From the NCBI RefSeq assembly GCF_013299165.1, contig NZ_JAAFKD010000004.1, positions 1 to 64,000 on the forward strand: a stretch of 64,000 nucleotides of DNA, given 5' to 3'. The stretch is from Microcoleus sp. bin38.metabat.b11b12b14.051. Its GTDB lineage: Bacteria > Cyanobacteriota > Cyanobacteriia > Cyanobacteriales > Microcoleaceae. The notes under the pieces were generated by a model. The model was not told where the DNA came from, searched no databases, and was given only the letters and a program-made list of their open reading frames with translations. A program made the translations under genes and the position numbers. This document shows, piece by piece, positions 1-64,000 of the stretch (its first letter is position 1; each line of letters opens with the position of its first letter).

Positions 1-198
1 TGGTTCGCGGATGCCGTCGATGTCCACGGGAGGGGCACCGATGAAGGCGATGACGTAGCAGATTGTGGCAGTGAGCAAGGTAGGAATCATCAAGACGCCG
101 AACCAGCCTACATAGAGGCGGTTGTCGGTGCTTGTGACCCAGTTGCAGAACTGCGACCAGATATTAGCGCTTTCGCGCTGTTGTAAGGTTGCTGTCAT
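1..198 (-). CDS. psbA: Photosystem II D1 protein, N-terminal part (runs off left edge)
   Basis: Encodes the D1 reaction-centre subunit of photosystem II, which binds the primary electron acceptors, QB and the Mn cluster ligands in the thylakoid membrane. The 66 visible codons begin [18 protein letters not shown], the canonical cyanobacterial D1 start, followed by the [17 protein letters not shown] first membrane helix and the [13 protein letters not shown] lumenal loop. The ATG at 198 has no in-frame competitor. The rest of the gene, including residue 130 that separates high-light and low-light D1 forms, lies outside the window, so the isoform cannot be assigned. A sigma70-like promoter lies about 50 bases upstream (244-274). 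Confidence 0.97.
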
Positions 199-1100
199 GT
201 GTTTATGATTGCTATTGGTTTTTCAATGTTCGGATGATGTTTCTATTATTAACGGTATCGTTAAGGTTTGTAAAGGGGTGTAACGACAGTTTAACTGATG
301 AGGGTCATCAGGAAAGCTGATGAGGGTGACGGCGAGGGGGAAAAGTCGTGAAGCGTAGCTATCCCGTAGGGAATGGCCCGCATGAATTGATGGTTTGAGG
401 ATCGACTGGTATCTGGCACCTGTCGCGACAGTCATGCACGCCTGGCCGATGAGATGCCGGCCCAGAACCAGTTGATTGCTGGTGGAACCCTCACGTGCAG
501 CGGTTCCGGGCTTTGGTGCAATATGGGAGATTGACGCACTACGCGCAATTTCTCGCAGTGGCCGCCATGTATATACAGTGTTTTGTAGGGGCAATCTCCG
601 CCTCGGTAGCCACAATCGATCGGATGGGGTGCCAGTCTCAGCTAGGAAAATAATTGCAAAAAGAATATAAATGCGGGGCGGGGAATGCCAGTTAGAAGGC
701 GATCGCCCCGTTTTAAACAGCTTGTTACTCAAGTCATATATATTAGAAAAATGCTGTCAGCCGTTGTGCATTTAAATTGTATATTTCGATGACCATCAAA
801 AATCCTCTTCCTCTATCACCCTCTCCGCTTCTCCTCCTCTCCCGCTCGAACACCATACACAATCTAGATCCACAACAGCTTAGCAGTTGGGCGCCTAAGG
901 CCGCTTCAATCAGAACAGCGATCGATCGACAATCCTAGCTAGTGCGCTCCGCCATGCACGAAAGTGTTAGTTGGTAGTTATAAAACCATCCGAGCCAATC
1001 GACTAGAAATTTTCTTTAAAAGACGATATAATAGAGTTGAGAATTATCACAATAAACAACTATCAATGCTTGCTAAAGTAACCCCAAAATAGTAAAATAT
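199..1100. other. psbA-kinase intergenic region (about 900 bases)
   Basis: This divergent interval holds the psbA promoter at its left end. An 11-base direct repeat, CTGATGAGGGT, occurs at 295-305 and 317-327, 22 bases apart (two helical turns), just upstream of the psbA -35 box. Between about 350 and 660 the sequence is more GC-rich than its surroundings and has an open frame on the minus strand (223-732), but its translation shows no family resemblance, no ribosome site and it overlaps the psbA promoter, so I do not call a gene. The 760-1100 part is AT-rich and carries no gene I can see. Confidence 0.5.
246..274 (-). promoter_or_regulatory. Probable psbA promoter
   Basis: On the minus strand a TTTACA hexamer (269-274) is separated by 17 bases from TAATAA (246-251), about 48 bases before the psbA ATG. 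Cyanobacterial psbA genes usually have a strong sigma70-like promoter at this place, so the spacing and position fit; the start site is not proven. Confidence 0.45.
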
Positions 1101-4100
1101 ATGTCAGAAAATTATATAAAATTAGATTACAAAGATTACGAGTCAGTCCAAAGCGAGCTAGAAACTCTCAAAGCGCGCGTTGCCGAACTAGAGTCGGCTA
1201 CTAAACCAGAAGCGGCTAGAGTTGCCAAACAAAAGGCGCTGTTTGCTGTAGTGACCAAAATTCGAGAGTCTCTAGACTTAGATATTATTTTTAAATCAAC
1301 GGCTAGGGAAGTGCGTCAACTTCTGAATGCGGATCGAGTGGCAATATTTCGATTTTATCAGGATTCAGGATTTGACGACGGAGAATTTGTGTCTGAAGAC
1401 GTGCTGCCAGAGTTTGAGTCAGTAAAAGCTGTAAAGGTGCACGATCACTGCTTTGGAAAACAATATTCACTGCGATATCAGCAAGGAAGAATTCAGGCAG
1501 TTAATGATATCTATCAAGCCGGGTTGAGCGCTTGCCATATTGCAGTTCTTGCTCAATTTAATGTCCTAGCAAACTTGATCGTACCATTAGTTAAAGGCAA
1601 GAAACTTTGGGGATTGCTGTGCATTCACCAATGTCGCGCTCCCCGCCAGTGGCAGGAAGATGAAATTGAGTTTGTCAGTCAAATTGCGGTGCATTTAGGA
1701 ATAGCAATACAGCAAGCAAAACTTTTAGATGAAGCTCAAAGGCGCTCGACAGCACTCCAGACTACTTTAGAGGATCAATTGCGAAAACGGACTGAAGAGC
1801 TGGTCAAGGAAGCAGACCGAGAACGAGCAATAACTCGGATGATTGACAAGATCCGCCAAACCTTAGATATGGAAACAATTTTCCAGACAGCAGCCACAGA
1901 AGTCCGCAAACTTTTGAATGTCGATCGCATTGCCATTTATCAATTCCGTGAAGACTATTTTGGCGACTTTATCTTTGAATCGGAATCCGGAAACTGGCCG
2001 AAATTGGTAGGCAGCGGCTGGGAAGACCCATACTTAAACGAACACCAGGGAGGCCGATTCCGGTACGCGGAAACTTTTATTGCTGACGATATCTACAATG
2101 CAGGACAGAGCGATTGTCACATAGAAGCTTTGGAATATTTTGGCGTCAAATCCTGTGCGGTAGTTTCTATTTTTAAAGGAGAAAAACTATGGGGATTGCT
2201 CAGCGCATTTCAACACAGAGGCCCGCGGCACTGGGAAGAAACAGAAGTCAAGTTACTGAATCAAATTGGCACTCATTTGGGAGTAGCTTTGCAGCAGTCG
2301 GAGTACCTAGAACAAATACAGTTTCAAGCTAAACAGCAGGCGAAAGCAGCGGAACAGGAGCGCACATTAACTAGAGTAATTGAACGGATTCGCCAGACGC
2401 TAAATATTGACAAGATATTTAGCGCTACGACTCAAGAAGTGCGCCAAATCCTCAACTGCGATCGGGTTGGAGTTTACCGTTTTTTCCCAGACTGGAGTGG
2501 AGAATTTGTGTCTGAATCGGTAGCAGAAGGTTGGATACCTTTAGTCACTGATAAAATTAAAACAGTCTGGCAAGATGATTATTTGCAAAAAACTGAGGGC
2601 GGCAGGTATCGCCATCAAGAAATTTTTGTAGTTGATGACATCTATAAAATTGGTCACTCTCCCTGTCACGTGGAAATTCTCGAACAAATTCAAGCGAAAG
2701 CATATTGTGTAGCGCCTGTTTTTGTGGGGGAAAATCTCTGGGGTTTGCTAGCAGCTTACCAGAACTCCGGCCCCCGTGAGTGGGAAGCGGGAGAAGTGAG
2801 GTTGCTGGCTCAGGTGGGCAGTCAATTGGGAGTAGCCATGCACCAAGCAGAATTGCTCGATCGCACTAAAAAGCAGTCCTGGGAATTGCGGACGACTTTG
2901 GCAGACTTAAATGCGATCGTTGACAATTTGGCTGACGGGTTATTAGTCACTGATATTGAAGCTAAAATCACCAGGTTTAATCCGGCATTGCTGGCGATGT
3001 TTGAATTGAAAGATGTTGACCTGAAAGGAAAAAAAGTATCAGAAATTTTTCCTAAAAAATTAGCTCAATTGGTCGAGGCGACAGAGCATCGAGAGGGAGA
3101 AATTGTGACGCTGGAAGTGGAACTAGGAAATTCTCGGATCGGTCAAGCTTTAGCGACAACTATCCTAAAAGAAGCGGTCAAAGACGAAGCAGATCGATCT
3201 CTCGGTTCCGTAATTTTGATTAGAGATGTGACGGTGGAACGAGAAGTTGATCGCATGAAAACTGACTTTCTGGCTACAGTTTCTCACGAACTGCGGACGC
3301 CTTTAACTTCGGTTTTGGGTTTTGCTTCGCTGATCAAAGAAAAGCTAGAAGAAGTGATTGTTCCAGCAGTTCCAGCAGAAGATAAAAAAATCAAAAAAGC
3401 CTTGAATAAAGTGGTAGACAATATCAACATTATTGTGTCTGAAGCTGAGCGGCTGACATCTTTAATTAATGATGTTTTGGATATTGCTAAGATGGAAGCA
3501 GGGCGGGTTGAATGGCAGTTAGTTCCGACAAATCCAGTGCAAATCTTAAAACAGGCGATCGCTGCCACCTCATCTTTACTAGAAAAAAATAATTTGAAGT
3601 TGATTAAAGATTTTAGTCCGGGACTGCCGCAGGTATTGGTAGACCGCGATCGCATGGTTCAAGTGGCGATCAATTTAATCTCAAATGCAGTCAAGTTCAC
3701 AGAATCAGGTTCTGTCACCTGTCGGGCAAGAGTAGAGAGCGACGAGCTGGTTATTAGCATTATCGATACTGGCATAGGCATAGCACCCGAAGACCAAAGC
3801 AAAGTTTTTGAAAGATTTAAACAAGTGGGAGATATCCTGACAGAAAAGCCGAAAGGCACTGGCTTGGGGCTGCCAATTTCTAAACAAATCGTTGAACACC
3901 ACGGCGGTAAAATTTGGCTAGAAAGTGAATTGTGCCGCGGCAGCACTTTTTTCTTTAGTATACCGCTAGTAAAAAATATTGAGTCGGTGGAAAAATACAA
4001 AAATATCAATGATTTAATCAGGCAACTAAAACAGCAAGTCGTCACGAGAACTCCGATCGGCTTTAAAAAAGACCAGCAGATTTTAGTGGTTGACGATGAG

Positions 4101-4727
4101 CCTAATATCCGGGAAATGCTGAGGCAGTCACTGGAACAAGAAGGGTACAAAGTGGCCGAGGCAATTAACGGTATAGAGGCGATTTCTAAGGCTAAAGCAG
4201 TCAAACCGGATTTAATAATTTTAGATGTAATGATGCCTCACATTGATGGTTTTGATGTGGCAGCAGTTCTGAAAAATGACCGGGAAACTCGGGGAATTCC
4301 GATTATCATCGTCTCCCTGATTCAAGACAGAGAAAGGGGAGGCCGTTTGGGGGTTGATAGATATTTTACGAAGCCTATAAATGTAACCGTGCTGTTAAAA
4401 GAGATCGGCTTGCTCCTGCGGCAAGAGATGTCAAATCAGACGGTGTTGGTTGTTGTTAGCAATGCTTCTGCTCTCAAAACTTTGTCAGATGCGTTGGTTT
4501 TTCAGGGATATAATGTGATCGAGGCATTTGATGCTCGCTCCTGCGTCGATCGACTTAGATCGATCGAGCCGGATTTGATTATTATTGACGAAGTGTTATC
4601 TCAAGATCAAGAATTGGTTAAAATTTTGCGGCTTACTCAGGGCTTGAAAAATGTCTCCATAATTGTTTTGGGAGATATTGCAGACGATAACGAGCACAAA
4701 AAACTAATTAATGAGGGATTGCTGTGA
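1101..4727 (+). CDS. Hybrid sensor histidine kinase, 3 GAF + PAS + HisKA + HATPase + 2 receivers
   Basis: A 1208-residue soluble multidomain kinase. Order: short coiled coil (about 15-35), GAF1 (55-206), GAF2 (250-400), GAF3 (430-585), PAS (600-712), HisKA with phospho-His H729 in the VSHELRTPL box, HATPase (about 845-957, N box around N858-N862, G boxes DTGIGI and GTGLGL), receiver 1 (992-1107, acidic D998/D999, acceptor D1042, K1091) and receiver 2 (1113-1200). Receiver 2 lacks the acidic pair (VVVSN instead of VVDDE) although D1163 is at the acceptor place, so it is probably a degenerate receiver. Each GAF keeps a Cys-His pair (C145-H146, C339-H340, C522-H523) at the place where cyanobacteriochromes attach bilin. 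No transmembrane segment. It overlaps the next gene by four bases, so the CheY-like protein is a likely cognate phospho-target. Ligand or light input is inferred, not shown. Confidence 0.93.
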   Translation: MSENYIKLDYKDYESVQSELETLKARVAELESATKPEAARVAKQKALFAVVTKIRESLDLDIIFKSTAREVRQLLNADRVAIFRFYQDSGFDDGEFVSEDVLPEFESVKAVKVHDHCFGKQYSLRYQQGRIQAVNDIYQAGLSACHIAVLAQFNVLANLIVPLVKGKKLWGLLCIHQCRAPRQWQEDEIEFVSQIAVHLGIAIQQAKLLDEAQRRSTALQTTLEDQLRKRTEELVKEADRERAITRMIDKIRQTLDMETIFQTAATEVRKLLNVDRIAIYQFREDYFGDFIFESESGNWPKLVGSGWEDPYLNEHQGGRFRYAETFIADDIYNAGQSDCHIEALEYFGVKSCAVVSIFKGEKLWGLLSAFQHRGPRHWEETEVKLLNQIGTHLGVALQQSEYLEQIQFQAKQQAKAAEQERTLTRVIERIRQTLNIDKIFSATTQEVRQILNCDRVGVYRFFPDWSGEFVSESVAEGWIPLVTDKIKTVWQDDYLQKTEGGRYRHQEIFVVDDIYKIGHSPCHVEILEQIQAKAYCVAPVFVGENLWGLLAAYQNSGPREWEAGEVRLLAQVGSQLGVAMHQAELLDRTKKQSWELRTTLADLNAIVDNLADGLLVTDIEAKITRFNPALLAMFELKDVDLKGKKVSEIFPKKLAQLVEATEHREGEIVTLEVELGNSRIGQALATTILKEAVKDEADRSLGSVILIRDVTVEREVDRMKTDFLATVSHELRTPLTSVLGFASLIKEKLEEVIVPAVPAEDKKIKKALNKVVDNINIIVSEAERLTSLINDVLDIAKMEAGRVEWQLVPTNPVQILKQAIAATSSLLEKNNLKLIKDFSPGLPQVLVDRDRMVQVAINLISNAVKFTESGSVTCRARVESDELVISIIDTGIGIAPEDQSKVFERFKQVGDILTEKPKGTGLGLPISKQIVEHHGGKIWLESELCRGSTFFFSIPLVKNIESVEKYKNINDLIRQLKQQVVTRTPIGFKKDQQILVVDDEPNIREMLRQSLEQEGYKVAEAINGIEAISKAKAVKPDLIILDVMMPHIDGFDVAAVLKNDRETRGIPIIIVSLIQDRERGGRLGVDRYFTKPINVTVLLKEIGLLLRQEMSNQTVLVVVSNASALKTLSDALVFQGYNVIEAFDARSCVDRLRSIEPDLIIIDEVLSQDQELVKILRLTQGLKNVSIIVLGDIADDNEHKKLINEGLL

Positions 4728-5113
4728 AAAAAGTTTTAATTGTGGATGACGAACCGAATATTCTGATTTTGATGGAGCAGGCTCTAGAAAAGTTGGAAGA
4801 TGAGGATGATGTAGAGTTGCTGACAGCGAGAGATGGACTTGAGGCGTTGAACATAATTAAGGAAGAAAAGCCGGATTTGGTTTTTCTCGATGTGATGATG
4901 CCGAAAATGAGCGGGTTAGAGGTATGCAATACCGTAAAAAATGAACTAGGTATGGAGGAGGTTTATATTATTATGTTGACAGCTAAGGGACAAGAGTATG
5001 ATAAGCAAAACGGTATGGCTGTAGGGGCAAATCTTTATATGACTAAACCTTTTCGCCCGAAAGAAGTGCTGGTAAAAGCTAGAGAAATTCTGGGTTTGAT
5101 TGCAGAGATTTGA
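4724..5113 (+). CDS. CheY-like single-domain response regulator
   Basis: A 129-residue stand-alone receiver. It has the acidic pair D9-D10 (VDDE), acceptor D56 in FLDVMMP, the Thr of the LTAK switch motif and K108 in TKPF, so it should be phosphorylated normally. It starts at a GTG whose last bases overlap the TGA stop of the hybrid kinase (GTGA), showing translational coupling with that kinase. There is no output domain, so it presumably acts by protein contact or passes phosphate onward. The next gene, a GAF-cyclase, is 296 bases away on the same strand and could belong to the same signalling unit; that is inference. Confidence 0.92.
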   Translation: MKKVLIVDDEPNILILMEQALEKLEDEDDVELLTARDGLEALNIIKEEKPDLVFLDVMMPKMSGLEVCNTVKNELGMEEVYIIMLTAKGQEYDKQNGMAVGANLYMTKPFRPKEVLVKAREILGLIAEI

Positions 5114-5409
5114 GTAGAGGCAGACTATTAATTGACAATAACATTATGTGGTGTTTTGTCGTTTGTGACTCGCTAAAAAACGAATACAATCCCCGGACTC
5201 CTGTGGTGGATATCCACCAATTTTAGACTAAGGTTAAAGCTCCCACATTCCATCTGTAGAGTCAATCTAACATCTAAAATCGTTAGACACTTCTCTAAGC
5301 GAGCGATCCCGTGCTCGCGAAGACCTCAGTCTAGAATCTAAAATCGACTGGCTGGTTAAAAATTAATGACTAACGCTCGATCGCTCACTCATGACTAATA
5401 GCAAAGTAA

Positions 5410-6828
5410 ATGGTTCGCATCAACCTCAAAAAATTGATTTCTAAGAAAGATTTGCGGGTGGTTATTGAGGGCGCGCTCGGTGTTTTAGACGCTCCGATCG
5501 CTATTCGCAACTTTGAAGGAGCTATCTTATTTGGCGAACACTGTCAGAGTTCCTTCAATACGTATCCGATCGTCTTAGCCGATGAAGTTATCGGTTACGT
5601 AACTGGAACTCAAAAAGCCGCATTTATTGCGGATCTGCTGAGTTATGCTGCCAGTGCAGACTTGGATATAAGAACTTTGGCAGTAGATACTTTAGATAAG
5701 TACGAAGAAGTCAATTTCTTGTACGAATTTTCGAGCAAAATTGCTACTTGTTTGGGTGTTTCAGAGGTCAGTGAATTAGTGGTAACTGAAGCTAAAAAAT
5801 TGATTGAAGCTACTAATATTTCGGTGATGCTGCTCAATAAAAAAGTTGGTAAATTGGAGATTATTTCGGCGCGCGGCAAAGAGTACAACCACAAAACAAA
5901 AATTGGGCCAAATATAGGGATAGCAGGTCATATTCTTGTTTCGGGAAAAGCAGAAATAGTTAATGATGTGTTGTCGGATCAGAGATATCTTCCGGGAGAT
6001 AATGAGATGCGTTCTCTGATTTGTGCACCTCTAACCACTCAGAACGGTACGCTCGGCGTGATCAATATTAGTCATAGCGAACTTATTAACTATACTGCAC
6101 AGGATTTAAAATTATTTACGGCTTTGGCTTCGCAAGCGGCCGCGGCGATCGAGAATGCACTTTTACATGAAAGTAAATTGAAGGAAGAACGAATTAAAAA
6201 TAATTTGGAAAGATACCTTTCTCCGCAGGTGGTGCAAGCAGTTATCGAAGCTAAGGGAGAAATTTCTTTGAGTCCAACTAAGCGCAATTTAACGGTTCTT
6301 TTTTCGGATATTAGAGATTTTACTACTAAGTGTGAAGAGCTGCCTGCTGAAAAAATAGTGATGTATTTAAATGAGTATTTCACGGAGATGGTAGAGGTGA
6401 TTTTTAGTCATGAAGGTACTGTGAATAAGTTTGTGGGAGATATGATTGTGGCAATGTTTGGGGCGCCTTCGGAAGTGGCAGATCGCGAAAGAAAGGCGAT
6501 CGAAACGGCGATCGATATGCAGCGCCGGATCGAGAGAATGTCGATTCCTTGGATTACGGATAATTTTCTGACAGGTATTGGGATTAGTTCGGGGGAGGTA
6601 GTTGTTGGTAATATTGGTTCGCCACAGCACATGGACTATACTGCTATAGGGGATGAGGTGAATATTGCATCTAGGTTGCAGTCAATGGCTGAGGGAGGAC
6701 AAATTTTGGTTAGCGATAGTGTTTACAGCGTTACTAAAGATATCTTTGAGTTTAGGAAAATTGGCTCGGTGATTGTTAAAGGTAAGAAGAAAGCTATCGA
6801 AACTTTTGAGGTGATTTATCACAAGTGA
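5410..6828 (+). CDS. GAF-domain class III adenylate cyclase
   Basis: A 472-residue protein with an N-terminal region, a GAF domain (about 103-250), a connecting helix and a class III nucleotide cyclase domain (about 285-470). Metal ligands are D300 (LFSDIRDFT) and D344 (NKFVGDMIVAMFG). The purine-selecting residues are K340 and D409 in MDYTAIGDEVN, and the transition-state Asn/Arg are N418 and R422 (NIASRL), so all catalytic residues are present and ATP is the predicted substrate. No membrane segment. Cyclic AMP in filamentous cyanobacteria is known to control motility and responses to light or carbon. It follows the triple-GAF kinase and its receiver on the same strand. Confidence 0.92.
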   Translation: MVRINLKKLISKKDLRVVIEGALGVLDAPIAIRNFEGAILFGEHCQSSFNTYPIVLADEVIGYVTGTQKAAFIADLLSYAASADLDIRTLAVDTLDKYEEVNFLYEFSSKIATCLGVSEVSELVVTEAKKLIEATNISVMLLNKKVGKLEIISARGKEYNHKTKIGPNIGIAGHILVSGKAEIVNDVLSDQRYLPGDNEMRSLICAPLTTQNGTLGVINISHSELINYTAQDLKLFTALASQAAAAIENALLHESKLKEERIKNNLERYLSPQVVQAVIEAKGEISLSPTKRNLTVLFSDIRDFTTKCEELPAEKIVMYLNEYFTEMVEVIFSHEGTVNKFVGDMIVAMFGAPSEVADRERKAIETAIDMQRRIERMSIPWITDNFLTGIGISSGEVVVGNIGSPQHMDYTAIGDEVNIASRLQSMAEGGQILVSDSVYSVTKDIFEFRKIGSVIVKGKKKAIETFEVIYHK

Positions 6829-6831
6829 AGT

Positions 6832-6985
6832 CATTAGTCATTAGTCATTAGTCAGTTGTCATTAGTCAGTTGTCATTAGTCAGTTGTCATTAGTCAGTTG
6901 TCATTAGTCAGTTGTCATTAGTCAGTTGTCATTAGTCAGTTGTCATTTTAGCCTCCGAGCGAAGTTGAAGGCTGGTCAGTTGTCA
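6832..6985. repeat. 14-bp tandem repeat (CATTAGTCAGTTGT)
   Basis: Immediately after the cyclase stop a 14-base unit, itself two related heptamers (TTAGTCA and GTTGTCA), is repeated about seven times, ending near 6945, with a further degenerate copy near 6977-6990. It resembles the short tandemly repeated repetitive sequences known from filamentous cyanobacteria. The rest of the 6829-7196 gap has no gene that I can see. Confidence 0.85.
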
Positions 6986-7196
6986 TTAGTCCTGCTGTCC
7001 AACGTCAGAAGTGCCAGCGTCCTCGCTCGCTTTTATAAACCCATGGGAGTTCCTCACTCGCACTACAAAAGCAAAAATAAGATGTTGCTGTCATTAGTCT
7101 GATGGCAGAATCAAGAGGGAATTATATCGAGTTTTGCAGTCTTGCTTGTTTATTTGCTAAGCTAGAGTTTGCGCTCTGTCAATAAACCTTAGATTT

Positions 7197-8081
7197 ATGC
7201 ACAGGTTATTAACTGGAAAACTGCGGGTAGACTGTTTAACAATACCGATCGCAAATCTTCCAGCAAATCTATCGGGTACTAAAATTGTACAGCTTACGGA
7301 CTTTCACTATGACGGGGAGCGGCTGTCGGAATGGTTGCTAGAAGAGGCGATTGCGGCGGCGAATGAAGCGGAAGCAGACTTAATTTTTTTAACGGGGGAT
7401 TTTATTACTTACGATCCGGCACCTATTCACGACTTAGTGCAGCGCTTGAAAAACTTGCAAAGTCGGGTGGGAGTTTACGCGGTTTTGGGAAATCACGACC
7501 ACTATTTTCCGGGGGCAAAAATAGAGGTTGCTAATGCTTTGAATAACGCAGGTATTCGGGTTTTATACAATGAAGTAGTCTATCCTTTGGGGTCGGAATT
7601 GGCTTTAGTTGGGTTGGCAGATTTTTGGTCGGGCGATTTCCAGCCTGCACCTGTAATGGTATCAATAAGTCAGGGAATTTCTCGGATTGTTTTGTCTCAC
7701 AATCCTGATACTGCGGAAAAGTTGCAAAAGTGGCGGATTGATTTGCAGTTTTCTGGACACACTCATGGCGGTCAAATTGTGATTCCTGGTATGGGGCCGT
7801 TGTATGCTTGGGTGAGAAAAATTGGTTATTTGATTCCTCCAGCAATACGAAAGTTCATTCCTTTTATGTCGGCTTGCGATCGAGTTGTTTGTCATTGGGA
7901 GTGGGCTAGCGGTTTGCATCAAGTTGGGAGTAATTTGTTATACGTGAATCGTGGTTTGGGAACTTATGCGCCGGGGAGGTTATTTTGTCCGCCGGAGGTG
8001 ACAGTAATTACTTTGGTTTGTCCAGAACACTCGGCGGTTGAAACCGCTTCTTGTCAGACAAAACCCGCCTCCGCGGGTTGA
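7197..8081 (+). CDS. Metallophosphoesterase (YaeI/YkuE-type)
   Basis: A 294-residue calcineurin-like phosphoesterase. The five motif blocks are all present: QLTDFHYD, TGDFITYD, GNHDHYF, LSHNPD and SGHTHGGQ, which together bind two metal ions. Family members hydrolyse phosphoester bonds, some of lipid A precursors or nucleotides; the substrate here cannot be read from sequence. The enzyme fold ends at about residue 274 (PEVTVITLV). The last 20 residues (CPEHSAVETASCQ...) are encoded by a palindromic intergenic repeat that begins at 8025, and the TGA stop is the TGA of the repeat's GCGGGTTGA arm. This looks like loss of the original stop and read-through into the repeat. Confidence 0.9.
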   Translation: MHRLLTGKLRVDCLTIPIANLPANLSGTKIVQLTDFHYDGERLSEWLLEEAIAAANEAEADLIFLTGDFITYDPAPIHDLVQRLKNLQSRVGVYAVLGNHDHYFPGAKIEVANALNNAGIRVLYNEVVYPLGSELALVGLADFWSGDFQPAPVMVSISQGISRIVLSHNPDTAEKLQKWRIDLQFSGHTHGGQIVIPGMGPLYAWVRKIGYLIPPAIRKFIPFMSACDRVVCHWEWASGLHQVGSNLLYVNRGLGTYAPGRLFCPPEVTVITLVCPEHSAVETASCQTKPASAG

Positions 8082-8298
8082 AGATTGGAGGTATGGTTGA
8101 AATCGCCGTCTGATCTACGAGATTTTTTGGGCAATTCCTATTAATTTGCTTCTGCAAAGTTCTGAACACTCGGCGGTTGAAACCGCTTCTACACAAACAA
8201 AACCCGCCTCCGCGGGTTGAAGATTGGAGGTATGGTTGAAATCGCCGTCTGATCTACGAGATTTTTTGGGCAATTCCTATTAATTTGCTTCTGCAAAG
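8025..8298 (+). repeat. Tandem duplication of a double-hairpin repeat with a gene 3' end
   Basis: Two 135-base units (8025-8159 and 8164-8298, period 139) are almost identical. Each has hairpin 1 (GGCGGTTGAAACCGC), hairpin 2 (ACCCGC-CTCC-GCGGGT) and then a stretch ending TTAATTTGCTTCTGCAAAG, which in the second unit is the 3' end of the convergent response-regulator gene. So the duplication copied the last codons of that gene together with the hairpins. The first unit encodes the tail of the metallophosphoesterase. Confidence 0.9.
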
Positions 8299-8966
8299 CG
8301 ATAGCCTCTCCCGTAGACTGTGTGAATTAGGACGGATTCGCCCGGTGATTCTATTTTTCGTCGCAGGAGGCGAATTTGAGCTGCTAATACGTTGCTGCTG
8401 GGTTTTTCTGCTTCATTCCACAAATATTGATGGATTTGTTCGTGTGTTAGCAATTGACCGGGATGTCGCATTAAGTATTCTAGTAATTGACATTCTTTTT
8501 CTGATAGGTCAATTGTCCGATCGCGCCGATAGGCTATTTGATTGTCGTAGTCTAGCTGTAAATCTGCAACTTGCAGTCGCCCGACAGCCATTTCGGGGTC
8601 AAAAGTTGGGGGGCGGCGCAGCAAGGCGCGGACTCTGGCGAGGAGCTCTCGCAGTTCAAAAGGCTTGACTAGATAGTCGTCGGCCCCTGCGTCGAGTCCC
8701 TGTACGCGATCGTCTACGGTGTCTTTGGCGGTGAGAAATAGGACTGGGGTATTCCGTCCTTGCGATCGCAATTGCTGGCAAATTGCTAATCCGGTTTGTC
8801 TCGGTAGCATCCAATCCAAAATTAGTAAATCGTAATTTCCCTGCATTGCTAAATTGTTACCGCTGGCGCCGTCAAATGCTACATCAACTGTATAACCTTC
8901 GCGGGTTAAAACTCGACTCAAAGGGTCAGTTAACTCAACTTCATCATCAACTAAAAGAATCCGCAT
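8280..8966 (-). CDS. rppA: OmpR-family response regulator (RppA/NrsR/ManR-like)
   Basis: A 228-residue DNA-binding response regulator: receiver (1-118) with D9-D10 (LLVDDE), acceptor Asp in LILDWMLPRQTG, FLTAKD and VKPFELRELLARVRALLRRP, then a winged-helix output domain (about 130-225) with the IRLLRRKIE recognition helix and GRGYRF wing. The receiver resembles the cyanobacterial RppA/NrsR/ManR group, which control redox, nickel or manganese responses; the symbol is by resemblance only. I start it at ATG 8966 (MRILLVDDE); an upstream in-frame start at 9062 would add 32 residues encoded by repeat-like sequence and is rejected. No kinase gene is adjacent. Its stop lies inside the duplicated repeat at 8164-8298. 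Confidence 0.88.
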   Translation of the reverse strand: MRILLVDDEVELTDPLSRVLTREGYTVDVAFDGASGNNLAMQGNYDLLILDWMLPRQTGLAICQQLRSQGRNTPVLFLTAKDTVDDRVQGLDAGADDYLVKPFELRELLARVRALLRRPPTFDPEMAVGRLQVADLQLDYDNQIAYRRDRTIDLSEKECQLLEYLMRHPGQLLTHEQIHQYLWNEAEKPSSNVLAAQIRLLRRKIESPGESVLIHTVYGRGYRFAEAN

Positions 8967-9114
8967 TCTGATTTTAGATTTTAGATTTGAGCATGAATTG
9001 CGCCAAGCTTGCACCCAAAGCAGGTTTTGTAGGAGGGGCTTTCCCCCCGTGGCTGTCCCCATCAGTCGGGAGGTTGCGATCGCGAACTGTTTAGGTTAAG
9101 CAAACTGATTTTTG

Positions 9115-9765
9115 CTAGACTTTAAAATGTGGAATACTTTCCGATTCGTTGCAAGCTGCTGCTAGCCATTCCTGCATTGCAGGGAGTGCCAAAAGTGCCT
9201 CGCTATAAGCTTGTGCTTCAGAATCTAATTTGACTGCGTAGGTGACGAAACGCATGACAACGGGGGCAAACATAGCGTCAGTAACTGTGAATTTTCCGAA
9301 CAGCATATCGCCGCCTGTTCCGAATTTTTGGCGACATTCACGCCAGATGGTGAAGATGCGATCGATCTCTGCTTCGACACCGGCAGTCATCCCTTCGCCG
9401 GGATAGCGGTTGCGGCAGTCCATCGGCATATTTTCGCGGAGATTTTGGAACCCTGCGTGCATTTCAGCACAGATGGAACGGGCGATCGCCCTTTGCGCGA
9501 TATCAGTCGGCCACAAATGATTTGCAAAGCGTTCCGCAACGTATTCGCAAATTGCTAAAGATTCCCACACTTTCAAGTCGCCGTCAATTAAAACTGGCAC
9601 CTTTCCCGAGGGAGAATAGCGCCGAATTTCTGCGTGGGTTATCGCCCCGTCTAGGGGAATTCTCACTTCGGCAAATTCCAGCCCAGCTTGTTTCATCGCC
9701 AGCCAAGGGCGCAGCGACCAAGACGAATAATTTTTGTTGCCGATTACCAGAGTTAGTTTGGTCAT
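9115..9765 (-). CDS. Glutathione S-transferase family protein
   Basis: A 216-residue soluble GST. The thioredoxin-like N-terminal half begins MTKLTLVIGNKNYSSWSLRP, where the Ser of the SSWS motif is the likely glutathione-activating residue, and has the cis-Pro and substrate-contact segment SGKVPVLIDGDLKVWESLAI. The all-helical C-terminal half carries the conserved FTVTDAMFAPVVMRF N-capping box. Members conjugate glutathione to electrophiles or act as peroxidases; the substrate is unknown. I choose ATG 9765; an in-frame start at 9801 adds 12 unconserved residues. It stands alone, divergent from hisG. Confidence 0.88.
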   Translation of the reverse strand: MTKLTLVIGNKNYSSWSLRPWLAMKQAGLEFAEVRIPLDGAITHAEIRRYSPSGKVPVLIDGDLKVWESLAICEYVAERFANHLWPTDIAQRAIARSICAEMHAGFQNLRENMPMDCRNRYPGEGMTAGVEAEIDRIFTIWRECRQKFGTGGDMLFGKFTVTDAMFAPVVMRFVTYAVKLDSEAQAYSEALLALPAMQEWLAAACNESESIPHFKV

Positions 9766-9989
9766 ATTTTTGCTTTCAGCTATTATATATTCAGCCGACA
9801 ATGGTTAATAAAATAATATTTTACTTTGCGCCTCAATACAATATATACACAAACACAATTATTAGCAATACCTAAACTTGTTTTGATATTTGAACATTTT
9901 GTGGTATTGTGGTTGAGGAAAAAGCTGTTTCCGCTCGGGCAGCGCCGATTCCGAATCCCAAATTCAGCAATTTAGAATTTCAGATCAAT

Positions 9990-10634
9990 ATGATTACCGT
10001 AGCACTTCCCAAAGGCGGACTGTTAGGAGATAGCATTCGACTGTTTAAATCCGTTGGATTAGACTTCAGTGCTTTTCTCGATTCCTCTAACCGACAACTG
10101 CAAATTTATGACACTACCGGAACTGCAAAAGCTTTACTGGTAAGGACGCACGACGTGCCGGTTTATGTGGAATACGGTCAAGCTGATTTGGGGATTGCTG
10201 GTTATGATGTTTTGCGGGAAAAAACTCCGAAAGTTGCAAACTTAATTGATTTAAATTTTGGCAAGTGTCGGCTGTCGGTGGCGGTGAAGGAATCTAGTTC
10301 TTATCGGCGCAGTGTGGATTTGCCTCCTCACGGTAGAGTTGCTTCTAAGTTCGTGCACTGTGCGAGGGAATATTTTCACAATTTGAATTTGCCGGTGGAA
10401 ATTGTGCCGCTTTACGGTTCTGTGGAGTTGGGGCCGATTACGGGTATGTCAGAGGCGATTGTGGATTTGGTTTCGACTGGCAAAACTTTGCGCGAAAATG
10501 GTTTGGTGGAAATTGATATTTTGTTTCAAAGTTCGGCTTATTTGATCGGTCATCCTTTGAGTTACCGTTTGAATGCGGGCGGGGTTAATGAGTTGATTGG
10601 GAAGTTGAGAGAGCAAGTTTTGACAACTGTTTGA
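9990..10634 (+). CDS. hisG: ATP phosphoribosyltransferase, short form
   Basis: The first enzyme of histidine synthesis: it joins ATP and PRPP to give phosphoribosyl-ATP. The 214-residue length and the start [15 protein letters not shown] mark the short HisG form, which lacks the C-terminal regulatory domain and works with HisZ. Visible motifs include the [17 protein letters not shown] sugar-phosphate segment and the PRPP loop [16 protein letters not shown]. An in-frame GTG at 9909 would add 27 residues ([13 protein letters not shown]...) with no counterpart in the family; ATG 9990 is preferred. No other his gene is near, as is common in cyanobacteria. Its stop is followed at once by a hairpin-repeat array in sense orientation. 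Confidence 0.95.
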
Positions 10635-10636
10635 TC

Positions 10637-10918
10637 TGTACTAAAATGAGAATGTTCTGATAGGTTCGTAGTGAGGACTTTAGTCCTTGGTTAGATGTAC
10701 TAAAATGAGAATGTTCTGATAGGTTCGTAGTGAGGACTTTAGTCCTTGGTTAGATGTACTAAAATGAGAATGTTCTGATAGGTTCGTAGTGAGGACTTTA
10801 GTCCTTGGTTAGATGTACGCTAACATGAGAATGTTCTGATAGGTTCGTAGTGAGGACTTTAGTCCTTGGTTAGATGTACGCTAACATGAGAATGTTCTGA
10901 TAGGTTCGTAGTGAGGAC
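10637..10918 (+). repeat. Five tandem 59-61 bp units of the GGTTCGTAG hairpin family
   Basis: Units start near 10637, 10696, 10755, 10814 and 10875 and contain ATGAGAATGTTCTGATA followed by GGTTCGTAGTGAGGAC and the palindrome AGGACTTTAGTCCT. Copies are nearly identical, which suggests recent amplification. There are no unique spacers, so it is not a CRISPR. The array lies in sense orientation right after hisG. Confidence 0.9.
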
Positions 10919-10947
10919 GAAGAGTGCTGATTGGCGCTGAGACTGAG

Positions 10948-11190
10948 GGCTGAAGTCCTTACTATAAACCTGGGAACGGACTGAAGTCCTCACTACGAAC
11001 CTGGGAACGGACTGAAGTCCTCACTACGAACCTGGGAACGGGCTGAAGTCCTCATTACGAACCTGGGAACGGACTGAAGTCCTTACTACGAACCTGGGAA
11101 CGGACTGAAGTCCTTACTACGAACCTGGGAACGGACTGAAGTCCTTACTACGAACCTGGGAACGGACTGAAGTCCTTACTACGAACCTGT
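10948..11190 (-). repeat. About eight tandem 31-bp units of the same family, opposite orientation
   Basis: Reading the minus strand from the stop of the REC-cyclase, the unit GGTTCGTAGTAAGGAC-TTCAGTCCGTTCCCA repeats with period 31. This is the same GGTTCGTAG/GGACTNNAGTCC element as in the preceding array but turned round, so each array is in sense to the gene it follows. The two arrays face each other between convergent genes and could pair as long inverted repeats. Confidence 0.88.
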
Positions 11191-11195
11191 TTTAT

Positions 11196-12665
11196 TTAGC
11201 TCATTTCTGAGCTGGTATTTGTAGTAGGTATAAGACCTAATTTTTCCAGGCATTTTTCTATATAAAAACGGACGACTGTATCAGCAGGGTTTTGTTCGAT
11301 TAGTTGCTGAAAATATCCTAAGGCGGCGGCAAATCTTTCGGATTGCCATCCTTGAATTCCTTTATCAAATAAAGCTTGGGTAAGCTGCTTCGCCTCGGAG
11401 TCGGGACTGGAGGCGGGCCAGATTTCGTAGATTTCAATGGCTTGCTGTTTGCCGCGCGGGATTACTCGATCGATCCAGCGATAGTAATAGTTGTTGCTGG
11501 GCGAATGGCAGTCGGCGGCTGTTGCGTGAGAAGTTGCAATCATCCTCTCCGGTGTTTCGGCTTCCAAGTCGCACTTTAATAATAGACTTTCTTGTGAGTT
11601 TGAGTTCGGATGTATGTTGTTGATAAATTCTCTGGCATGAAGGATCGCATTTTCGCTAACAATAATTTGACAACCGTATATTTTAGTTAAATTTTCTAAG
11701 CGAGAAGCTGTATTTACCACATCCCCGATTACTGTAGAGTCCATCCGGCGATCGGAACCTAACGTGCCAATCATGCCGATACCCGTGTTAATTCCCGTAC
11801 CAATATTGACAGGATATTCTAAATTGTATTTGTGGCGGATCGCATTAAATTCCTGTAAACTTTCTTGCATTGCTACAGCGGCTTCGATCGCATTTATAGC
11901 GTGAGAGTTCGGCTGGTCGAATACTGCCATGATAGCATCGCCTAGGTATTTGTCAATAAACCCGCCGTGGGACGTGATACATTCGTTCATTTTAGTAAAA
12001 AAAGCGTTCAACCATTCAAAGGTTTCGCGTGCTTCTTGAGATTCGGCGATCGCAGTAAAGCCGCGAATGTCACAAAATAAAATAGTTAGTTCTTCTTCTG
12101 TGACATTGCCCAACTGAATTGATTCTATCCCTTTCGGGGCAATGCGTTCGAGAAGCTGCTCCGGTACAAATAGATGAAATTTTTCGGAAAGATATTCGTT
12201 AGCTTCCCAGGCTGCGGCGATTTGGCGCTTGCTTTGCTCTTTTACCTGCTGGTTGAATTGGGAAGATACAACTTGCGATCGCATTTGACTCAACTGCAAA
12301 ATATTTTCAACTTTCGCCAGCAGCAAGCGACTGTTAAATGGCTTGGTTAAATAATCATCGGCCATCGTTTCTAACCCTCGGATGCGAGAGGTGTCATCAT
12401 TGAGGGCTGTCAAAAAAATCACGGGTACAGTTTGCAATGCCGTATCCTTCCGCAGGAGATAGCACACATCAAAACCGTCCATGTCCGGCATCATAATATC
12501 CAGTAAAATTAAATCAGGTCGAGATGCGCGGGCGAGGGAGAGCGCTTCATCGCCAGATAGTGCTGATACTGTGGCGTATCCTTGCAGGTGCAATAACTCT
12601 TCCAATAAAATCAGATTAGCTGGCTCGTCATCAACCAACATGATGCAGGGCGACTTGTTTGACAT
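11196..12665 (-). CDS. Receiver-adenylate cyclase fusion
   Basis: A 489-residue protein with an N-terminal receiver (1-125: acidic pair in LVDDE, acceptor D56 in LLDIMMP, K108) and a class III cyclase domain (about 185-410). Metal ligands D199 (LFCDIRGFT) and D243 (DKYLGDAIMAVF), selectivity residues K239 and D309 (MDSTVIGD), and N318/R322 are all present, so it should make cAMP under control of receiver phosphorylation. A serine/asparagine-rich insertion (about 345-395) interrupts the last strands of the cyclase domain, and a TPR-like helical tail (about 420-475) follows. The hybrid kinase upstream on the same strand (stop at 12896) is the obvious candidate phosphodonor; this is inferred from position. 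Confidence 0.92.
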   Translation of the reverse strand: MSNKSPCIMLVDDEPANLILLEELLHLQGYATVSALSGDEALSLARASRPDLILLDIMMPDMDGFDVCYLLRKDTALQTVPVIFLTALNDDTSRIRGLETMADDYLTKPFNSRLLLAKVENILQLSQMRSQVVSSQFNQQVKEQSKRQIAAAWEANEYLSEKFHLFVPEQLLERIAPKGIESIQLGNVTEEELTILFCDIRGFTAIAESQEARETFEWLNAFFTKMNECITSHGGFIDKYLGDAIMAVFDQPNSHAINAIEAAVAMQESLQEFNAIRHKYNLEYPVNIGTGINTGIGMIGTLGSDRRMDSTVIGDVVNTASRLENLTKIYGCQIIVSENAILHAREFINNIHPNSNSQESLLLKCDLEAETPERMIATSHATAADCHSPSNNYYYRWIDRVIPRGKQQAIEIYEIWPASSPDSEAKQLTQALFDKGIQGWQSERFAAALGYFQQLIEQNPADTVVRFYIEKCLEKLGLIPTTNTSSEMS

Positions 12666-12895
12666 GGAATATGATATAGTACATTGAATGAGAGCGGGTA
12701 ACTTTCGCGCGAGTCACTCGAAACCGGGTTAATTCGTATATTTCTCGTTATTAAACTCGATATTTTTCGCAGGAACCGGGTTTCTGAGGCAAGTGCGCGC
12801 AAGTCCTACAGATATTTATCTACTATTGAGTTTAACCTTTCTAGTTAGAACTGGTAATGAATTGCATTGCTGGAACTATAAATAATTATTTATTG

Positions 12896-15109
12896 TTAGT
12901 TGAGAAAAGAACGGACTGTAGCGATCGCCAAATTCAGATCCAGCGGCTTGCTCAAATAAGCCGAAGCGCCAGCTTCCAAACAACGATCGCAATCGCCAGC
13001 CATCGCCATCGCCGTCACCGCAATCATCGGTACCGACTCCCAGACAGGATCTGCTTTGACTCGGCGCATCAACTCAAACCCGTCAACATCCGGCAATTGA
13101 ATGTCCATCAAAATCAAATCCGGCAGCAACTCCGGTGCAGTAGAGGCGGCCAGAATGCGATCGACCATAGCCTTCCCATCCGCGATAATCTCTACCCGGT
13201 AGCCCTCCAATTCCATCACCTCAGAAATTAACATTTGGTTAAACGGCTGATCTTCGACAACCAAAATCCGCTTGCTGCCAATTGGTAGTACGATCGCAGA
13301 AGCAGGAACTAACTTAGAGTCCAAAGCACAAGCAGCAAAGCTGCCCAACTCTTGACGCATTTCCGTCAAAGGCAGCCAAACGCGGAACAGACTGCCGCGA
13401 TCGCAAACAGATTGAAAAGAAACAGTTCCCCCGTGCAATTCAGCCAAACGTTTAGTTAAAGCCAAACCCAAACCTGTACCTTCGTGGCGCCTGCTGAGGG
13501 AAGAATCCACCTGTTGAAAAGGTCGAAATAGCAAGTGCCAGCGCTCTTGAGGAATGCCGATACCGGAGTCTTTCACCTCAAGACAAAAGTAAGGAGTGCT
13601 GGCATTTACCGGAGAACAATCAGGGCGGTAGTCGCCGTTCATTTCGCCACCGTAGGCCAGACGCCCGCTGAGTTTAACTTGTCCGCGTTCCGGGGTAAAC
13701 TTGATCGCATTGGAAAGTAAATTAATCACAATTTGTCGCATTCGCCGCTCGTCGAGCAAAACTTTAGTAATGCGGTAGTCGAGTTCTAAAGACAAAGCGA
13801 TGCGCTTTTTATCTGCCCGCGGCTGAATCATTTTTAGACAATCTGTAGCGAGTTCGTGAACGCGCACCGGCTGTAAATTGAGTTCTACTTTCCCGGCTTC
13901 AATTTTAGAAAGATCGAGAATATCGTTGATTAACTGCAACAAGTGCTGGCCGCTTTTTTCAATCAGTTCTACATAGTTGATTTGTCGATCGCTCAACTGG
14001 CCGGATGTTTGGCGCAGCAGCAAGTCAGAAAAGCCGAGAATGCTGTTGAGAGGCGTCCGCAATTCGTGGGACATCGAGGCTAAAAACTCGGATTTTAACT
14101 GAGAAGAATACTCTAATTGTTGGTTAACTTGGCGCAGGTGTTCTTGTGTCTGAGCCCGCTCGATCGCCGCCCCCAGAGTCCGACAAGCAGCCGTGAGCAC
14201 TTCTTGGTGGAGGGAGGCTTGCAGTTTTTTGACATTGCGGGACTCCAGGGTGAGGACTCCGATGATGGTACCGTCGGTAGATGCGATCGGAAAAATGCCC
14301 AATTGTCCGATTCCCGGATGCCGAAATTCCGGCACAGCATTGGGATGTCGGGCATAATCATCGACAAACAAAGGTTTACCGCTTTCCACCACTTCCCACA
14401 GCAAACCAACGCCGTAGGGAATGCCTCTGTCGAGCAATTCTTGCATTTCTTTGGCTACTGGTTCCCCGTAACTAGCCAGAAATTGAGTTGAAACTTGGTT
14501 GGAAATTGCCGCCGCTTGCCGCTCTTTTCCCTTGCCGCTAATCACTTTTACATCTCCGAAAGCAGCATTCGTCGCTTCCACCAAATATGTGAGAGCAAAC
14601 TGACCTATTTCTTGCAAACTGTGAGAGTTTTGCAGGCGTTCTGTTAAACCTAAAAGAAAGCTCAGCCGCCTGACTTCTGCATTCAAGCTAGCTTGGGATT
14701 TTTGGTATACCGTAACATCTCGAAAGGTAAACAGTCGCCCGCCGCTGTTGGTAATTGTGACGAAGACTTCCAAACAAACCGCATTGGATTGCTCGAAATA
14801 AAATGATAAACTTTCAGCCTGAGATGTTTGTAGTGCTTGCTGAAACTGTTCCCACTGCTGAAGGGATAAATAACCGCGATCGACAATTTCGGCAAACAGC
14901 AACTCGCACTTAGGCTGTGTAGCGAGCCATTCTGGGGACAGTCCCCAAGTCTCGGCCAATTTTTTGTTAAACAAAACTAAGCAGTCAGACGAGTCGAACA
15001 GAGCGATCGCATTGTCTACTTGGTTGAGTATCAGTTCTTGGTCTGCCCTCAACTGCTGCAAGTCTATCTCCATTTTGTCTCTGTCTGTAGCTCTTAGTTT
15101 TGTTGTCAT
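12896..15109 (-). CDS. PAS-GAF hybrid histidine kinase with C-terminal receiver
   Basis: A 737-residue cytosolic kinase: PAS (about 22-135), GAF (150-320), coiled coil, HisKA with H348 in MSHELRTPL, HATPase (about 445-582; N box NLLSNAIKF, G boxes DSGIGIP and GTGLGLA), and a receiver (613-735) with E619/D620 and acceptor D669 (LMDIQLPD). No membrane span. It lies 230 bases upstream of the receiver-cyclase on the same strand, which suggests that the two form a kinase-cyclase pathway. The input signal is not evident. GTG/ATG choice: the ATG at 15109 precedes a basic stretch and PAS, with no better start downstream. Confidence 0.92.
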   Translation of the reverse strand: MTTKLRATDRDKMEIDLQQLRADQELILNQVDNAIALFDSSDCLVLFNKKLAETWGLSPEWLATQPKCELLFAEIVDRGYLSLQQWEQFQQALQTSQAESLSFYFEQSNAVCLEVFVTITNSGGRLFTFRDVTVYQKSQASLNAEVRRLSFLLGLTERLQNSHSLQEIGQFALTYLVEATNAAFGDVKVISGKGKERQAAAISNQVSTQFLASYGEPVAKEMQELLDRGIPYGVGLLWEVVESGKPLFVDDYARHPNAVPEFRHPGIGQLGIFPIASTDGTIIGVLTLESRNVKKLQASLHQEVLTAACRTLGAAIERAQTQEHLRQVNQQLEYSSQLKSEFLASMSHELRTPLNSILGFSDLLLRQTSGQLSDRQINYVELIEKSGQHLLQLINDILDLSKIEAGKVELNLQPVRVHELATDCLKMIQPRADKKRIALSLELDYRITKVLLDERRMRQIVINLLSNAIKFTPERGQVKLSGRLAYGGEMNGDYRPDCSPVNASTPYFCLEVKDSGIGIPQERWHLLFRPFQQVDSSLSRRHEGTGLGLALTKRLAELHGGTVSFQSVCDRGSLFRVWLPLTEMRQELGSFAACALDSKLVPASAIVLPIGSKRILVVEDQPFNQMLISEVMELEGYRVEIIADGKAMVDRILAASTAPELLPDLILMDIQLPDVDGFELMRRVKADPVWESVPMIAVTAMAMAGDCDRCLEAGASAYLSKPLDLNLAIATVRSFLN

Positions 15110-15248
15110 AACTGTCTAAGGATATGGCATGAGTTATTTTATAACCCCTTACTTAATTTGACATATTTTTAGGTTTTTGGGCAGTGAGGGCGATCGATCG
15201 GCTTTGTGATCTGAGACACTTGTTGCGTGAGGACGGGCGAGGGGAGTG

Positions 15249-15565
15249 GTTTTTTGAGTTCCATTGTGCAACAAGTACGCGCGATCGCAGCTATCCCCAG
15301 GGTGAATCTACATGAAGAGTTCCATTGTGCAACTCGTGCGATCGACCTTTTTAGTTGCATTGTGCAAGAAGTGCGATCGACCTTTTTAGTTGCATTGTGC
15401 AAGAAGTGCGATCGACCTTTTTAGTAAATTGTGCAAGAAGTGCGATCGACATGAAGAGTTGCATTGTACAACTCGTGCGATCGACATGAAGAGTAAATTG
15501 TACAACTCGTGCGATCGACATGAAGAGTAAATTGTACAACTCGTGCGATCGACATGAAGACTTGC
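15249..15565. repeat. 34-35 bp tandem repeat with HIP1-like core
   Basis: About nine copies of a unit containing TGCGATCGAC, then CATGAAGAGT or CTTTTTAGT, then a palindromic TTGTACAA/TTGTGCAA core. Copies fall into two subtypes (with GTGCAAGAAG or GTACAACTCG) arranged in blocks, as expected of stepwise unequal duplication. Because the period is not a multiple of three, several overlapping short open frames arise; these are artefacts. The remainder of 15110-15983 is AT-rich and shows no gene. Confidence 0.88.
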
Positions 15566-15983
15566 ATCACACACTTAAGTAAAACTACTTGCATACAACA
15601 CTTAGACTCACTTGAGGCAAGTTCGAGACGAAATTGTATTTTTTCCTGCTGTCGAATCACCAATTTTACAGTCAATCGCATACGATGTATAACCCTCAGC
15701 AACAATCTGTTTTGAAAAGCCCGTCAACTTAACTGACACTCGTGTAAAAATTCTGTAAACTTAACTTCATCGTACCTACATATAAATACCCATATTGTGT
15801 CATTTACCATGTTTTATTAACTTAAAGTAAGCAGAAATTACTAATGTATATGAGTTTTATTTATTAATAATATGTGTACGATAGTTTTTATAACTATTGC
15901 CAATCTATTTAATTACCGCCTAAGGTTGTCCCATCGCTATGAATCTCTTCGTTCATTAATCAGGGACATAAAAAGGAAGAGTT

Positions 15984-16424
15984 ATGAACTACCGCCAAGA
16001 ACGCTACGGTGACAAGCATTACTGCAAAAAATATAATTGCAGACACCCTTCAAAGCTCGAATACCATCAATTTTGTAGCAGTTTCTATCAAACAATTAGA
16101 CCTAATCAGACTGGCGACTATAAGTTGGATTTTGTACCGCTGACGGCGAAGCAAATTGCTGATCAGCAAAGCCTACCGCAGCATTGGCGTCTACAAATAT
16201 CCTACGGTTTTGGGCCTAGTGGAGTTCGGATGCCGGAAGATTATCGGTCGAAATCTGTGTTTGATTGGCCGATGTATAGACCAGTTCAGCACTATACTCA
16301 GCCAGTGCAGGGATATTACAAGTACACTTTGATTAAGTCGCCTGGAGAGTCGAGTGTTCGTGGCGGTAAATTGTTTTGGATGATGGTAATTGGTGCGGCG
16401 GTTTGGTTCTGGTTTTTCCGCTGA
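15984..16424 (+). CDS. Hypothetical protein with C-terminal membrane anchor
   Basis: I do not recognise this 146-residue protein. The N-terminal half is Tyr/Lys/Cys-rich (KHYCKKYNCRHPSKLEYHQFC), with four Cys and two His that could bind a metal ion; the C-terminus ends in one strongly hydrophobic segment (LFWMMVIGAAVWFWFFR). There is no signal peptide, so it would be a tail-anchored protein. A good ribosome site (AAGGAAGAG) lies 6 bases before the ATG. The next gene starts 26 bases after its stop, so they are probably co-transcribed. Confidence 0.6.
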   Translation: MNYRQERYGDKHYCKKYNCRHPSKLEYHQFCSSFYQTIRPNQTGDYKLDFVPLTAKQIADQQSLPQHWRLQISYGFGPSGVRMPEDYRSKSVFDWPMYRPVQHYTQPVQGYYKYTLIKSPGESSVRGGKLFWMMVIGAAVWFWFFR

Positions 16425-16450
16425 TTGTCCGGTAATTCAGGGAGCGAGCG

Positions 16451-17710
16451 ATGAGGTATTTTCTCCGGTTTTTATTGGCTTTAGTCATGGCGGCGCTCCT
16501 GGTAGTAACCTATGGAAGTATACAAGCTGTTGGCAATGAGCATTTAAAACATGAAAGGGTAGCAAAAATGACATCTCAAGCATCGAATTACAGCAATCAA
16601 GTTAAACAAGATGGTCTCCAACTGGAAATCATAGGGCCAGAAACTGTGGCACTATCCATCCCTGAAAACAAGCCCGGAGTCAATGCTCCATTGAGCTTTA
16701 CTGTCAGGGTTACCAATAATACACAAGCCCCTATTCCATTCATAGATGATGATGCTTTAATTCCAGAAATATTTGGGCCATCTGGTCAACCACTGCACCG
16801 AGTAGAACCGATAAATAGGCAAGTTGGGAACCGAGAATATCATGGCTCGTTAGTTGGGGTCGGGCAGCAGACATCTCAATCTATGCAGGGAAGACTGTTT
16901 TGGAAAAATAATTTACTTCAACTGATATTACATCGCCCAACCTACGATGAAAGCCCTATTGACCTCGATAAATCTTGGTCTTTTGATACTGTGGGACCCG
17001 GAGACTATCAGATTCGATTCACTTCTGAAACTCCTACTGGGACGATGTTATACGTAAATCCATTTACTTTTGTTCAGACTAGACAACTAGAGAAGATAGA
17101 AGTAACTGGGACAGGTGAGTTGGTAACTCCCTTAGCTAATTTTGGGCTACTTCAACCTGTTGGATTGAATAACAGTGCAGTGGAAGTAGATGGTATTCGT
17201 TTTGAAACTTTCATACCGGAGCCATTGTTAACCGTGCCAAATAAGAGTGACAATTCATACCAATCTGTACAGATTGGTATGCGGATTACCAACAACACGC
17301 TAACCTCATTTTACTTCAGCTTTTATGGCAGTTTTGCCCCAAGTCTTGTCATACCAGATGGTCAAATATTGCGGGGAGGCTATATTAGCGACTGGATGAG
17401 AGGGCCTGAAGAATCTGATTTTCTGTTAGTCACACCTGGACAAAGTGTGACATTTTTTCCAGATATCGACCTTTGCTGGAGGAAGTGGGACCAACTTTCG
17501 CTTGGTGTCTCTGACGGCAGTGGTGGTGCATGGTCTTTTAACGAACTCAAGCCAGGTATATATCACTTCCGCTTCCGGTATGAAAATATCAGTAATACCA
17601 TACAGCAGAAAAACCTTGCAGGGCAGTCGATCACAAGTCGGCCAATAGAAAAAGTTTGGACTGGGCGGGTGGATACTCCCTTTGTTGAATTCCGTATAAC
17701 CCAGCCTTGA
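16451..17710 (+). CDS. Exported hypothetical protein
   Basis: I do not recognise this 419-residue protein by family. It begins with a clear signal peptide or signal anchor (MRYFLRFLLALVMAALLVVTYG). The rest is rich in beta-strand pattern and has two similar halves, each with a segment like FTVRVTNNTQAPIPFI or IGMRITNNTLTSFYF followed by a GDYQIRF / GIYHFRFRYEN strand, which suggests two tandem immunoglobulin-like or intracellular-protease-inhibitor-like beta sandwiches in the periplasm. A ribosome site GGGAGCG lies before the ATG. It sits between the tail-anchored hypothetical and the PEP-CTERM gene, all on one strand. Confidence 0.65.
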   Translation: MRYFLRFLLALVMAALLVVTYGSIQAVGNEHLKHERVAKMTSQASNYSNQVKQDGLQLEIIGPETVALSIPENKPGVNAPLSFTVRVTNNTQAPIPFIDDDALIPEIFGPSGQPLHRVEPINRQVGNREYHGSLVGVGQQTSQSMQGRLFWKNNLLQLILHRPTYDESPIDLDKSWSFDTVGPGDYQIRFTSETPTGTMLYVNPFTFVQTRQLEKIEVTGTGELVTPLANFGLLQPVGLNNSAVEVDGIRFETFIPEPLLTVPNKSDNSYQSVQIGMRITNNTLTSFYFSFYGSFAPSLVIPDGQILRGGYISDWMRGPEESDFLLVTPGQSVTFFPDIDLCWRKWDQLSLGVSDGSGGAWSFNELKPGIYHFRFRYENISNTIQQKNLAGQSITSRPIEKVWTGRVDTPFVEFRITQP

Positions 17711-17760
17711 ATGGCGAATCACTATTTCTTTTTATTTAATTTCAAAAGTCGGTAAAAACA

Positions 17761-18234
17761 ATGCAATTCAGAGATTTTTTTTTCGTATTATCAACTAGCT
17801 TAATAGCCACGCTTTCCTGTCAATCTAGTAGTGCGTTTACTCTCACACAGAATCGTGGACTATTCAATTACATATCTGAGTCTGAATTGCCCAATGGAAA
17901 AGGCTATACTTCTTTAAATGTACTAGATCCAGATGACCCTTTTAACTTAAGTAAGGCTAGCCCCTTCGTTAGCGAGATAAAACTAGGAGGTAGAAACAGA
18001 TTCCTAGAAAACTTAAGAATAGTTTACGGAGAAGAAGGTTGGACTTTTAAGAAAGGACAGAATTTAAAAGGGAGTTTTAATGTCAAGCTTCAGTACCCAT
18101 GCGGTATTAAGACTAATTGCGGTCAGGGTACTAAATTAACCCCAAGTCAGGGGGGAATTGGCTCTGCACTTAGTTTGATTTACCGTCCCGGTACAAGCAA
18201 AAGACAGCCTAATCCTGACCCTAAAAATAGCTAA
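17761..18234 (+). CDS. PEP-CTERM protein, N-terminal piece (gene split by in-frame stop)
   Basis: This 157-codon frame encodes a signal peptide (MQFRDFFFVLSTSLIATLSCQSSSAF) and the start of an exported domain. The TAA at 18232-18234 is followed in the same frame by 105 further sense codons (LYWIQRVTTNYPG...AELYLAQANPK...VTIYNGVKWGWVYEYFP), which then run into the proline-rich and PEP-CTERM part at 18553-19671. No base is lost or gained between the pieces, so one nonsense change separates what was one 636-residue gene. The WIQRV...AELYL...VTIYNGVKWGW pattern recurs, to my knowledge, in cyanobacterial PEP-CTERM proteins, supporting one ancestral reading frame. Confidence 0.75.
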   Translation: MQFRDFFFVLSTSLIATLSCQSSSAFTLTQNRGLFNYISESELPNGKGYTSLNVLDPDDPFNLSKASPFVSEIKLGGRNRFLENLRIVYGEEGWTFKKGQNLKGSFNVKLQYPCGIKTNCGQGTKLTPSQGGIGSALSLIYRPGTSKRQPNPDPKNS

Positions 18235-18552
18235 AATTTACTTTATTGGATTCAGCGCGTTACTACTAACTACCCAGGAAGTGAGAAAATTGGACCAGTC
18301 GGTGCTACGATAAGCTATATTGACAACATTCCTCTTCGGGGGCAGAATGAGGGGAGAAATAGTCTCTCTCCATACTATGGTTCAGGCAATCCTCTGAAGC
18401 CAAATGGTTTATTTGAAGATCGCCCCTTTCGCCCCTATGAAATCACAAATTTAAATCGAAATTATTTCTGGACTGCGGAACTTTACCTAGCTCAAGCGAA
18501 TCCAAAGAATCAACAAGAAGTCACGATTTATAACGGAGTCAAATGGGGTTGG

Positions 18553-19671
18553 GTGTACGAGTATTTTCCTGATAAAAATCCTGTTCCCATCCCTGCTCCT
18601 GTTCCAAAGCCAACTCCGACTCCAGTTCCAGTTCCCCAGGAAATTTGTCCACCACCACCAGGTTTCTTTAATAACAGCGGTAGCGTGATTATCGCCAGCA
18701 GTAGCAGCGGTGGTGGCGGGATAGGTTGTGTCACACCATCGCCGTCACCATCACCAACACCAAGACCATCGCCTACTCCCATCCCCAGTCCGCGTCCAGC
18801 ACCAAGCCCTCGTCCAGCACCAAGCCCTCGTCCAGCCCCCAGCCCGCGTCCAGCCCCCAGCCCGCGTCCAGCCCCCAGTCCGCGTCCAGCACCAAGCCCG
18901 CGTCCAGCACCAAGCCCTCGTCCAGCCCCCAGCCCGCGTCCAGCACCGAGTCCCAGTGGTGGCGGTCGTCCGATTCGGGCGGTTCCCGCTTCTTCTCTCA
19001 GAAGCGCTAATGCCCTTACCTTACCCCAGAAGCCACTTTTTGAAAGTGCTAACCAAGGTAACAATAACTACGCCACCGATTACGTGGACGTAGCAAGCGT
19101 CAGCCGCGATTTACTTGTCAGTCCAGAACTATCATCAACTCCTAGCAACTCTGAAGATGTAAACGTAGCTAGCATCAGTGGGGAACTGCTAAAAAATCCA
19201 GAACTATCATCAACTCCTAGCAGCGAAAAGAAGGTAGATTTAACTGACATCAGCAGCAATCTACTCCTTGATTCAGAACTATCATCAACAGACAACAACG
19301 AAAACCAAGTTGATTTAGCAAATATCAGCGGCGACTTACTTGAAGACCCAGAATTATCATCAACAGACAACAACGAAAATGAACTTGATTTAGCCAGCAT
19401 CAGTGGCGACTTACTTGAAGACCCAGAATTATCATCAACAGACAGTAACGAAAATGAACTTGATTTAGCAAGCATCAGCGGCGACCTACTTGAAGACCCA
19501 GAACTAGCCTCAGAGGATAACAACTCCCTAGCATCCAAAACTACAAACCCTAACGACGATGCCCTCCCCGCCGAAGCCGTTCCCGAACCCACCACCGGAT
19601 TAGGTGCTTTCTTAGCACTCGGTGGATTAGGTTTACTCAAAAAGCTCAAAAACAGGAAAACCAAAGAGTAA
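18553..19671 (+). CDS. PEP-CTERM protein, C-terminal piece
   Basis: The 372-codon C-terminal part of the interrupted gene. It contains a Pro-rich spacer with about nine PRPAPS units (encoded around 18790-18950), then about five copies of a 25-residue acidic repeat with core DLASISGDLLEDPELSST, and ends with a canonical PEP-CTERM sorting signal: AVPEPTT, a hydrophobic segment (GLGAFLALGGLGLLKKL) and basic KNRKTKE. Such proteins are processed by exosortase and displayed or released at the cell surface. The GTG at 18553 is the only usual start codon in the open stretch after the stop, but it lies inside the conserved GWVYEYF segment, so it is unlikely to be a true start and would lack a signal peptide. 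The stop overlaps the next ATG by one base. Confidence 0.7.
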   Translation: MYEYFPDKNPVPIPAPVPKPTPTPVPVPQEICPPPPGFFNNSGSVIIASSSSGGGGIGCVTPSPSPSPTPRPSPTPIPSPRPAPSPRPAPSPRPAPSPRPAPSPRPAPSPRPAPSPRPAPSPRPAPSPRPAPSPSGGGRPIRAVPASSLRSANALTLPQKPLFESANQGNNNYATDYVDVASVSRDLLVSPELSSTPSNSEDVNVASISGELLKNPELSSTPSSEKKVDLTDISSNLLLDSELSSTDNNENQVDLANISGDLLEDPELSSTDNNENELDLASISGDLLEDPELSSTDSNENELDLASISGDLLEDPELASEDNNSLASKTTNPNDDALPAEAVPEPTTGLGAFLALGGLGLLKKLKNRKTKE

Positions 19672-22646
19672 TGAAAACCCTTTACACCATCCTGTACGCC
19701 CTCAGCATCATCCTCATCAACCCCTGGGGAACTACGCGGGGGCTCATCTGGACATCGCCCAAAGTATTGATTATTTGGCTCATAATTTCCCTCAACATCG
19801 CGCTTTTATTATCGCAAAAAACATCGATCGCAATTCCCCAAAACTGGAAAAATAGCCTGATACTTTGGACGATATTTCTCTCCATAGGAGCCATCTCTAC
19901 CCTGCACAGTCCCTTCCCTTTAACCTCTTTTCTCGGTCAAGACCAAATGGGCGACGGTTGGCTCTACTGGCTGTTAATCGCTGCCTTTACTCTCAGCAAC
20001 AGTTTGCTCTTAATCGCACGCCCGCAACTGATCAATTCACAATTCCAAGGATTGCTAATTGGTGGTATTATTCTCGCCATCAGTATCTTTCCCCAAATCA
20101 TGGACTGGCGCATCGACTACACCGCTACAATGGGCAAACTAATTAGGGGCGATGTTTTAGCTAGCAGTATTTTTCAAGGACAACAACCAATAGGATTGTA
20201 CTCTCACCGCGGCCACGCAGCTATAGTTTTAGCGTTGACGGCAATTACTGCGATTGTCGGTTGGTTTTGGAGATTTACGAATACTACATTAACTGCTATT
20301 ACTTTGATTTTAACTGTTCCGGCACTGCTACTAACTTCTACTCGCAGTGCAATTGTAGCTTTGATTGTTGCCTGTGCTTATTTGTTGGGACGACCTTATT
20401 ACAAAATTATCACCGCCATAGCTCTCCTGGGCGCCCTCGCTGTGGGCATTATGACTCTCAACAGACCCCTTAACTGGGAAAAACCGAGCATCGAACAAGT
20501 CATGTCCAGCCGATCGCCTATGTGGGAACTCGCAGCCAGAGGTATCAAAAAACGCCCGTTATTTGGATGGGGATTTGACGGCTTAGGGATTGCCTATCCC
20601 TATATCAGGAATCCTCAAGTAACTCCGAGAGTTGTCAACTTGAACGAGTTTACCTACGACTATATTAACATAAAAGGTGAAATTAGCACCAGAGAAATTC
20701 CTACTTATAAAGCTCACAATTGGATTTTGGATACAACGGTATCAGTTGGGATTTTGGGGCTGATTGCTGCGATCGCACTTTGGGGATATTATTTCTCTTT
20801 GGCGCTGCAATCTTCCATTCGCGGGATTGCAGCCATTGCTATTGCTTATCTGGTTTTTGCTGTGACTTGGTTCGATGGTGCTCAATACGCACATATTGCC
20901 TGGTGGACGCTCAGTTTCGCCACAGTTAGATATCCTTATTCTCAAGATAACGAGAAAAGAAGATTGATTTCAAATCAAGTTCAGGTTTATATATTTTTGA
21001 GTTTATTTATTATATCGTTGATCGGAAGTTTTTATGTAGGTAATTTCAATAACATTAACAACTTTATTGTCAAAGCAAAATCATCGCTATTTCCCGGACA
21101 ACTGTTAGGCTGCGGAAGTTCCAGCGGCGGGCCGACGGATAATCCCATAGATTCTCGATACGGCAAAAAATCTTATCCTTGGACATCGGAAATTAAATGG
21201 AGTTGCGTATACAATATCCAAGATTTTCAAGGTGGCACTCTGATTGACAAGTTTAACTTTGTCAGAGATATTGCTGCTGCTAACGGTGGCGGAGTTATCT
21301 ATTTTCCAGCGGGGACTTATGACTTTGCAGACAGTATCTATTTGAAGTCGGGAGTAGTCATTCGAGGGGAAACTCCGCTAGCAAATGACGCCAAACAAAG
21401 TTTGTACAATCCTCGGACAAAATTTGTGTTTCCTAAATACAAACCGCAACTTTCAGGGAAGGGAACTCTCAACAGCACGGCTTTTAAAAGAATCTTTACT
21501 GAAAATCCTAATACTGATAGCAATATCGGTGTTGTCAATCTAGATATTAACCGATCGCCAATTTACTTGCTCAGCAACCTCGACTACAGTCAAAATAGCA
21601 ATATTGTGGTTTACGGCCTCCGCAGCAATAACGTTGCCGAACCCAGCCCCTCAGTCCCAAACCTGAATTTTCAAGCAGCGTGGCAGCGATATGCCAATCC
21701 CTATGTCGCTAATATCAAAATTAATGCTTTGGCTAATGTGTTAATTGCCAACAATCGGCTTAACGATAGTATCACAGATAATTACCAACAACCTGAATAT
21801 CAAGTAAAATCTGGCGAGTCTGGCGCGATCGCCCAATATGATGTTAGATTCGACTACAGCAACCATTTCGGTATTTTAGTCAACCGTTCCAAGGCTGGCA
21901 AATCTGAAGAAAGTTTTGTGCCGGCGGCGGAACCAAAGGCTGAGCCGGGTTTGTTTCGCAAAGGGATTGCGATTCGCGATAATTGGGTTTATCATACGAT
22001 GAGGGCGGGAATCCGAGCGTCGGGCAATGGCTTGGTTGTCAAAAATAATGCGATTAGAGATGATGCTCGCAAGCGCTGGTGGACGGATGAGACAGGCGCG
22101 CGAGTCGCTGGAAAAGAGACGAGTTTTAACAGTCGGGCGATCGAATGGGCTGGCTGGAATGTTTTAATCCAAGATAATGATTTTCAAGTGTACAGACATC
22201 GACTGAAAAATTCAAAGTTTCTCAGCAATGATGGAGGGGGAATTGTGATTCATGCTTGCTGCGGCGGAACTTCGGTTCAGCAGGCGAATATTGTAGGTAA
22301 TTCTGGCAATTCTTACATTGGGATTGTTGAAGTTCCTCGGATTCGAGATGTGAGGATTTTTGGGAATAAGTTGTTGTCGAATGTTAAGGGCGATTGGCCT
22401 TTAATTTATGTGAAGGCGGATACTGAGCAAAAAAATTATGGGATGCAGAATGTAATTGTAGAAAATAATACGATTAAAGGGAGTATGTTAGCAGTCGCGA
22501 GTCAGGGAGGAAGGGGAAATGCGATTAGAAGTAACAGCGGTTTTAATGTTGGTTCGATTAAATTTTCTTGTCACGTTGCGGTTAGTGAAAATCAGGGGTT
22601 TGGAAGTTTGCCTTGCTGGCGGCGCAGAAACATAGACGGCGGTTGA
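19671..22646 (+). CDS. Wzy/WaaL-like membrane polymerase fused to a beta-helix domain
   Basis: A 991-residue two-part protein. Residues 1-460 form about 11 membrane helices with O-antigen ligase/polymerase features: LTSTRSAIVALIV, RSPMWELAARGIKKRP then LFGWGFDGLG, and KAHNWILDTTVSVGILGL. A short Gly/Ser linker (about 480-490) follows the last helix. Residues 495-985 look like a pectate-lyase-type right-handed beta helix: FNFVRDIAAANGGGVIYFPAGTYDF and GVVIRGET at the start, then many N-rich coils such as NVLIANNRL, GLVVKNNAIRDD, NVIVENNTIKG. The likely job is to assemble and then bind, trim or ligate an exported glycan on the outer face of the membrane; that is inference. It overlaps the PEP-CTERM gene by one base. 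Its last codons and TGA stop come from the GGCGGTTGA arm of the repeat that follows. Confidence 0.85.
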   Translation: MKTLYTILYALSIILINPWGTTRGLIWTSPKVLIIWLIISLNIALLLSQKTSIAIPQNWKNSLILWTIFLSIGAISTLHSPFPLTSFLGQDQMGDGWLYWLLIAAFTLSNSLLLIARPQLINSQFQGLLIGGIILAISIFPQIMDWRIDYTATMGKLIRGDVLASSIFQGQQPIGLYSHRGHAAIVLALTAITAIVGWFWRFTNTTLTAITLILTVPALLLTSTRSAIVALIVACAYLLGRPYYKIITAIALLGALAVGIMTLNRPLNWEKPSIEQVMSSRSPMWELAARGIKKRPLFGWGFDGLGIAYPYIRNPQVTPRVVNLNEFTYDYINIKGEISTREIPTYKAHNWILDTTVSVGILGLIAAIALWGYYFSLALQSSIRGIAAIAIAYLVFAVTWFDGAQYAHIAWWTLSFATVRYPYSQDNEKRRLISNQVQVYIFLSLFIISLIGSFYVGNFNNINNFIVKAKSSLFPGQLLGCGSSSGGPTDNPIDSRYGKKSYPWTSEIKWSCVYNIQDFQGGTLIDKFNFVRDIAAANGGGVIYFPAGTYDFADSIYLKSGVVIRGETPLANDAKQSLYNPRTKFVFPKYKPQLSGKGTLNSTAFKRIFTENPNTDSNIGVVNLDINRSPIYLLSNLDYSQNSNIVVYGLRSNNVAEPSPSVPNLNFQAAWQRYANPYVANIKINALANVLIANNRLNDSITDNYQQPEYQVKSGESGAIAQYDVRFDYSNHFGILVNRSKAGKSEESFVPAAEPKAEPGLFRKGIAIRDNWVYHTMRAGIRASGNGLVVKNNAIRDDARKRWWTDETGARVAGKETSFNSRAIEWAGWNVLIQDNDFQVYRHRLKNSKFLSNDGGGIVIHACCGGTSVQQANIVGNSGNSYIGIVEVPRIRDVRIFGNKLLSNVKGDWPLIYVKADTEQKNYGMQNVIVENNTIKGSMLAVASQGGRGNAIRSNSGFNVGSIKFSCHVAVSENQGFGSLPCWRRRNIDGG

Positions 22647-23262
22647 AACCAGGTTTACAAAAACGAAGACGGCGGTTGAAACCAGGTTTATAAAAAAGAA
22701 GACGGCGGTTGAAACCAGGTTTACAAAAAAGAAGACGGCGGTTCAAACCGCGCCTACAAAAACGAAGACGGCGGTTCAAACCGCGCCTACAAAAACGAAG
22801 TCTGCCTCCGCAGACTCAAGAGCATAATATAAATAATCTAATAGGGTTCACTTAGCCTACAAAAAAGAAGACGGCGGTTCAAACCGCGCCTACAAAAACG
22901 AAGACGGCGGTTCAAACCGCGCCTACAAAAACGAAGTCTGCCTCCGCAGACTCAAGAGCATAATATAAATAATCTAATAGGGTTCACTTAGCCTACAAAA
23001 AAGAAGACGGCGGTTCAAACCGCGCCTACAAAAACGAAGACGGCGGTTCAAACCGCGCCTACAAAAACGAAGTCTGCCTCCGCAGACTCAAGAGCATAAT
23101 ATAAATAATCTAATAGGGTTCACTTAGCCTACAAAAAAGAAGACGGCGGTTCAAACCGCGCCTACAAAAAAGAAGACGGCGGTTGAAACCGCGCCTACAA
23201 AAACGAAGTCTGCCTCCGCAGACTCAAGAGCATAATATAATCTTCACAATCCCTTCTTCAGC
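22633..23262 (+). repeat. Double-hairpin repeat array, 136-bp period, four copies
   Basis: After three short lead units (GACGGCGGTTGAAACC plus AGGTTTACAAAAAAGAA) come four 136-base units whose second hairpin GTCTGC-CTCC-GCAGAC lies at about 22800, 22936, 23072 and 23208. Each unit holds two copies of GACGGCGGTTCAAACCGCGCC, the CTCC-loop hairpin, and the stretch GAGCATAATATAAATAATC. In many copies GTTGAAAC has become GTTCAAAC, which makes hairpin 1 a perfect palindrome of different arms. The array is in sense to the polymerase gene and supplies its stop. Confidence 0.9.
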
Positions 23263-23287
23263 CCGCGGAGGCGCGTGAGTGTTTGTA

Positions 23288-23474
23288 TAGAACCCATTTG
23301 ACATCTTTGAGTTTTTGGGTTGGGTGACGAGAAATACCGAGATTAACCCGGTTTCTGAGATTTACGCCCGGGGCAAGAAACCGGGTTTCTACGAGTTTTT
23401 GGGTTGGTCACGAGAAATACCGAGAGAAACCCGGTTTCTGAGATTTACGCAGAATAGATCTCAAATGGGTTCTA
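23288..23474. mobile_element. 187-bp MITE with 14-bp perfect inverted ends and TA duplication
   Basis: The ends TAGAACCCATTTGA (23288-23301) and TCAAATGGGTTCTA (23461-23474) are perfect inverted repeats (18 of 19 if extended). TA flanks both sides (23286-23287 and 23475-23476). Removing the element and one TA restores GTTTGTAGACGCGG, the uninterrupted middle of the double-hairpin repeat seen intact at 30340 and 30476. TA duplication is the mark of IS630/Tc1-mariner transposition. The interior has no gene; it contains two copies of ACCCGGTTTCTGAGATTTACGC and an inverted copy. Confidence 0.8.
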
Positions 23475-23505
23475 TAGACGCGGTTAAAACCGCCCAGTCT
23501 TCTTG

Positions 23506-24219
23506 TTAGTGTTTCTTAGGATTTTTGGGAAAAGGAATTCCTAAACTTTCATGGAAAACAAGCTGAGTTTTATACGTCAAGCGGCGGTTGACTTGTTTGA
23601 TAATTTTTTCCAAAAGCGCATCGCCGGTTTTTTCAATTAGAGGTTGAGACATCGATCGAATAAACTTAGGAAAGCACACCCCCACGGCTAAATCCAGTTT
23701 CCACGTCGCACTGGTAATCGCAGGCGGTAGCTGGGCACGTTGCGAGGCGGGCCAATCGGCGGCAAACTCGTCAGATGGTATCTCTACTAGCTTCATTGCC
23801 GATCGAAAATCCACTTCATATCCCGGCGCTGTATAATTGGGAACCGGAATAGTCTTAATCAAATAGCGGCCTTCAGCGTCAGGTGGGAGCAACTCTAAAC
23901 CGATTCTCGCTTCAACTCGGTAGCCGAAGGCCCCAAAACGCCCGATTAACAGATCATAGCCGTTTTCGCCGATCGGCTCAGCCTTCATCGGCAAAGCGCA
24001 CTGACAAAACCAATTCTTGTGGTTGTTCAAATGCTGCGCCACTGTAGCAGCATCCGCGTACATCTCCATGCTGTCTTCAAAATGGGTGTGAAACCAAATC
24101 GGTTCAGCTTCCTCTGCTGCATCCGCACCTCCACTTTGGGGGTTTCTGAAACTCGGATCTGGGTAACAATTTTCGTCAGAAGCTTCAACAGTTTGATATT
24201 CAGCGGAATCCTGCCTCAT
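23506..24219 (-). CDS. DUF1997 family protein
   Basis: A 237-residue soluble protein of the DUF1997 family found in cyanobacteria and plastids; function unknown. The conserved core starts at WFHTHFEDSMEMYADAATVA and includes WFCQCALPMKAEPIG and YDLLIGRFGAFGYRVEARIG, a START/SRPBCC-like lipid- or pigment-binding beta pattern, and ends with the QVNRRLTYKTQLVFHESLGIPFP segment. I start it at ATG 24219 because AGGAGA lies 7 bases upstream of it; a TTG nine codons earlier has no such site. A minus-oriented copy of the double-hairpin repeat, split by a MITE, lies just past its stop. Confidence 0.82.
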   Translation of the reverse strand: MRQDSAEYQTVEASDENCYPDPSFRNPQSGGADAAEEAEPIWFHTHFEDSMEMYADAATVAQHLNNHKNWFCQCALPMKAEPIGENGYDLLIGRFGAFGYRVEARIGLELLPPDAEGRYLIKTIPVPNYTAPGYEVDFRSAMKLVEIPSDEFAADWPASQRAQLPPAITSATWKLDLAVGVCFPKFIRSMSQPLIEKTGDALLEKIIKQVNRRLTYKTQLVFHESLGIPFPKNPKKH

Positions 24220-24340
24220 CGTATGCTCTCCTGTAATACACGCCAATCGATCGACTTGGGAATGTGGTAAGGGAGGAAACTCCCTACAATTGAGAAATAG
24301 ATAGTAACAAAACTTACCCTAGACCAGCATAACTCGACTT

Positions 24341-25000
24341 ATGAAAGCATTTGTAGCAGGAGCCACAGGTCAAACTGGCCGCCGAATTGTCACAGAATTA
24401 GTTAAGCGGGGCATTCCCGTGCGCGCCCTAGTCCGAAATCTAGAGACGGCTAGGCAAATTTTACCACCGGAGGCAGAGTTAGTTACTGGAGATGTATTAA
24501 ATGCGACTTCTCTGGGCGATGCCATAGGCGACAGTACGGTGTTGCTCTGTGCGACGGGGGCGGCCCCAGGTTTTGACCCAACTGCGCCTTACAAGGTAGA
24601 TTTTGAGGGTACTAAAAATTTGGCGGAGGCAGCTAAGGCTAAGGGAATTGAGCATTTTGTGCTGGTGACTTCTCTGTGCGTTTCTCAGTTTTTTCACCCG
24701 CTAAATCTGTTTTGGCTGATTTTGGTTTGGAAAAAACAGGCGGAGGAATATTTGCAAAAATCTGGTTTAACTTATACGATCGTCCGTCCGGGCGGTCTCA
24801 AAAATGAGGATAATTCAGATGCGATCGTCATGAGGAGTGCGGATACGCTGTTTGAAAGCAGCATTCCCCGCACTAAGGTAGCTCAAGTCTGCGTAGAAGC
24901 GCTATTTCAGCCGGCTTCTCGTAACAAGGTTGTGGAAATTGTGGCGAAGTCAGAGGCCCCGCAAAAGAGTTTTGAGGAGTTGTTTGCTGGCGTGGTTTGA
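24341..25000 (+). CDS. Atypical SDR, NAD(P)-binding Rossmann protein
   Basis: A 219-residue extended/atypical short-chain dehydrogenase-like protein. The nucleotide-binding loop is GATGQTGR (7-14), R31/R33 of ALVRN suggest NADP(H) preference, and D51 in GDVLN contacts the adenine. The YxxxK active-site Tyr is absent: the region reads FWLILVWKKQAEEYLQKSGL followed by YTIVRPGGL, as in Ycf39-like and TIC62-like proteins of phototrophs, which act in cofactor sensing or pigment-protein assembly. The exact role is not readable. It is divergent from the DUF1997 gene. Confidence 0.85.
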   Translation: MKAFVAGATGQTGRRIVTELVKRGIPVRALVRNLETARQILPPEAELVTGDVLNATSLGDAIGDSTVLLCATGAAPGFDPTAPYKVDFEGTKNLAEAAKAKGIEHFVLVTSLCVSQFFHPLNLFWLILVWKKQAEEYLQKSGLTYTIVRPGGLKNEDNSDAIVMRSADTLFESSIPRTKVAQVCVEALFQPASRNKVVEIVAKSEAPQKSFEELFAGVV

Positions 25001-25116
25001 TTGAATGAGTAGCTTGGGTTCGGTGCGTCAGACAATAACCATTCGACTAGAGTCAAAAATTTGGGCTGACGCACCCTACAACTTGAAAAAAACCCGGTTT
25101 TTGTCTAAATTATGAA

Positions 25117-25473
25117 CTACCTGAAGTTGAGCGCTGGTTCTTTACAAAGGTTAACAGCATCCAATTCTGTGAATTTGCCATCCGAGTATTCGGCTCTGAC
25201 ATCAAAAATACAGCCCGCATCCACGCCTTCGTAGTCACCTTGATTCCACTCAAAATCTGCCTTTTCCCGATCGGCAATGGGCCCACCTAGCTCGTTTTCT
25301 CCCCACGTATTCTTACTGGGAGCAGACATATAGACGGCTGTCATCGTCTTGCCGCTGTTGTTGATCACGGCAACTCTCACCACCCGAGCGAAAACACTAG
25401 GTGCTGTCACCCCTAACAGCGACAGGGACAGCCCCGCAGCGATCGTGACTTTGCTTAATAACTTGTTAACCAT
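25117..25473 (-). CDS. Small exported protein
   Basis: A 118-residue protein with a signal peptide (MVNKLLSKVTIAAGLSLSLLGVTAPSVFA). The mature part has the pattern INNSGKTMTAVYMSAPSKNTWG, then NELGGPIADREKADFEW, and DVRAEYSDGKFTELDAVNLCKEPAL with two Cys that may form a disulfide. Small secreted cyanobacterial proteins with a related NNTG...LYVS...WG.D.LG pattern exist, but none has a known function as far as I know. It would be periplasmic or secreted. Ribosome site not obvious. Confidence 0.7.
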   Translation of the reverse strand: MVNKLLSKVTIAAGLSLSLLGVTAPSVFARVVRVAVINNSGKTMTAVYMSAPSKNTWGENELGGPIADREKADFEWNQGDYEGVDAGCIFDVRAEYSDGKFTELDAVNLCKEPALNFR

Positions 25474-25561
25474 TGACCAATCAACCTCAACATTAGATAT
25501 CCTCCAAGCTTAGCTTTATACTTGAGAACTCACAAGTAAGAGGCGTAGGGTGCGTCAATCT

Positions 25562-25708
25562 GAGCGCCCAAGCGCAACTACGTACCTTAGAGAGCGCCCA
25601 AGCGCAACTACGTACCTTAGAGAGCGCCCAAGCGCAACTACGTACCTTAGAGATTAGAGAGCGCCCAAGCGCAACTACGTACCTTAGAGAGCGCCCAAGC
25701 GCAACTAT
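25562..25708. repeat. 30-36 bp tandem repeat (GAGCGCCCAAGCGCAACTAC)
   Basis: Five copies of a unit with a GCGCCCAAGCGC palindrome, the fourth preceded by a 6-base addition. It lies downstream of the small exported protein gene's start side, in the 25474-25946 gap, and encodes nothing. Confidence 0.85.
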
Positions 25709-25730
25709 AGCGGTTCTCAAAAAAGTGAGG

Positions 25731-25858
25731 ATAGCCATAGCCATAGCCCTATGCCATAGCCATAGCCATAGCCCTATGCCATAGCCATAGCCCTATGCCA
25801 TAGCCCTATGCCATAGCCCTATGCCCTATGCCCTATGCCCTATGCCCTATGCCCTATG
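25731..25858. repeat. CCATAG / CCCTATG microsatellite
   Basis: Intermixed hexamers (CCATAG) and heptamers (CCCTATG), about 20 units, ending in a pure CCCTATG run. The two units are near-reverse complements (CATAG-CC-CTATG), so the tract can fold into many alternative hairpins. It ends about 90 bases before the lysozyme-like gene. Confidence 0.9.
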
Positions 25859-25946
25859 TACGTACCTGAGTGCAATTTTTCGATCGCCAAATCTGGCAAA
25901 ATCTTAAGAGTTTGACAATCCGCCATGGAAATTTCCCTCTCTCAGC

Positions 25947-27233
25947 ATGAAAACTCTCAAGTGGCCAGCTTGGTTCCCCTATCCGATTTCGTGGTTAAGG
26001 GCATTTGCTCTTGCTCAGAGTTTTAGTTTTGTCCTTCGCAGGGGCATTCCTTTCGCCAGCGACGATCTCGGCTTTCTGACTGTACTGCTGGCGGCTTGGC
26101 TGATTCAGTTACCTTTGTTCTTTGTCGCCCACTTTTTAGCAGTCAAAATCCTCAATCCTTTACTGGCTATGCTGCCGGCTCGCTTTCGGGTGGCGCGGAA
26201 GTTCAAGCGGCGGCATACTGGAGTGCGATCGCACTTGCGAGAAGGTTTGAATGCTGTTGTAGTGATTTTCTTTGCCTTTAGCCTAGGGCTGTTGGTGCAA
26301 CTGGCGATTTATTATTGGCCCGCGCGATCGATCGATCCAGCGCAAATGCTCGCAGGAATCTCTACTTTGACAAAGGTGGCGATCGCGGGTGAATTCGATT
26401 TCTGGCTGGTAAAATTGGCGGGGGTTTTATCGAGTTTAACGCTATTAGCCGCGCCGTTATATCAACACGATTTTCGGGTGCGCCGGATGCGGGCGGCTAG
26501 AAAATTAGCCGAAATCACCGAAATGGAAATGACTGCATTTGAAACCGAGAAAATCCGCCGCCGTAAAAAAAGTTTGCTGAGGCGATCGGAAATTCAAATC
26601 CTAGGATTTCTAATTGCGATCGGCGCTGTCATTAGTAGCGCTGTTTTTTTGGTAGCCAATTTGCGCGGAAATCAGCAGTTTTCGCAGTCGGCGAGTGAAG
26701 TGAGAAAAATGCCACCGCTGGCGATGAAAACCGGTGATCCTTACATTCGAGCTTTGATGCGGACTATTTCTGCTAGCGAGTCAAATGTTTCTCGGCCTTA
26801 TCACGTTGTTTACGGCGGCAAATATGTCTTAGATTTGAGCCGTCATCCTGATTGGTGCGTGAAAATTGTCAACGGCCCAAATGTCGGCAAATGTACCACA
26901 GCAGCGGGTAGGTATCAATTTTTGACTTCAACTTGGAAAGATAAAGCGAAGCGATATCACCCGCAGCCTGGTAATTTTGTATTGTGGCAAGATTACAGTT
27001 TTGAACCGGAATATCAAGATGCTGTGGTTTATGCTTGGTTGAGCGATCGCAAATTTTGGAAAGCCGATATTCCTGAGATGTTGCGCCAGGAAAAATTAAC
27101 TGAGGTTTTGCGGATGTTGTCGGGAACTTGGACAAGTTTGGGATATGGAATTGAGAACAATTCAATGAGTTCTAGTTTGCCCAAAGTCTACCAGAAAGTG
27201 CTGCGAGAAGAATTGGCAAATGCTGGCTCTTAG
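25947..27233 (+). CDS. Membrane protein with C-terminal lambda-lysozyme-like (GH104) domain
   Basis: A 428-residue protein. The N-terminal part has about four hydrophobic segments (around 43-75, 103-125, 153-172, 217-237) separated by basic loops. The C-terminal part (about 262-425) matches the lambda phage R endolysin fold: catalytic E278 in TISASESN, CTTAAGRYQFLTSTW, and a helical end with GTWTSLGYG. Members cleave peptidoglycan as lytic transglycosylases. The domain follows a transmembrane segment, so it should face the periplasm and act on the cell's own wall, for example at septa or in septal-junction making, rather than in phage lysis: no holin or other phage gene is near. The start ATG at 25947 gives a membrane-type N-terminus. 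Confidence 0.83.
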   Translation: MKTLKWPAWFPYPISWLRAFALAQSFSFVLRRGIPFASDDLGFLTVLLAAWLIQLPLFFVAHFLAVKILNPLLAMLPARFRVARKFKRRHTGVRSHLREGLNAVVVIFFAFSLGLLVQLAIYYWPARSIDPAQMLAGISTLTKVAIAGEFDFWLVKLAGVLSSLTLLAAPLYQHDFRVRRMRAARKLAEITEMEMTAFETEKIRRRKKSLLRRSEIQILGFLIAIGAVISSAVFLVANLRGNQQFSQSASEVRKMPPLAMKTGDPYIRALMRTISASESNVSRPYHVVYGGKYVLDLSRHPDWCVKIVNGPNVGKCTTAAGRYQFLTSTWKDKAKRYHPQPGNFVLWQDYSFEPEYQDAVVYAWLSDRKFWKADIPEMLRQEKLTEVLRMLSGTWTSLGYGIENNSMSSSLPKVYQKVLREELANAGS

Positions 27234-27250
27234 GAAATTAGATCGAATCC

Positions 27251-27556
27251 GCAACAACCCAAAAAATCAAATAAGTACGTTCGTAGTGCGGACTTTAGTC
27301 CGCAACAACCCAAAAAATAAGTACGTTCGTAGTGCGGACTTTAGTCCGCAACAACCCAAAAAATCAAATAAGTACGTTCGTAGTGCGGACTTTAGTCCGC
27401 AACAACCCAAAAAATCAAATAAGTACGTTCGTAGTGCGGACTTTAGTCCGCAACAACCCAAAAAATCAAATAAGTACGTTCGTAGTGCGGACTCAAGTCC
27501 GCAACAACCCAAAAAATCAAATAAGTACGTTCGTAGTGCGGACTTTAGTCCGCAAA
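27251..27556 (+). repeat. Six tandem units of the GTTCGTAG/GCGGACT palindrome family
   Basis: Units of 51 bases (one of 46) start near 27251, 27302, 27348, 27399, 27450 and 27501. Each has AACAACCCAAAAAATC, AAATAAGTAC, GTTCGTAGTGCGGACTTTAGTCCGC. Relative to the hisG array the stem has changed from AGGACT/AGTCCT to CGGACT/AGTCCG, a paired change. The array begins 18 bases after the lysozyme-like gene, in sense. The remaining 27557-27826 has no clear gene. Confidence 0.9.
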
Positions 27557-27826
27557 ATAAAACTTTAGGAATGACTAATAACTTATGTAGCTGTTGTCTG
27601 TGCTGCTGCGGGCGATCGGGTAAAACCAACAAACTCTGTAACAAATCAATAAGAGTTGTTATGCAGTTTGATAAAAGTTATGATGCAGTTTAACTTGATC
27701 CCTGCCTATCATGAATAATTATTTCATGGTTTCATATATTTTGCCAATCTGAGTAATAATAGAAATATTGACTAAGCCCCGAGAAATTTGGCGGCGCAAC
27801 TCTACGGATAAAATTAGGATACTGCT

Positions 27827-28024
27827 ATGTTTTGGCTGAACCGGGAAACCAGAAATTTAGGGCTAGTCGAAACCAGCAATAGGGAGATGCGAGGCTCTAG
27901 AACCTCGGCTGCTAAAAATACCCGCACAGTCCGATCGCGAGTTTACAAAGATGAGGCTTTAGTGTCGGCGACACTGGCGGGACTTCCGGCTCTTTTGGCA
28001 TCCCTAGAAAGCTTTCGCGAGTAG
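27827..28024 (+). CDS. Possible small hypothetical protein
   Basis: A 65-residue basic frame (MFWLNRETRNLGLVETSN..., ending LPALLASLESFRE). I do not recognise it. It begins with a weak upstream AGGATA and includes part of an AACCGGGAAACC dispersed repeat, so it may be chance. It is listed only because it is isolated, starts with ATG and does not shadow another gene. Confidence 0.25.
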   Translation: MFWLNRETRNLGLVETSNREMRGSRTSAAKNTRTVRSRVYKDEALVSATLAGLPALLASLESFRE

Positions 28025-28071
28025 AGTTTGACAATTTCTGTTGTTAAACGTCGGGATCAGACTGAACTAAA

Positions 28072-28416
28072 CTATTGCCAGACACCGGAAAAGATATTCT
28101 TGACGGCGATCGCAATTCGATTTAAGTCTTCTTTCAGCAGCGGGGGCCAAGAAACTCCTCTGCGAAGTCCAGCCTCAAATTGCAGCAAACTTTCTACTGA
28201 GAGTAAATGCAGTGCCGAGATTAATTGGCGATCGAGCATTGGAGATTCTTGCAGCCCATCAAACAATATTTTTAAAGCTAATAAAATCGATGTCACCTGT
28301 CCGGGAACGGGGGGCTGACCTTGTTTGAGGCGCATCAGGAAGGCGTCGGGATTTTTCTTGGTTTCGAGGGCTGTTCCTTGGTCGATCAGAAAACCGCGGG
28401 CTGTTTTGTAATCCAT
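28072..28416 (-). CDS. Conserved cyanobacterial hypothetical protein
   Basis: A 114-residue soluble, mainly helical protein: MDYKTARGFLIDQGTALETK, then FLMRLKQGQPPVPGQVTSIL, LDRQLISALHLLSVES and GVSWPPLLKEDLNRIAIAV near the end. As I recall, this pattern is widespread in cyanobacteria and is sometimes mislabelled dethiobiotin synthetase; there is no P-loop, so that name is not supported. No function can be given. It stands alone between + strand genes. Confidence 0.75.
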   Translation of the reverse strand: MDYKTARGFLIDQGTALETKKNPDAFLMRLKQGQPPVPGQVTSILLALKILFDGLQESPMLDRQLISALHLLSVESLLQFEAGLRRGVSWPPLLKEDLNRIAIAVKNIFSGVWQ

Positions 28417-28799
28417 TGGACGTGCGATCGATCTCCTGTAATTAATTTAGCTGGCATTATATCATCTTTTGGCGCGCTAAATTTGGTAATATAGCAGATA
28501 TTGAAGGCAAAAAGGCGATCGACAAGGCATTCGGCAGAAGCAACTTGTGAGGTGTCCGTAGCTGTGTAGTATACAGCTCTCGTAAGTTGCCGCGCGGCCT
28601 ACATCTCTCGGAAGGTGCGCCGCCGCGCACCCTAAATCTAACCTTGGTAGTTATAAGTCAATACGGTTCACTTAAGATTGTCATTGCGAGGAACGAAGCA
28701 AACAAGAGTATCTATTTTTCATAGTGTTTTACCCCCAAGACGGCATTAAGTAAACCCTATTGAGTTATAAGTAAGTTTATACAACGAAAAAATAAAACA
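28417..28799. other. Intergenic region with small palindromes
   Basis: Holds a GC-rich palindrome GGTGCGC-CGCC-GCGCACC near 28615-28632, a TCATTGCGAGGAACGAAGCAA repeat-like segment near 28681, and two copies of GTTATAAGT. No gene seen. The last 60 bases are AT-rich and probably carry the promoter of the SGNH hydrolase. Confidence 0.4.
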
Positions 28800-30263
28800 A
28801 TGGCAAAGCGGCGGGCAAATAGCAGAAAAATCAAAATTTATCGCTACTCGTGGCTGCTTTTTTTGTGCTTGAGTTTCCTGTTAGTTCCATTCATCAAAAC
28901 AATCGGCGCCGAAACGAGATTTCCCCCGCCCGCTCCTATTGCAAATAACGCTAATTTGGGAGCTAGAATTCAAAGGACGATGGGTTTGCTGGCCACCAGC
29001 ACTCCCACACAACGCCACCAAGTACGCATCCTATTTTACGGTCAATCGATCACTCAGCAAGATTGGTGGCAAGATGTCGCGCAAGATTTAAAACAGCGAT
29101 TTCCGTCGGCAGATTTGATTGTCGAAAATCGCGCGATCGGAGGATTTTCAGCCCCGATTTTAATCCGTCCCAGCGAACACGATTTGTATCCTTTTTATCC
29201 AGACTTGCTAATTTTTCACGTCTACGGAGGCGGTGAAGATTACGAAGCGATAATTGCCAATATCCGCCGCCGCGCTACTAGCGAAATACTGTTGCATTCA
29301 GACCATATCGACTGGATGCCTACAGGGAACAGCGACGATCCAGAACAAGTTAAAAGATACGAATGGCACAACACTCATTCTACTAAATGGTTGCCTGAGT
29401 TAGCCGATAAATACGGCTGCGAAATCGCGGAAATTCGCACACCTTGGCTCAGATATTTGAAAGACAATCGCTTGCGGCCACAGCAGCTATTGAGCGACTC
29501 GATTCATCTCAACAATTGGGGAAATTTTCTGCTAGCGGCTCTGATTAAACCGCACCTGCGATACAATCCAAATCTGCGTCAAACCGCGCAGCAGGATTTA
29601 GTCAAAACCTATACAGTTGGTAGCGATGTTAAGTGGCAAGATGGTAAGTTGGTTTTGGAGTTTGAAGGAAATCGGATAGATGCGATCGCCGATAAAACCT
29701 TCAACGGCAAGGCAATTTCTGCTAAAATTGCGATCGACGGCAAAAAACCCTCAGAATTTCCCGAACTTTACAGCATCACCAGACCCAGCCCCAGTCTTGG
29801 CGTCGGTTGGCCCGCAATCATCCAAATATCCAATCAAAAACCGCTCATCGTCGAAGATTGGAAAGCTACAATCACTGAGATTAACAGCGATGCTACCAAG
29901 TTTAAATTTGATGTGGTAGGTTCTAAAACAGGTTACGACGGCAGCGGTACAAACGACAAAATGTTTGTCTCAAACTCGGGCCGCGTGGTGATAGAACCAA
30001 AAAACTGGTGGCTGCAAAATGCCTACGAATACTCTAAAACCCCTACTCCGAAAGGGTTTGAGATTTTTTGGCAAGTTAAGCCGATGTTTGTTGATGCCTA
30101 CATTCCGCCACAAATTGGCGATCGTACCCGCGAGTATCCTACAACATTGGCTCAGAATTTGAGCAACTCCAAACACATCCTCGAAATCATCCCCGACACA
30201 AACGGGACAGTAGCCATTCAAGCAATTCGAGTCTATCGCCCTCCTGATATTCCTGCACCATAA
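28800..30263 (+). CDS. Exported SGNH/GDSL-type hydrolase
   Basis: A 487-residue protein with an N-terminal signal anchor (about 14-36). The N-terminal half is an SGNH hydrolase: nucleophile S83 in ILFYGQSIT (block I), Gly in NRAIGG (block II, G114), the third block is altered to HVYGGGEDY rather than GxND, and the D233-H236 pair in DSIHLNNWGN (block V). The C-terminal half (about 250-480) is a beta-rich domain of unknown type. SGNH enzymes remove acyl groups from lipids or polysaccharides, so with the polymerase and PEP-CTERM genes nearby a role in modifying surface glycan is reasonable, but is inference. Confidence 0.83.
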   Translation: MAKRRANSRKIKIYRYSWLLFLCLSFLLVPFIKTIGAETRFPPPAPIANNANLGARIQRTMGLLATSTPTQRHQVRILFYGQSITQQDWWQDVAQDLKQRFPSADLIVENRAIGGFSAPILIRPSEHDLYPFYPDLLIFHVYGGGEDYEAIIANIRRRATSEILLHSDHIDWMPTGNSDDPEQVKRYEWHNTHSTKWLPELADKYGCEIAEIRTPWLRYLKDNRLRPQQLLSDSIHLNNWGNFLLAALIKPHLRYNPNLRQTAQQDLVKTYTVGSDVKWQDGKLVLEFEGNRIDAIADKTFNGKAISAKIAIDGKKPSEFPELYSITRPSPSLGVGWPAIIQISNQKPLIVEDWKATITEINSDATKFKFDVVGSKTGYDGSGTNDKMFVSNSGRVVIEPKNWWLQNAYEYSKTPTPKGFEIFWQVKPMFVDAYIPPQIGDRTREYPTTLAQNLSNSKHILEIIPDTNGTVAIQAIRVYRPPDIPAP

Positions 30264-30282
30264 ATCAGGACTTTCATTCCTA

Positions 30283-30664
30283 ATTACGAACTTAATTTAT
30301 CTAATTATTTCTTCAACCTGCGGAGGCAGGTTTCGTTTGTGTAGACGCGGTTTCAACCGCCGAGTCTTATCAAGAATTTATCAATTTCTCGTAATTTTCA
30401 AAAAAACTAAAATATTTACTACGAATTTAATTTATCTAATTATTTCTTCAACCTGCGGAGGCAGGTTTCGTTTGTGTAGACGCGGTTTCAACCGCCGAGT
30501 CTTATCAAGAATTTATCAATTTCTCGTAATTTTCAAAAAAACTAAAATATTTACTACGAATTTAATTTATCTAATTATTTCTTCAACCTGCGGAGGCAGG
30601 TTTCGTTTGTGTAGACGCGGTTTCAACCGCCGAGTCTTATCAAGAATTTATTAATTTCTCGTAA
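30283..30664 (-). repeat. Double-hairpin repeat, 135-bp period, three copies including a gene 3' end
   Basis: Read on the minus strand each unit has GGCGGTTGAAACCGC, then ACCTGC-CTCC-GCAGGT, with CGTCTACACAAACGAA between. Copies of CCTGCGGAGGCAGG lie near 30318, 30452 and 30588. Each unit also carries GAATTTATYAATTTCTCGTAATT; in the copy beside mlaE this is the true 3' end of mlaE (last codons and stop), so that gene end has been copied twice. All are in sense to mlaE. Confidence 0.9.
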
Positions 30665-31487
30665 TTCCCAACTCGTGAAACATCAACAGCGATAAAAAGA
30701 AATCCGCGATAAAAACAAATACCCAAGAAGTCACAACCGCAGCCGTTGCAGCTTGACCTACCCCTTTCCCTCCGCCCGCCGTCGTCAAGCCCCAACCGCA
30801 ACCAACAAGCGCAATTATCAACCCAAAAATTACACTCTTAATCGCCACAGTTACTAAATCCCAAGGCCCCAAAAAAGTCCGCACCGATTCCAAAAATACC
30901 GACGGTTCCAACTCATAAAATTTAACCGCCACAAACAGCCCGCCCAAAATCCCCACCGCCACCGAAAAAATAGTTAAAATCGGCAGCATGACGCAGCAAG
31001 CTATCACCCTCGGCACTACTAAATAATCAACGGGATTTGTTCTCAACATATACAGGGCGTCTATTTGTTCAGTCACCTGCATTTCTCCTATCTCCGCGGC
31101 AAAAGCCGAACCTACTTGTCCCGCCACCACGCCCGCCGTTAAAACAGGTGCTAACTCGCGGCAAAACGCCACAGCAAAAGCACCTCCCACCGCCCCAACC
31201 GCCCCAAACCGAATCAATTCTCTAGCTGATTGAACCGTGAAAATCATGCCTGCAAAAAAAGCTATTAGCAGCACGGAACGCAAAGAATCCAAGCCTACTG
31301 TTACTAAATGTTCCATGATTTTGCGGCGGTCTATTTTGCCGCTAAGTACGCGCAGCAGCACTTGGCCGCCTAGGAACAGCGTCACTAAAAACCGCTGAAA
31401 CCACCTGTTATTGAAGGTTTCATCAAAATGTCGATCGCGCTTTTGGTACTTTTTAACCAATGACTGACGGCTCGCGATTAATTGCAA
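30651..31487 (-). CDS. mlaE: MlaE-family lipid transport permease
   Basis: A 278-residue inner-membrane permease of the MlaE/YrbE/TGD1 family, which with an ATPase and an MCE protein moves phospholipids or related lipids between membranes. It shows five to six hydrophobic segments and the family signatures LIAFFAGMIFTVQSARELIRFGA, FCRELAPVLTAGVVAGQVGSAFAAEIG, MQVTEQIDALYMLRTNPVDYLVVPR and FGLIIALVGCGWGLTTAGG. The ATPase and MCE partners are not in the window, as is usual in cyanobacteria where these genes are scattered. The patatin gene upstream on the same strand is 417 bases away, so co-transcription is doubtful. Confidence 0.93.
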   Translation of the reverse strand: MQLIASRQSLVKKYQKRDRHFDETFNNRWFQRFLVTLFLGGQVLLRVLSGKIDRRKIMEHLVTVGLDSLRSVLLIAFFAGMIFTVQSARELIRFGAVGAVGGAFAVAFCRELAPVLTAGVVAGQVGSAFAAEIGEMQVTEQIDALYMLRTNPVDYLVVPRVIACCVMLPILTIFSVAVGILGGLFVAVKFYELEPSVFLESVRTFLGPWDLVTVAIKSVIFGLIIALVGCGWGLTTAGGGKGVGQAATAAVVTSWVFVFIADFFLSLLMFHELGITRN

Positions 31488-31904
31488 ACATGGCGAAGCA
31501 CTGCCAATACTGAGATTTCCGCCAATTATACAGCAATTATTGCACTATTTGTCAATATATATTTTTTACCTCTGCCAGCACTTACGATTTTAGCTTTTAG
31601 ATTTTAGACTGGTACAGATTGCTTTTCTGTATATCAAATCTGGATACGATTTGAAATTTTATATATTATGTCGCATCCAGATTAACCGCACTACTAACCT
31701 TACTTTTGTTGGCGTCAACGTAGCACCAGGTAACAATATAGCGGACGCCAGGACGCACTACGAACCGTACTTGTTGATGAGAATCAACCGGAAATAATAT
31801 GACTGATAGCACTTGGCATCACAAACATAACAATGTGCAAGCTCCAAATCATGCTGATTATTAAGTCTTTCCAATTGTGCCATCCAAAATCCAAAATCAG
31901 ATGC
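31488..31904. other. Intergenic region, no gene seen
   Basis: AT-rich first half, presumably with the mlaE promoter; contains GATTTTAGCTTTTAGATTTTAG simple repeats near 31588-31610. A 21-codon frame at 31799-31864 (MTDSTWHHKHNN...) has no ribosome site and is not called. Confidence 0.4.
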
Positions 31905-32939
31905 TTACTCAGCTAACAACAAATCGATCAACTTATCCAACTCTGCATCATACTTTTCGGCTTCCTCCTTGCCAAGGCTCACCAGAGTCGATATTTGCTC
32001 GAACGACGCACCATCAAGCGGCAGCGGTTGTTTATTGCTCAAATCTGGACTAATTCTCAAATATTGATTGGGCTTGTCAATTGCATCAAAAATTTGGAGC
32101 ATTTGATAATTTACAGTTTCAGCAACTCCTGTCATCATGATACTGATCAAAGGCTGAACCCACTCTACTTTACCCCAATCTTTCACTTCTTCATAGGGGA
32201 ATTTTTTCTGAGCTTCTCCCGTCCCCAACGATAAAATTACCATGTCTTTTGCTGTCGGGCCTTTGTCGGGGCGAGAGTCGGGAATTCTAAATTTATTTCG
32301 GACTTCCGCATATGCACAAAGTGCGGGATTGTTTGCGAATACTCCTCCGTCAATTAAAGCGTAGGATTCCTTTGTCAAAGAGTAGATTTTGGGAAGTTCA
32401 AAGTAAGAGGGAGCGGCAGATGTGGCTCTGGCAATATCTCTGATCGAATAGTTTGCTGCTGGATATTTTTTAGCATCTATTTGATTGAAAAAGTGAGCTT
32501 TTCTTTTTTCGACATCGTAGGCGGTAATTAAACAAGGTTTCAGCAGTTGGCTGAGTTTGCAATCTTTAAAAGTTTCCAAAAAGAATTTTTCTAACGCATC
32601 GCTCGGATATTTCTCATCTATCAAACCGTCTAAAGATTCGAGTTTTTTCAAAAATGAACTCTGAAAAATGTCGATGCCACTATTGATCGAAAAATTAACC
32701 GCGTCTTCGGCAGTCCACCGAGGTCTGCTGGGATTTTTGGCATCGGGACACAAATAGATGCAGGTTAAAATCCCTCCCGCACTTGTGCCGGCAATTAAAT
32801 CAAAATAATCAGCTATTCTCGCATCTGGGTTGCCAGTTTTCTGTTGCAGCTTTGATTCAATGGTAACTCCCACTTGTGCGGGAATAATCCCTCTCATTCC
32901 GCCTCCATCTATGGAGAGAATTCTCGTAAATTTAGCCAT
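31905..32939 (-). CDS. Patatin-like phospholipase
   Basis: A 344-residue lipid acyl hydrolase. The oxyanion loop is DGGGMRG (11-17), the nucleophile S53 is in GTSAGG, and the catalytic D197 is in ALIDGGVFANNP, so the Ser-Asp dyad is complete. It should cleave fatty acids from membrane lipids. Patatin domains also serve as effectors of anti-phage CBASS (CapV), but no cyclic-oligonucleotide synthase, E1/E2 or JAB gene is adjacent, so a housekeeping lipid role is more likely. No signal peptide; cytosolic or peripheral. Confidence 0.9.
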   Translation of the reverse strand: MAKFTRILSIDGGGMRGIIPAQVGVTIESKLQQKTGNPDARIADYFDLIAGTSAGGILTCIYLCPDAKNPSRPRWTAEDAVNFSINSGIDIFQSSFLKKLESLDGLIDEKYPSDALEKFFLETFKDCKLSQLLKPCLITAYDVEKRKAHFFNQIDAKKYPAANYSIRDIARATSAAPSYFELPKIYSLTKESYALIDGGVFANNPALCAYAEVRNKFRIPDSRPDKGPTAKDMVILSLGTGEAQKKFPYEEVKDWGKVEWVQPLISIMMTGVAETVNYQMLQIFDAIDKPNQYLRISPDLSNKQPLPLDGASFEQISTLVSLGKEEAEKYDAELDKLIDLLLAE

Positions 32940-33187
32940 AATTGTTCCCTGTTATCGATGTTTTATTGTTGCGTACAGTTCCGACTAAAAACATCTGTCT
33001 GTAACTAAAAGCGCGGTCAGTAATAGATGCACGGTTAAATCTATAGCCTTTGTTAAAAAGATGAGGTATGTCTGGTAATGAGTAATGGGTAAGAAAGCGC
33101 GAAATCAGATGCCAAACGAGGCAAGCTTTTCGGTGATTACCGATTACCCCAAACCTCCGCGAATATTTTTGATAACTGCTATTAAAT

Positions 33188-33817
33188 TTAACATTTCAAA
33201 TCTAAATTTAATTGGCTGGCTGCGAGCGTGTAGCGAAAAATGTATTCGACAATTTCTACATAATTGTAGGCGGCTGCTGGCGAGTCGCCCCAGACGGTGA
33301 TGCCGTGATCGCGAATTAATAAAACTGGTACAGAGGCCGATGAAACTGCAAAATATTCGCTAATTTCCTTGGCTATTTTAGGCACTTCTAAATAATTTGC
33401 AAATAGGGGTATCGCCACCTGGGGGTTTTCCTCCCACACGCCTAAACCTTTGAGCATTTCGATCGCAGGTAAAGGCACTGCATCGGCTGCTGTCAGCCGA
33501 GAAACTAAATTTGCCTCGATCGAGTGCACGTGGTAGCAAGCTTTAGCGTCTGGAAAACAATTATAAACGGCTAAATGAATGCTGGTTTCGGCGGAAGGGC
33601 GGGCTTCGGGAACAGGTTGCTCGACGATCGCACCGCTGGAACTCATTCTGATAAAATCTGAAGCAGTTAACTGCCCTTTCTGGCGGCCGCTAGCAGTAAT
33701 CCAAAAACTGCCATCGGGTAAGCGGGCTGAAAGATTGCCAGCAGTCCCAGCCATCCAACCGCGATCGTAAAAATGTTTGGCTGCTGCAATTAAATCCGAT
33801 CTCAAATCCCCACTCAT
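33188..33817 (-). CDS. mtnB: Methylthioribulose-1-phosphate dehydratase
   Basis: A 209-residue class II aldolase-fold enzyme of the methionine salvage pathway; it dehydrates methylthioribulose 1-phosphate to diketo-methylthiopentyl phosphate. Zinc ligands are in CYHVHSIEANLVS (two His) and in IRDHGITVWG (third His); other family marks are GTAGNLSARL, PAIEMLKGLGVWEENPQV and the C-terminal YVEIVEYIFRY. mtnX follows upstream on the same strand (33960-34628), so two steps of the pathway are encoded side by side, though 142 bases apart. Confidence 0.93.
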   Translation of the reverse strand: MSGDLRSDLIAAAKHFYDRGWMAGTAGNLSARLPDGSFWITASGRQKGQLTASDFIRMSSSGAIVEQPVPEARPSAETSIHLAVYNCFPDAKACYHVHSIEANLVSRLTAADAVPLPAIEMLKGLGVWEENPQVAIPLFANYLEVPKIAKEISEYFAVSSASVPVLLIRDHGITVWGDSPAAAYNYVEIVEYIFRYTLAASQLNLDLKC

Positions 33818-33959
33818 TCTCTGCTAATCCTCAGTTTTCGATCTATATTTTGATGTTCGTAGGAATTATCCTGGTCTATCTAAACGTAGGGTATCAATGG
33901 CGCACCTTAGCAATATATATCGCGTAGAGTGCGATTTTTGTACAATTCCTAGTTGAATG

Positions 33960-34628
33960 TTAATTCCATTTCTGGGACAAATGTTCCAACACGTCAAAAA
34001 AATTATCCCATTTAGTGTAAGGCTTTTGCTGTTCGTCGAGATACTCAGCCAGTCGATCGCGCGCAAACACCGACGAAGCCTGCAAAGCCATATTAAAATC
34101 CGTCAGCGAATCTCCGATCGCCACCTGTTCCCCCGCCGGATGCAGGCGCATCACCCGCACCTTAGACACCAATTCTGAATCTCCTTCAAACTCAGAATTG
34201 ACTTGCAAGCGAGGGCCACTAGCATCCACATCCACAGCATAAATTGCGATCGCCCGGTGTACCAAATCACCCATCACTGCCTCTACCATAATCCGCAGCC
34301 CACCGGAAACGATCGCAAAATGCACCCTTTTATCGTCCAAAAAATCCAGCAATTCCACCAATCCCGGCCGCATCAGCTTTCCCCTAGAAAATTCCCTAAT
34401 TTCCTCGTAACATTCCGAGGGAATAGACTCTAGTAACTGCCGCACACCCGATCGCAAGCTTAGCCTTCTGGCGTACATTTCCGGCATCAGTTGAGACGAC
34501 AATTCCGGTGCGAAACGCTTCAGCATTGCTACAAAAGTTTCCTCAACCGTTATTGTGCCGTCAAAGTCGCAGAATACCACCCGTTTCTGATGGTTCGGGA
34601 TGGGAGATTTTGGCTGGTCATCGGTCAT
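33960..34628 (-). CDS. mtnX: 2-hydroxy-3-keto-5-methylthiopentenyl-1-phosphate phosphatase
   Basis: A 222-residue HAD-family phosphatase. Motif I is VFCDFDGTITVEET (nucleophile first Asp), motif II is FAIVSGG, and motif III/IV is VAIGDSLTDFNMAL. In methionine salvage MtnX removes phosphate from the enol product made by MtnW, giving the dihydroxy compound used by the dioxygenase MtnD. Its neighbour mtnB belongs to the same pathway, which supports the call. A heptamer tract lies about 60 bases before the start. Confidence 0.88.
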   Translation of the reverse strand: MTDDQPKSPIPNHQKRVVFCDFDGTITVEETFVAMLKRFAPELSSQLMPEMYARRLSLRSGVRQLLESIPSECYEEIREFSRGKLMRPGLVELLDFLDDKRVHFAIVSGGLRIMVEAVMGDLVHRAIAIYAVDVDASGPRLQVNSEFEGDSELVSKVRVMRLHPAGEQVAIGDSLTDFNMALQASSVFARDRLAEYLDEQQKPYTKWDNFFDVLEHLSQKWN

Positions 34629-34687
34629 TGTCAGTCGTACCTTTCGAGAACGGGAAAAGTTTATACCAATTCATCGTACACCGAATA

Positions 34688-34852
34688 GTTGACTGTTGAC
34701 TGTTGACTGTTGACTGTTGACTGTTGACTGTTGACTGTTGACTGTTGACTGTTGACTGTTGACTGTTGACTGTTGACTGTTGACTGTTGATTGTTGATTG
34801 TTGATTGTTGACTGTTGACTGTTGACTGTTGACTGTTGACTGTTGACTGTTG
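34688..34852. repeat. TTGACTG heptamer tract
   Basis: About 23 consecutive copies of TTGACTG (a few TTGATTG), between the mtnX start and the end of the NtcA-like regulator gene. It is a classic cyanobacterial short tandem repeat; the copy number probably varies between strains. TTGAC also resembles a -35 box, so the tract could offer many weak promoter elements in the minus-strand mtnX direction only if read on the other strand; I do not claim this. Confidence 0.92.
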
Positions 34853-34986
34853 ACCGCAGGAAGAAGGAATAAGAAAACTGTCGTCTTCCGAAAGGGTTTC
34901 AAGAATTAATAACTTTCTGACCTTCACAGGAATTGCTATATATAATAGCTACCCGCTGTTTGTTGGCAATAGCCCGGAGGATTCGG

Positions 34987-35823
34987 TCAAGAATCTTCGA
35001 GATCGTCGTCGAGATCGTCATCAAGATCGTCTCCGAGATCGTCATCGAGATCGTCTCCGAGATCGTCTCCGAGGAATGCTTCTACATCCTGCTTTTGATT
35101 TTTGGTCTTTTGGGGAGTAGCCTTAGCAGGCAAACAGATTAAATTGTCATCCTCAGTATTAATCAAACCTTTCGATCGCAACTTACCCATCAGCCGCGTC
35201 ACCGTCACCCGCGTCGAACCGATAGCGCTGCCAATTTGAGCGTGAGTCAAAGCCCAAGGCAGCCTGTAGCCCCGAACCAGATCCGGTTCTGCCTCACTTA
35301 CGTAAGGTTCCCCAAATTCTTCGATCAACAAAGTGAGAAAACCCAGCAGTCGGTCGATCGTCCGGCGCTGTCCCAAAGTGCTCAGCCACAGAAGTTTCCG
35401 CTGGTGTTGGTAGCGAAACGCATCCAATATTTCCCTGCGGAAGTGAGGCCAATTATCCAAATCGTGCCAATACATCCACACTACGTGAGTTTGATCGGCG
35501 TGAGCGAAAGCCTGGAGGGTAAACGGAGACTGAGCCACCAGTTCAAAGGGCTGACCCGCGCCGACGAAGCCCAAAAAAGCTTCTTCTGTGGTTTTGGGAG
35601 CGGATTTTAACCCCGGCTTCGCTGTGGCGCTGACTTGAGCGCTACCTACGAGCCGCACAGAACCTTTCTGGACTAAATACAGCAGTCCGGGTCTGGCGGG
35701 AATCTTCTCGTCTTTGCTAAAAGTCCGGCAGCGGTAGTGTTCCTGGGCCCAGTCGATAATTCGTTGCCAGGTGATAAAGGGTCGATCGATCGTCTCTACA
35801 GGAGTGGAAAGTGTTGATTGCAT
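34987..35823 (-). CDS. Crp/Fnr-family regulator, NtcA-like, with acidic repeat tail
   Basis: A 278-residue regulator: a cNMP-binding-like sensory beta barrel (about 35-125), a dimerisation helix (130-170) and a winged helix (185-232). The recognition helix reads IGSTRVTVTRLMGKLR, nearly the same as in NtcA, but the sensory domain differs too much for this to be NtcA itself. Residues 246-278 are almost wholly Asp/Leu/Gly (FLGDDLGDDLDDDLGDD...), encoded by a 12-base tandem repeat (GAGATCGTCTCC type on the + strand, 34987-35075). Such an acidic tail may mimic DNA or tune DNA affinity; that is speculation. A perfect NtcA-type box lies upstream at 35967-35984. Confidence 0.87.
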   Translation of the reverse strand: MQSTLSTPVETIDRPFITWQRIIDWAQEHYRCRTFSKDEKIPARPGLLYLVQKGSVRLVGSAQVSATAKPGLKSAPKTTEEAFLGFVGAGQPFELVAQSPFTLQAFAHADQTHVVWMYWHDLDNWPHFRREILDAFRYQHQRKLLWLSTLGQRRTIDRLLGFLTLLIEEFGEPYVSEAEPDLVRGYRLPWALTHAQIGSAIGSTRVTVTRLMGKLRSKGLINTEDDNLICLPAKATPQKTKNQKQDVEAFLGDDLGDDLDDDLGDDLDDDLDDDLEDS

Positions 35824-35966
35824 AAGTGAGGCTCTGGGATATATTTAGTTAGTGAGAAAAACAGCTTTTTCCAGCTTAGGCATACAATGTGAGACAACCA
35901 ACCCCCGATCGAGCTTGCACACTTCTGAACTGTGCTGACTCTTCTGATTTTTACCGAAAAATTCAA

Positions 35967-35984
35967 TGTAGCAAAAAATACATC
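35967..35984. promoter_or_regulatory. NtcA-type operator (ATGTA-N8-TACAT)
   Basis: ATGTA (35967-35971), eight bases GCAAAAAA, TACAT (35980-35984): a perfect palindrome containing the NtcA consensus GTA-N8-TAC. It lies between the NtcA-like regulator gene (start 35823, minus) and the DALR gene (start 36179, plus). A TATAAT box (35993-35998) lies 8-10 bases to its right, so on the + strand the box covers the -35 region. Confidence 0.5.
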
Positions 35985-36178
35985 AAAATAGTATAATTCA
36001 GCAAACACTCATCGTAAATTATTGTATATTTTGCCGAAAAATGGCTATAAAGCTGATTGCTTCGATGTAGCCCACCCCCCAGAAGCCGATCGACCATCTC
36101 TGATATCAGCAGTTTAACGTACAACTATAGCGCTAGCGGTAACACTCTTCAGTCACTTTTACCGCAAAATGAGCCAAT

Positions 36179-37027
36179 ATGGATACACTAAATGTCTTTC
36201 AGTGCCCGGAAGTTACAGTGAAACGTTTCTTGCTGGCAAAGTTCCAAGGCGCGATCGCCCGGGGAGGGACGATCGGCGAAATTCCGTTAAATCGGGGTAA
36301 AAATAGCGTGCGGGTGGTGTACGTGTCGGCGATCGCCCTGAAATTGGCTAAAAATTGGCAGCAGACACCGCAGGCGATCGCAGCACAGTTGGTCGAAACT
36401 CTCCAACCGCTGTGCTGGCCGGATTTCACCGTTAAAGCCCTATCTGCGGGCACGATTGAGCTGGAGTTGACTGATGCCGGTTTAGCCCTGTGGTTGCAGC
36501 GTTTAGCTCAAATTGCCCTCCCTGTACCAGAATATCGCATCTTATCTGCTGTTGTGTCTGCCGATCGACTGTTTCCGATTCAGTACAGCCACGCGCGCTG
36601 CTGTTCCCTGCTGCGAATGGCCCACCGCGATCGGCTAATTTCGATCGCCAACCCCGATGTCACCACAGCACCGCAAATTTGGTCGCTGGCGGCCCCAAAT
36701 CCTATCCCCTGGATTGACGGGGGTGTAGTGCGGTTAATCGATCGAGCCGAATGCAATTTAATTTCGCAACTATTAACAGTGCTAGACAATTTATCTCCTA
36801 TTTGGGAAGCAGAAAACCGCGAAAAACCAATCGATCATTTAAAATTAGCTAATACTTTGAGTCAAGCATTTCAGACTTTTTACAGTCAATGTCGGATTTG
36901 GGGAGAAGTTAAAACAGAAACACCAAAACTCGCCCAATCCCGACTGGGTTTAGTATTAGCAACTCAATCCTTGCTGCGGTTTATCCTAGAAGAATTATTA
37001 AACGCGATTGCTCCTATAGAACTTTGA
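36179..37027 (+). CDS. DALR anticodon-binding domain protein (ArgRS relative without catalytic core)
   Basis: A 282-residue protein made of pieces of class I arginyl-tRNA synthetase. The N-terminal part (about 1-110) resembles the ArgRS additional domain that touches the tRNA D-loop (FLLAKFQGAIARGG...GTIELELTDAGLALWL), and the C-terminal part is a DALR helix bundle (YSHARCCSLLRM ... LAQSRLGLVLATQSLLRFILEELL). The Rossmann core with HIGH and KMSKS motifs is wholly absent and the length leaves no room for it, so it cannot charge tRNA. It may bind tRNA or act on another partner. Such proteins are, to my knowledge, recurrent in cyanobacteria, so it is not simply decay. Confidence 0.8.
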   Translation: MDTLNVFQCPEVTVKRFLLAKFQGAIARGGTIGEIPLNRGKNSVRVVYVSAIALKLAKNWQQTPQAIAAQLVETLQPLCWPDFTVKALSAGTIELELTDAGLALWLQRLAQIALPVPEYRILSAVVSADRLFPIQYSHARCCSLLRMAHRDRLISIANPDVTTAPQIWSLAAPNPIPWIDGGVVRLIDRAECNLISQLLTVLDNLSPIWEAENREKPIDHLKLANTLSQAFQTFYSQCRIWGEVKTETPKLAQSRLGLVLATQSLLRFILEELLNAIAPIEL

Positions 37028-37140
37028 ATAAGGAAGATTAGCAACGAGCAATGTACGGGATGTAACGGATGTCAAGGATAGAAGTAAGAATCTTTTACTT
37101 AGGATCGCGAATTAAATAACTTACAATTTTTATTGTTATT

Positions 37141-37195
37141 GTGGGATGGGCGGGAGAGCCCGTCCAAAAAGGGCGGGCTCTCCCGCCCATCCCAC
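37141..37195. repeat. Perfect 22-bp inverted repeat
   Basis: Arms 37141-37162 and 37174-37195 are exactly complementary, beginning GTGGGATGGGCGGGAGAG, with an 11-base loop. It would form a very stable hairpin 110 bases after the DALR gene. There is no T tract after it, so it is a REP-like element rather than a standard terminator, though it could stop exonucleases. Confidence 0.85.
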
Positions 37196-37213
37196 AAACT
37201 TGTGTAAGCAAAG

Positions 37214-37451
37214 GTAGGGACACGGCAGTGCCCAAGGAGTGTCAACTTAAGGTCAAACCCAGTCAGAGACTGTTGTTTGACTATTAGGATCAGATCCCCC
37301 CGGCGCCCCCCTTAAGAAGGGGGGGACAATAGTCCGATCAAAGTCCCCCTTCTTAAGGGGGATTTAGGGGGATCTAGACTTAGGTAAAAGCGAGAGAGAC
37401 CAAGGCTTTCAGCCTTAAGTTGACACTCCTTGGGCAGTGCCGTGTCCCTAC
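37214..37451. mobile_element. 238-bp MITE-like element with nested inverted repeats
   Basis: Terminal inverted repeats of 39 bases (37214-37252 and 37413-37451) match at 38 positions, starting GTAGGGACACGGCA. Inside lies a second inverted pair (about 37291-37330 and 37345-37375) with GATCCCCC and CCTTAAGAAGGGGG cores. There is no coding capacity. No clear target duplication is visible. The whole can fold into one long cruciform. Confidence 0.75.
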
Positions 37452-37522
37452 GGGGATTTATCGATATGAAATGTACTTCATAAACGTTAAATTCGTTATA
37501 AAATTCGTTACCGAACTGCCTT

Positions 37523-38260
37523 CTAATTAATTCTAGGAGCCAAACTTTGTGATTGTGGAGGTTTCGGACAAGTTTTATTTTTCCAATCACACTGATAGAG
37601 ATGTTCTTTTTGCCAGCTCAAAGGAATTTCCAACAAATCGCGAGTACCCGTAACACCCTGACCGAAAAATAGCAGCAGGGCGATGCAGTTTAAAACAGTG
37701 TGAATTTTCCGCCAGCGGTGCGCTCTATCGTGATAAATTTCCGGCGCAATTGCCACCGAAAAAACCATCAACAGCGCCGCCGCAATCCCGTAATAAAAAT
37801 GAGAAACCAGCCATTCATCGTCCCTGCGAAAAATCCCCTCCTGGAATCCCAAAACCACCAAACCAACACCAGTTAAAGTAGCAAAAACACCTCGCCAAAG
37901 TTTCTGTCTTGCTTGATACAAAAATACCAAAGAAGCAATTGTCGCGGCAAACATCAGTGCGATAAAAACTACTTGAGTGGGGGATTTGTCCCACAGATTT
38001 TTTTCCAAAATACTTTTAAAATAAATAGAGTAAGCCAGAGCAATTAACGTAATTCCGACGAGCGCCCCAGTCAGCAACTGGCCCAACTTCAAATGCTCCG
38101 GGCCAACAACCGGCGGAATTTTGCTTTTACCGCCGTCAGCGACTTGCAGCCTGCGCTGGCGAGTTTGCCACGCTGCATTCACCACAGTACCAATAATCGG
38201 AAAAACTACCGCCACTGCGATCACCGGATGCAGGAGTGCCATAACATCTGCGAGTTCCAT
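37523..38260 (-). CDS. DUF4079 membrane protein
   Basis: A 245-residue polytopic membrane protein with about six helices and the DUF4079 pattern: LHPVIAVAVVFPIIGTVVNAAWQTRQRR at the start, HLKLGQLLTGALVGITLIALAYS, VSHFYYGIAAALLMVFSVAIAPEIY and HRWRKIHTVLNCIALLLFFGQGVTGTRDLLEI. Several His lie at helix ends in a pattern like cytochrome b561-type proteins, so heme binding is possible but unproven. The family is found in cyanobacteria and plants. It is 33 bases downstream of the sensor kinase gene and may be in the same operon. Confidence 0.82.
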   Translation of the reverse strand: MELADVMALLHPVIAVAVVFPIIGTVVNAAWQTRQRRLQVADGGKSKIPPVVGPEHLKLGQLLTGALVGITLIALAYSIYFKSILEKNLWDKSPTQVVFIALMFAATIASLVFLYQARQKLWRGVFATLTGVGLVVLGFQEGIFRRDDEWLVSHFYYGIAAALLMVFSVAIAPEIYHDRAHRWRKIHTVLNCIALLLFFGQGVTGTRDLLEIPLSWQKEHLYQCDWKNKTCPKPPQSQSLAPRIN

Positions 38261-38293
38261 ATTGAATATCCCAAAATAATGCCTGCATCTAGT

Positions 38294-39454
38294 TTAAGGC
38301 GTTGCAGGCGAGAGTTGCTCTGCTTCAAATTGGGCGATCGGCAGCGTTACGGTAAATGTACTACCCACGCCTTCTTCACTGCTCAAAGCAATTTCGCCGC
38401 CGTGCAAGTCCACACATTTTTTAACAATACTCAGCCCCAGTCCAGTACCGGGAATTATACCCACATTTTTCGCCCGATAAAACGAATCAAACAGCCGTTC
38501 TTGGTCGGCTAAAGGTATGCCAATTCCGGCATCGCTTACCGAAAAAATCACCTCGTTTTCCGTAACTTTTAATTCAAGAACCACTTCAGTATTTGCGGGA
38601 GAATACTTAATAGCATTTGACAGCAAATTGCTCAGAATACGCCGCAGCAAACTTGCCTCCAAACAAGCCATCGCCGATGGACTGTGATTCACAAAAATCA
38701 GCTTCACCGCATCAGCTTGAGCCTTCAAATTCAGGCTGCTCTGAAATTCCAAAACCAACTCATTACAGAATTTAGTTAAGTCTAGCTGTAGCAAGCAAAA
38801 CGCGATTTTTCCAGACTCCGAGCGGCCGAGTAGCAGAACATCATCTAATAACTGATCGATGCTTTTTGCTGCAACTTGAGTTTTGTCAAGCAGTTCTTGT
38901 GTTCTATCATCAGATAGTTTCGATTTGTATCTAGCAAGAACTTGCGTAGTGCCGATAATGAAGTTTAAAGGATTGCGAACATCGTGGGCAATCATGTACA
39001 GCAAAGAGGTTTTCATATCGTTGAGCTCTTTGGCTGTTTGCAAACTGCGATCGAGTTGATCGTGAGACAATTTGAGAGTTAAAGACAACTGGCGCGCTCG
39101 CAGCAAAATCTCCACCCGCGCTTGCAATTCTATCTTCTCGATCGGAGCAATAATTAAATCGTCAATAGTTTGCCAAATAAATCGCGTTGCCATCCCGACA
39201 TCCGAGCGAGATGTAATCAACAAAAAAGGCAAGCATAGCGGGTCTTCTGCCTGTTTTTGGGCTGCGATCCACTGCCAGTGTCGCTTCAAGGCAAGACCGT
39301 CAATGATTCCCAGGTCAAAAGATTGATTAAATGGTAAAATTTCATCAATATTTTCTGTATAATTTGGCAGCAATACCTCATAGTAAACTGCCAGCCATTC
39401 TAATAACAAGCGGCGATTTTCTTTCTGTTCGACAAGCAATAAAATTTGACTCAC
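38294..39454 (-). CDS. Sensor histidine kinase with atypical N-terminal receiver
   Basis: A 386-residue kinase: an N-terminal receiver-like domain (1-120) that keeps an Asp at the acceptor place (D52 in LGIIDG) but has VEQKEN where the acidic pair should be, then HisKA with H157 in MIAHDVRNPL and an HATPase (about 260-380, N box NLLSNAIKY, G boxes DAGIGIP and GTGLGLS). The degenerate receiver suggests phosphorylation-independent control. Its ATG overlaps the stop of the upstream receiver gene by four bases, so the two are translationally coupled, and the KaiC-like gene lies upstream on the same strand. Similar receiver-kinase order is seen in clock output kinases such as SasA, but no KaiB-like domain is present. 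Confidence 0.9.
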   Translation of the reverse strand: MSQILLLVEQKENRRLLLEWLAVYYEVLLPNYTENIDEILPFNQSFDLGIIDGLALKRHWQWIAAQKQAEDPLCLPFLLITSRSDVGMATRFIWQTIDDLIIAPIEKIELQARVEILLRARQLSLTLKLSHDQLDRSLQTAKELNDMKTSLLYMIAHDVRNPLNFIIGTTQVLARYKSKLSDDRTQELLDKTQVAAKSIDQLLDDVLLLGRSESGKIAFCLLQLDLTKFCNELVLEFQSSLNLKAQADAVKLIFVNHSPSAMACLEASLLRRILSNLLSNAIKYSPANTEVVLELKVTENEVIFSVSDAGIGIPLADQERLFDSFYRAKNVGIIPGTGLGLSIVKKCVDLHGGEIALSSEEGVGSTFTVTLPIAQFEAEQLSPATP

Positions 39455-39822
39455 GTCGGTTCTCCTAGCAAGCTGCGTACAATAGACAGCAAATCTTTAA
39501 CGATCAAAGGTTTGACCAGCATACTTCGAGCACCGCGGGAGAAGCTTTCGTGCTGAATCGCCGCGCTTTGTTTGGGGGAAAGTATCAAAAAAGGGATTTG
39601 GTGATTCCGCAGTTGTTCGCAGCAGTCCCAAATCTGGCGATCGAAACCAGAAATATCTACTAAAGCCATCCCAATTCTAGCAGGTTCGCCGATCGCTCGT
39701 GCAACATCTTCCAAGCTACAAGCGCCGAGGGTCTGGTATCCTTCTTTATGGAGAAATTGTGCTACCAGTTCCAAGTTTCGCTGATTGCGGTCTACCGCTA
39801 AAATTATTGAGTTGGTAGTCAT
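39451..39822 (-). CDS. Single-domain response regulator
   Basis: A 123-residue receiver with acceptor D56 (MALVDISGF), K104 (VKP) and only one acidic residue (D11, AVDRNQRN) in place of the usual pair. It overlaps the kinase gene by four bases (ATGA). With the kinase and the KaiC-like ATPase it makes a probable three-gene signalling cluster. No output domain. Confidence 0.87.
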   Translation of the reverse strand: MTTNSIILAVDRNQRNLELVAQFLHKEGYQTLGACSLEDVARAIGEPARIGMALVDISGFDRQIWDCCEQLRNHQIPFLILSPKQSAAIQHESFSRGARSMLVKPLIVKDLLSIVRSLLGEPT

Positions 39823-40492
39823 CGCTCAGCGTCCTCTGACGATTTTAGATTTTAGATTTTATAATTGGGAATTGTCTATTATAAATACTTTTACAGCACG
39901 GGCAAGTGAATCACATTATTTTTTAATAGTTTTAATAATACCATTTATAAAAAATATTACTACACCAATCTCCAATCCGCAGCATAGGTTCGTAGTGCGG
40001 ACTTCAGTCCGTTCTTAGTCCGAGGACACAATTCCAAACGATCGAACCGTTTTTGTGATGGCAATCGACCGCACGCGATCTGACACATAATTTATACACT
40101 CAATAATTATAACAACAGTTGCTCAAACTAATATTAACTTACTTGGGCGGTAACTATTATGTCAACCATAAAAAGTATTGCTCCCATTAATAATTAAAAA
40201 GATATTTTATTTCCCTAAATAGCAGCAGGACAAGGGAATGCCGTTTCCCTAAAGATGGCATCGGCTAATTTATAGATAGCAATTTTTTTCATAATAGGTA
40301 TTATTGAAATTAGAAAACTACACAAGTTTACCACTAAATTTAACTTTTCCAAGACTGAGGCTGCTACGTGGCTGCGCGGTGCGGGCGCTAATTCTATTGC
40401 TGAGGTGCCAGGTGTACCCAGTCGTAAAGCAGTCGGTTAGCCGCCGCTTTGATTAGCTACAATTGGCTGCAAAAAACACGGCAAACCCCGAT
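39823..40492. other. Intergenic region (670 bases)
   Basis: Near 39984-40020 is one isolated copy of the GGTTCGTAGTGCGGAC / GGACTTCAGTCC palindrome, in + orientation. The 40080-40330 part is AT-rich, with TTTCCCTAAA repeated at 40211 and 40247. A 50-codon frame ending 40440 (FSKTEAATWLRGAGANSIAE...) has no start codon and no recognisable match, so I do not call it. Confidence 0.4.
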
Positions 40493-41968
40493 TCAATCTT
40501 CACCCTCTACCACGTCAACCCACACCGGCGCCGAGCTTAAAATGCCGCGCAGTCCCCGTATAGGTTTACTGACTTTGATACCGTAGCGAGTAATATCGAG
40601 TTCTCGCAGAGTTTTCTCGAAATTGCTGACACGTTTTTTAATGACGCCGATCGCCTTGCGGATTTCCGTTCTATTATGAAGTTGGCGCTCCAGATAGCGG
40701 ATAAACAGAAGATTGTCAGCCAAATAGCTAATTCCGATCTCAGTCAGCCGAAAATCTCCGCTAATCCCTTCTATCTCATTAATCAAGATCACCGTAACTC
40801 CCATATTCTTGAGATACTTGCACAAAGCGTGCAAATTGTTCACCAAATCTTGACCCCGCATCGAAAGCTGATAGCCAGAAATACTGTCAATCATCACAAT
40901 CCGCGTCTTTTCCTGCTCCACCTCTCGGCGTACCATATTCGCAAACTGATCCGGCGAATACAGCAAAGGTTCCACAGCTATCACCGAAAGACTTCCCTGA
41001 GCCATCATCGCCCCAACGGGGATGTTAACTGATTCGCAGCGGCGCAGCAGAGTAGAAATTGACTCCTCAAAGATGTAAACTACCGATCGCTCCCCCCTTC
41101 CTGCTGCTTCCTTCATAAACTGAATCCCCACCGTCGTCTTACCCACCCCGCTAGGCCCGCTAATCACACTCACAGTACCCCGTTCCAGTCCCCCGTGCAG
41201 CAGTTCGTCCAATTCTGGAACTCCAGCAGAAATCGGTTCCGCCACAAAATCCTGTTGGTAATTGTCCGGAAGCAGCCGCGGAAACACCTCCATCCCAGCC
41301 TGAGTCAGGCGCAGCGAATGGCGCCCGTCGCGGAAGTTGGAACCGCGCAGCTTAGTGACAGACAGAGTGCGCCCTTCGGGCCGCAATTCCAAGTAAATTA
41401 CGCCATCGCTGATGAATTGCAAATCGTCGTCGGGAGCGCTTAATGTACCTTCTGACGTGAAAACCACCGTCGCCCCCCCTTCCACCAAAAACCGCAGAAA
41501 AGACAAAACCTGCTTGCGAAACTGAAACTCATCCGCAGCCAAATAGCGAAATTGAGTAATCGCATCCAAAAACACCCGTTGCGGCTGGATAGCTTGGACT
41601 CGCTCAATAATTTTTTGGGTAGTCGGTTCTCGTTCAACTTCCGACGGTGAGAAGATGTCGTAGGTTTGAACTTCGGTAAAAAATTCAGAGGATGGGCTCA
41701 AATCGAGGAAGGCCATCGCCTCGATGTCAAAACCGAGACTTGCGGCATTAGCGCGCAATTGGGCTTCCGGTTCTCCTAAAGTAATAAACAGGGGCGTTTC
41801 TCCCAGAGCTATACCAGCAGCCAAAAAATGAAAGCCCAGTGTAGTCTTCCCAGTACCCGGGCCGCCGCGTACCAGATAAGAGCGCTGAGCAATCAGGCCG
41901 CCGTCAATAACTTCGTTCAGACCCGTAATTCCTACCGAAACTCGGTTTTGAGACATTTGTTGGTTCAT
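40493..41968 (-). CDS. KaiC-like double ATPase
   Basis: A 491-residue RecA-fold protein with two KaiC modules. Walker A 1 is GGPGTGKTT (35-43), Walker A 2 is SGPSGVGKTT (270-279); the CII catalytic Glu pair is kept (E301-E302 in YIFEES), and Walker B 2 ends IVMIDSISGYQ. At the autophosphorylation place of KaiC (Ser-Thr) this protein reads S414-Y415 in GISYLADN, so only one of the two sites is kept. It is therefore a KaiC paralogue rather than the core clock KaiC; no kaiA or kaiB is nearby. A receiver and a kinase lie downstream on the same strand, suggesting that it works with two-component proteins, as several KaiC-like ATPases do. Confidence 0.9.
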   Translation of the reverse strand: MNQQMSQNRVSVGITGLNEVIDGGLIAQRSYLVRGGPGTGKTTLGFHFLAAGIALGETPLFITLGEPEAQLRANAASLGFDIEAMAFLDLSPSSEFFTEVQTYDIFSPSEVEREPTTQKIIERVQAIQPQRVFLDAITQFRYLAADEFQFRKQVLSFLRFLVEGGATVVFTSEGTLSAPDDDLQFISDGVIYLELRPEGRTLSVTKLRGSNFRDGRHSLRLTQAGMEVFPRLLPDNYQQDFVAEPISAGVPELDELLHGGLERGTVSVISGPSGVGKTTVGIQFMKEAAGRGERSVVYIFEESISTLLRRCESVNIPVGAMMAQGSLSVIAVEPLLYSPDQFANMVRREVEQEKTRIVMIDSISGYQLSMRGQDLVNNLHALCKYLKNMGVTVILINEIEGISGDFRLTEIGISYLADNLLFIRYLERQLHNRTEIRKAIGVIKKRVSNFEKTLRELDITRYGIKVSKPIRGLRGILSSAPVWVDVVEGED

Positions 41969-42052
41969 GTTTTGGATATCGGGCCCGTATTAATATTTAA
42001 TGGTTCTAGGCAGTATTTTGATTATTTTTTTACCGGGCGTCCGATAACCTTC

Positions 42053-43432
42053 ATGAAATCTTTTTCTACCGAAACCTACGTTAGCATACAAGAATTAGAA
42101 AATATTGTCGGCACTGCTGGCATCTGTCAGCAGCAAGATATAGAGGCTTTTTGGCAAGAACGGGTAGAAAAAGCAGTTGCGCCGGGCACTTCAATAGCTT
42201 GTACAGTTTACCCCCACACTCAACAAGAACTCGCGGCCGTTATTGCTTGGGCCAGCAAAAATCGCTGCGCCGTCTTGCCTTGTGGTAGCGGCAGCAAACT
42301 CGATTGGGGCAGTTTAGTTCAATTAGATCCCGTCAAACCCCCTGACCGAGAGCTTTGTGAACCCTCTTTCTTACAGGGGTCAGGGGGGCTCATTGCCGTC
42401 AGTACGGCGCGCCTCAATCGCCTGGTAGAACACGCTGTGGGCGATTTAACGGTGACGGCCGAAGCGGGGATGAAGTTTGTTGATTTGCAGGAAATTTTAG
42501 GAGCATCAGGTCAATTTTTGCCGATCGATCCAGCATATCGGCAACAGGCAACTTTAGGCGGAATTATCGCTACGGCTGACACAGGTTCTTTACGACACCG
42601 CTATCGAGGCGTGCGCGATTTGTTGCTGGGAATCACATTTGTGCGATCGGACGGTAAAATTGCCACAGGCGGAGGTAGAGTTGTCAAAAATGTCGCCGGT
42701 TACGACTTAATGAAACTGTTAACCGGCGCTTACGGCACCTTAGGCGTCATCAGTCAAGTAACTTTCCGAGTTTATCCGCTACCGGAATCATCGGGAACTG
42801 TCATACTGACAGGTGAAACGAATGCTTTAGCCGAAGCTGCTCAAATCTTGTTATCTTCTGCCCTGACACCGACGGCTGTGGATTTGCTATCACCGCAGTT
42901 AGTAGAAAAACTGAATTTAGGTAAAGGTTCGGGATTGGTGGTGAGGTTTCAAAGCATCGGCGAAAGCGTGAAACAACAATCAGCCCGCTTGCTAGAAGTT
43001 GCCCAAAAGTTGGGTTTGCAAGGCACAAGCTGCCGCGACAACGACGAGGATCAATTATGGCAAAGATTGCCAGAAACAGTCTGGAATTATGCCCAGAATT
43101 CCCCAATTATTTGTAAAATAGGCATCAGACCCTCGGAAGCAGTCAAAGCAATTAACGAATTGCCAGTACAGGACGCTTTGATTCATGCAGGCAGCGGTTT
43201 GGGGGTGTTGCGGTTTGAGACTGCGACTGCCGAAACGCTGTTGCAGATACGTAGAAAGTGCGAAGCTAAAGGCGGTTTTCTCACCGTTTTAGTAGCGCCG
43301 ACCCAGATCAAGCAAGAGTTAGATGTTTGGGGCTATACTGGAAGTGCGATCGATCTAATGCGCCGGATCAAGCAAGAGTTTGACCCGGAAAATATTTTAA
43401 ATCCAAATCGCTCAATCTTAAAAGGTTCGTAG
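42053..43432 (+). CDS. glcE: FAD-binding oxidoreductase, glycolate oxidase GlcE-type subunit
   Basis: A 459-residue FAD (PCMH-type) flavoprotein. Cofactor segments: VYPHTQQELAAVIAWASKN, VLPCGSGSKLDWG, LTVTAEAGMKFVDLQEIL, TLGGIIATADTGSLRHRYRGVRDLLLG and GRVVKNVAGYDLMKLLTGAYGTLG, with a C-terminal cap. With GlcF (next gene) and GlcD it makes glycolate dehydrogenase, which feeds photorespiratory carbon back. I start at ATG 42053; upstream codons run through the divergent KaiC-like gene. About 20 residues (DPVKPPDRELCEPSFLQGSG) are an in-frame insertion encoded by a palindrome (42338-42387). The stop TAG belongs to the GGTTCGTAG repeat that starts there. Confidence 0.88.
   Translation: MKSFSTETYVSIQELENIVGTAGICQQQDIEAFWQERVEKAVAPGTSIACTVYPHTQQELAAVIAWASKNRCAVLPCGSGSKLDWGSLVQLDPVKPPDRELCEPSFLQGSGGLIAVSTARLNRLVEHAVGDLTVTAEAGMKFVDLQEILGASGQFLPIDPAYRQQATLGGIIATADTGSLRHRYRGVRDLLLGITFVRSDGKIATGGGRVVKNVAGYDLMKLLTGAYGTLGVISQVTFRVYPLPESSGTVILTGETNALAEAAQILLSSALTPTAVDLLSPQLVEKLNLGKGSGLVVRFQSIGESVKQQSARLLEVAQKLGLQGTSCRDNDEDQLWQRLPETVWNYAQNSPIICKIGIRPSEAVKAINELPVQDALIHAGSGLGVLRFETATAETLLQIRRKCEAKGGFLTVLVAPTQIKQELDVWGYTGSAIDLMRRIKQEFDPENILNPNRSILKGS
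42338..42387. repeat. Palindromic insertion inside glcE
   Basis: Arms CCCCCTGACC (42338-42347) and GGTCAGGGGG (42378-42387) are perfectly complementary around a 30-base loop. Translation stays open through it and adds a surface-loop-like Pro-rich segment where related flavoproteins go straight from the GSGSKL region to the VSTARLNRL strand. Confidence 0.75.
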
Positions 43433-43648
43433 TGAGGACGGAGAGTCCTTCTTAAATCCCATGAATAGGACTCGCATTCTCCACTACAAACTAGGAATTT
43501 AAGGTTCGTAGTGAGGACTTAAGTCCTTCTTAAATCCCAGAAAAAGGACTAAACTCCTCACTACAAACCAGGAATTTAAGGTTCGTAGTGAGGACTTAAG
43601 TCCTTCTTAAATCCCAGAAAAAGGACTAAAACTATCCCTACGAACCAA
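43423..43648 (+). repeat. GGTTCGTAG hairpin family, about three units
   Basis: Units begin at about 43424, 43503 and 43580 (period about 78). Each has GGTTCGTAGTGAGGAC, a palindrome around AGTCC, CTTCTTAAATCCC and then an inverted partner (AAGGACTAAACTCCTCACTA). The first unit supplies the glcE stop codon. Confidence 0.88.
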
Positions 43649-43661
43649 AGGAATTAGGTAA

Positions 43662-43746
43662 TATAGCAACCGCCACATCGGGCGCGGACATAAATAATCT
43701 CATGAATAGAGCCGATACCCATCAAGCATAAATGGTTTGATTCCCG
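43662..43746. repeat. Dispersed 85-bp repeat, copy A
   Basis: Shares with 48230-48314 the order TATAGCAA-CGCCACA, GGACATAAATAA, CTCATGAATAGAGCC, and AAATGGTTTGATT, with about 80 percent identity by eye. Both copies are followed by heptamer-type or degenerate tandem sequence (here GTCAACT repeats, 43758-43788). Confidence 0.7.
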
Positions 43747-43793
43747 TACTATGCAATTGTCAACTGTCAACTGTCAACTGTCAACTGCTATAT

Positions 43794-45203
43794 ATGCAAA
43801 TTCCCGAAACATCTCAAATTCCCAGCGACGATTTAAGACCAGCAAAAGAAAGCAATTTCCTAGCACAAAATCCCCACTTGCAAACTCTCGAAATTCCCGG
43901 TTTTGACGCCAACAATCCGCCAGATCCCAAATTAATCGATACCTGCGTCCACTGCGGCTTTTGTTTGTCAACTTGTCCGAGTTATCGCGTACTCGGCAAA
44001 GAAATGGATTCGCCGCGAGGCCGCATTTATTTAATGGATGCAATCAACGAAGGCGATGCACCTTTAAACGAAGCAACTTCGCAGCATTTTGATACTTGTT
44101 TGGGCTGTTTGGCCTGCGTGACAACTTGTCCGTCTGGCGTGCAGTACGACAAGTTAATTTCTGCAACTCGCCACCAAGTTACCAGAAATCAAAAACGCAC
44201 TTTTTCTGACAATGTAATTCGCACTCTGATTTTTAATCTCTTTCCTTATCCTCACAGATTGCGGCCGTTGCTGGTACCGCTGTTTATTTATCAAAAATTA
44301 GGACTTCCAAAACTAATTCGGAAAACAGGTTTGCTAAAAAAAGTATTTCCTCGCTTGGCGGCGATGGAATCAATTTTGCCGAAGGTAACAGTCGATTCTT
44401 TCCGGGATAATTTACCGGAAGTCATTCCCGCACAAGGGGAGAAACGCTATCGAGTTGGCGTGATTTTAGGCTGCGTGCAGAGGTTGTTGTTCTCGCCTGT
44501 TAATGAGGCTACGGTGCGTGTTTTGACGGCTAACGGTTGCGAGGTTGTGATTCCAAAAAGTCAAGGATGCTGCGCTGCTTTACCGGAACATCAAGGACAA
44601 GCCCAACAGGCGAAAGCTTTGGCGAGACAGATGATTGATAGTTTTGAAAATACTGGTGTTGATTTTGTAATTATCAACGCTGCGGGTTGCGGCCACACTT
44701 TGAAAGAGTACGGTCACATTTTAGCAGATGACCCGGAATATCGCGAGAAAGCTGAGAAGTTTGCTGCTAATGTCAAGGACGTACAAGAATTTTTGGCAAG
44801 TGCGGGAATTACGGCGAAACTCAATCCTTTGATTGAGGGAGATTTGACAATTGTTTATCAGGATGCTTGTCATTTGTTGCACGGACAAAAGATTAGTTTG
44901 CAGCCGCGCCAGTTGTTGCAACAAATTCCTGGTGTGAAGTTGAAAGAACCTGTGGATGCTGCTTTGTGTTGCGGGAGTGCGGGGGTTTACAATATGCTTC
45001 AGCCGGAAATTGCTGATGAGTTGGGCGTGCAAAAGGTGGAGAATTTGTTGAATACTGGGGCCGAGTTGATTGCTTCTTCTAATCCTGGTTGTTCTTTGCA
45101 AATTAAGAAGCATTTGGAGTTGCAGGGGAAATCTGTGACTTTGATGCACCCGATCGAGCTTTTGGATTATTCTATTCGTGGGGTGATGTTGCAGAAGCAT
45201 TAG
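43794..45203 (+). CDS. glcF: Glycolate oxidase iron-sulfur subunit
   Basis: A 469-residue protein with two N-terminal 4Fe-4S motifs, C51-C54-C57-C61 (CVHCGFCLSTCP) and C102-C105-C108-C112 (CLGCLACVTTCP), followed by two CCG domains (LGCVQRLLF...GCCAALPEHQG...NAAGCGHTLKEYG and YQDACHLLHGQ...CCGSAGVYN...NPGCSLQIKKH). It passes electrons from the flavin subunit to the membrane pool. I start at ATG 43794; an in-frame ATG at 43737 would add 19 residues encoded by the GTCAACT repeat tract. glcE lies upstream on the same strand, 361 bases away with a repeat array between them. Confidence 0.93.
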   Translation: MQIPETSQIPSDDLRPAKESNFLAQNPHLQTLEIPGFDANNPPDPKLIDTCVHCGFCLSTCPSYRVLGKEMDSPRGRIYLMDAINEGDAPLNEATSQHFDTCLGCLACVTTCPSGVQYDKLISATRHQVTRNQKRTFSDNVIRTLIFNLFPYPHRLRPLLVPLFIYQKLGLPKLIRKTGLLKKVFPRLAAMESILPKVTVDSFRDNLPEVIPAQGEKRYRVGVILGCVQRLLFSPVNEATVRVLTANGCEVVIPKSQGCCAALPEHQGQAQQAKALARQMIDSFENTGVDFVIINAAGCGHTLKEYGHILADDPEYREKAEKFAANVKDVQEFLASAGITAKLNPLIEGDLTIVYQDACHLLHGQKISLQPRQLLQQIPGVKLKEPVDAALCCGSAGVYNMLQPEIADELGVQKVENLLNTGAELIASSNPGCSLQIKKHLELQGKSVTLMHPIELLDYSIRGVMLQKH

Positions 45204-45232
45204 TTTTGTAGGGCGGCCGGTGTCCGCCCTGC

Positions 45233-45420
45233 TGTTGACAGTTGACAGTTGACAGTTGACAGTTGACAGTTGACAGTTGACAGTTGACAGTTGACTGTTG
45301 ACAGTTGACTGTTGACTGTTGACAATTGACAGAACAAAGAGGGAAGAAGGGGAGAATTGACTAATGACCAATAACCAATGACAACTGACCACTGACCAAT
45401 AACCAATGACAACTGACCAC
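45233..45420. repeat. GTTGACA heptamer tract and related simple repeats
   Basis: About 13 copies of GTTGACA/GTTGACT (45233-45332), then TGACCAATAACCAATGACAACTGACCA repeated in part to 45420. It fills the gap between the convergent glcF and WD40 genes; no terminator hairpin is otherwise visible. Confidence 0.88.
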
Positions 45421-45423
45421 TGA

Positions 45424-47661
45424 CTACTGACTACTGACTAATTCCAACCTCAAAAAATGTACTTGTCCCGAAGCTTCCGCCGCCACAATTGTTACCCCAT
45501 CCGGTGCAATAGCGCAAGCTTTCAAAGCACTATCTCCCCTAAAAGTAGCAACTACTTTTCTACTCAACAAATCCCAAACTTTGAGAGTATTGTCATCTGA
45601 AACGGAAATTACCTTATTTCCCAGCGTCGCTACAGATGTTACCGCATCGGCATGACCTGCTAAAGTAAAAGCTTCTTTTCTACTTGACAAATTCCAAACT
45701 TTTATAGGTGTTTCTCGCCCGCCAGAAATTGCCCATTTGCCGTCCGCCGTAACTGCCACAGCATTTACAAAACTCTCATGACCTTTGAGGGTAAAAAGTT
45801 GATTTTTGACGGCAAAATTCCAGAAAGTTGCCAAAATATTCTCGTCTTTCCCCAAACTCCAAACTTTTAGGGTTTTGTCGCCCGCAGCCGAAATAATCCG
45901 CTTACCGTCGGGAGTAACTGTCACAGCTTTTATCCCGTCGGTGTGACCGATAAATGTCAAAACTTCCTCTCCTGTTTCCAAATTCCAAACTTTAATAGTT
46001 TTGTCGGCAGAACCTGAAATCGCCAGCTTGCCGTCGGGGGTAACAGCAACAGAATTCACCCAATCTGTATGACCTGTGAAAGTAAATATTTCCTGTCCGG
46101 TTTCGAGATTCCAAACTTTAACAGTTTTGTCGCCGGAACCTGAAACTATTTTCTTGCTGTCCGGGGTGACAGCGATTGCTTTTACCCAGTCTTTATGACC
46201 GGGAATAGCAAAAAGTTCCTCTCCATTTTCCAGATTCCAGACTTTAATGCTGTTGTCTCCAGAACCGGAAATAACTTTCGTACCGTCGGCAGTGACTGCT
46301 ACAGCATTTACCCAATCATCGTGACCGGCATAGGATAAATTTTCTTGGCCTATTTCTAAGTGCCAAACTTTGAGAGTTTTGTCAGAGGAACCTGAAACTA
46401 TCCGCTTGCCGTCGGGGGTGACGGCTACAGCATTCACTGGGGCGATGTGATTGGTAAAAGTGAAAAGTTCTGCTTGTGTTTCCAGATTCCAAACTTTTAG
46501 CGTTTTGTCGCCTGCTGCGGAAATTACCCGTTTTCCGTCGGGAGTGACTGCCACAGCTTGGACGAAGCTGTTATGAATTCCTAAAGTAAAAAGTTTTTCT
46601 CTCCGACTCAAACTCCAAACTTTGACTGTGCCGTCATAACTGCCGGAAATTATTTGTTCGCCGTCGGGAGTTACTGCTACAGCTTTTACCCAATCTGCGT
46701 GATCCGTGAGGGTAAATAGTTCTTTTCCTGTTTCTAGGTTCCAGACTTTAATGCTGTTGTCTCCTGACCCGGAAATCAACCGTTTGCTGTCGGGAGTTAC
46801 TGCTATGGACTGCACAAAACTGCTGTGACCTTTTAGGTTGAAAATCACTTCTCCTGTTGCTAAATTCCAAACTTTTATGCTGCCGTCCCACGAACCGGAA
46901 ATTACTCGCTTGCCGTCGGGAGTTACTGCTACTGCTTCTACTGCAAAAGTATCGCCGGCAAATGTCAATATTTCTGTTTTAGTTGCTAAATCCCAAATTT
47001 TAATAGTATTGTCCCAAGAACCGGAAATTACTTTAGTTCCGTCTGGGGTGACGGCTACAGCATTGACGTAGGTAAGATGACCTTTGAGGGTGGCAAGTTC
47101 TTCTCCTGTTTCTAAGTGCCAAACTTTAAGAGTGTGGTCGGATGAGGCAGAAATTGCTTGCTTGCCGTCTGGGGTGATTGCTACTGCTTGCACCCAATCT
47201 GTATGTCCGGTGAGGGTTCGCAGCAATCTTCCGCCCGGAGGGGTAAAGCTGGGCGTTAGTGGCCGCAGCCACGGATTTTTCTGATGTTTTGCTTGCGCTA
47301 GCAGTGCTTGAATTTCTGGAATTTCAAAGCGCATTAAGCGGGCAATTAGTTGGGCTGCTAGTTGCGTTGGATCTTTGGCTATAATGTGTGAAGAAAGCCG
47401 GATTGCTTCTTGGATTAATTTGAGTTTGTCTGCTTTTTGTTCGGAGCTGATAATATCTGGACAGGTTGCTAGATCGTAATCTTCTATTAGTGCTTGTACT
47501 CCAGATGCCGACAGCTTTGCTTCAATAAAATTGTAATCTGTTAGTAAGCTGTATAATTTTTCTGAATCAGAAGTCGCTGCTAGCTGACTTGGCAGAATTC
47601 CCAAACAGTGCGTCTGTTCGGCGGGCTGCATTTGATCCAGCCCATGTGTAAAGTCGCTCAT
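45424..47661 (-). CDS. WD40-repeat protein, 14 blades
   Basis: A 745-residue protein. Residues 1-145 are helical (ending NPWLRPLTPSFTPPGG). The rest holds 14 WD40 repeats: 13 carry a clear KVWxL or KIWDL end and the fourteenth is degenerate (GQVHFLRLE). Fourteen blades would make two seven-bladed propellers. Repeats share VNAVAVTPDGKRVISGSGDNS and most end with TGEE or similar; near identity between neighbours points to internal duplication. It is a protein-interaction scaffold; the partner is unknown, and no kinase or peptidase domain is fused. Confidence 0.92.
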   Translation of the reverse strand: MSDFTHGLDQMQPAEQTHCLGILPSQLAATSDSEKLYSLLTDYNFIEAKLSASGVQALIEDYDLATCPDIISSEQKADKLKLIQEAIRLSSHIIAKDPTQLAAQLIARLMRFEIPEIQALLAQAKHQKNPWLRPLTPSFTPPGGRLLRTLTGHTDWVQAVAITPDGKQAISASSDHTLKVWHLETGEELATLKGHLTYVNAVAVTPDGTKVISGSWDNTIKIWDLATKTEILTFAGDTFAVEAVAVTPDGKRVISGSWDGSIKVWNLATGEVIFNLKGHSSFVQSIAVTPDSKRLISGSGDNSIKVWNLETGKELFTLTDHADWVKAVAVTPDGEQIISGSYDGTVKVWSLSRREKLFTLGIHNSFVQAVAVTPDGKRVISAAGDKTLKVWNLETQAELFTFTNHIAPVNAVAVTPDGKRIVSGSSDKTLKVWHLEIGQENLSYAGHDDWVNAVAVTADGTKVISGSGDNSIKVWNLENGEELFAIPGHKDWVKAIAVTPDSKKIVSGSGDKTVKVWNLETGQEIFTFTGHTDWVNSVAVTPDGKLAISGSADKTIKVWNLETGEEVLTFIGHTDGIKAVTVTPDGKRIISAAGDKTLKVWSLGKDENILATFWNFAVKNQLFTLKGHESFVNAVAVTADGKWAISGGRETPIKVWNLSSRKEAFTLAGHADAVTSVATLGNKVISVSDDNTLKVWDLLSRKVVATFRGDSALKACAIAPDGVTIVAAEASGQVHFLRLELVSSQ

Positions 47662-48702
47662 AAATTTGTGATGTCTTTTTTAGTGATGTCTTTTTTAAAT
47701 GTATGCGATCGCTAGCTGCACCTTGCTGGAAATTCGATGGAGAAACTTTTCTCGCTTACTTAGCATGGCATATTTGAATGCTATTTTGCTAGCGATGTGC
47801 TGCCATTGTTTGCCCGATATTTGAATCGAGGGCTGGTTTTTTAGTCTGAGTCTGCCTGGAGTATTTTAAAGCAGCCCCATTACCATAAACAGCAGCCGAT
47901 ATCATTACCTCAACAGCGCTAAATCTAGGGAGCGATCGACAAAAGCTGACATAGATCGTTGCTTTTCTTAATATAGCTGGTCTGTTGCCAATGATTCTCG
48001 ATCGCCCAACAGTGTGATGCGATTTGAGATATTACATCTACTTCACACATAAATCTGGGAAGTTGAACTTTTATGAAAATTTTGGAGTTCCCAGACGCGC
48101 CAGCCCGTGCTGGTAGCAGTTTTTGGGCGGATAGAGGCTAAAAACTTTGATGTGTGGCAATCCTATTTGATGTGGGAACAAGACTTTTTTAAGGCAACAC
48201 TTTTGTACCAGAAGGCTCTAATTTTGTATTTATAGCAATCGCCACACCGGTGAGGACATAAATAACCTCATGAATAGAGCCTAGAGCCTGTAGCAGAAAC
48301 GGTTTGATTTCCTTGACGAAGCAACTCTTCGACTTCGCTCAGCGCAAGCTGTCCACTCTTCGACTTCCCTCGACTTCGCTCGGGACAAGTCGCTTTTCGC
48401 GCAAGCTGTCCACTGTCAAGCGGCCCACTGCTATAGCAGGCGCAGCCAGTGAGGCAAATGTTGCGCCGATTGGGTGAAGCAACTCAAGGGCACCTGCAAT
48501 CTGGTTCGCCCAAACCTCGCGGAAACCTTTGCAGGCGCGCCCCATTCCTTTAAAATAAATTATGGGACTTGCACTCTTAAACCGGGTTGATAGCTAAAAT
48601 CTTTGGTTTGACCGCTAGGTGCACAGGAGGAAACTGGGTTTCTGACTCCAGAGGGCGCAAGTCGCGAGAATCAAGAACTATTTAGGTTTAGAGACAAATT
48701 TC
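47662..48702. other. Intergenic region of about 1 kb
   Basis: No gene recognised. It has a GTGATGTCTTTTTTA direct repeat near 47668-47692, the second copy of the dispersed 85-bp repeat (48230-48314), and a CTTCGACTTCGCTC-type repeat (48318-48400). The minus-strand frame at 48339-48545 lies across these repeats and shows no protein-like features. Near 48580-48650 are ACCGGGTT and AACTGGGTTTCTGA members of a dispersed family also seen at 12720-12790 and inside the 23.3-kb MITE. Confidence 0.5.
48230..48314. repeat. Dispersed 85-bp repeat, copy B
   Basis: Partner of the copy at 43662-43746: TATAGCAATCGCCACACCGG, GAGGACATAAATAACC, TCATGAATAGAGCC and AAACGGTTTGATT in the same order. Intergenic in both cases. 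Confidence 0.7.
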
Positions 48703-49215
48703 ATGGATGTTAGCGAGTTTTTTGAGTTAAGTGCAGGCAAATGGTTTTCGCAACGTACCGTACACAATCTTAAGTCGGGCGAATTGCAGGCAGGTAAATC
48801 TGACCTCAAAATAGAAATACTGACAGCTAGCGATGCAGCAGTCGTTGAACTTTGCCAACAACATTCGATTAACCCGGCCTCAACTGGGCTAAAGGGCGTT
48901 CGGATTAGTTGGGACGGTACTGCCGATCGCGCTGCTGCCAAACAAATTGGTTCTACAATATTAGCGATCGTACCCGATCGGGAGAATCCCAGCGAAGGCA
49001 AAGTGTTGCAAGCCAAGGGAAACACCCGCTACGTCATGGGCGGCGACGACGTGCTGACATTGATTACAGAGTCAGATACTGTTCGCGCCGAAGAAAGGCT
49101 GTGGTATCTCATCCCTAACCTGCGCCTGCGTACTAGCGTTGTCAAGCAAGCTAACGGTACGGAACAAGCCTCTTTTTGTTCGGAAATTCGGATGGGAGGA
49201 AGCCCGAAAACTTAA
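48703..49215 (+). CDS. Phycobiliprotein lyase, CpcS/CpeS family
   Basis: A 170-residue lipocalin-fold chromophore lyase that attaches phycocyanobilin or a related bilin to Cys-82-type sites of phycobiliproteins. Family features: FFELSAGKWFSQRTVHNL at the start, GKSDLKIEIL, ISWDGTADR, GSTILAIVPDRENPSEGKVL, then a GGDDVLTLITESDTVRAEERLW segment followed by PNLRLRTSVV, and the C-terminal ASFCSEIRMGG. Which subclass (CpcS-I, -II or -III) cannot be settled by eye, so no gene symbol is given. It stands alone, not in a phycobilisome operon. Confidence 0.9.
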   Translation: MDVSEFFELSAGKWFSQRTVHNLKSGELQAGKSDLKIEILTASDAAVVELCQQHSINPASTGLKGVRISWDGTADRAAAKQIGSTILAIVPDRENPSEGKVLQAKGNTRYVMGGDDVLTLITESDTVRAEERLWYLIPNLRLRTSVVKQANGTEQASFCSEIRMGGSPKT

Positions 49216-49249
49216 CACGCTGTAGATTTTAGATTTTGGGATTTGACAT

Positions 49250-49474
49250 TTAGTCTACAGATAAATTTGGGAGTTCTAACTTTGACGCCAAATTTTTGAC
49301 TGTTGGCAACTTATAGTATTTTCCCAAAATCATCCAACTGTCGGCCGGCTCGGACAGCCGGTGCTTTGAGATAAAAGGAGGCTCTTCTTCGCCAATAATC
49401 TGCGTTACCAGTCCGAGCGAAAGTAACAAGCCAAAGTCCGGCCTTGTATCTGTTGTTGGGTCGATCGCACGCAA
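49250..49474 (-). CDS. Possible small hypothetical protein
   Basis: A 74-codon frame (MRAIDPTTDTRPDFGLLLSLG..., ending KLELPNLSVD) that begins 21 bases past the stop of the next gene upstream on the same strand. I do not recognise it. The middle (IIGEEEPPFISKHRLSEPADSWMI) looks protein-like and the codon use is not unusual, but there is no clear ribosome site. Confidence 0.3.
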   Translation of the reverse strand: MRAIDPTTDTRPDFGLLLSLGLVTQIIGEEEPPFISKHRLSEPADSWMILGKYYKLPTVKNLASKLELPNLSVD

Positions 49475-49495
49475 CTATCTAATTCGCACGACAGC

Positions 49496-50176
49496 TTATT
49501 TCTGCTTTCTGCTTTCTCCCTTTTTCCTGCGGCCTTCTCGGGCAACGGCTTTTAATTTACTGTGAAAATCAGTGTGCTTGGCAACTGGAAAGGATTTAGT
49601 TGCGGGTTTGTCTGCTAAGGAGCGATCGGGTTCAGCTCGATCGGCTAGGGCAGTAACAGCCACATCTTCATATACTACAACTTCTGTATTTTCTTTGGTG
49701 CGATCGTCGGCTGCGGGCAATTTTTCTGTTTCCTGCGCCTCTGGGTTAGGGACTGCTGCATCTGGCGGGCGATCGATTTTTGGCGCCATCGCATCCACCA
49801 CATCTAACTCTGCAACACTGACTTCAGATGCTGCTGGATGGGATGGTGATAAAATTATATTTTCCTGCCGTCGCCCTGCCTCGCTTTCAAAGGTTAAATC
49901 CTGAGGAAAATTGTTGCATACCAAGCGTTCAAACTCGCGATTGAAATGATAGAGCGGTTCGCCTATCCGCTGCCACATACTCAAGAGCTGTGCCACAGAA
50001 ACAGCCTTGTAGCGCCCTTGATAAAGCGCTTCAACTACTGCTAAGCGCAGCCACTGACCGGGATACTTTGTCAGCCATTCACCCGCCAATTTCTCTGCTT
50101 TTTTGCCACCTAGGTCAAAACCGTAGTGAACCAGCAGAGCCGCCGCTTCGGCAGATATTGCCCTCACTTCTGTCAT
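49496..50176 (-). CDS. Conserved hypothetical with basic tail
   Basis: A 226-residue protein. The first 90 residues are a compact helical domain (AAALLVHYGFDLGGKKAEKLA, YPGQWLRLAVVEALYQGRYKAVS, LLSMWQRIGEPLYHFNREFERLVC) that I believe is conserved in cyanobacteria without known function. The rest is a disordered acidic, Pro-rich linker ending in a Lys/Arg tail (REGRRKKGESRKQK) that could bind nucleic acid. No membrane segment. A TGTCTGT heptamer tract lies just before its start. Confidence 0.72.
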   Translation of the reverse strand: MTEVRAISAEAAALLVHYGFDLGGKKAEKLAGEWLTKYPGQWLRLAVVEALYQGRYKAVSVAQLLSMWQRIGEPLYHFNREFERLVCNNFPQDLTFESEAGRRQENIILSPSHPAASEVSVAELDVVDAMAPKIDRPPDAAVPNPEAQETEKLPAADDRTKENTEVVVYEDVAVTALADRAEPDRSLADKPATKSFPVAKHTDFHSKLKAVAREGRRKKGESRKQK

Positions 50177-50185
50177 GGGAATTGG

Positions 50186-50500
50186 TAATTAGTCAGTTGT
50201 CTGTTGTCTGTTGTCTGTTGTCTGTTGTCTGTTGTCTGTTGTCTGTTGTCTGTTGTCTGTTGTCATTGGTAATTGGTTATTGATCGGTCAGCATTCAGCA
50301 TTCAGCATTCAGCAGTCAGCAGTCATTTGTCATTTGTCATTTGTCATTTGTCATTGGAAAATTTAGTAATTGACAATTGGATAATTTGTAATTAATAATT
50401 ATTGGTGATTTTTTTAGCAGCTTCATTATTACCAATGACTAATGACAAATGACCAATGACAACTGACAACTGACCACCCTTCGACTTCGCGAGCGGGTAA
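50186..50500. repeat. TGTTGTC heptamer tract and other simple repeats
   Basis: About ten copies of CTGTTGT (50196-50262), CAGCATT x3 and GTCAGCA x2 near 50290-50325, TTTGTCA x4 near 50325-50352, and TGACAAATGACCAATGACAAC repeats up to 50480. Nothing coding in the 50177-50537 gap. Confidence 0.88.
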
Positions 50501-50537
50501 AATGACCAATGACTAATGACTATTTTACCCAATTAAA

Positions 50538-53081
50538 TTAATCTGATAAACGCACCCCTCCTTCTACTGTTCGCACGTCCCCGGAAAAAGGTTGGGGAGT
50601 GCCGTTCCAGTTGAAGTCGCTAATTCTAAAAGTCAGGCTGCCGACTTGACGCTCAGGATTAAAACGCAAAATAATTGCGTAGCTGCGGCGGCTGTATTCC
50701 AGAGTGTAGTTGGTACTGATTGTTTCCTTGCTCTCTAAATTAATAGCACTTTGAAACCCGACTCGAAAGCCTCCGTAAACTTGCTGCACAAGTCCAAAAG
50801 ACAAGACTTTCAAATCTACTAGCCGATCGAACAAATAAGGCGATACCCCGTCCCGCGACACCTGAGTGTAAGTCACGTTAAATCCAGTGTAATCGAGGAA
50901 AGGGCGGGAGAAATGACCGAACTGCCCTTGAAGGCCGATGCTGCTGGCGATCGAATTTTGTCTGTCGCCGCTGCTGTAATATGAGCCAACTCCTCGGACT
51001 CCCAGGGCCAGTTGCAAGAAAGGAACTACTGGCGTCCGCGTGTACTTCAAACCTTGGGTGGGAGTACGGGGTAGCGGCTGACCTTGCCACAGGTTGAAGC
51101 CGCGGCTGAGGGCGATGCTGGCTTGGGCGCGACCCAAATCGATGCGGTTGTTTTCGCGTACTGGTGGGAGCAAGTCGGGTCGATCGGTGTCAGCATTGAT
51201 AAATTGATACCCGGCTTGGTAGCTGAAATTGATGCCCGTGCTGCCGATTTGCATCTGCGGGGAAGTGAGGACGGCTCCGAGACTGCTCTGCACGGTTTGC
51301 TCGCCGAGAGAACCGTTAAAGAGCCGATCGCGATAACTGTATTCTGCCGCTAAAGAGTGAGTGCCGATCGACTGGCGCAAGCGCAAATTGCCCCGAAAGG
51401 TGTTTTCTGGCAAATTCGGGAAATTGTCGAAAGTCAGAAATATTGCCGAGCCTTCGATGTTGGTGCGCGGGCCCAGGCTAGCGCCCAAGCGGGCTTTGAG
51501 TCCGTAGCTGTCGGGGAAAAATGGATTGCCGCCGTGCTTTTCCAGAGCCCGCTGTAGGTAAATTTGGGGAGTCAGAGTCAGTCGCACCGGCCCGTTTTGC
51601 AATACTTCAAAACCGCACTCGGCGAACAAACCCCCTCTGTCTCCGGCGTCGTAGCCAAAGTTCAAACAGGGGCCGTTCTTCTGTTTGCTGTCAAAAACTT
51701 GGCGCCGGGGATAGACGGGTATTTTGACGCGGTTGTCAAACACGAGGCGGGGGGAATTTGTGACCAGTTCCTCAGCCGTGGGCGAAATCCTTCTAATCGT
51801 CGCTCTGCGGGCCCTGTATTCAAGTTCTGGCGGGGAAAACGGGTCGTTAGTTATCCGAATGTTGGTGGCTACCCGGCTGCCGTCTGGCAGCAGTTCGAGG
51901 CGTTCTGCTTCAAAACGGACGCGGTTGACGGCGCCGGTAACTTGGGGGGCGGCTAGCTGTCCGCCCCCGCCGACGGTAATATTCGCGGCTCCGGACGATT
52001 TGACTCCGCGCACGGGCTGTTGGCTGGTAATTCGATCGCTCAGGGGCTGTTCGAGAATGGTGCCGGCACTGATATCTGTGGGGAGTGTCGGGGTTAATTC
52101 GCTGCCTGCTGCGGGGAGGAAAAGTTCGCCGCTGGCTTGTTCGACGGCGCCGGAGTTGAGGCCGAGATTGAATTCCATCTGCCTGCCCCGGATGACTTGT
52201 TGCCCGCGGGTATAGGCGACATTACCGGATGCTATCACTTGGCGGGTGACTAAGTTGACGATCGCGCGATCGGCATCAATCACGGTTTGGCGGAAGCGCA
52301 CAATCACCCTACCCACCGCCGTGACAATTTGCTGCTTGTCGTCAAATTCTTGGCTGTCGGCTTTAATTTCGATCGTATCTGCCGGACTCACCGGAAATGG
52401 TACCGTGCGTTGAGATGGAGCAGTCCGCACCCCTGGTGGCGTGCCTGGTTTAGGCTTGGGTTTCGGTGTCCCGGGCGCTGAGGGCGCGGGCGGGGTGCCA
52501 GGTAGGGGGGGAGTACCTGGTGTAGGAATCTCGAACTGGGGCTGCTGGTCGCGCGCTGGAGGTGGTTCTGGTTCGGGAATATCTGGAGCAACAGGGGCGC
52601 TATCTTCTAATTGCCTGCCTTTTGCCTGATACCCGTTTTCCTGTGGCGCAACAAGATTACTTTGCTGCGGTTTATCCTCGGTTCTGAGAGCCTCTGGGGT
52701 CGGTTGTTGATTTTGGCTGGAAACAGCCGTTTCTGCTGGTGCTAGCGGATAAGCAGTAAACGAGGCGTCTTTTGGAGCTGGGGCTGTTGCTGTTGGCTGA
52801 CGCCCAAATTCCGCTACTGCGCCCCCGCTGTCTGCGGTGGCTAGGGGGTCGCCGATTGCGAGAGGTTGCTCTGCTGCTGGAGCGGTACCGAGGAGTGCGA
52901 CACTGGTTGGTGGTTGAACTGGTGTGGGTTGGGGTTCGAGGATTTCTGAGCTTGATTCCGGTATTTCTGGGGCGGGGCTGCGGGTGTCAGAGTCGCTTTT
53001 TGCCACAGTCAGGGCTGCTTTCTTGGGCTTTGCGATGTAGATGACGGCAGATGGTTCGGGCGGCGGTACCGGATAGGGCAT
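50538..53081 (-). CDS. DUF3769 / LptD-like outer-membrane protein
   Basis: An 847-residue protein. Residues 1-230 are a long Pro/Ala-rich disordered region (for example PGTPPLPGTPPAPSAPGTPK). Residues 233-330 form an OstA/LptA-type beta jelly roll (IEIKADSQEFDDKQQIVTAV ... IASGNVAYTRGQQVIRGRQM), and the rest is a transmembrane beta barrel with alternating patterns and LptD-like segments (FGYDAGDRGGLFAECGF, LAAEYSYRDRLFNGSLGEQ, YTLEYSRRSYAIILRFNPER). It probably inserts lipopolysaccharide in the outer membrane. No signal peptide is seen at the chosen ATG (MPYPVPPPEP), which is odd for an outer-membrane protein; the true start or export route is uncertain. Confidence 0.85.
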   Translation of the reverse strand: MPYPVPPPEPSAVIYIAKPKKAALTVAKSDSDTRSPAPEIPESSSEILEPQPTPVQPPTSVALLGTAPAAEQPLAIGDPLATADSGGAVAEFGRQPTATAPAPKDASFTAYPLAPAETAVSSQNQQPTPEALRTEDKPQQSNLVAPQENGYQAKGRQLEDSAPVAPDIPEPEPPPARDQQPQFEIPTPGTPPLPGTPPAPSAPGTPKPKPKPGTPPGVRTAPSQRTVPFPVSPADTIEIKADSQEFDDKQQIVTAVGRVIVRFRQTVIDADRAIVNLVTRQVIASGNVAYTRGQQVIRGRQMEFNLGLNSGAVEQASGELFLPAAGSELTPTLPTDISAGTILEQPLSDRITSQQPVRGVKSSGAANITVGGGGQLAAPQVTGAVNRVRFEAERLELLPDGSRVATNIRITNDPFSPPELEYRARRATIRRISPTAEELVTNSPRLVFDNRVKIPVYPRRQVFDSKQKNGPCLNFGYDAGDRGGLFAECGFEVLQNGPVRLTLTPQIYLQRALEKHGGNPFFPDSYGLKARLGASLGPRTNIEGSAIFLTFDNFPNLPENTFRGNLRLRQSIGTHSLAAEYSYRDRLFNGSLGEQTVQSSLGAVLTSPQMQIGSTGINFSYQAGYQFINADTDRPDLLPPVRENNRIDLGRAQASIALSRGFNLWQGQPLPRTPTQGLKYTRTPVVPFLQLALGVRGVGSYYSSGDRQNSIASSIGLQGQFGHFSRPFLDYTGFNVTYTQVSRDGVSPYLFDRLVDLKVLSFGLVQQVYGGFRVGFQSAINLESKETISTNYTLEYSRRSYAIILRFNPERQVGSLTFRISDFNWNGTPQPFSGDVRTVEGGVRLSD

Positions 53082-53619
53082 AGTTAAAACAGGTGAGTCA
53101 TCCGATTTGAGATTTCTGATTTTAGAGTTTTTTTATAGCGGGCAATTTATCGTTCAAATTTTTGCATTTAACGGGCAACGTTTCAAGGTTAACCGAAAAT
53201 CTTTAAAGATTCAGTCTGTTTTAATCTACTACGGGGAGTGAAGGACAAGCTAAAAGCCGTCCATAACTTGCAAGAACGGCTTGGTGCGGTTATTGATGAG
53301 GGGGAAAAGCCGTCCTCAAAGGATGGGGCTTGTATCCCTTTGTTTCTGTCATTTTTTGCGGGTTGACCGCCTAATTCTGGGGGTGCTGTGTGGCACCCCA
53401 GGCTGGCCGTCGATATAGTTTGTTTATTCCATGTCTCTGCGGTTGGGGTTCCGGGCTGGGTCATTGGACAAAAATCCAAATATGAACAGGGAAACAAAAA
53501 ATAGAACAACTACATTAACTACGATTTTGAGGGTTAGCACGCTAGGGAGTCTCCAAAGATGGCATCATACTGAGCTGATTTGCTGCTGTTGCCGCAGCTT
53601 TTTTATCATAAGCTAAAGA
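53082..53619 (+). other. Structured intergenic region, possible small RNA with terminator
   Basis: On the + strand there are several stems: AAGCCGTCC/GGATGGGGCTT (about 53306-53331), GGGGTGC-TGTGTG-GCACCCC (about 53380-53399), and at 53582-53604 GCTGC-TGTTGCC-GCAGC followed by six T, which has the form of an intrinsic terminator. No + strand gene lies upstream to use it (both flanking genes are minus), so an unannotated + transcript is possible. The short frames here show no protein features. Confidence 0.35.
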
Positions 53620-55551
53620 TTAGTCAATTTTATCTTTGGTGTTGAGGATTTTTGGCAAGTTAATTTTTGCCCAATTCCAGATTTGCTCGGCGATTTTTTC
53701 GATGCGTAGCATGACGAGATCGAGCCATTCGAGCACTTGTTCTAGCGGGTGCTTAATGTATCCCATCGATTCGGCTTTTGTTTCTAGGTATTCGTCTTCG
53801 GGTTGGGCCGCCACACTCTGATTTTTTGCTTGTGCTGTTGTTGTGACGGGGCTGTACCGGCTCGTTGGCTGGCTGATGGCTGCTGGTGATTTGCCTGTTG
53901 GTGTGGTGTTGGAGTTTGTGTGTTTTGACACTTGGGTTTCCTGGGCACACCCTGGGGTGGATGCTGTTGCAAGTGGGGAGCTGTTTTCGGGAGTGACTGC
54001 TAAATTTGATGTTGCTGCGGGTTGATTGTTTGGGACTTTGGTCGCCAGCAGGCTTTGTTTGAGCTGCGCTACCAGGCGGTGAATTGCTTCTGGGTAGGGG
54101 GATGTTGGGATCGCGGTCGATCGACCTTCTCCTATTTCTTGCTTGACTTTAGGGATATTTTGTGATCTGTCGCTCTGAGCTGTTGCTTCTGCTGCGATCG
54201 ACTGCTGCGGTGCTGCTTCCCCGAATAAGTCTTCCCACTTCAGCCACGGTCGATCGCCCTCTGGGGATTTTTCGGCTTCTTCTCGCTGGCGCTGTTTTAA
54301 ATAATACTGGATTGAGACGGATTTCTCCGTGTTATCACTGGCAGCAGTTTCTTTGCCCAGCAGGTTGTCTACTGACGACCAAATCATTTTTTCGATGTTT
54401 TGAGCGTATTTTTCCAGGATTTCACGGGCGGAAAGACCTAAGTTATTTTCCGAGTTCGATGTGTTATTTGTTACCTCCGGGTTGGTGGCTGCGGTTTTGG
54501 CGGTGGGGGGGAGGCTAAATTCTTCGAGGTTGACGGCTGCGCGATCGAGTAAGGTAACAAATGAGATCGGATTGCCGGAGCGATCGAATTTGCTGTTAAA
54601 ATTATTTGGTAATTCTGGGGTAGGGCTGTCGGTTGCCTTTGATGCAGCAATCGACTGCTGTGGGATGTTGGCGATCACGATCGAGGTGGTGGCTTTTTCG
54701 AGTAAGATAGCGTTGCGGTCGATCGCGGATTTGACCGCTAAGATTGATTCTCCAAACTGATTTCTTTTCAGAGCAACCGGACTCGTCTGAAGCCAAGCCA
54801 TCAATTCCCAAAAACGTCGCATTGGTGGAAGCTGAGCTTTTTTGGCTGCCGATGCTAAACCGAGATTAAATTTTAATTCTTTTTGAGTAATTTCGCGCCG
54901 TTCTTGCCCGCAGTTGGCGACTTCCCAAGTAATGCGACTTTCCAGGAATTCTTGCTGTTGGGGTGTCAACATATCTAAAATCCGATTTTCACCTCCCACC
55001 AAGACTAAAGTGCGGGCGGGGATAAAACTGGCGATTCCTTGAACTTTTGGCGGGCTGGTTAATTTAGTTTTAGCCAGGGGGTATTTGCCGGCGGAAGTTG
55101 TTCGATCTTTGGCGGTTTGTAGGCTAAGATTGATTGCTGCTTTGGAGGTGGCTGCGGTATTTTCCTGGATTAACTGCGGGAAGCTGGCTGCTGTTGTGGC
55201 GGTTTGCGACGAGTTTAGCAGATTTTCTGCCAGGTACAAAATTTGGGCGATCGAACTTTCTTCGGAGTTTTCCGGCAAATACCAATTTTCCGACAAATCA
55301 GGATTGTCGCCGGCAAATTCTTGAAGTTCCGGTAAATCTATAGTTTGACTCGATTCCCGCAACTGTCGGCTCAGCATTCGCGAACTTTGAACGAGCAAGT
55401 AAGCTGGATAAAGTAGAATTTGGGTAGTGCTGAGGGTGGCTTGCTTGATTTGTCGCCAAGTGCGATCGCAATTATCGGCGACTTGGCGGGACTGTTTGGA
55501 TATAAAATTTAATAGTCGGCTTTGGTATGGGCCGTAGTAGCCGTTTGACAT
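53620..55551 (-). CDS. Conserved hypothetical cyanobacterial protein
   Basis: A 643-residue protein. The N-terminus (MSNGYYGPYQSRLLNFISKQSRQ...WRQIKQATLSTTQILLYPAYLLVQSSR) is conserved-looking with an amphipathic, possibly membrane-touching helix. A middle part has a WEVANCGQERREITQKELKFNL segment, and the C-terminus (HPLEQVLEWLDLVMLRIEKIAEQIWNWAKINLPK) is helical and aromatic. Between them are long Ser/Thr/Ala-rich low-complexity linkers. I know no function. I start at ATG 55551, where the conserved segment begins; an in-frame start at 55617 adds 22 residues. Confidence 0.75.
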   Translation of the reverse strand: MSNGYYGPYQSRLLNFISKQSRQVADNCDRTWRQIKQATLSTTQILLYPAYLLVQSSRMLSRQLRESSQTIDLPELQEFAGDNPDLSENWYLPENSEESSIAQILYLAENLLNSSQTATTAASFPQLIQENTAATSKAAINLSLQTAKDRTTSAGKYPLAKTKLTSPPKVQGIASFIPARTLVLVGGENRILDMLTPQQQEFLESRITWEVANCGQERREITQKELKFNLGLASAAKKAQLPPMRRFWELMAWLQTSPVALKRNQFGESILAVKSAIDRNAILLEKATTSIVIANIPQQSIAASKATDSPTPELPNNFNSKFDRSGNPISFVTLLDRAAVNLEEFSLPPTAKTAATNPEVTNNTSNSENNLGLSAREILEKYAQNIEKMIWSSVDNLLGKETAASDNTEKSVSIQYYLKQRQREEAEKSPEGDRPWLKWEDLFGEAAPQQSIAAEATAQSDRSQNIPKVKQEIGEGRSTAIPTSPYPEAIHRLVAQLKQSLLATKVPNNQPAATSNLAVTPENSSPLATASTPGCAQETQVSKHTNSNTTPTGKSPAAISQPTSRYSPVTTTAQAKNQSVAAQPEDEYLETKAESMGYIKHPLEQVLEWLDLVMLRIEKIAEQIWNWAKINLPKILNTKDKID

Positions 55552-55733
55552 AAGTTTAATTATTGAATTCAGGTTTGAGATTCGCGCCGGAATTTCTGAA
55601 TTTTGCAGTAAAATCAAACCAGGAGCTTAATCGCAGTTTCAAAATTTCTGAAACCTTTATTTCTTCGCGTCCTTCGCGTCTTCGCGGTTCAATTCCGATC
55701 CCGATTCCTACGCAACTCCTATTTTAGCTAAAA

Positions 55734-58700
55734 ATGAACGCTTCTGTGCCACCTGCTAGCAATAATATTTCTGAAGTTGTCAAGAAGTTGCGCCGCCTCA
55801 GTCAAGTGGAGGTTCTGTCTGGTTGGAAATATTGCGATGGGGACTCGGTAGGTATTTCTAACGCAAAGGTGGCGGAACTTAACGGGAAAGGACATATTGC
55901 TTGGCCGTCTGGGAAGCAAGTTGTTTTTTTGGCGCAGAAATTCGTGATTCCTGACAATTTGCACGGCTATCCGCTGGTGGGTTTGCGGTTGCTGTTGGGC
56001 TTGACTTGGTGGGCAGAAGATGCTGCAATTTTTGTTAACGGTGAGTTAGTCGGACAAGGTGATTTGTTCGATTGTGCCGATCGAGTTTTGTTGAGTTCGT
56101 CGGTAAGTCCGGGAGATGAATTTTTGGTTGTGTTGCGCTTGATAAGCCCCGGCCACGACAGCGGTGCTCTAGTGCGATCGATTTGTTTGTACGAAGCTGC
56201 CGATCCTGGTTGTTTCGATCCGGGCTTTGTGGCGGACGAATTAGAGATTTTGCAACGGGCGATCGATCAAAATTTACCAAATCAAATTTTTTCAGGTTTT
56301 GCCACACTAAATTTAGCAAGCAGTCCAATTTTTGTCAATGCCCAACTGCTAAAATCTCAGATTGATTTGGCGGTGGGTAATATTGATTGGTCTGCTTTGC
56401 CGAACCGACAAAAGTTCGATCGCTCTTTGTCTGTTTTGCGGCACAATTTACTGGGATATCTGCGGGCTTTTTCTGAAGAGTTGGATGCTTTAACCGCAGA
56501 GGGCGCTGAGGACACGGAGGGAGGAGTTAGTGTTGCTTTTTCTGATGTTGCTGAAAATCATCATGGTACATCTATATATATCAGGGAAAATCCTGAGTGT
56601 TCCTCTTTTTCTGAAGAGTTGGATGCTTTAACCGCAGAGGGCGCTGAGGGCGCTGAGGGAGGAGTTAGTGTTGCTTTTTCTGAGGTTGCTGAAAATCATC
56701 ATGGTACATCTATATATATCAGGGAAAATCCTGAGTGTTCCTCTTTTTCTGAAGAGTTGGATGCTTTAACCGCAGAGGGCGCAGAGGGCGCTGAGGGAGA
56801 TATTGGTGTTGCTTTTTCTGATGTTGCTGAAAATCATCATGGTACATCTATATATATCAGGGAAAATCCTGAGTGTTCCTCTTTTTCTGAAGAGTTGGAT
56901 GATTTAACCGCAGAGGGCGCAGAGGGCGCTGAGGGAGGAGTTAGTGTTGCTTTTTCTGAGGTTGCTGAAAATCATCATGGTACATCTATATATATCAGGG
57001 AAAATCCTGAGTGTGCTTCTTTTTCTGAAGAGTTGGATGATTTAACCGCAGAGGGCGCAGAGGGCGCTGAGGGAGGAGTTAGTGTTGCTTTTTCTGAGGT
57101 TGCTGAAAATCATCATGGTACATCTATATATATCAGGGAAAATCCTGAGTGTGCTTCTTTTTCTGAAGAGTTGGATGATTTAACCGCAGAGGGCGCAGAG
57201 GGCGCTGAGGGAGGAGTTAGTGTTGCTTTTTCTGAGGTTGCTGAAAATCATCATGGTACATCTATATATATCAGGGAAAATCCTGAGTGTGCTTCTTTTT
57301 CTGAAGAGTTGGATGATTTAACCGCAGAGGGCGCAGAGGGCGCTGAGGGAGGAGTTAGTGTTGCTTTTTCTGAGGTTGCTGAAAATCATCATGGTACATC
57401 TATATATATCAGGGAAAATCCTGAGTGTGCTTCTTTTTCTGAAGAGTTGGATGATTTAACCGCAGAGGGCGCAGAGGGCGCTGAGGGAGGAGTTAGTGTT
57501 GCTTTTTCTGAGGTTGCTGAAAATCATCATGGTACATCTATATATATAGGTGAAACTGGCGATATAGCTTTTCTCCATCAAGCAAGGCACTCGCCAGCCA
57601 ATCAGCAATCAGCAATTACCAATCAGCAATTACCAATCAGCAATTACCAATCCAGACCTGACTCACTGAAAGTTTGCCAGAAATCTATATATATAGGTAA
57701 AATTTATTTGGTTGGTCACGCTCATTTAGACTTAGCTTGGTTGTGGCCGGTACCGGAAACTTGGGAAGCAGCAGAGCGAACTTTTGAGTCGGTATTGAAA
57801 TTGCAATCTGAGTTTCCCGATTTGATTTTTTGTCATTCAACTCCGGCGCTTTATGCTTGGATGGAAGAGCACCGCCCGGATTTATTTGCTGCGATTCAGA
57901 AACAGGTAGCTGCGGGTTGTTGGGAAGTTGTTGGCGGGATGTGGGTTGAACCGGATTTAAACTTGATTTCGGCTGAGTCGATGGTGCGACAAGTTTTTTA
58001 CGGACAGCGTTATGCGAAAGAAAAGTTTGGGGAATTGATGCGGGTGGCTTGGCTACCGGATACTTTTGGTTTTGGATGGCAATTACCCCAGATTTTGCGG
58101 CAAGGTGGAGTTGATTATTTTGTGACGCAAAAGTTGCGCTGGAATGATACGACGGAATTTCCCTACGGTGCCTTTGGCTGGGAAGGGTTGGACGGTACTA
58201 CAATATTTAGCATGATGTCTGGTGCGATCGGCGAAAGTGTAGAATCTGTAAAAATGGCAAGTTACGCTTTTGATTGGCAAGTTAAAACTAATTTACTGGA
58301 TGCTCTTTGGTTGCCGGGAGTTGGCGACCACGGCGGCGGCCCGACTCGCGATATGCTAGAGGTGGCGAAACGCTGGAAATTGTCGCCTTTTTTCCCGAAG
58401 TTGCATTTTGCTAAAGCAGTTGATTATCTATCTTTGATTGAAAGTCAGTTTTTGTCACCAGTGGCGGATTCCCAGTCTCAATCCTCTATTTCGCAACCGC
58501 CAACTCAGGAAAATTTACATATTACTGAAGTCGCCGAAAATTTGTCGTCAGATATCGCTAAGGAAGGTGGCGCCGAAAATTCGACAACTTTACCCGCAAG
58601 TCAAACGACATCGCCCGAATACGGGGAAAGTTTTCAACTTGGGAAGACAGCCGATAATTTGGTGGCGTCAGGCGGTAATTTTTCCGGCGAAATGTCGGAA

Positions 58701-60620
58701 TTAAAGCCTGAATACCTTGATTTGCCAGCAGAGATTCACAACGAAAAATCTCAACTACCAAATTCTCCCCATCTCCCTCTCCCTCACGCCCCTATTCTCC
58801 CGATTTGGAAAGACGAACTTTATTTAGAGTTCCATCGAGGCTGCTACACGACTCGCGCCGACCAAAAACGCCAAAACCGCCGCTGTGAAGAATTGCTTTA
58901 TCAAGCGGAATTGCTGTCTGCGATCGCCACAATTTGCACTGGTGCGGTTTATCCTCGATCCGAGCTAGAATCAGCTTGGAAACAAATTTTGTTTAACCAG
59001 TTTCACGATATTTTGCCCGGTTCTGCGATCGCCCAGGTCTACACTGATGCTAATCTAGCCTTTGCCGAGGTCGATCACGCTTGTCGCCACATCCTGCTAC
59101 AATCTTTAGATGCCATCGCAGCTCGAATTTCTCTGCCTGCTCCACCGCAGCCGGACGCTCAACCGATTTTTGTTTTCAATACTCTCAATTGGTCGCGATC
59201 GCAGGTTGTCGCCGTACCGCTTCCCGATTCCTCCTCGGCTTGGCAAATTTACGATTTGTGCCCACACCGCCTGACTTCACAGATTCTCGCGGGCGATCGA
59301 GAGTCATTGCCCTTTACAATTTTATTCTCTGCCAGTGACATCCCGGCGATCGGCTACCGCGTGTTTTGGCTCTGTCGGGAAGTTCAAACTGTCGATCGTC
59401 CGCCTGTAAGCTCAGCCACGGAAAAAAACACAGAGTTATCAAAACTTACATACGGTATAGCACAAAAAAACACGCCTTGTCAAGAAACGCATTTTGTAGC
59501 CCCAGAAATCATCTTAGAAAATGAACTTATTCGGGCAATAGTAGACGCAGAAACTGGCAACTTATCCAGCATTTGGGATAAAGTAAATCAACGAGAAGTC
59601 CTGAATGCAGCCGGAGGCAATCAACTGCAAGCCTTTCAAGACAGCGGCCAATATTGGGATGCTTGGAACATCGATCCGAATTATCAACAACATCCATTAC
59701 CCGCGCCGCTACTCAAAGAAATTTCTTGGGTAGAGCGGGGAGAAGTGCGACAGAGTTTGCGCGTGGTTGTGCAAATTGGTAAATCGGAGTTTCGCCAATA
59801 TTATACAGTAGAGAAAGGTTCGCCGCTGCTGAAAATTAAGACAGTTGCAGATTGGCAAGAAACTCACGTATTAGTAAAAACAGCCTTCGGATTAAATGTA
59901 GAAGCAGATTTTGCAACGTGCGAAATTCCCGGCGGCGCGATCGCGCGATCGACAAAACCGCAGACACCCGCCGAAAAAGCCAAATGGGAAGTACCGATTT
60001 TGCGCTGGACAGATATCAGCAATGACGGTTTTGGAGTGAGTTTGCTTAACGATTGCAAATACGGCTGCGACATTCAACCGAATCAAATTAGGCTGACTTT
60101 GCTCCGGGGTTCGACTTGGCCCGATGAAGCGGCCGATCGAGGAGTCAGCGAATTTACTTGTGCAGTCTATCCTCACGCTGGAAATTGGCAGGATGCCGGC
60201 ACAGTTCGGCGCGGGTACGAGTTGAATTTGCCACTGTTGGTAAAGGTACTGCCGAAGTTGGGGGAAAATCAAAATCCGACTCTACCCGCAGTTGGCAAGT
60301 TCCTAGATTTAGCAGCCCAAAATCTAGTGTTGATGGCATTTAAACAGTCGGAAGACAATCCGAATGTGTGGATTTTGCGCTGTGGTGAATCCGAGGGGAA
60401 AGAAGCCGTGCTAGAGTTGGATAGCGATTTGGGATTACAGATTTCCGAGTCAGTGGATTTGCTAGAAAGACCTGCAAATTTGTCTGAAAAGTTGCTTCAA
60501 GGGCGAGGTTTTAAAATAGAACCTTGGAAAATAGCCAGTTTTGCTGTTGTAATGAACCGCGAAGGCGCTAAGGACGCGAAGGAAGAGGGGAAGGGAATAA
60601 CGGATAATTTCAAAATCTAA
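55734..60620 (+). CDS. GH38 alpha-mannosidase with in-frame repeat expansion
   Basis: A 1628-residue glycoside hydrolase of family 38, which removes alpha-mannose by a zinc-dependent retaining mechanism. N-terminal beta domain (about 1-190), catalytic start HAHLDLAWLWP with zinc ligands H664 and D666, nucleophile D776 in WLPDTFGFG, a further zinc His in FNQFHDILPGSAI, and C-terminal beta domains (about 1200-1600). Usual length is about 1050. The excess comes from (1) eight 46-residue repeats at residues 246-613, core FSEELDDLTAEGAEGAEGG, (2) a second low-complexity insertion about 905-1015, and (3) a repeat-derived tail (MNREGAKDAKEEGKG...). All keep frame. Cytosolic; substrate unknown, possibly storage or surface glycan turnover. 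Confidence 0.9.
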   Translation: MNASVPPASNNISEVVKKLRRLSQVEVLSGWKYCDGDSVGISNAKVAELNGKGHIAWPSGKQVVFLAQKFVIPDNLHGYPLVGLRLLLGLTWWAEDAAIFVNGELVGQGDLFDCADRVLLSSSVSPGDEFLVVLRLISPGHDSGALVRSICLYEAADPGCFDPGFVADELEILQRAIDQNLPNQIFSGFATLNLASSPIFVNAQLLKSQIDLAVGNIDWSALPNRQKFDRSLSVLRHNLLGYLRAFSEELDALTAEGAEDTEGGVSVAFSDVAENHHGTSIYIRENPECSSFSEELDALTAEGAEGAEGGVSVAFSEVAENHHGTSIYIRENPECSSFSEELDALTAEGAEGAEGDIGVAFSDVAENHHGTSIYIRENPECSSFSEELDDLTAEGAEGAEGGVSVAFSEVAENHHGTSIYIRENPECASFSEELDDLTAEGAEGAEGGVSVAFSEVAENHHGTSIYIRENPECASFSEELDDLTAEGAEGAEGGVSVAFSEVAENHHGTSIYIRENPECASFSEELDDLTAEGAEGAEGGVSVAFSEVAENHHGTSIYIRENPECASFSEELDDLTAEGAEGAEGGVSVAFSEVAENHHGTSIYIGETGDIAFLHQARHSPANQQSAITNQQLPISNYQSRPDSLKVCQKSIYIGKIYLVGHAHLDLAWLWPVPETWEAAERTFESVLKLQSEFPDLIFCHSTPALYAWMEEHRPDLFAAIQKQVAAGCWEVVGGMWVEPDLNLISAESMVRQVFYGQRYAKEKFGELMRVAWLPDTFGFGWQLPQILRQGGVDYFVTQKLRWNDTTEFPYGAFGWEGLDGTTIFSMMSGAIGESVESVKMASYAFDWQVKTNLLDALWLPGVGDHGGGPTRDMLEVAKRWKLSPFFPKLHFAKAVDYLSLIESQFLSPVADSQSQSSISQPPTQENLHITEVAENLSSDIAKEGGAENSTTLPASQTTSPEYGESFQLGKTADNLVASGGNFSGEMSELKPEYLDLPAEIHNEKSQLPNSPHLPLPHAPILPIWKDELYLEFHRGCYTTRADQKRQNRRCEELLYQAELLSAIATICTGAVYPRSELESAWKQILFNQFHDILPGSAIAQVYTDANLAFAEVDHACRHILLQSLDAIAARISLPAPPQPDAQPIFVFNTLNWSRSQVVAVPLPDSSSAWQIYDLCPHRLTSQILAGDRESLPFTILFSASDIPAIGYRVFWLCREVQTVDRPPVSSATEKNTELSKLTYGIAQKNTPCQETHFVAPEIILENELIRAIVDAETGNLSSIWDKVNQREVLNAAGGNQLQAFQDSGQYWDAWNIDPNYQQHPLPAPLLKEISWVERGEVRQSLRVVVQIGKSEFRQYYTVEKGSPLLKIKTVADWQETHVLVKTAFGLNVEADFATCEIPGGAIARSTKPQTPAEKAKWEVPILRWTDISNDGFGVSLLNDCKYGCDIQPNQIRLTLLRGSTWPDEAADRGVSEFTCAVYPHAGNWQDAGTVRRGYELNLPLLVKVLPKLGENQNPTLPAVGKFLDLAAQNLVLMAFKQSEDNPNVWILRCGESEGKEAVLELDSDLGLQISESVDLLERPANLSEKLLQGRGFKIEPWKIASFAVVMNREGAKDAKEEGKGITDNFKI
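56469..57572 (+). repeat. 138-bp in-frame tandem repeat, eight copies, within the GH38 gene
   Basis: Units start every 138 bases from 56469. The first three carry GATGCT (Asp-Ala) and the last five GATGAT (Asp-Asp) at the same place; copies 4-7 are almost identical. The last copy ends in CATCTATATATATAGGTGAAA, and the same TCTATATATATAGGTAAAA recurs at 57684-57702 where the catalytic domain resumes, as if the array grew between a duplicated site. The ACCGCAGAGGGCGC core resembles the ACCGCGAAGGCGC element found at the gene's 3' end (60555) and inverted before its start (55664). Confidence 0.92.
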
Positions 60621-61826
60621 GGTAATGCCGATCGCCTTTTCGTACAGCCAAAAATAGCAAATTACCAAAGTAATGCCCGTCAGCGGCAGCCCGAACCGCA
60701 AATGTTCGTTAAAAGTTAAATTATAGCCGATTTTGCTGCAACTTCGGCGACAATTAAATTAGCCACAGAACCTAACAAAGTTAGATGACCCGCCATGGTG
60801 GAACCCGCCGCTAACATCAACCAAGCCGAGGTATCTGTTTTGACAATGAGTGATTGCAGAACTAATACTGCCGGCACGTTAGAAATCAAGTTAGACAGAA
60901 TTACTGTTACTCCCAACAAACTCAGCGGTGTATTTGTAAAATTAGTTAGAGAGTCTAACAAACCCAGTTGTTGAGTTGCCTTAGTCACGACAAACAAGCC
61001 CGCAAACATTATTAGCAAATTCCCATCCACTCCTTGCAAAATGCGATCGGACTTGACGCGCCTGGTAATTAACAATATACTGGCAGCTATCCAGGCAAAT
61101 TCTACTCGATGTGCTCGAACTAAAAAAGCTAGTAACAGTCCTGCTGTTACCAATAAAGTTTTTGTCAGTAAAGGCTTGAACAAGCGATACCTGACTTGGG
61201 GAACTTCTGGCAAAGATTGGTAAGAAAGCACTTCTGGATAAAGCAACCACAGCGAAGCTACTTGTACCAGCAAACAAATTAAAGCTATTGGTGCGAGAGA
61301 GCGGCAAAATTATCAATAACTAATTCCGGAAAAATGACCGACAAGAATATTTTGTGGGTTGCCGCTCACAGTTGCTACCGAACCTAAATTAGTACCTCCA
61401 GCTAAGGCCAGAAGATAAGGGATAGGATTCAGAGACAAAGAGCGAGTCAGAGTTAGGGTTAAAGGAGCGAGTAAAATGGCGGTGGTGTCGTTGAGAAAAA
61501 ATGCCGAGAGAATGCCACTGCCAAAAGTAACGGCTACCAAAATCCCGAAGGGAGAACGAGTGCAGCGAGTTAAAACTTCCAAAGCCAGTTGAAAAAAAAC
61601 CGGATGCTCCCAAAGCCGAATTAACTACGATCATTCCCAACAAAAAAACGATCGTACTAGGGTCGATCGCCCGCCAAGCAGTTTTCAGGTCGAGCATCCC
61701 CAAAGCCACGGCAAAAGCTGACCCAACAATTGCGATAGCAGCCCGGTTCATCCGCAGCCCCGGCAAATACCCCAAGCCGAAACCCAAGTAGCTCGTTCCC
61801 AACACTAGATATTGAAGTGTTATCAT
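60621..61826 (-). pseudogene. Anion permease (ArsB/NhaD or SLC13-like), frameshifted
   Basis: The translation is a 12-helix ion-transporter-type protein in several frames. Part A (61826 to about 61600): MITLQYLVLGTSYLGFGLGYLPG...FLLGMIVVNSALGASGFF. Part B (about 61591 to 61313): QLALEVLTRCTR...FLNDTTAILLAPL...GGTNLGSVATVSGNPQN. Part C (61273 region to 60716): YPEVLSY...LSNLISNVPAVLVLQSL. Part D (about 60735 to 60640): LTFNEHLRFGLPLTGITLVI. Lesions: an A8 run (61592-61599) that is one base too long for continuous reading, TGA-TAA stops at about 61310-61315 with local compensating shifts, and one base missing at about 60738. The 3' end overlaps the GH38 end region. Assembly error cannot be excluded for a single lesion, but three or more favour decay. 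Confidence 0.8.
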
Positions 61827-62123
61827 AGATAATTAAAACCCTTGGTTGCCCGTTTTTCCACGGTCGAAAATCCTCAAAGTCCAGGCGCGGTAATTGCAGC
61901 TCAACCTGCGGCCACCGCAACTAGCGAGAAATATTGCTGGCAAACAATCTACTAACTACAAACAAACAAACACAGGGGTTGCATTGGCAAGTAAAAATCA
62001 GCGCGCTGGACAAGTTATAATTTTGTTACAAGTTGTAACTTTTTTAAACAACAGTTTAATTTAGTTTGAGAACAAAGTTAAATTCCAGAAAGTAAAACTA
62101 ATTATAGTCGAGTTAATCTAAAC

Positions 62124-64000
62124 GTGTTTGCTAAAAAAAGTAATTCAAGCAACCCAGAAACGAACAATTCTCGCTTGACAGGCACGGGCGGCGAACTCGC
62201 CGCTACCAAAGTTTCCTGCAGGCCAGAAGTTGAAAAGGATTGGTATCGAAATCTGTACGAAAATTTTCCGGGCATTTACTTCGTTGTAGATGCTTTGGGA
62301 AGAGTTTTTTCGCTGAATCAATTCGGCGAGGCTCGTCTCGGCTACAGGTCCCAAGAATTAATGTGTCATTCAATTTTTAACATATTTTACTGCCAAGAGC
62401 AAGGGAAAATGCAGGCAGAATTTGCGAGATTGGGACATCCCAAAAATGGTAAGTCAACTCCACAAGTTGCGTGTTGGGAAGGCCGCTTGACTTGCAAAGA
62501 TGGCCGAATTGTTTGGGTGAAAGCAACCGCGCGGGTCTGGGCGACTGCGGACTGGAAAATAGAGGAAAATAGCGATTCAGTTGGCAATTTCCAACGACCG
62601 GCTGTACTGTTGGTCTGCGAAGAAATTAAACCGACTGCGCCAGTAGCAGCCCCGCCCCAGCAAAGGCGAAAGGGAAGGAGTCCAGTTTGGGCGATCGCCA
62701 AATTAGCCAAAAGTCAAATTAAAGAACGCAACAATATAGAACAATTCATCCGCGAAGTAACAGAAACTGCTATCAGTATTGTCAACTGCGATCGAGCCAG
62801 CATTTGGCTCTACGGCGAAGACAAAACGCAGCTTCACTGCATCGACCTCTACGAACACAATACTAAGTTACATTCCGTACAAATCATCATTACAGCAGCC
62901 GACTGTCCCGCGTATTTTCAAGCCTTGAATTCTGCCACCCCGATCGCGACGGTGGCGGCCGAAAATGACCCGAGAACCCGAGAACTTGCCGGCCTTTATT
63001 TTGCAGGTCGAGGCACGACTTCCCTGTTAAACGTACCGATTGTACTGGCTGGTCAAAGGTTGGGAATAGTCAGCGCCGAACGTCACGGTGCCACCCGCGA
63101 GTGGACAGAAGAAGAACATGAATTTACCCAAATATTAGCAGAATTTGTCTCGTCAAGTTTGTCAGCTAGCGAAAGTTTAAAATTAGAAGCAATGCGGCGA
63201 GAACAGCAGCAAAACTTGCTCAGTCAATACTACGATCAACTAGAAGAAAGAGTACAAAGACGCACCGCAGAACTCAAAAAAACTAACACTAAACTGGAAC
63301 AAGAAATAATCAAAAGAAAGCAAGCAGAAGCAGAAATGCGCCGCCAGCAGCAAGAACAGCAAATTATCTTTGATTCCCTGCCGGCAATGATTTGGTACAA
63401 AGATACGGACAGCCGCCTGCTGCGGATCAATCAAGCCGCCGCTGCATCGAGAGGTTTGCCGCCTGCTCAATTAGAAGGAAAATCTTTTTATGAAATCTAT
63501 CCAGACGAAGCAGAGCAATATTATTTAGAAGATTTAGAAGTAATCAAGTCCGGTGTTGCCAAACTGGGAAAAGTCGAACTGCTGCCAACAGCTTCTGGTC
63601 AAAAATGCTGGGTGCGTACAGATAAAATACCTTACCGCGACGAAACAGGTAAAGTAGCTGGCGTCATCATGTTTGCGGTAGATATTACCGATCTAGTTAA
63701 AGTAGAAAAAGAATTGCGAGAATATCGCGATCGCCTGTCGGAAAAAGTCGAGAAACGCACTGCCATGTACAGACAGGCAATGGCGGCTTTGTACTCGGCA
63801 AACACGCAACTGCAACAGCTAATTAACAACAGCTATTCTGAGGAAAATGGCAGCAGCACAGCAGCAGCACGCCTGCTGGAATCTGAAGCTTATTTTGAAG
63901 CAGTTGCCGTGGCAGACCGCGACACAATTTTGAGCGTCAGCAGCGCATTTGCCGAGCTGTTCGGTTACGAACCCGGAGAAATGGCGGGAATGAGCTTGCT
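62124..64000 (+). CDS. PAS/GAF multidomain sensor protein (runs off right edge)
   Basis: At least 625 codons, with no stop before the window ends. From GTG 62124: PAS 1 (about 40-160, NLYENFPGIYFVVDALGRVF...GRIVWVKATARVW), GAF (about 180-345, ISIVNCDRASIWLYGEDKT...LLNVPIVLAGQRLGIVSAE), a long coiled coil (QLEERVQRRTAELKKTN), PAS 2 with PAC (about 410-530, IIFDSLPAMIWYKDTDSRLL...PYRDETGKVAGVIMFAVDITD), a second coiled coil, and the start of PAS 3 (AVAVADRDTILSVSSAFAELFG). The end is most likely a histidine kinase or a GGDEF/cyclase output, which is not visible. The GTG start is chosen because an in-frame stop lies 45 bases upstream and the first ATG is inside PAS 1. Confidence 0.82.
   Translation, partial: MFAKKSNSSNPETNNSRLTGTGGELAATKVSCRPEVEKDWYRNLYENFPGIYFVVDALGRVFSLNQFGEARLGYRSQELMCHSIFNIFYCQEQGKMQAEFARLGHPKNGKSTPQVACWEGRLTCKDGRIVWVKATARVWATADWKIEENSDSVGNFQRPAVLLVCEEIKPTAPVAAPPQQRRKGRSPVWAIAKLAKSQIKERNNIEQFIREVTETAISIVNCDRASIWLYGEDKTQLHCIDLYEHNTKLHSVQIIITAADCPAYFQALNSATPIATVAAENDPRTRELAGLYFAGRGTTSLLNVPIVLAGQRLGIVSAERHGATREWTEEEHEFTQILAEFVSSSLSASESLKLEAMRREQQQNLLSQYYDQLEERVQRRTAELKKTNTKLEQEIIKRKQAEAEMRRQQQEQQIIFDSLPAMIWYKDTDSRLLRINQAAAASRGLPPAQLEGKSFYEIYPDEAEQYYLEDLEVIKSGVAKLGKVELLPTASGQKCWVRTDKIPYRDETGKVAGVIMFAVDITDLVKVEKELREYRDRLSEKVEKRTAMYRQAMAALYSANTQLQQLINNSYSEENGSSTAAARLLESEAYFEAVAVADRDTILSVSSAFAELFGYEPGEMAGMSL

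Follow-up and report, generated by a model that had tools for sequence, protein, structure and literature searches.

Intragenic minisatellites, also termed coding VNTRs, are arrays of in-frame, near-identical units with variable copy number. Another group of short repeats, the small dispersed repeats (SDRs) of cyanobacteria, was reportedly described by Elhai and colleagues in 2008. One member, SDR5, is mentioned in PMC4390886, and passages of PMC10969869 and PMC3733652 deal with Rickettsia palindromic elements and intragenic REPs, which are short dispersed elements that lie in frame inside genes.

The array that we describe here, in a gene for a predicted GH38 alpha-mannosidase of Microcoleus, resembles the coding VNTRs in its in-frame, near-identical units and in a copy number that varies between related species, but it is located in an enzyme linker adjoining the active-site domain, and its variation is known between species only. 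The core of its unit is like the SDRs in being a short dispersed cyanobacterial element, a likeness that holds at the level of general description and carries no assignment to an SDR family. It is also like the Rickettsia palindromic elements and intragenic REPs in being both dispersed and in frame within a gene; unlike them, it is not palindromic-looking, and the unit that contains it has been amplified in tandem. The array is a clear case of genome change of a kind already known, and not a new system. What is unusual is its retention throughout a genus, with clear stages, together with a Ser-Ile-Tyr (SIY) piece that has been kept. Among the papers listed by our literature search, none concerns this array or the occurrence of repeats in GH38 enzymes of cyanobacteria, and this is a weak negative.

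The gene occupies positions 55734-60620 on the plus strand of the window, by which we mean the whole 64-kb stretch of DNA analysed, and encodes 1628 aa in an open reading frame that is uninterrupted across the array. Its product is predicted to be a GH38 alpha-mannosidase of the Ams1/Bl_Man38A-like kind on the basis of structure and sequence matches. Glyco_hydro_38N was identified by Pfam at residues 656-908 (E 3.3e-85), and Alpha-mann_mid, Glyco_hydro_38C and Glyco_hydro38C2 also score above their own cut-offs, giving four GH38 domains in total; the GH38 N, middle and C domains reach 286, 100 and 219 bits against Pfam cut-offs of 25, 31 and 25. The start of the catalytic domain (57699-58460, plus strand), which served as the ortholog-search query, begins with KIYLVGHAHLD, HAHLD being encoded at 57717-57731. 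Across 53 sequences, H662, H664, D666, W773, P775, D776, F778 and G779 are invariant and A663, L665 and L774 nearly so; we take the HAHLD and WLPDTFG residues to be catalytic motif positions. The closest sequence and fold matches of the enzyme are Ams1-type GH38 proteins (Bl_Man38A, 7ufr; S. pombe Ams1, 6lz1), the best-matched stretch, which starts near residue 641, lying in the catalytic domain. Mannosylglycerate hydrolase (NCBIfam PRK09819) was rejected as an alternative identity at 95.6 bits against a cut-off of 1138.

Between the N-terminal region and the catalytic domain, in linker 1, eight 138-bp (46-aa) units follow one another in tandem and in frame (56467-57555, plus strand), as delimited by Tandem Repeats Finder and a unit search. 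For the array, Tandem Repeats Finder gave a period of 138, 7.9 copies, 97% matches and a score of 2022. With its tandem, in-frame, near-identical units, the array is a coding minisatellite. The preliminary description of an eight-copy, in-frame 138-bp array in a GH38 mannosidase is borne out by these results, by the open reading frame and by Pfam, but its statement that the array enlarges the enzyme by more than a third was too high, as about 368 aa on about 1260 aa amount to 29%. Each unit can be followed through the 138-bp periodicity of its dispersed-repeat core (TTTAACCGCAGAGGGCGC... in unit 1, 56489-56530, plus strand), in which ACCGC recurs from 56493 to 57459. The TCTATATAT sequence that encodes Ser-Ile-Tyr lies at 56571-56579 (plus strand) in unit 1 and recurs at 56709, 56847, 56985, 57123, 57261, 57399, 57537 and 57684. 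In the same linker, 3' of the array, a 7/14-bp CAATCAG/CAATTAC repeat found by Tandem Repeats Finder is also translated in frame (57599-57652, plus strand), and the last SIYIG copy (57684-57698, plus strand) is located directly 5' of the catalytic domain. The array alone (410 aa) has no single stretch above the cut-off of a known Pfam domain, and this possibility was rejected. Its whole-protein scores for Zw10_N (39.4 versus 26.3), HicB-like_2 (38.7 versus 30) and Peptidase_A17 (22.9 versus 22.3) are read as sums over the repeat copies, and HicB-like_2 falls under its cut-off in the full-length protein.

Tandem repeats are also found elsewhere in the 64-kb window, where Tandem Repeats Finder returned 47 rows, some of them overlapping; 7-bp and 14-bp tandem arrays lie at 6830-6947, 34688-34854, 45234-45332 and 50192-50264 (GTCATTAGTCAGTT, GTTGACT, GTTGACA, GTCTGTT).

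When the unit at 57155-57292 was used as the query, three units were identical (138/138), the unit preceding them matched at 100% over 137 bases, and the remaining four showed 96-99% identity. The assembly from which the copy number of eight was read consists of 64 contigs, and since three 138-bp units are identical, this number could be miscounted. Short reads cannot span identical units of this length, and the contigs of other assemblies end inside linker 1 (G007 and G015) or about 35 codons beyond it (G002), as would be expected if the eight copies were an assembly artefact and the true number were lower or different. We regard such an artefact as unlikely, given that the 320,675-bp contig continues through the array and that units 1, 2, 3 and 8 differ from one another and from units 4-7, so that at least five different units are present whatever the count.

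The relation of the unit to repeats elsewhere was established in the organism's own genome. A search with one unit returned the eight array copies and at least 50 other matches (40 of 93 candidates scored), and among the matches listed, those outside the gene span only parts of unit positions 3-66. The earlier proposal of a dispersed repeat at the heart of the unit is thereby supported, and the whole 138-bp unit was rejected as a mobile element, the listed matches outside the gene covering the core part only. The likeness to a dispersed, mostly intergenic repeat is confined to about 45 bp of each unit, roughly one-third of its length, so that inserted and gene-derived portions are hard to tell apart; the remainder is gene-specific. 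The pattern ACCGCAGAGGNCGC occurs at 65 genome sites, eight of which are the array, and the variant pattern ACCGCGAAGNCGCNAAG at 36 sites, with no site for the reversed control pattern in either case. From 47 dispersed copies with distinct left flanks we derived the consensus TttTTTA-ACCGCAGAGGGCGCAGAGGGCGC-AGAGgaAGagaagagagag, to which the in-gene TTTA-core-tGAGGGAGGAG is similar. In 40 genome regions picked from the pattern and unit search matches (16 of the 57 pattern sites outside the array fall outside this set), 50 of 62 core matches lie outside any ORF with a length of 100 aa or above, both strands considered. In having many near-identical copies at unrelated, mainly intergenic sites, the core resembles a dispersed repeat of the SDR/MITE-like kind. 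Short inverted repeats, GGAATGATT ... AATAATTCC, seem to flank a few of these copies in a MITE-like manner (L161, L163 and L164 on C9, C5 and C2; judged by eye and uncounted).

Tandem arrays seeded by the core also occur elsewhere in the genome, mostly outside ORFs (L141-L145 on C44, C59, C2, C24 and C14). Their periods are 101/102, 120, 137, 153/154, 164 and 166/174, and the core is thus often found in tandem arrays in its own genome. The periods of 101, 137, 154, 164 and 166 are not multiples of three, whereas the mannosidase array stays in frame. The SIYIG part of the unit (CATCTATATATATAGG) was rejected as a dispersed repeat: no exact match was found outside the mannosidase gene in the organism's own genome, and a search allowing up to two mismatches gave three other sites in that genome, fewer than the five obtained with the reversed control.

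Two further elements lie at the borders of the gene, at 55664 and 60555. They had been described as matching the core of the array, but they read ACCGCGAAGACGCGAAG and ACCGCGAAGGCGCTAAG and represent a variant whose degenerate pattern is similar. The upstream one (55672-55688, minus strand) lies outside the gene, and the other is translated in frame as the C-terminal tail MNREGAKDAKEEGKGITDNFKI (60552-60620, plus strand). By eye, this C-terminal element is present in five of 16 readable C-termini of the genus (the window, L064, L066, L068 and L107) and absent from the other 11, a count that omits loci with an earlier stop (L061, L063, L079 and L083) and those that run off (L062, L075, L076 and L080-L082). 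The tail is thus a dispersed element, as had been supposed, in its variant form. Of the three entries into the gene that had been proposed, those at the linker, followed by duplication, and at the C-terminus stand, and the third falls, its element being upstream of the gene.

The distribution of the unit among relatives was examined with the catalytic-domain query in genome collections holding one genome per species. A match was found in 57 of 59 genomes, and 80 loci were kept. The linker was inspected at 56 of these, 25 assigned to the genus of the window (Microcoleus in the wide sense) and 31 to others; genus assignment included an identity of at least 85%, and the 31 others are all at most 78% identical. 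A recognisable unit was present at the same linker position at all 25 genus loci and absent at all 31 loci assigned to other genera. The same repeat number in distant genera, which the preliminary description had named as the sign of an old conserved domain, was therefore not encountered. In the closest outgroups, Kamptonema (L085) and USR001 (L086), the linker bears no likeness to the unit, L084 was without linker, and a locus from another genus (L095) has TCTATATAT less than 300 nt upstream, where it is read as DFSIYIDV without a unit. Among the 22 complete linkers of the genus, 11 have one copy, ten have two and a single one has three; G018 has one copy and G011 has three. L062 (N gap), L063 and L070 (contig ends) were left out of these counts, and L073 was counted as having two copies, the TAE inside ETAER not being taken as a unit. 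Degenerate units, with a shortened core and another insert in mid-unit, occur in L074, L075 and L077.

Copy number consequently differs between related species, from one to three in the relatives to eight in the window. In a tree of the units, from which L062 was omitted, as it was from the codon profile, the eight units of the window form one clade with a support of 0.997, and their sister is formed by the L061 and L063 units (0.890). Repeated insertion as the origin of the eight copies was rejected on account of this single clade, which, together with the higher copy number, agrees with the recent growth that had been suggested for the array. The best match of 13 of the 31 units from multi-copy genomes is in another genome, and some two-copy arrangements are therefore older than the species that carry them. 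On these sequences, the simplest history would have a single insertion precede the radiation of the genus, with duplication early on in some of its lineages and a recent burst in that of the window.

We consider it probable that a dispersed repeat lying at the boundary between two domains gave rise to a coding minisatellite in the following way. A single insertion, in the ancestor of the genus, would have placed a mostly intergenic repeat of about 45-50 bp, consisting of a T-tract, ACCGCAGAGGGCGCAGAGGGCGC and a purine-rich tail, in linker 1 and in a frame that the protein tolerates. The inserted core and neighbouring gene-specific sequence would then have become a 46-residue unit that duplicated in tandem, presumably via replication slippage or unequal recombination, with most relatives retaining one to three copies and the lineage of the window expanding to eight. 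A flexible, weakly constrained linker would tolerate such in-frame growth, probably with the activity of the enzyme unaffected, and frame-breaking changes would have been purged because the enzyme is needed. Weighing against this account are the limited reach of the dispersed likeness within the unit, the degenerate units of L074, L075 and L077, the two-copy arrangements that are older than their species and the broken linker 2 frames in four relatives (below); neither movement of the core nor a within-species allele with an empty site was observed.

The substitution rates differ strongly along the protein. Over 11 species pairs, the dN/dS of linker 1 was 0.50-2.57, compared with 0.09-0.29 for the N-terminal region and 0.05-0.15 for the catalytic region; the ratios were computed from printed dN and dS, some linker values represent one to four synonymous differences, and a twelfth pair, L074-L075, was dropped since its anchor was not found. 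High values in the linker and low values in the catalytic region indicate that the enzyme is kept and that the linker is almost free. Within the unit, however, two pieces are unlike pure filler. In the 25 first units, the core T-A-E is retained as T in 24, A in 22 and E in 24, and S-I-Y-I is unchanged in all 21 first units with enough context. This profile leaves out four first units, namely L068, which has no SIY, and L076, L080 and L081, which have SIYIG but a short downstream sequence; unit 1 of L068 is the only unit seen to have lost SIY. The retention of SIY and T-A-E counts against the tolerated-insertion account.

A rival explanation would be that selection acts on the unit as a protein module, formed by a beta-hairpin with SIYI(G) at its end and by an acidic spacer, the number of modules tuning the distance between the N-terminal and catalytic domains or their assembly. 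In the AF2 model of residues 1-909 of the window protein (53 sequences), the domains are confident and the array is of low confidence, with 344 residues below 50. About one hairpin per unit is drawn in this array (strands at, for example, 403-410 and 417-422), which together with the constant S-I-Y-I would fit a module. A query with the two-copy linker of L067 at E 0.01 is also consistent with it, as no other locus was matched in the 29 genus genomes. However, the pLDDT of these hairpins is low (about 44-62), and they are missing from the model of a two-copy orthologue, in which the linker (253-340) has a pLDDT below 50 and no strand. Moreover, the whole linker evolves near neutrally, unit 1 of L068 does without SIY, and unit-free relatives outside the genus retain the invariant residues of the catalytic domain. 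The beta-hairpin module is weakened by these models and comparisons, and we think it improbable. As the linker pLDDT is mostly 20-62 in the two models, we read the linker as mostly disordered, a property that the preliminary description had proposed for checking, and the hairpins as unproven.

The codons of the SIY piece bear on a further explanation. Linker SIY is coded TCT-ATA-TAT in 69 of 69 cases (26 sequences), and the lone other SIY counted, AGT-ATC-TAT in FSIYV, is absent from the linkers inspected. The 14-mer TCTATATATATAGG, with 42 occurrences spread over 25 of the 29 genomes of the genus, is confined to this gene; one match (G007:C65), on a separate short contig, was assigned to the linker. 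The genomes free of the 14-mer are G013, which has a linker with another ending, and G002, G008 and G009, which have no linker in the assembly. These counts are suggestive of synonymous constraint on SIY; by comparison, the codons of invariant catalytic residues undergo a mean of 2.31 changes on the tree, and each of six serine columns has changed. It could be proposed that TCTATATATATAGG is a DNA site or RNA hairpin signal carried by the units, with the protein repeat as a by-product; on this reading, what multiplies within the enzyme gene would be a DNA or RNA signal, and the SIYIG peptide would be its translation. We hold this to be very unlikely. Among the codons of catalytic invariant residues, 47 of 151 are also free of synonymous change, and runs of three such unchanged codons are found elsewhere in the gene. 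The core codons are kept too, with ACC in 22 of 24 Thr positions though it makes up 5.5% of Thr codons, and low synonymous change is therefore not special to the SIY motif. Furthermore, seven copies in the window read TATATATATCAGGG, G013 has a linker without the 14-mer, the motif was chosen post hoc, and counting via the SIY peptide omits copies that have lost it. ATA accounts for 18% of Ile codons and is not very rare, which also weakens the idea of rare-codon pausing at SIY.

The proposed origin of the array from a dispersed repeat can be set beside other insertions in the same part of the gene. Just 5' of the catalytic domain, core-like insertions in another frame are found in G045 (L030) and, degenerate, in Trichocoleus (L088); Calothrix (L106) has one some 160 nt upstream. 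In M. vaginatus HSN003 (L071, 3719-3766), a second dispersed element, the hairpin AACAGGCGGGACGCCTGTT, lies in frame inside the first core; each of four genomes of the genus holds 6 to 28 hairpins with at most two mismatches from it, in most cases exactly two. The core-like and hairpin insertions suggest that this stretch accepts insertions.

A second site of expansion in the relatives is linker 2, at the boundary of the catalytic and middle domains, which is 387 nt long in the window (58428-58814, plus strand), as against 96 nt in both Kamptonema and USR001. Within the genus, where 17 of 26 sequences allowed a measurement, ten have a linker 2 of 162-300 nt, L064 has one of 495 nt, and L061, L063, L079, L083 and L127 reach 792-2075 nt, the range for L061, L063 and L127 being 1047-2075 nt. 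Linker 2 expands independently in relatives. Its frame is broken by stops or frame changes in L061, L063, L079 and L083, and N runs are present in L061 and L083. The broken linkers may reflect decay or misassembly, and the enzyme is perhaps not needed everywhere; if the breaks are true decay, it would be dispensable in the lineages of L061, L063, L079 and L083. The length of an enzyme or a break in its frame should be read with caution in these genomes, as either can stem from the turnover of repeats or from assembly errors that repeats cause.

In this genus, a staged, multi-species series of what is apparently one event can be followed, in which a repeat became protein at a domain boundary, was kept and then grew in one lineage, with the neighbouring linker growing alongside in others. 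The series offers a usable test case for the tolerance of in-frame insertions in enzymes and for the origin of coding minisatellites.
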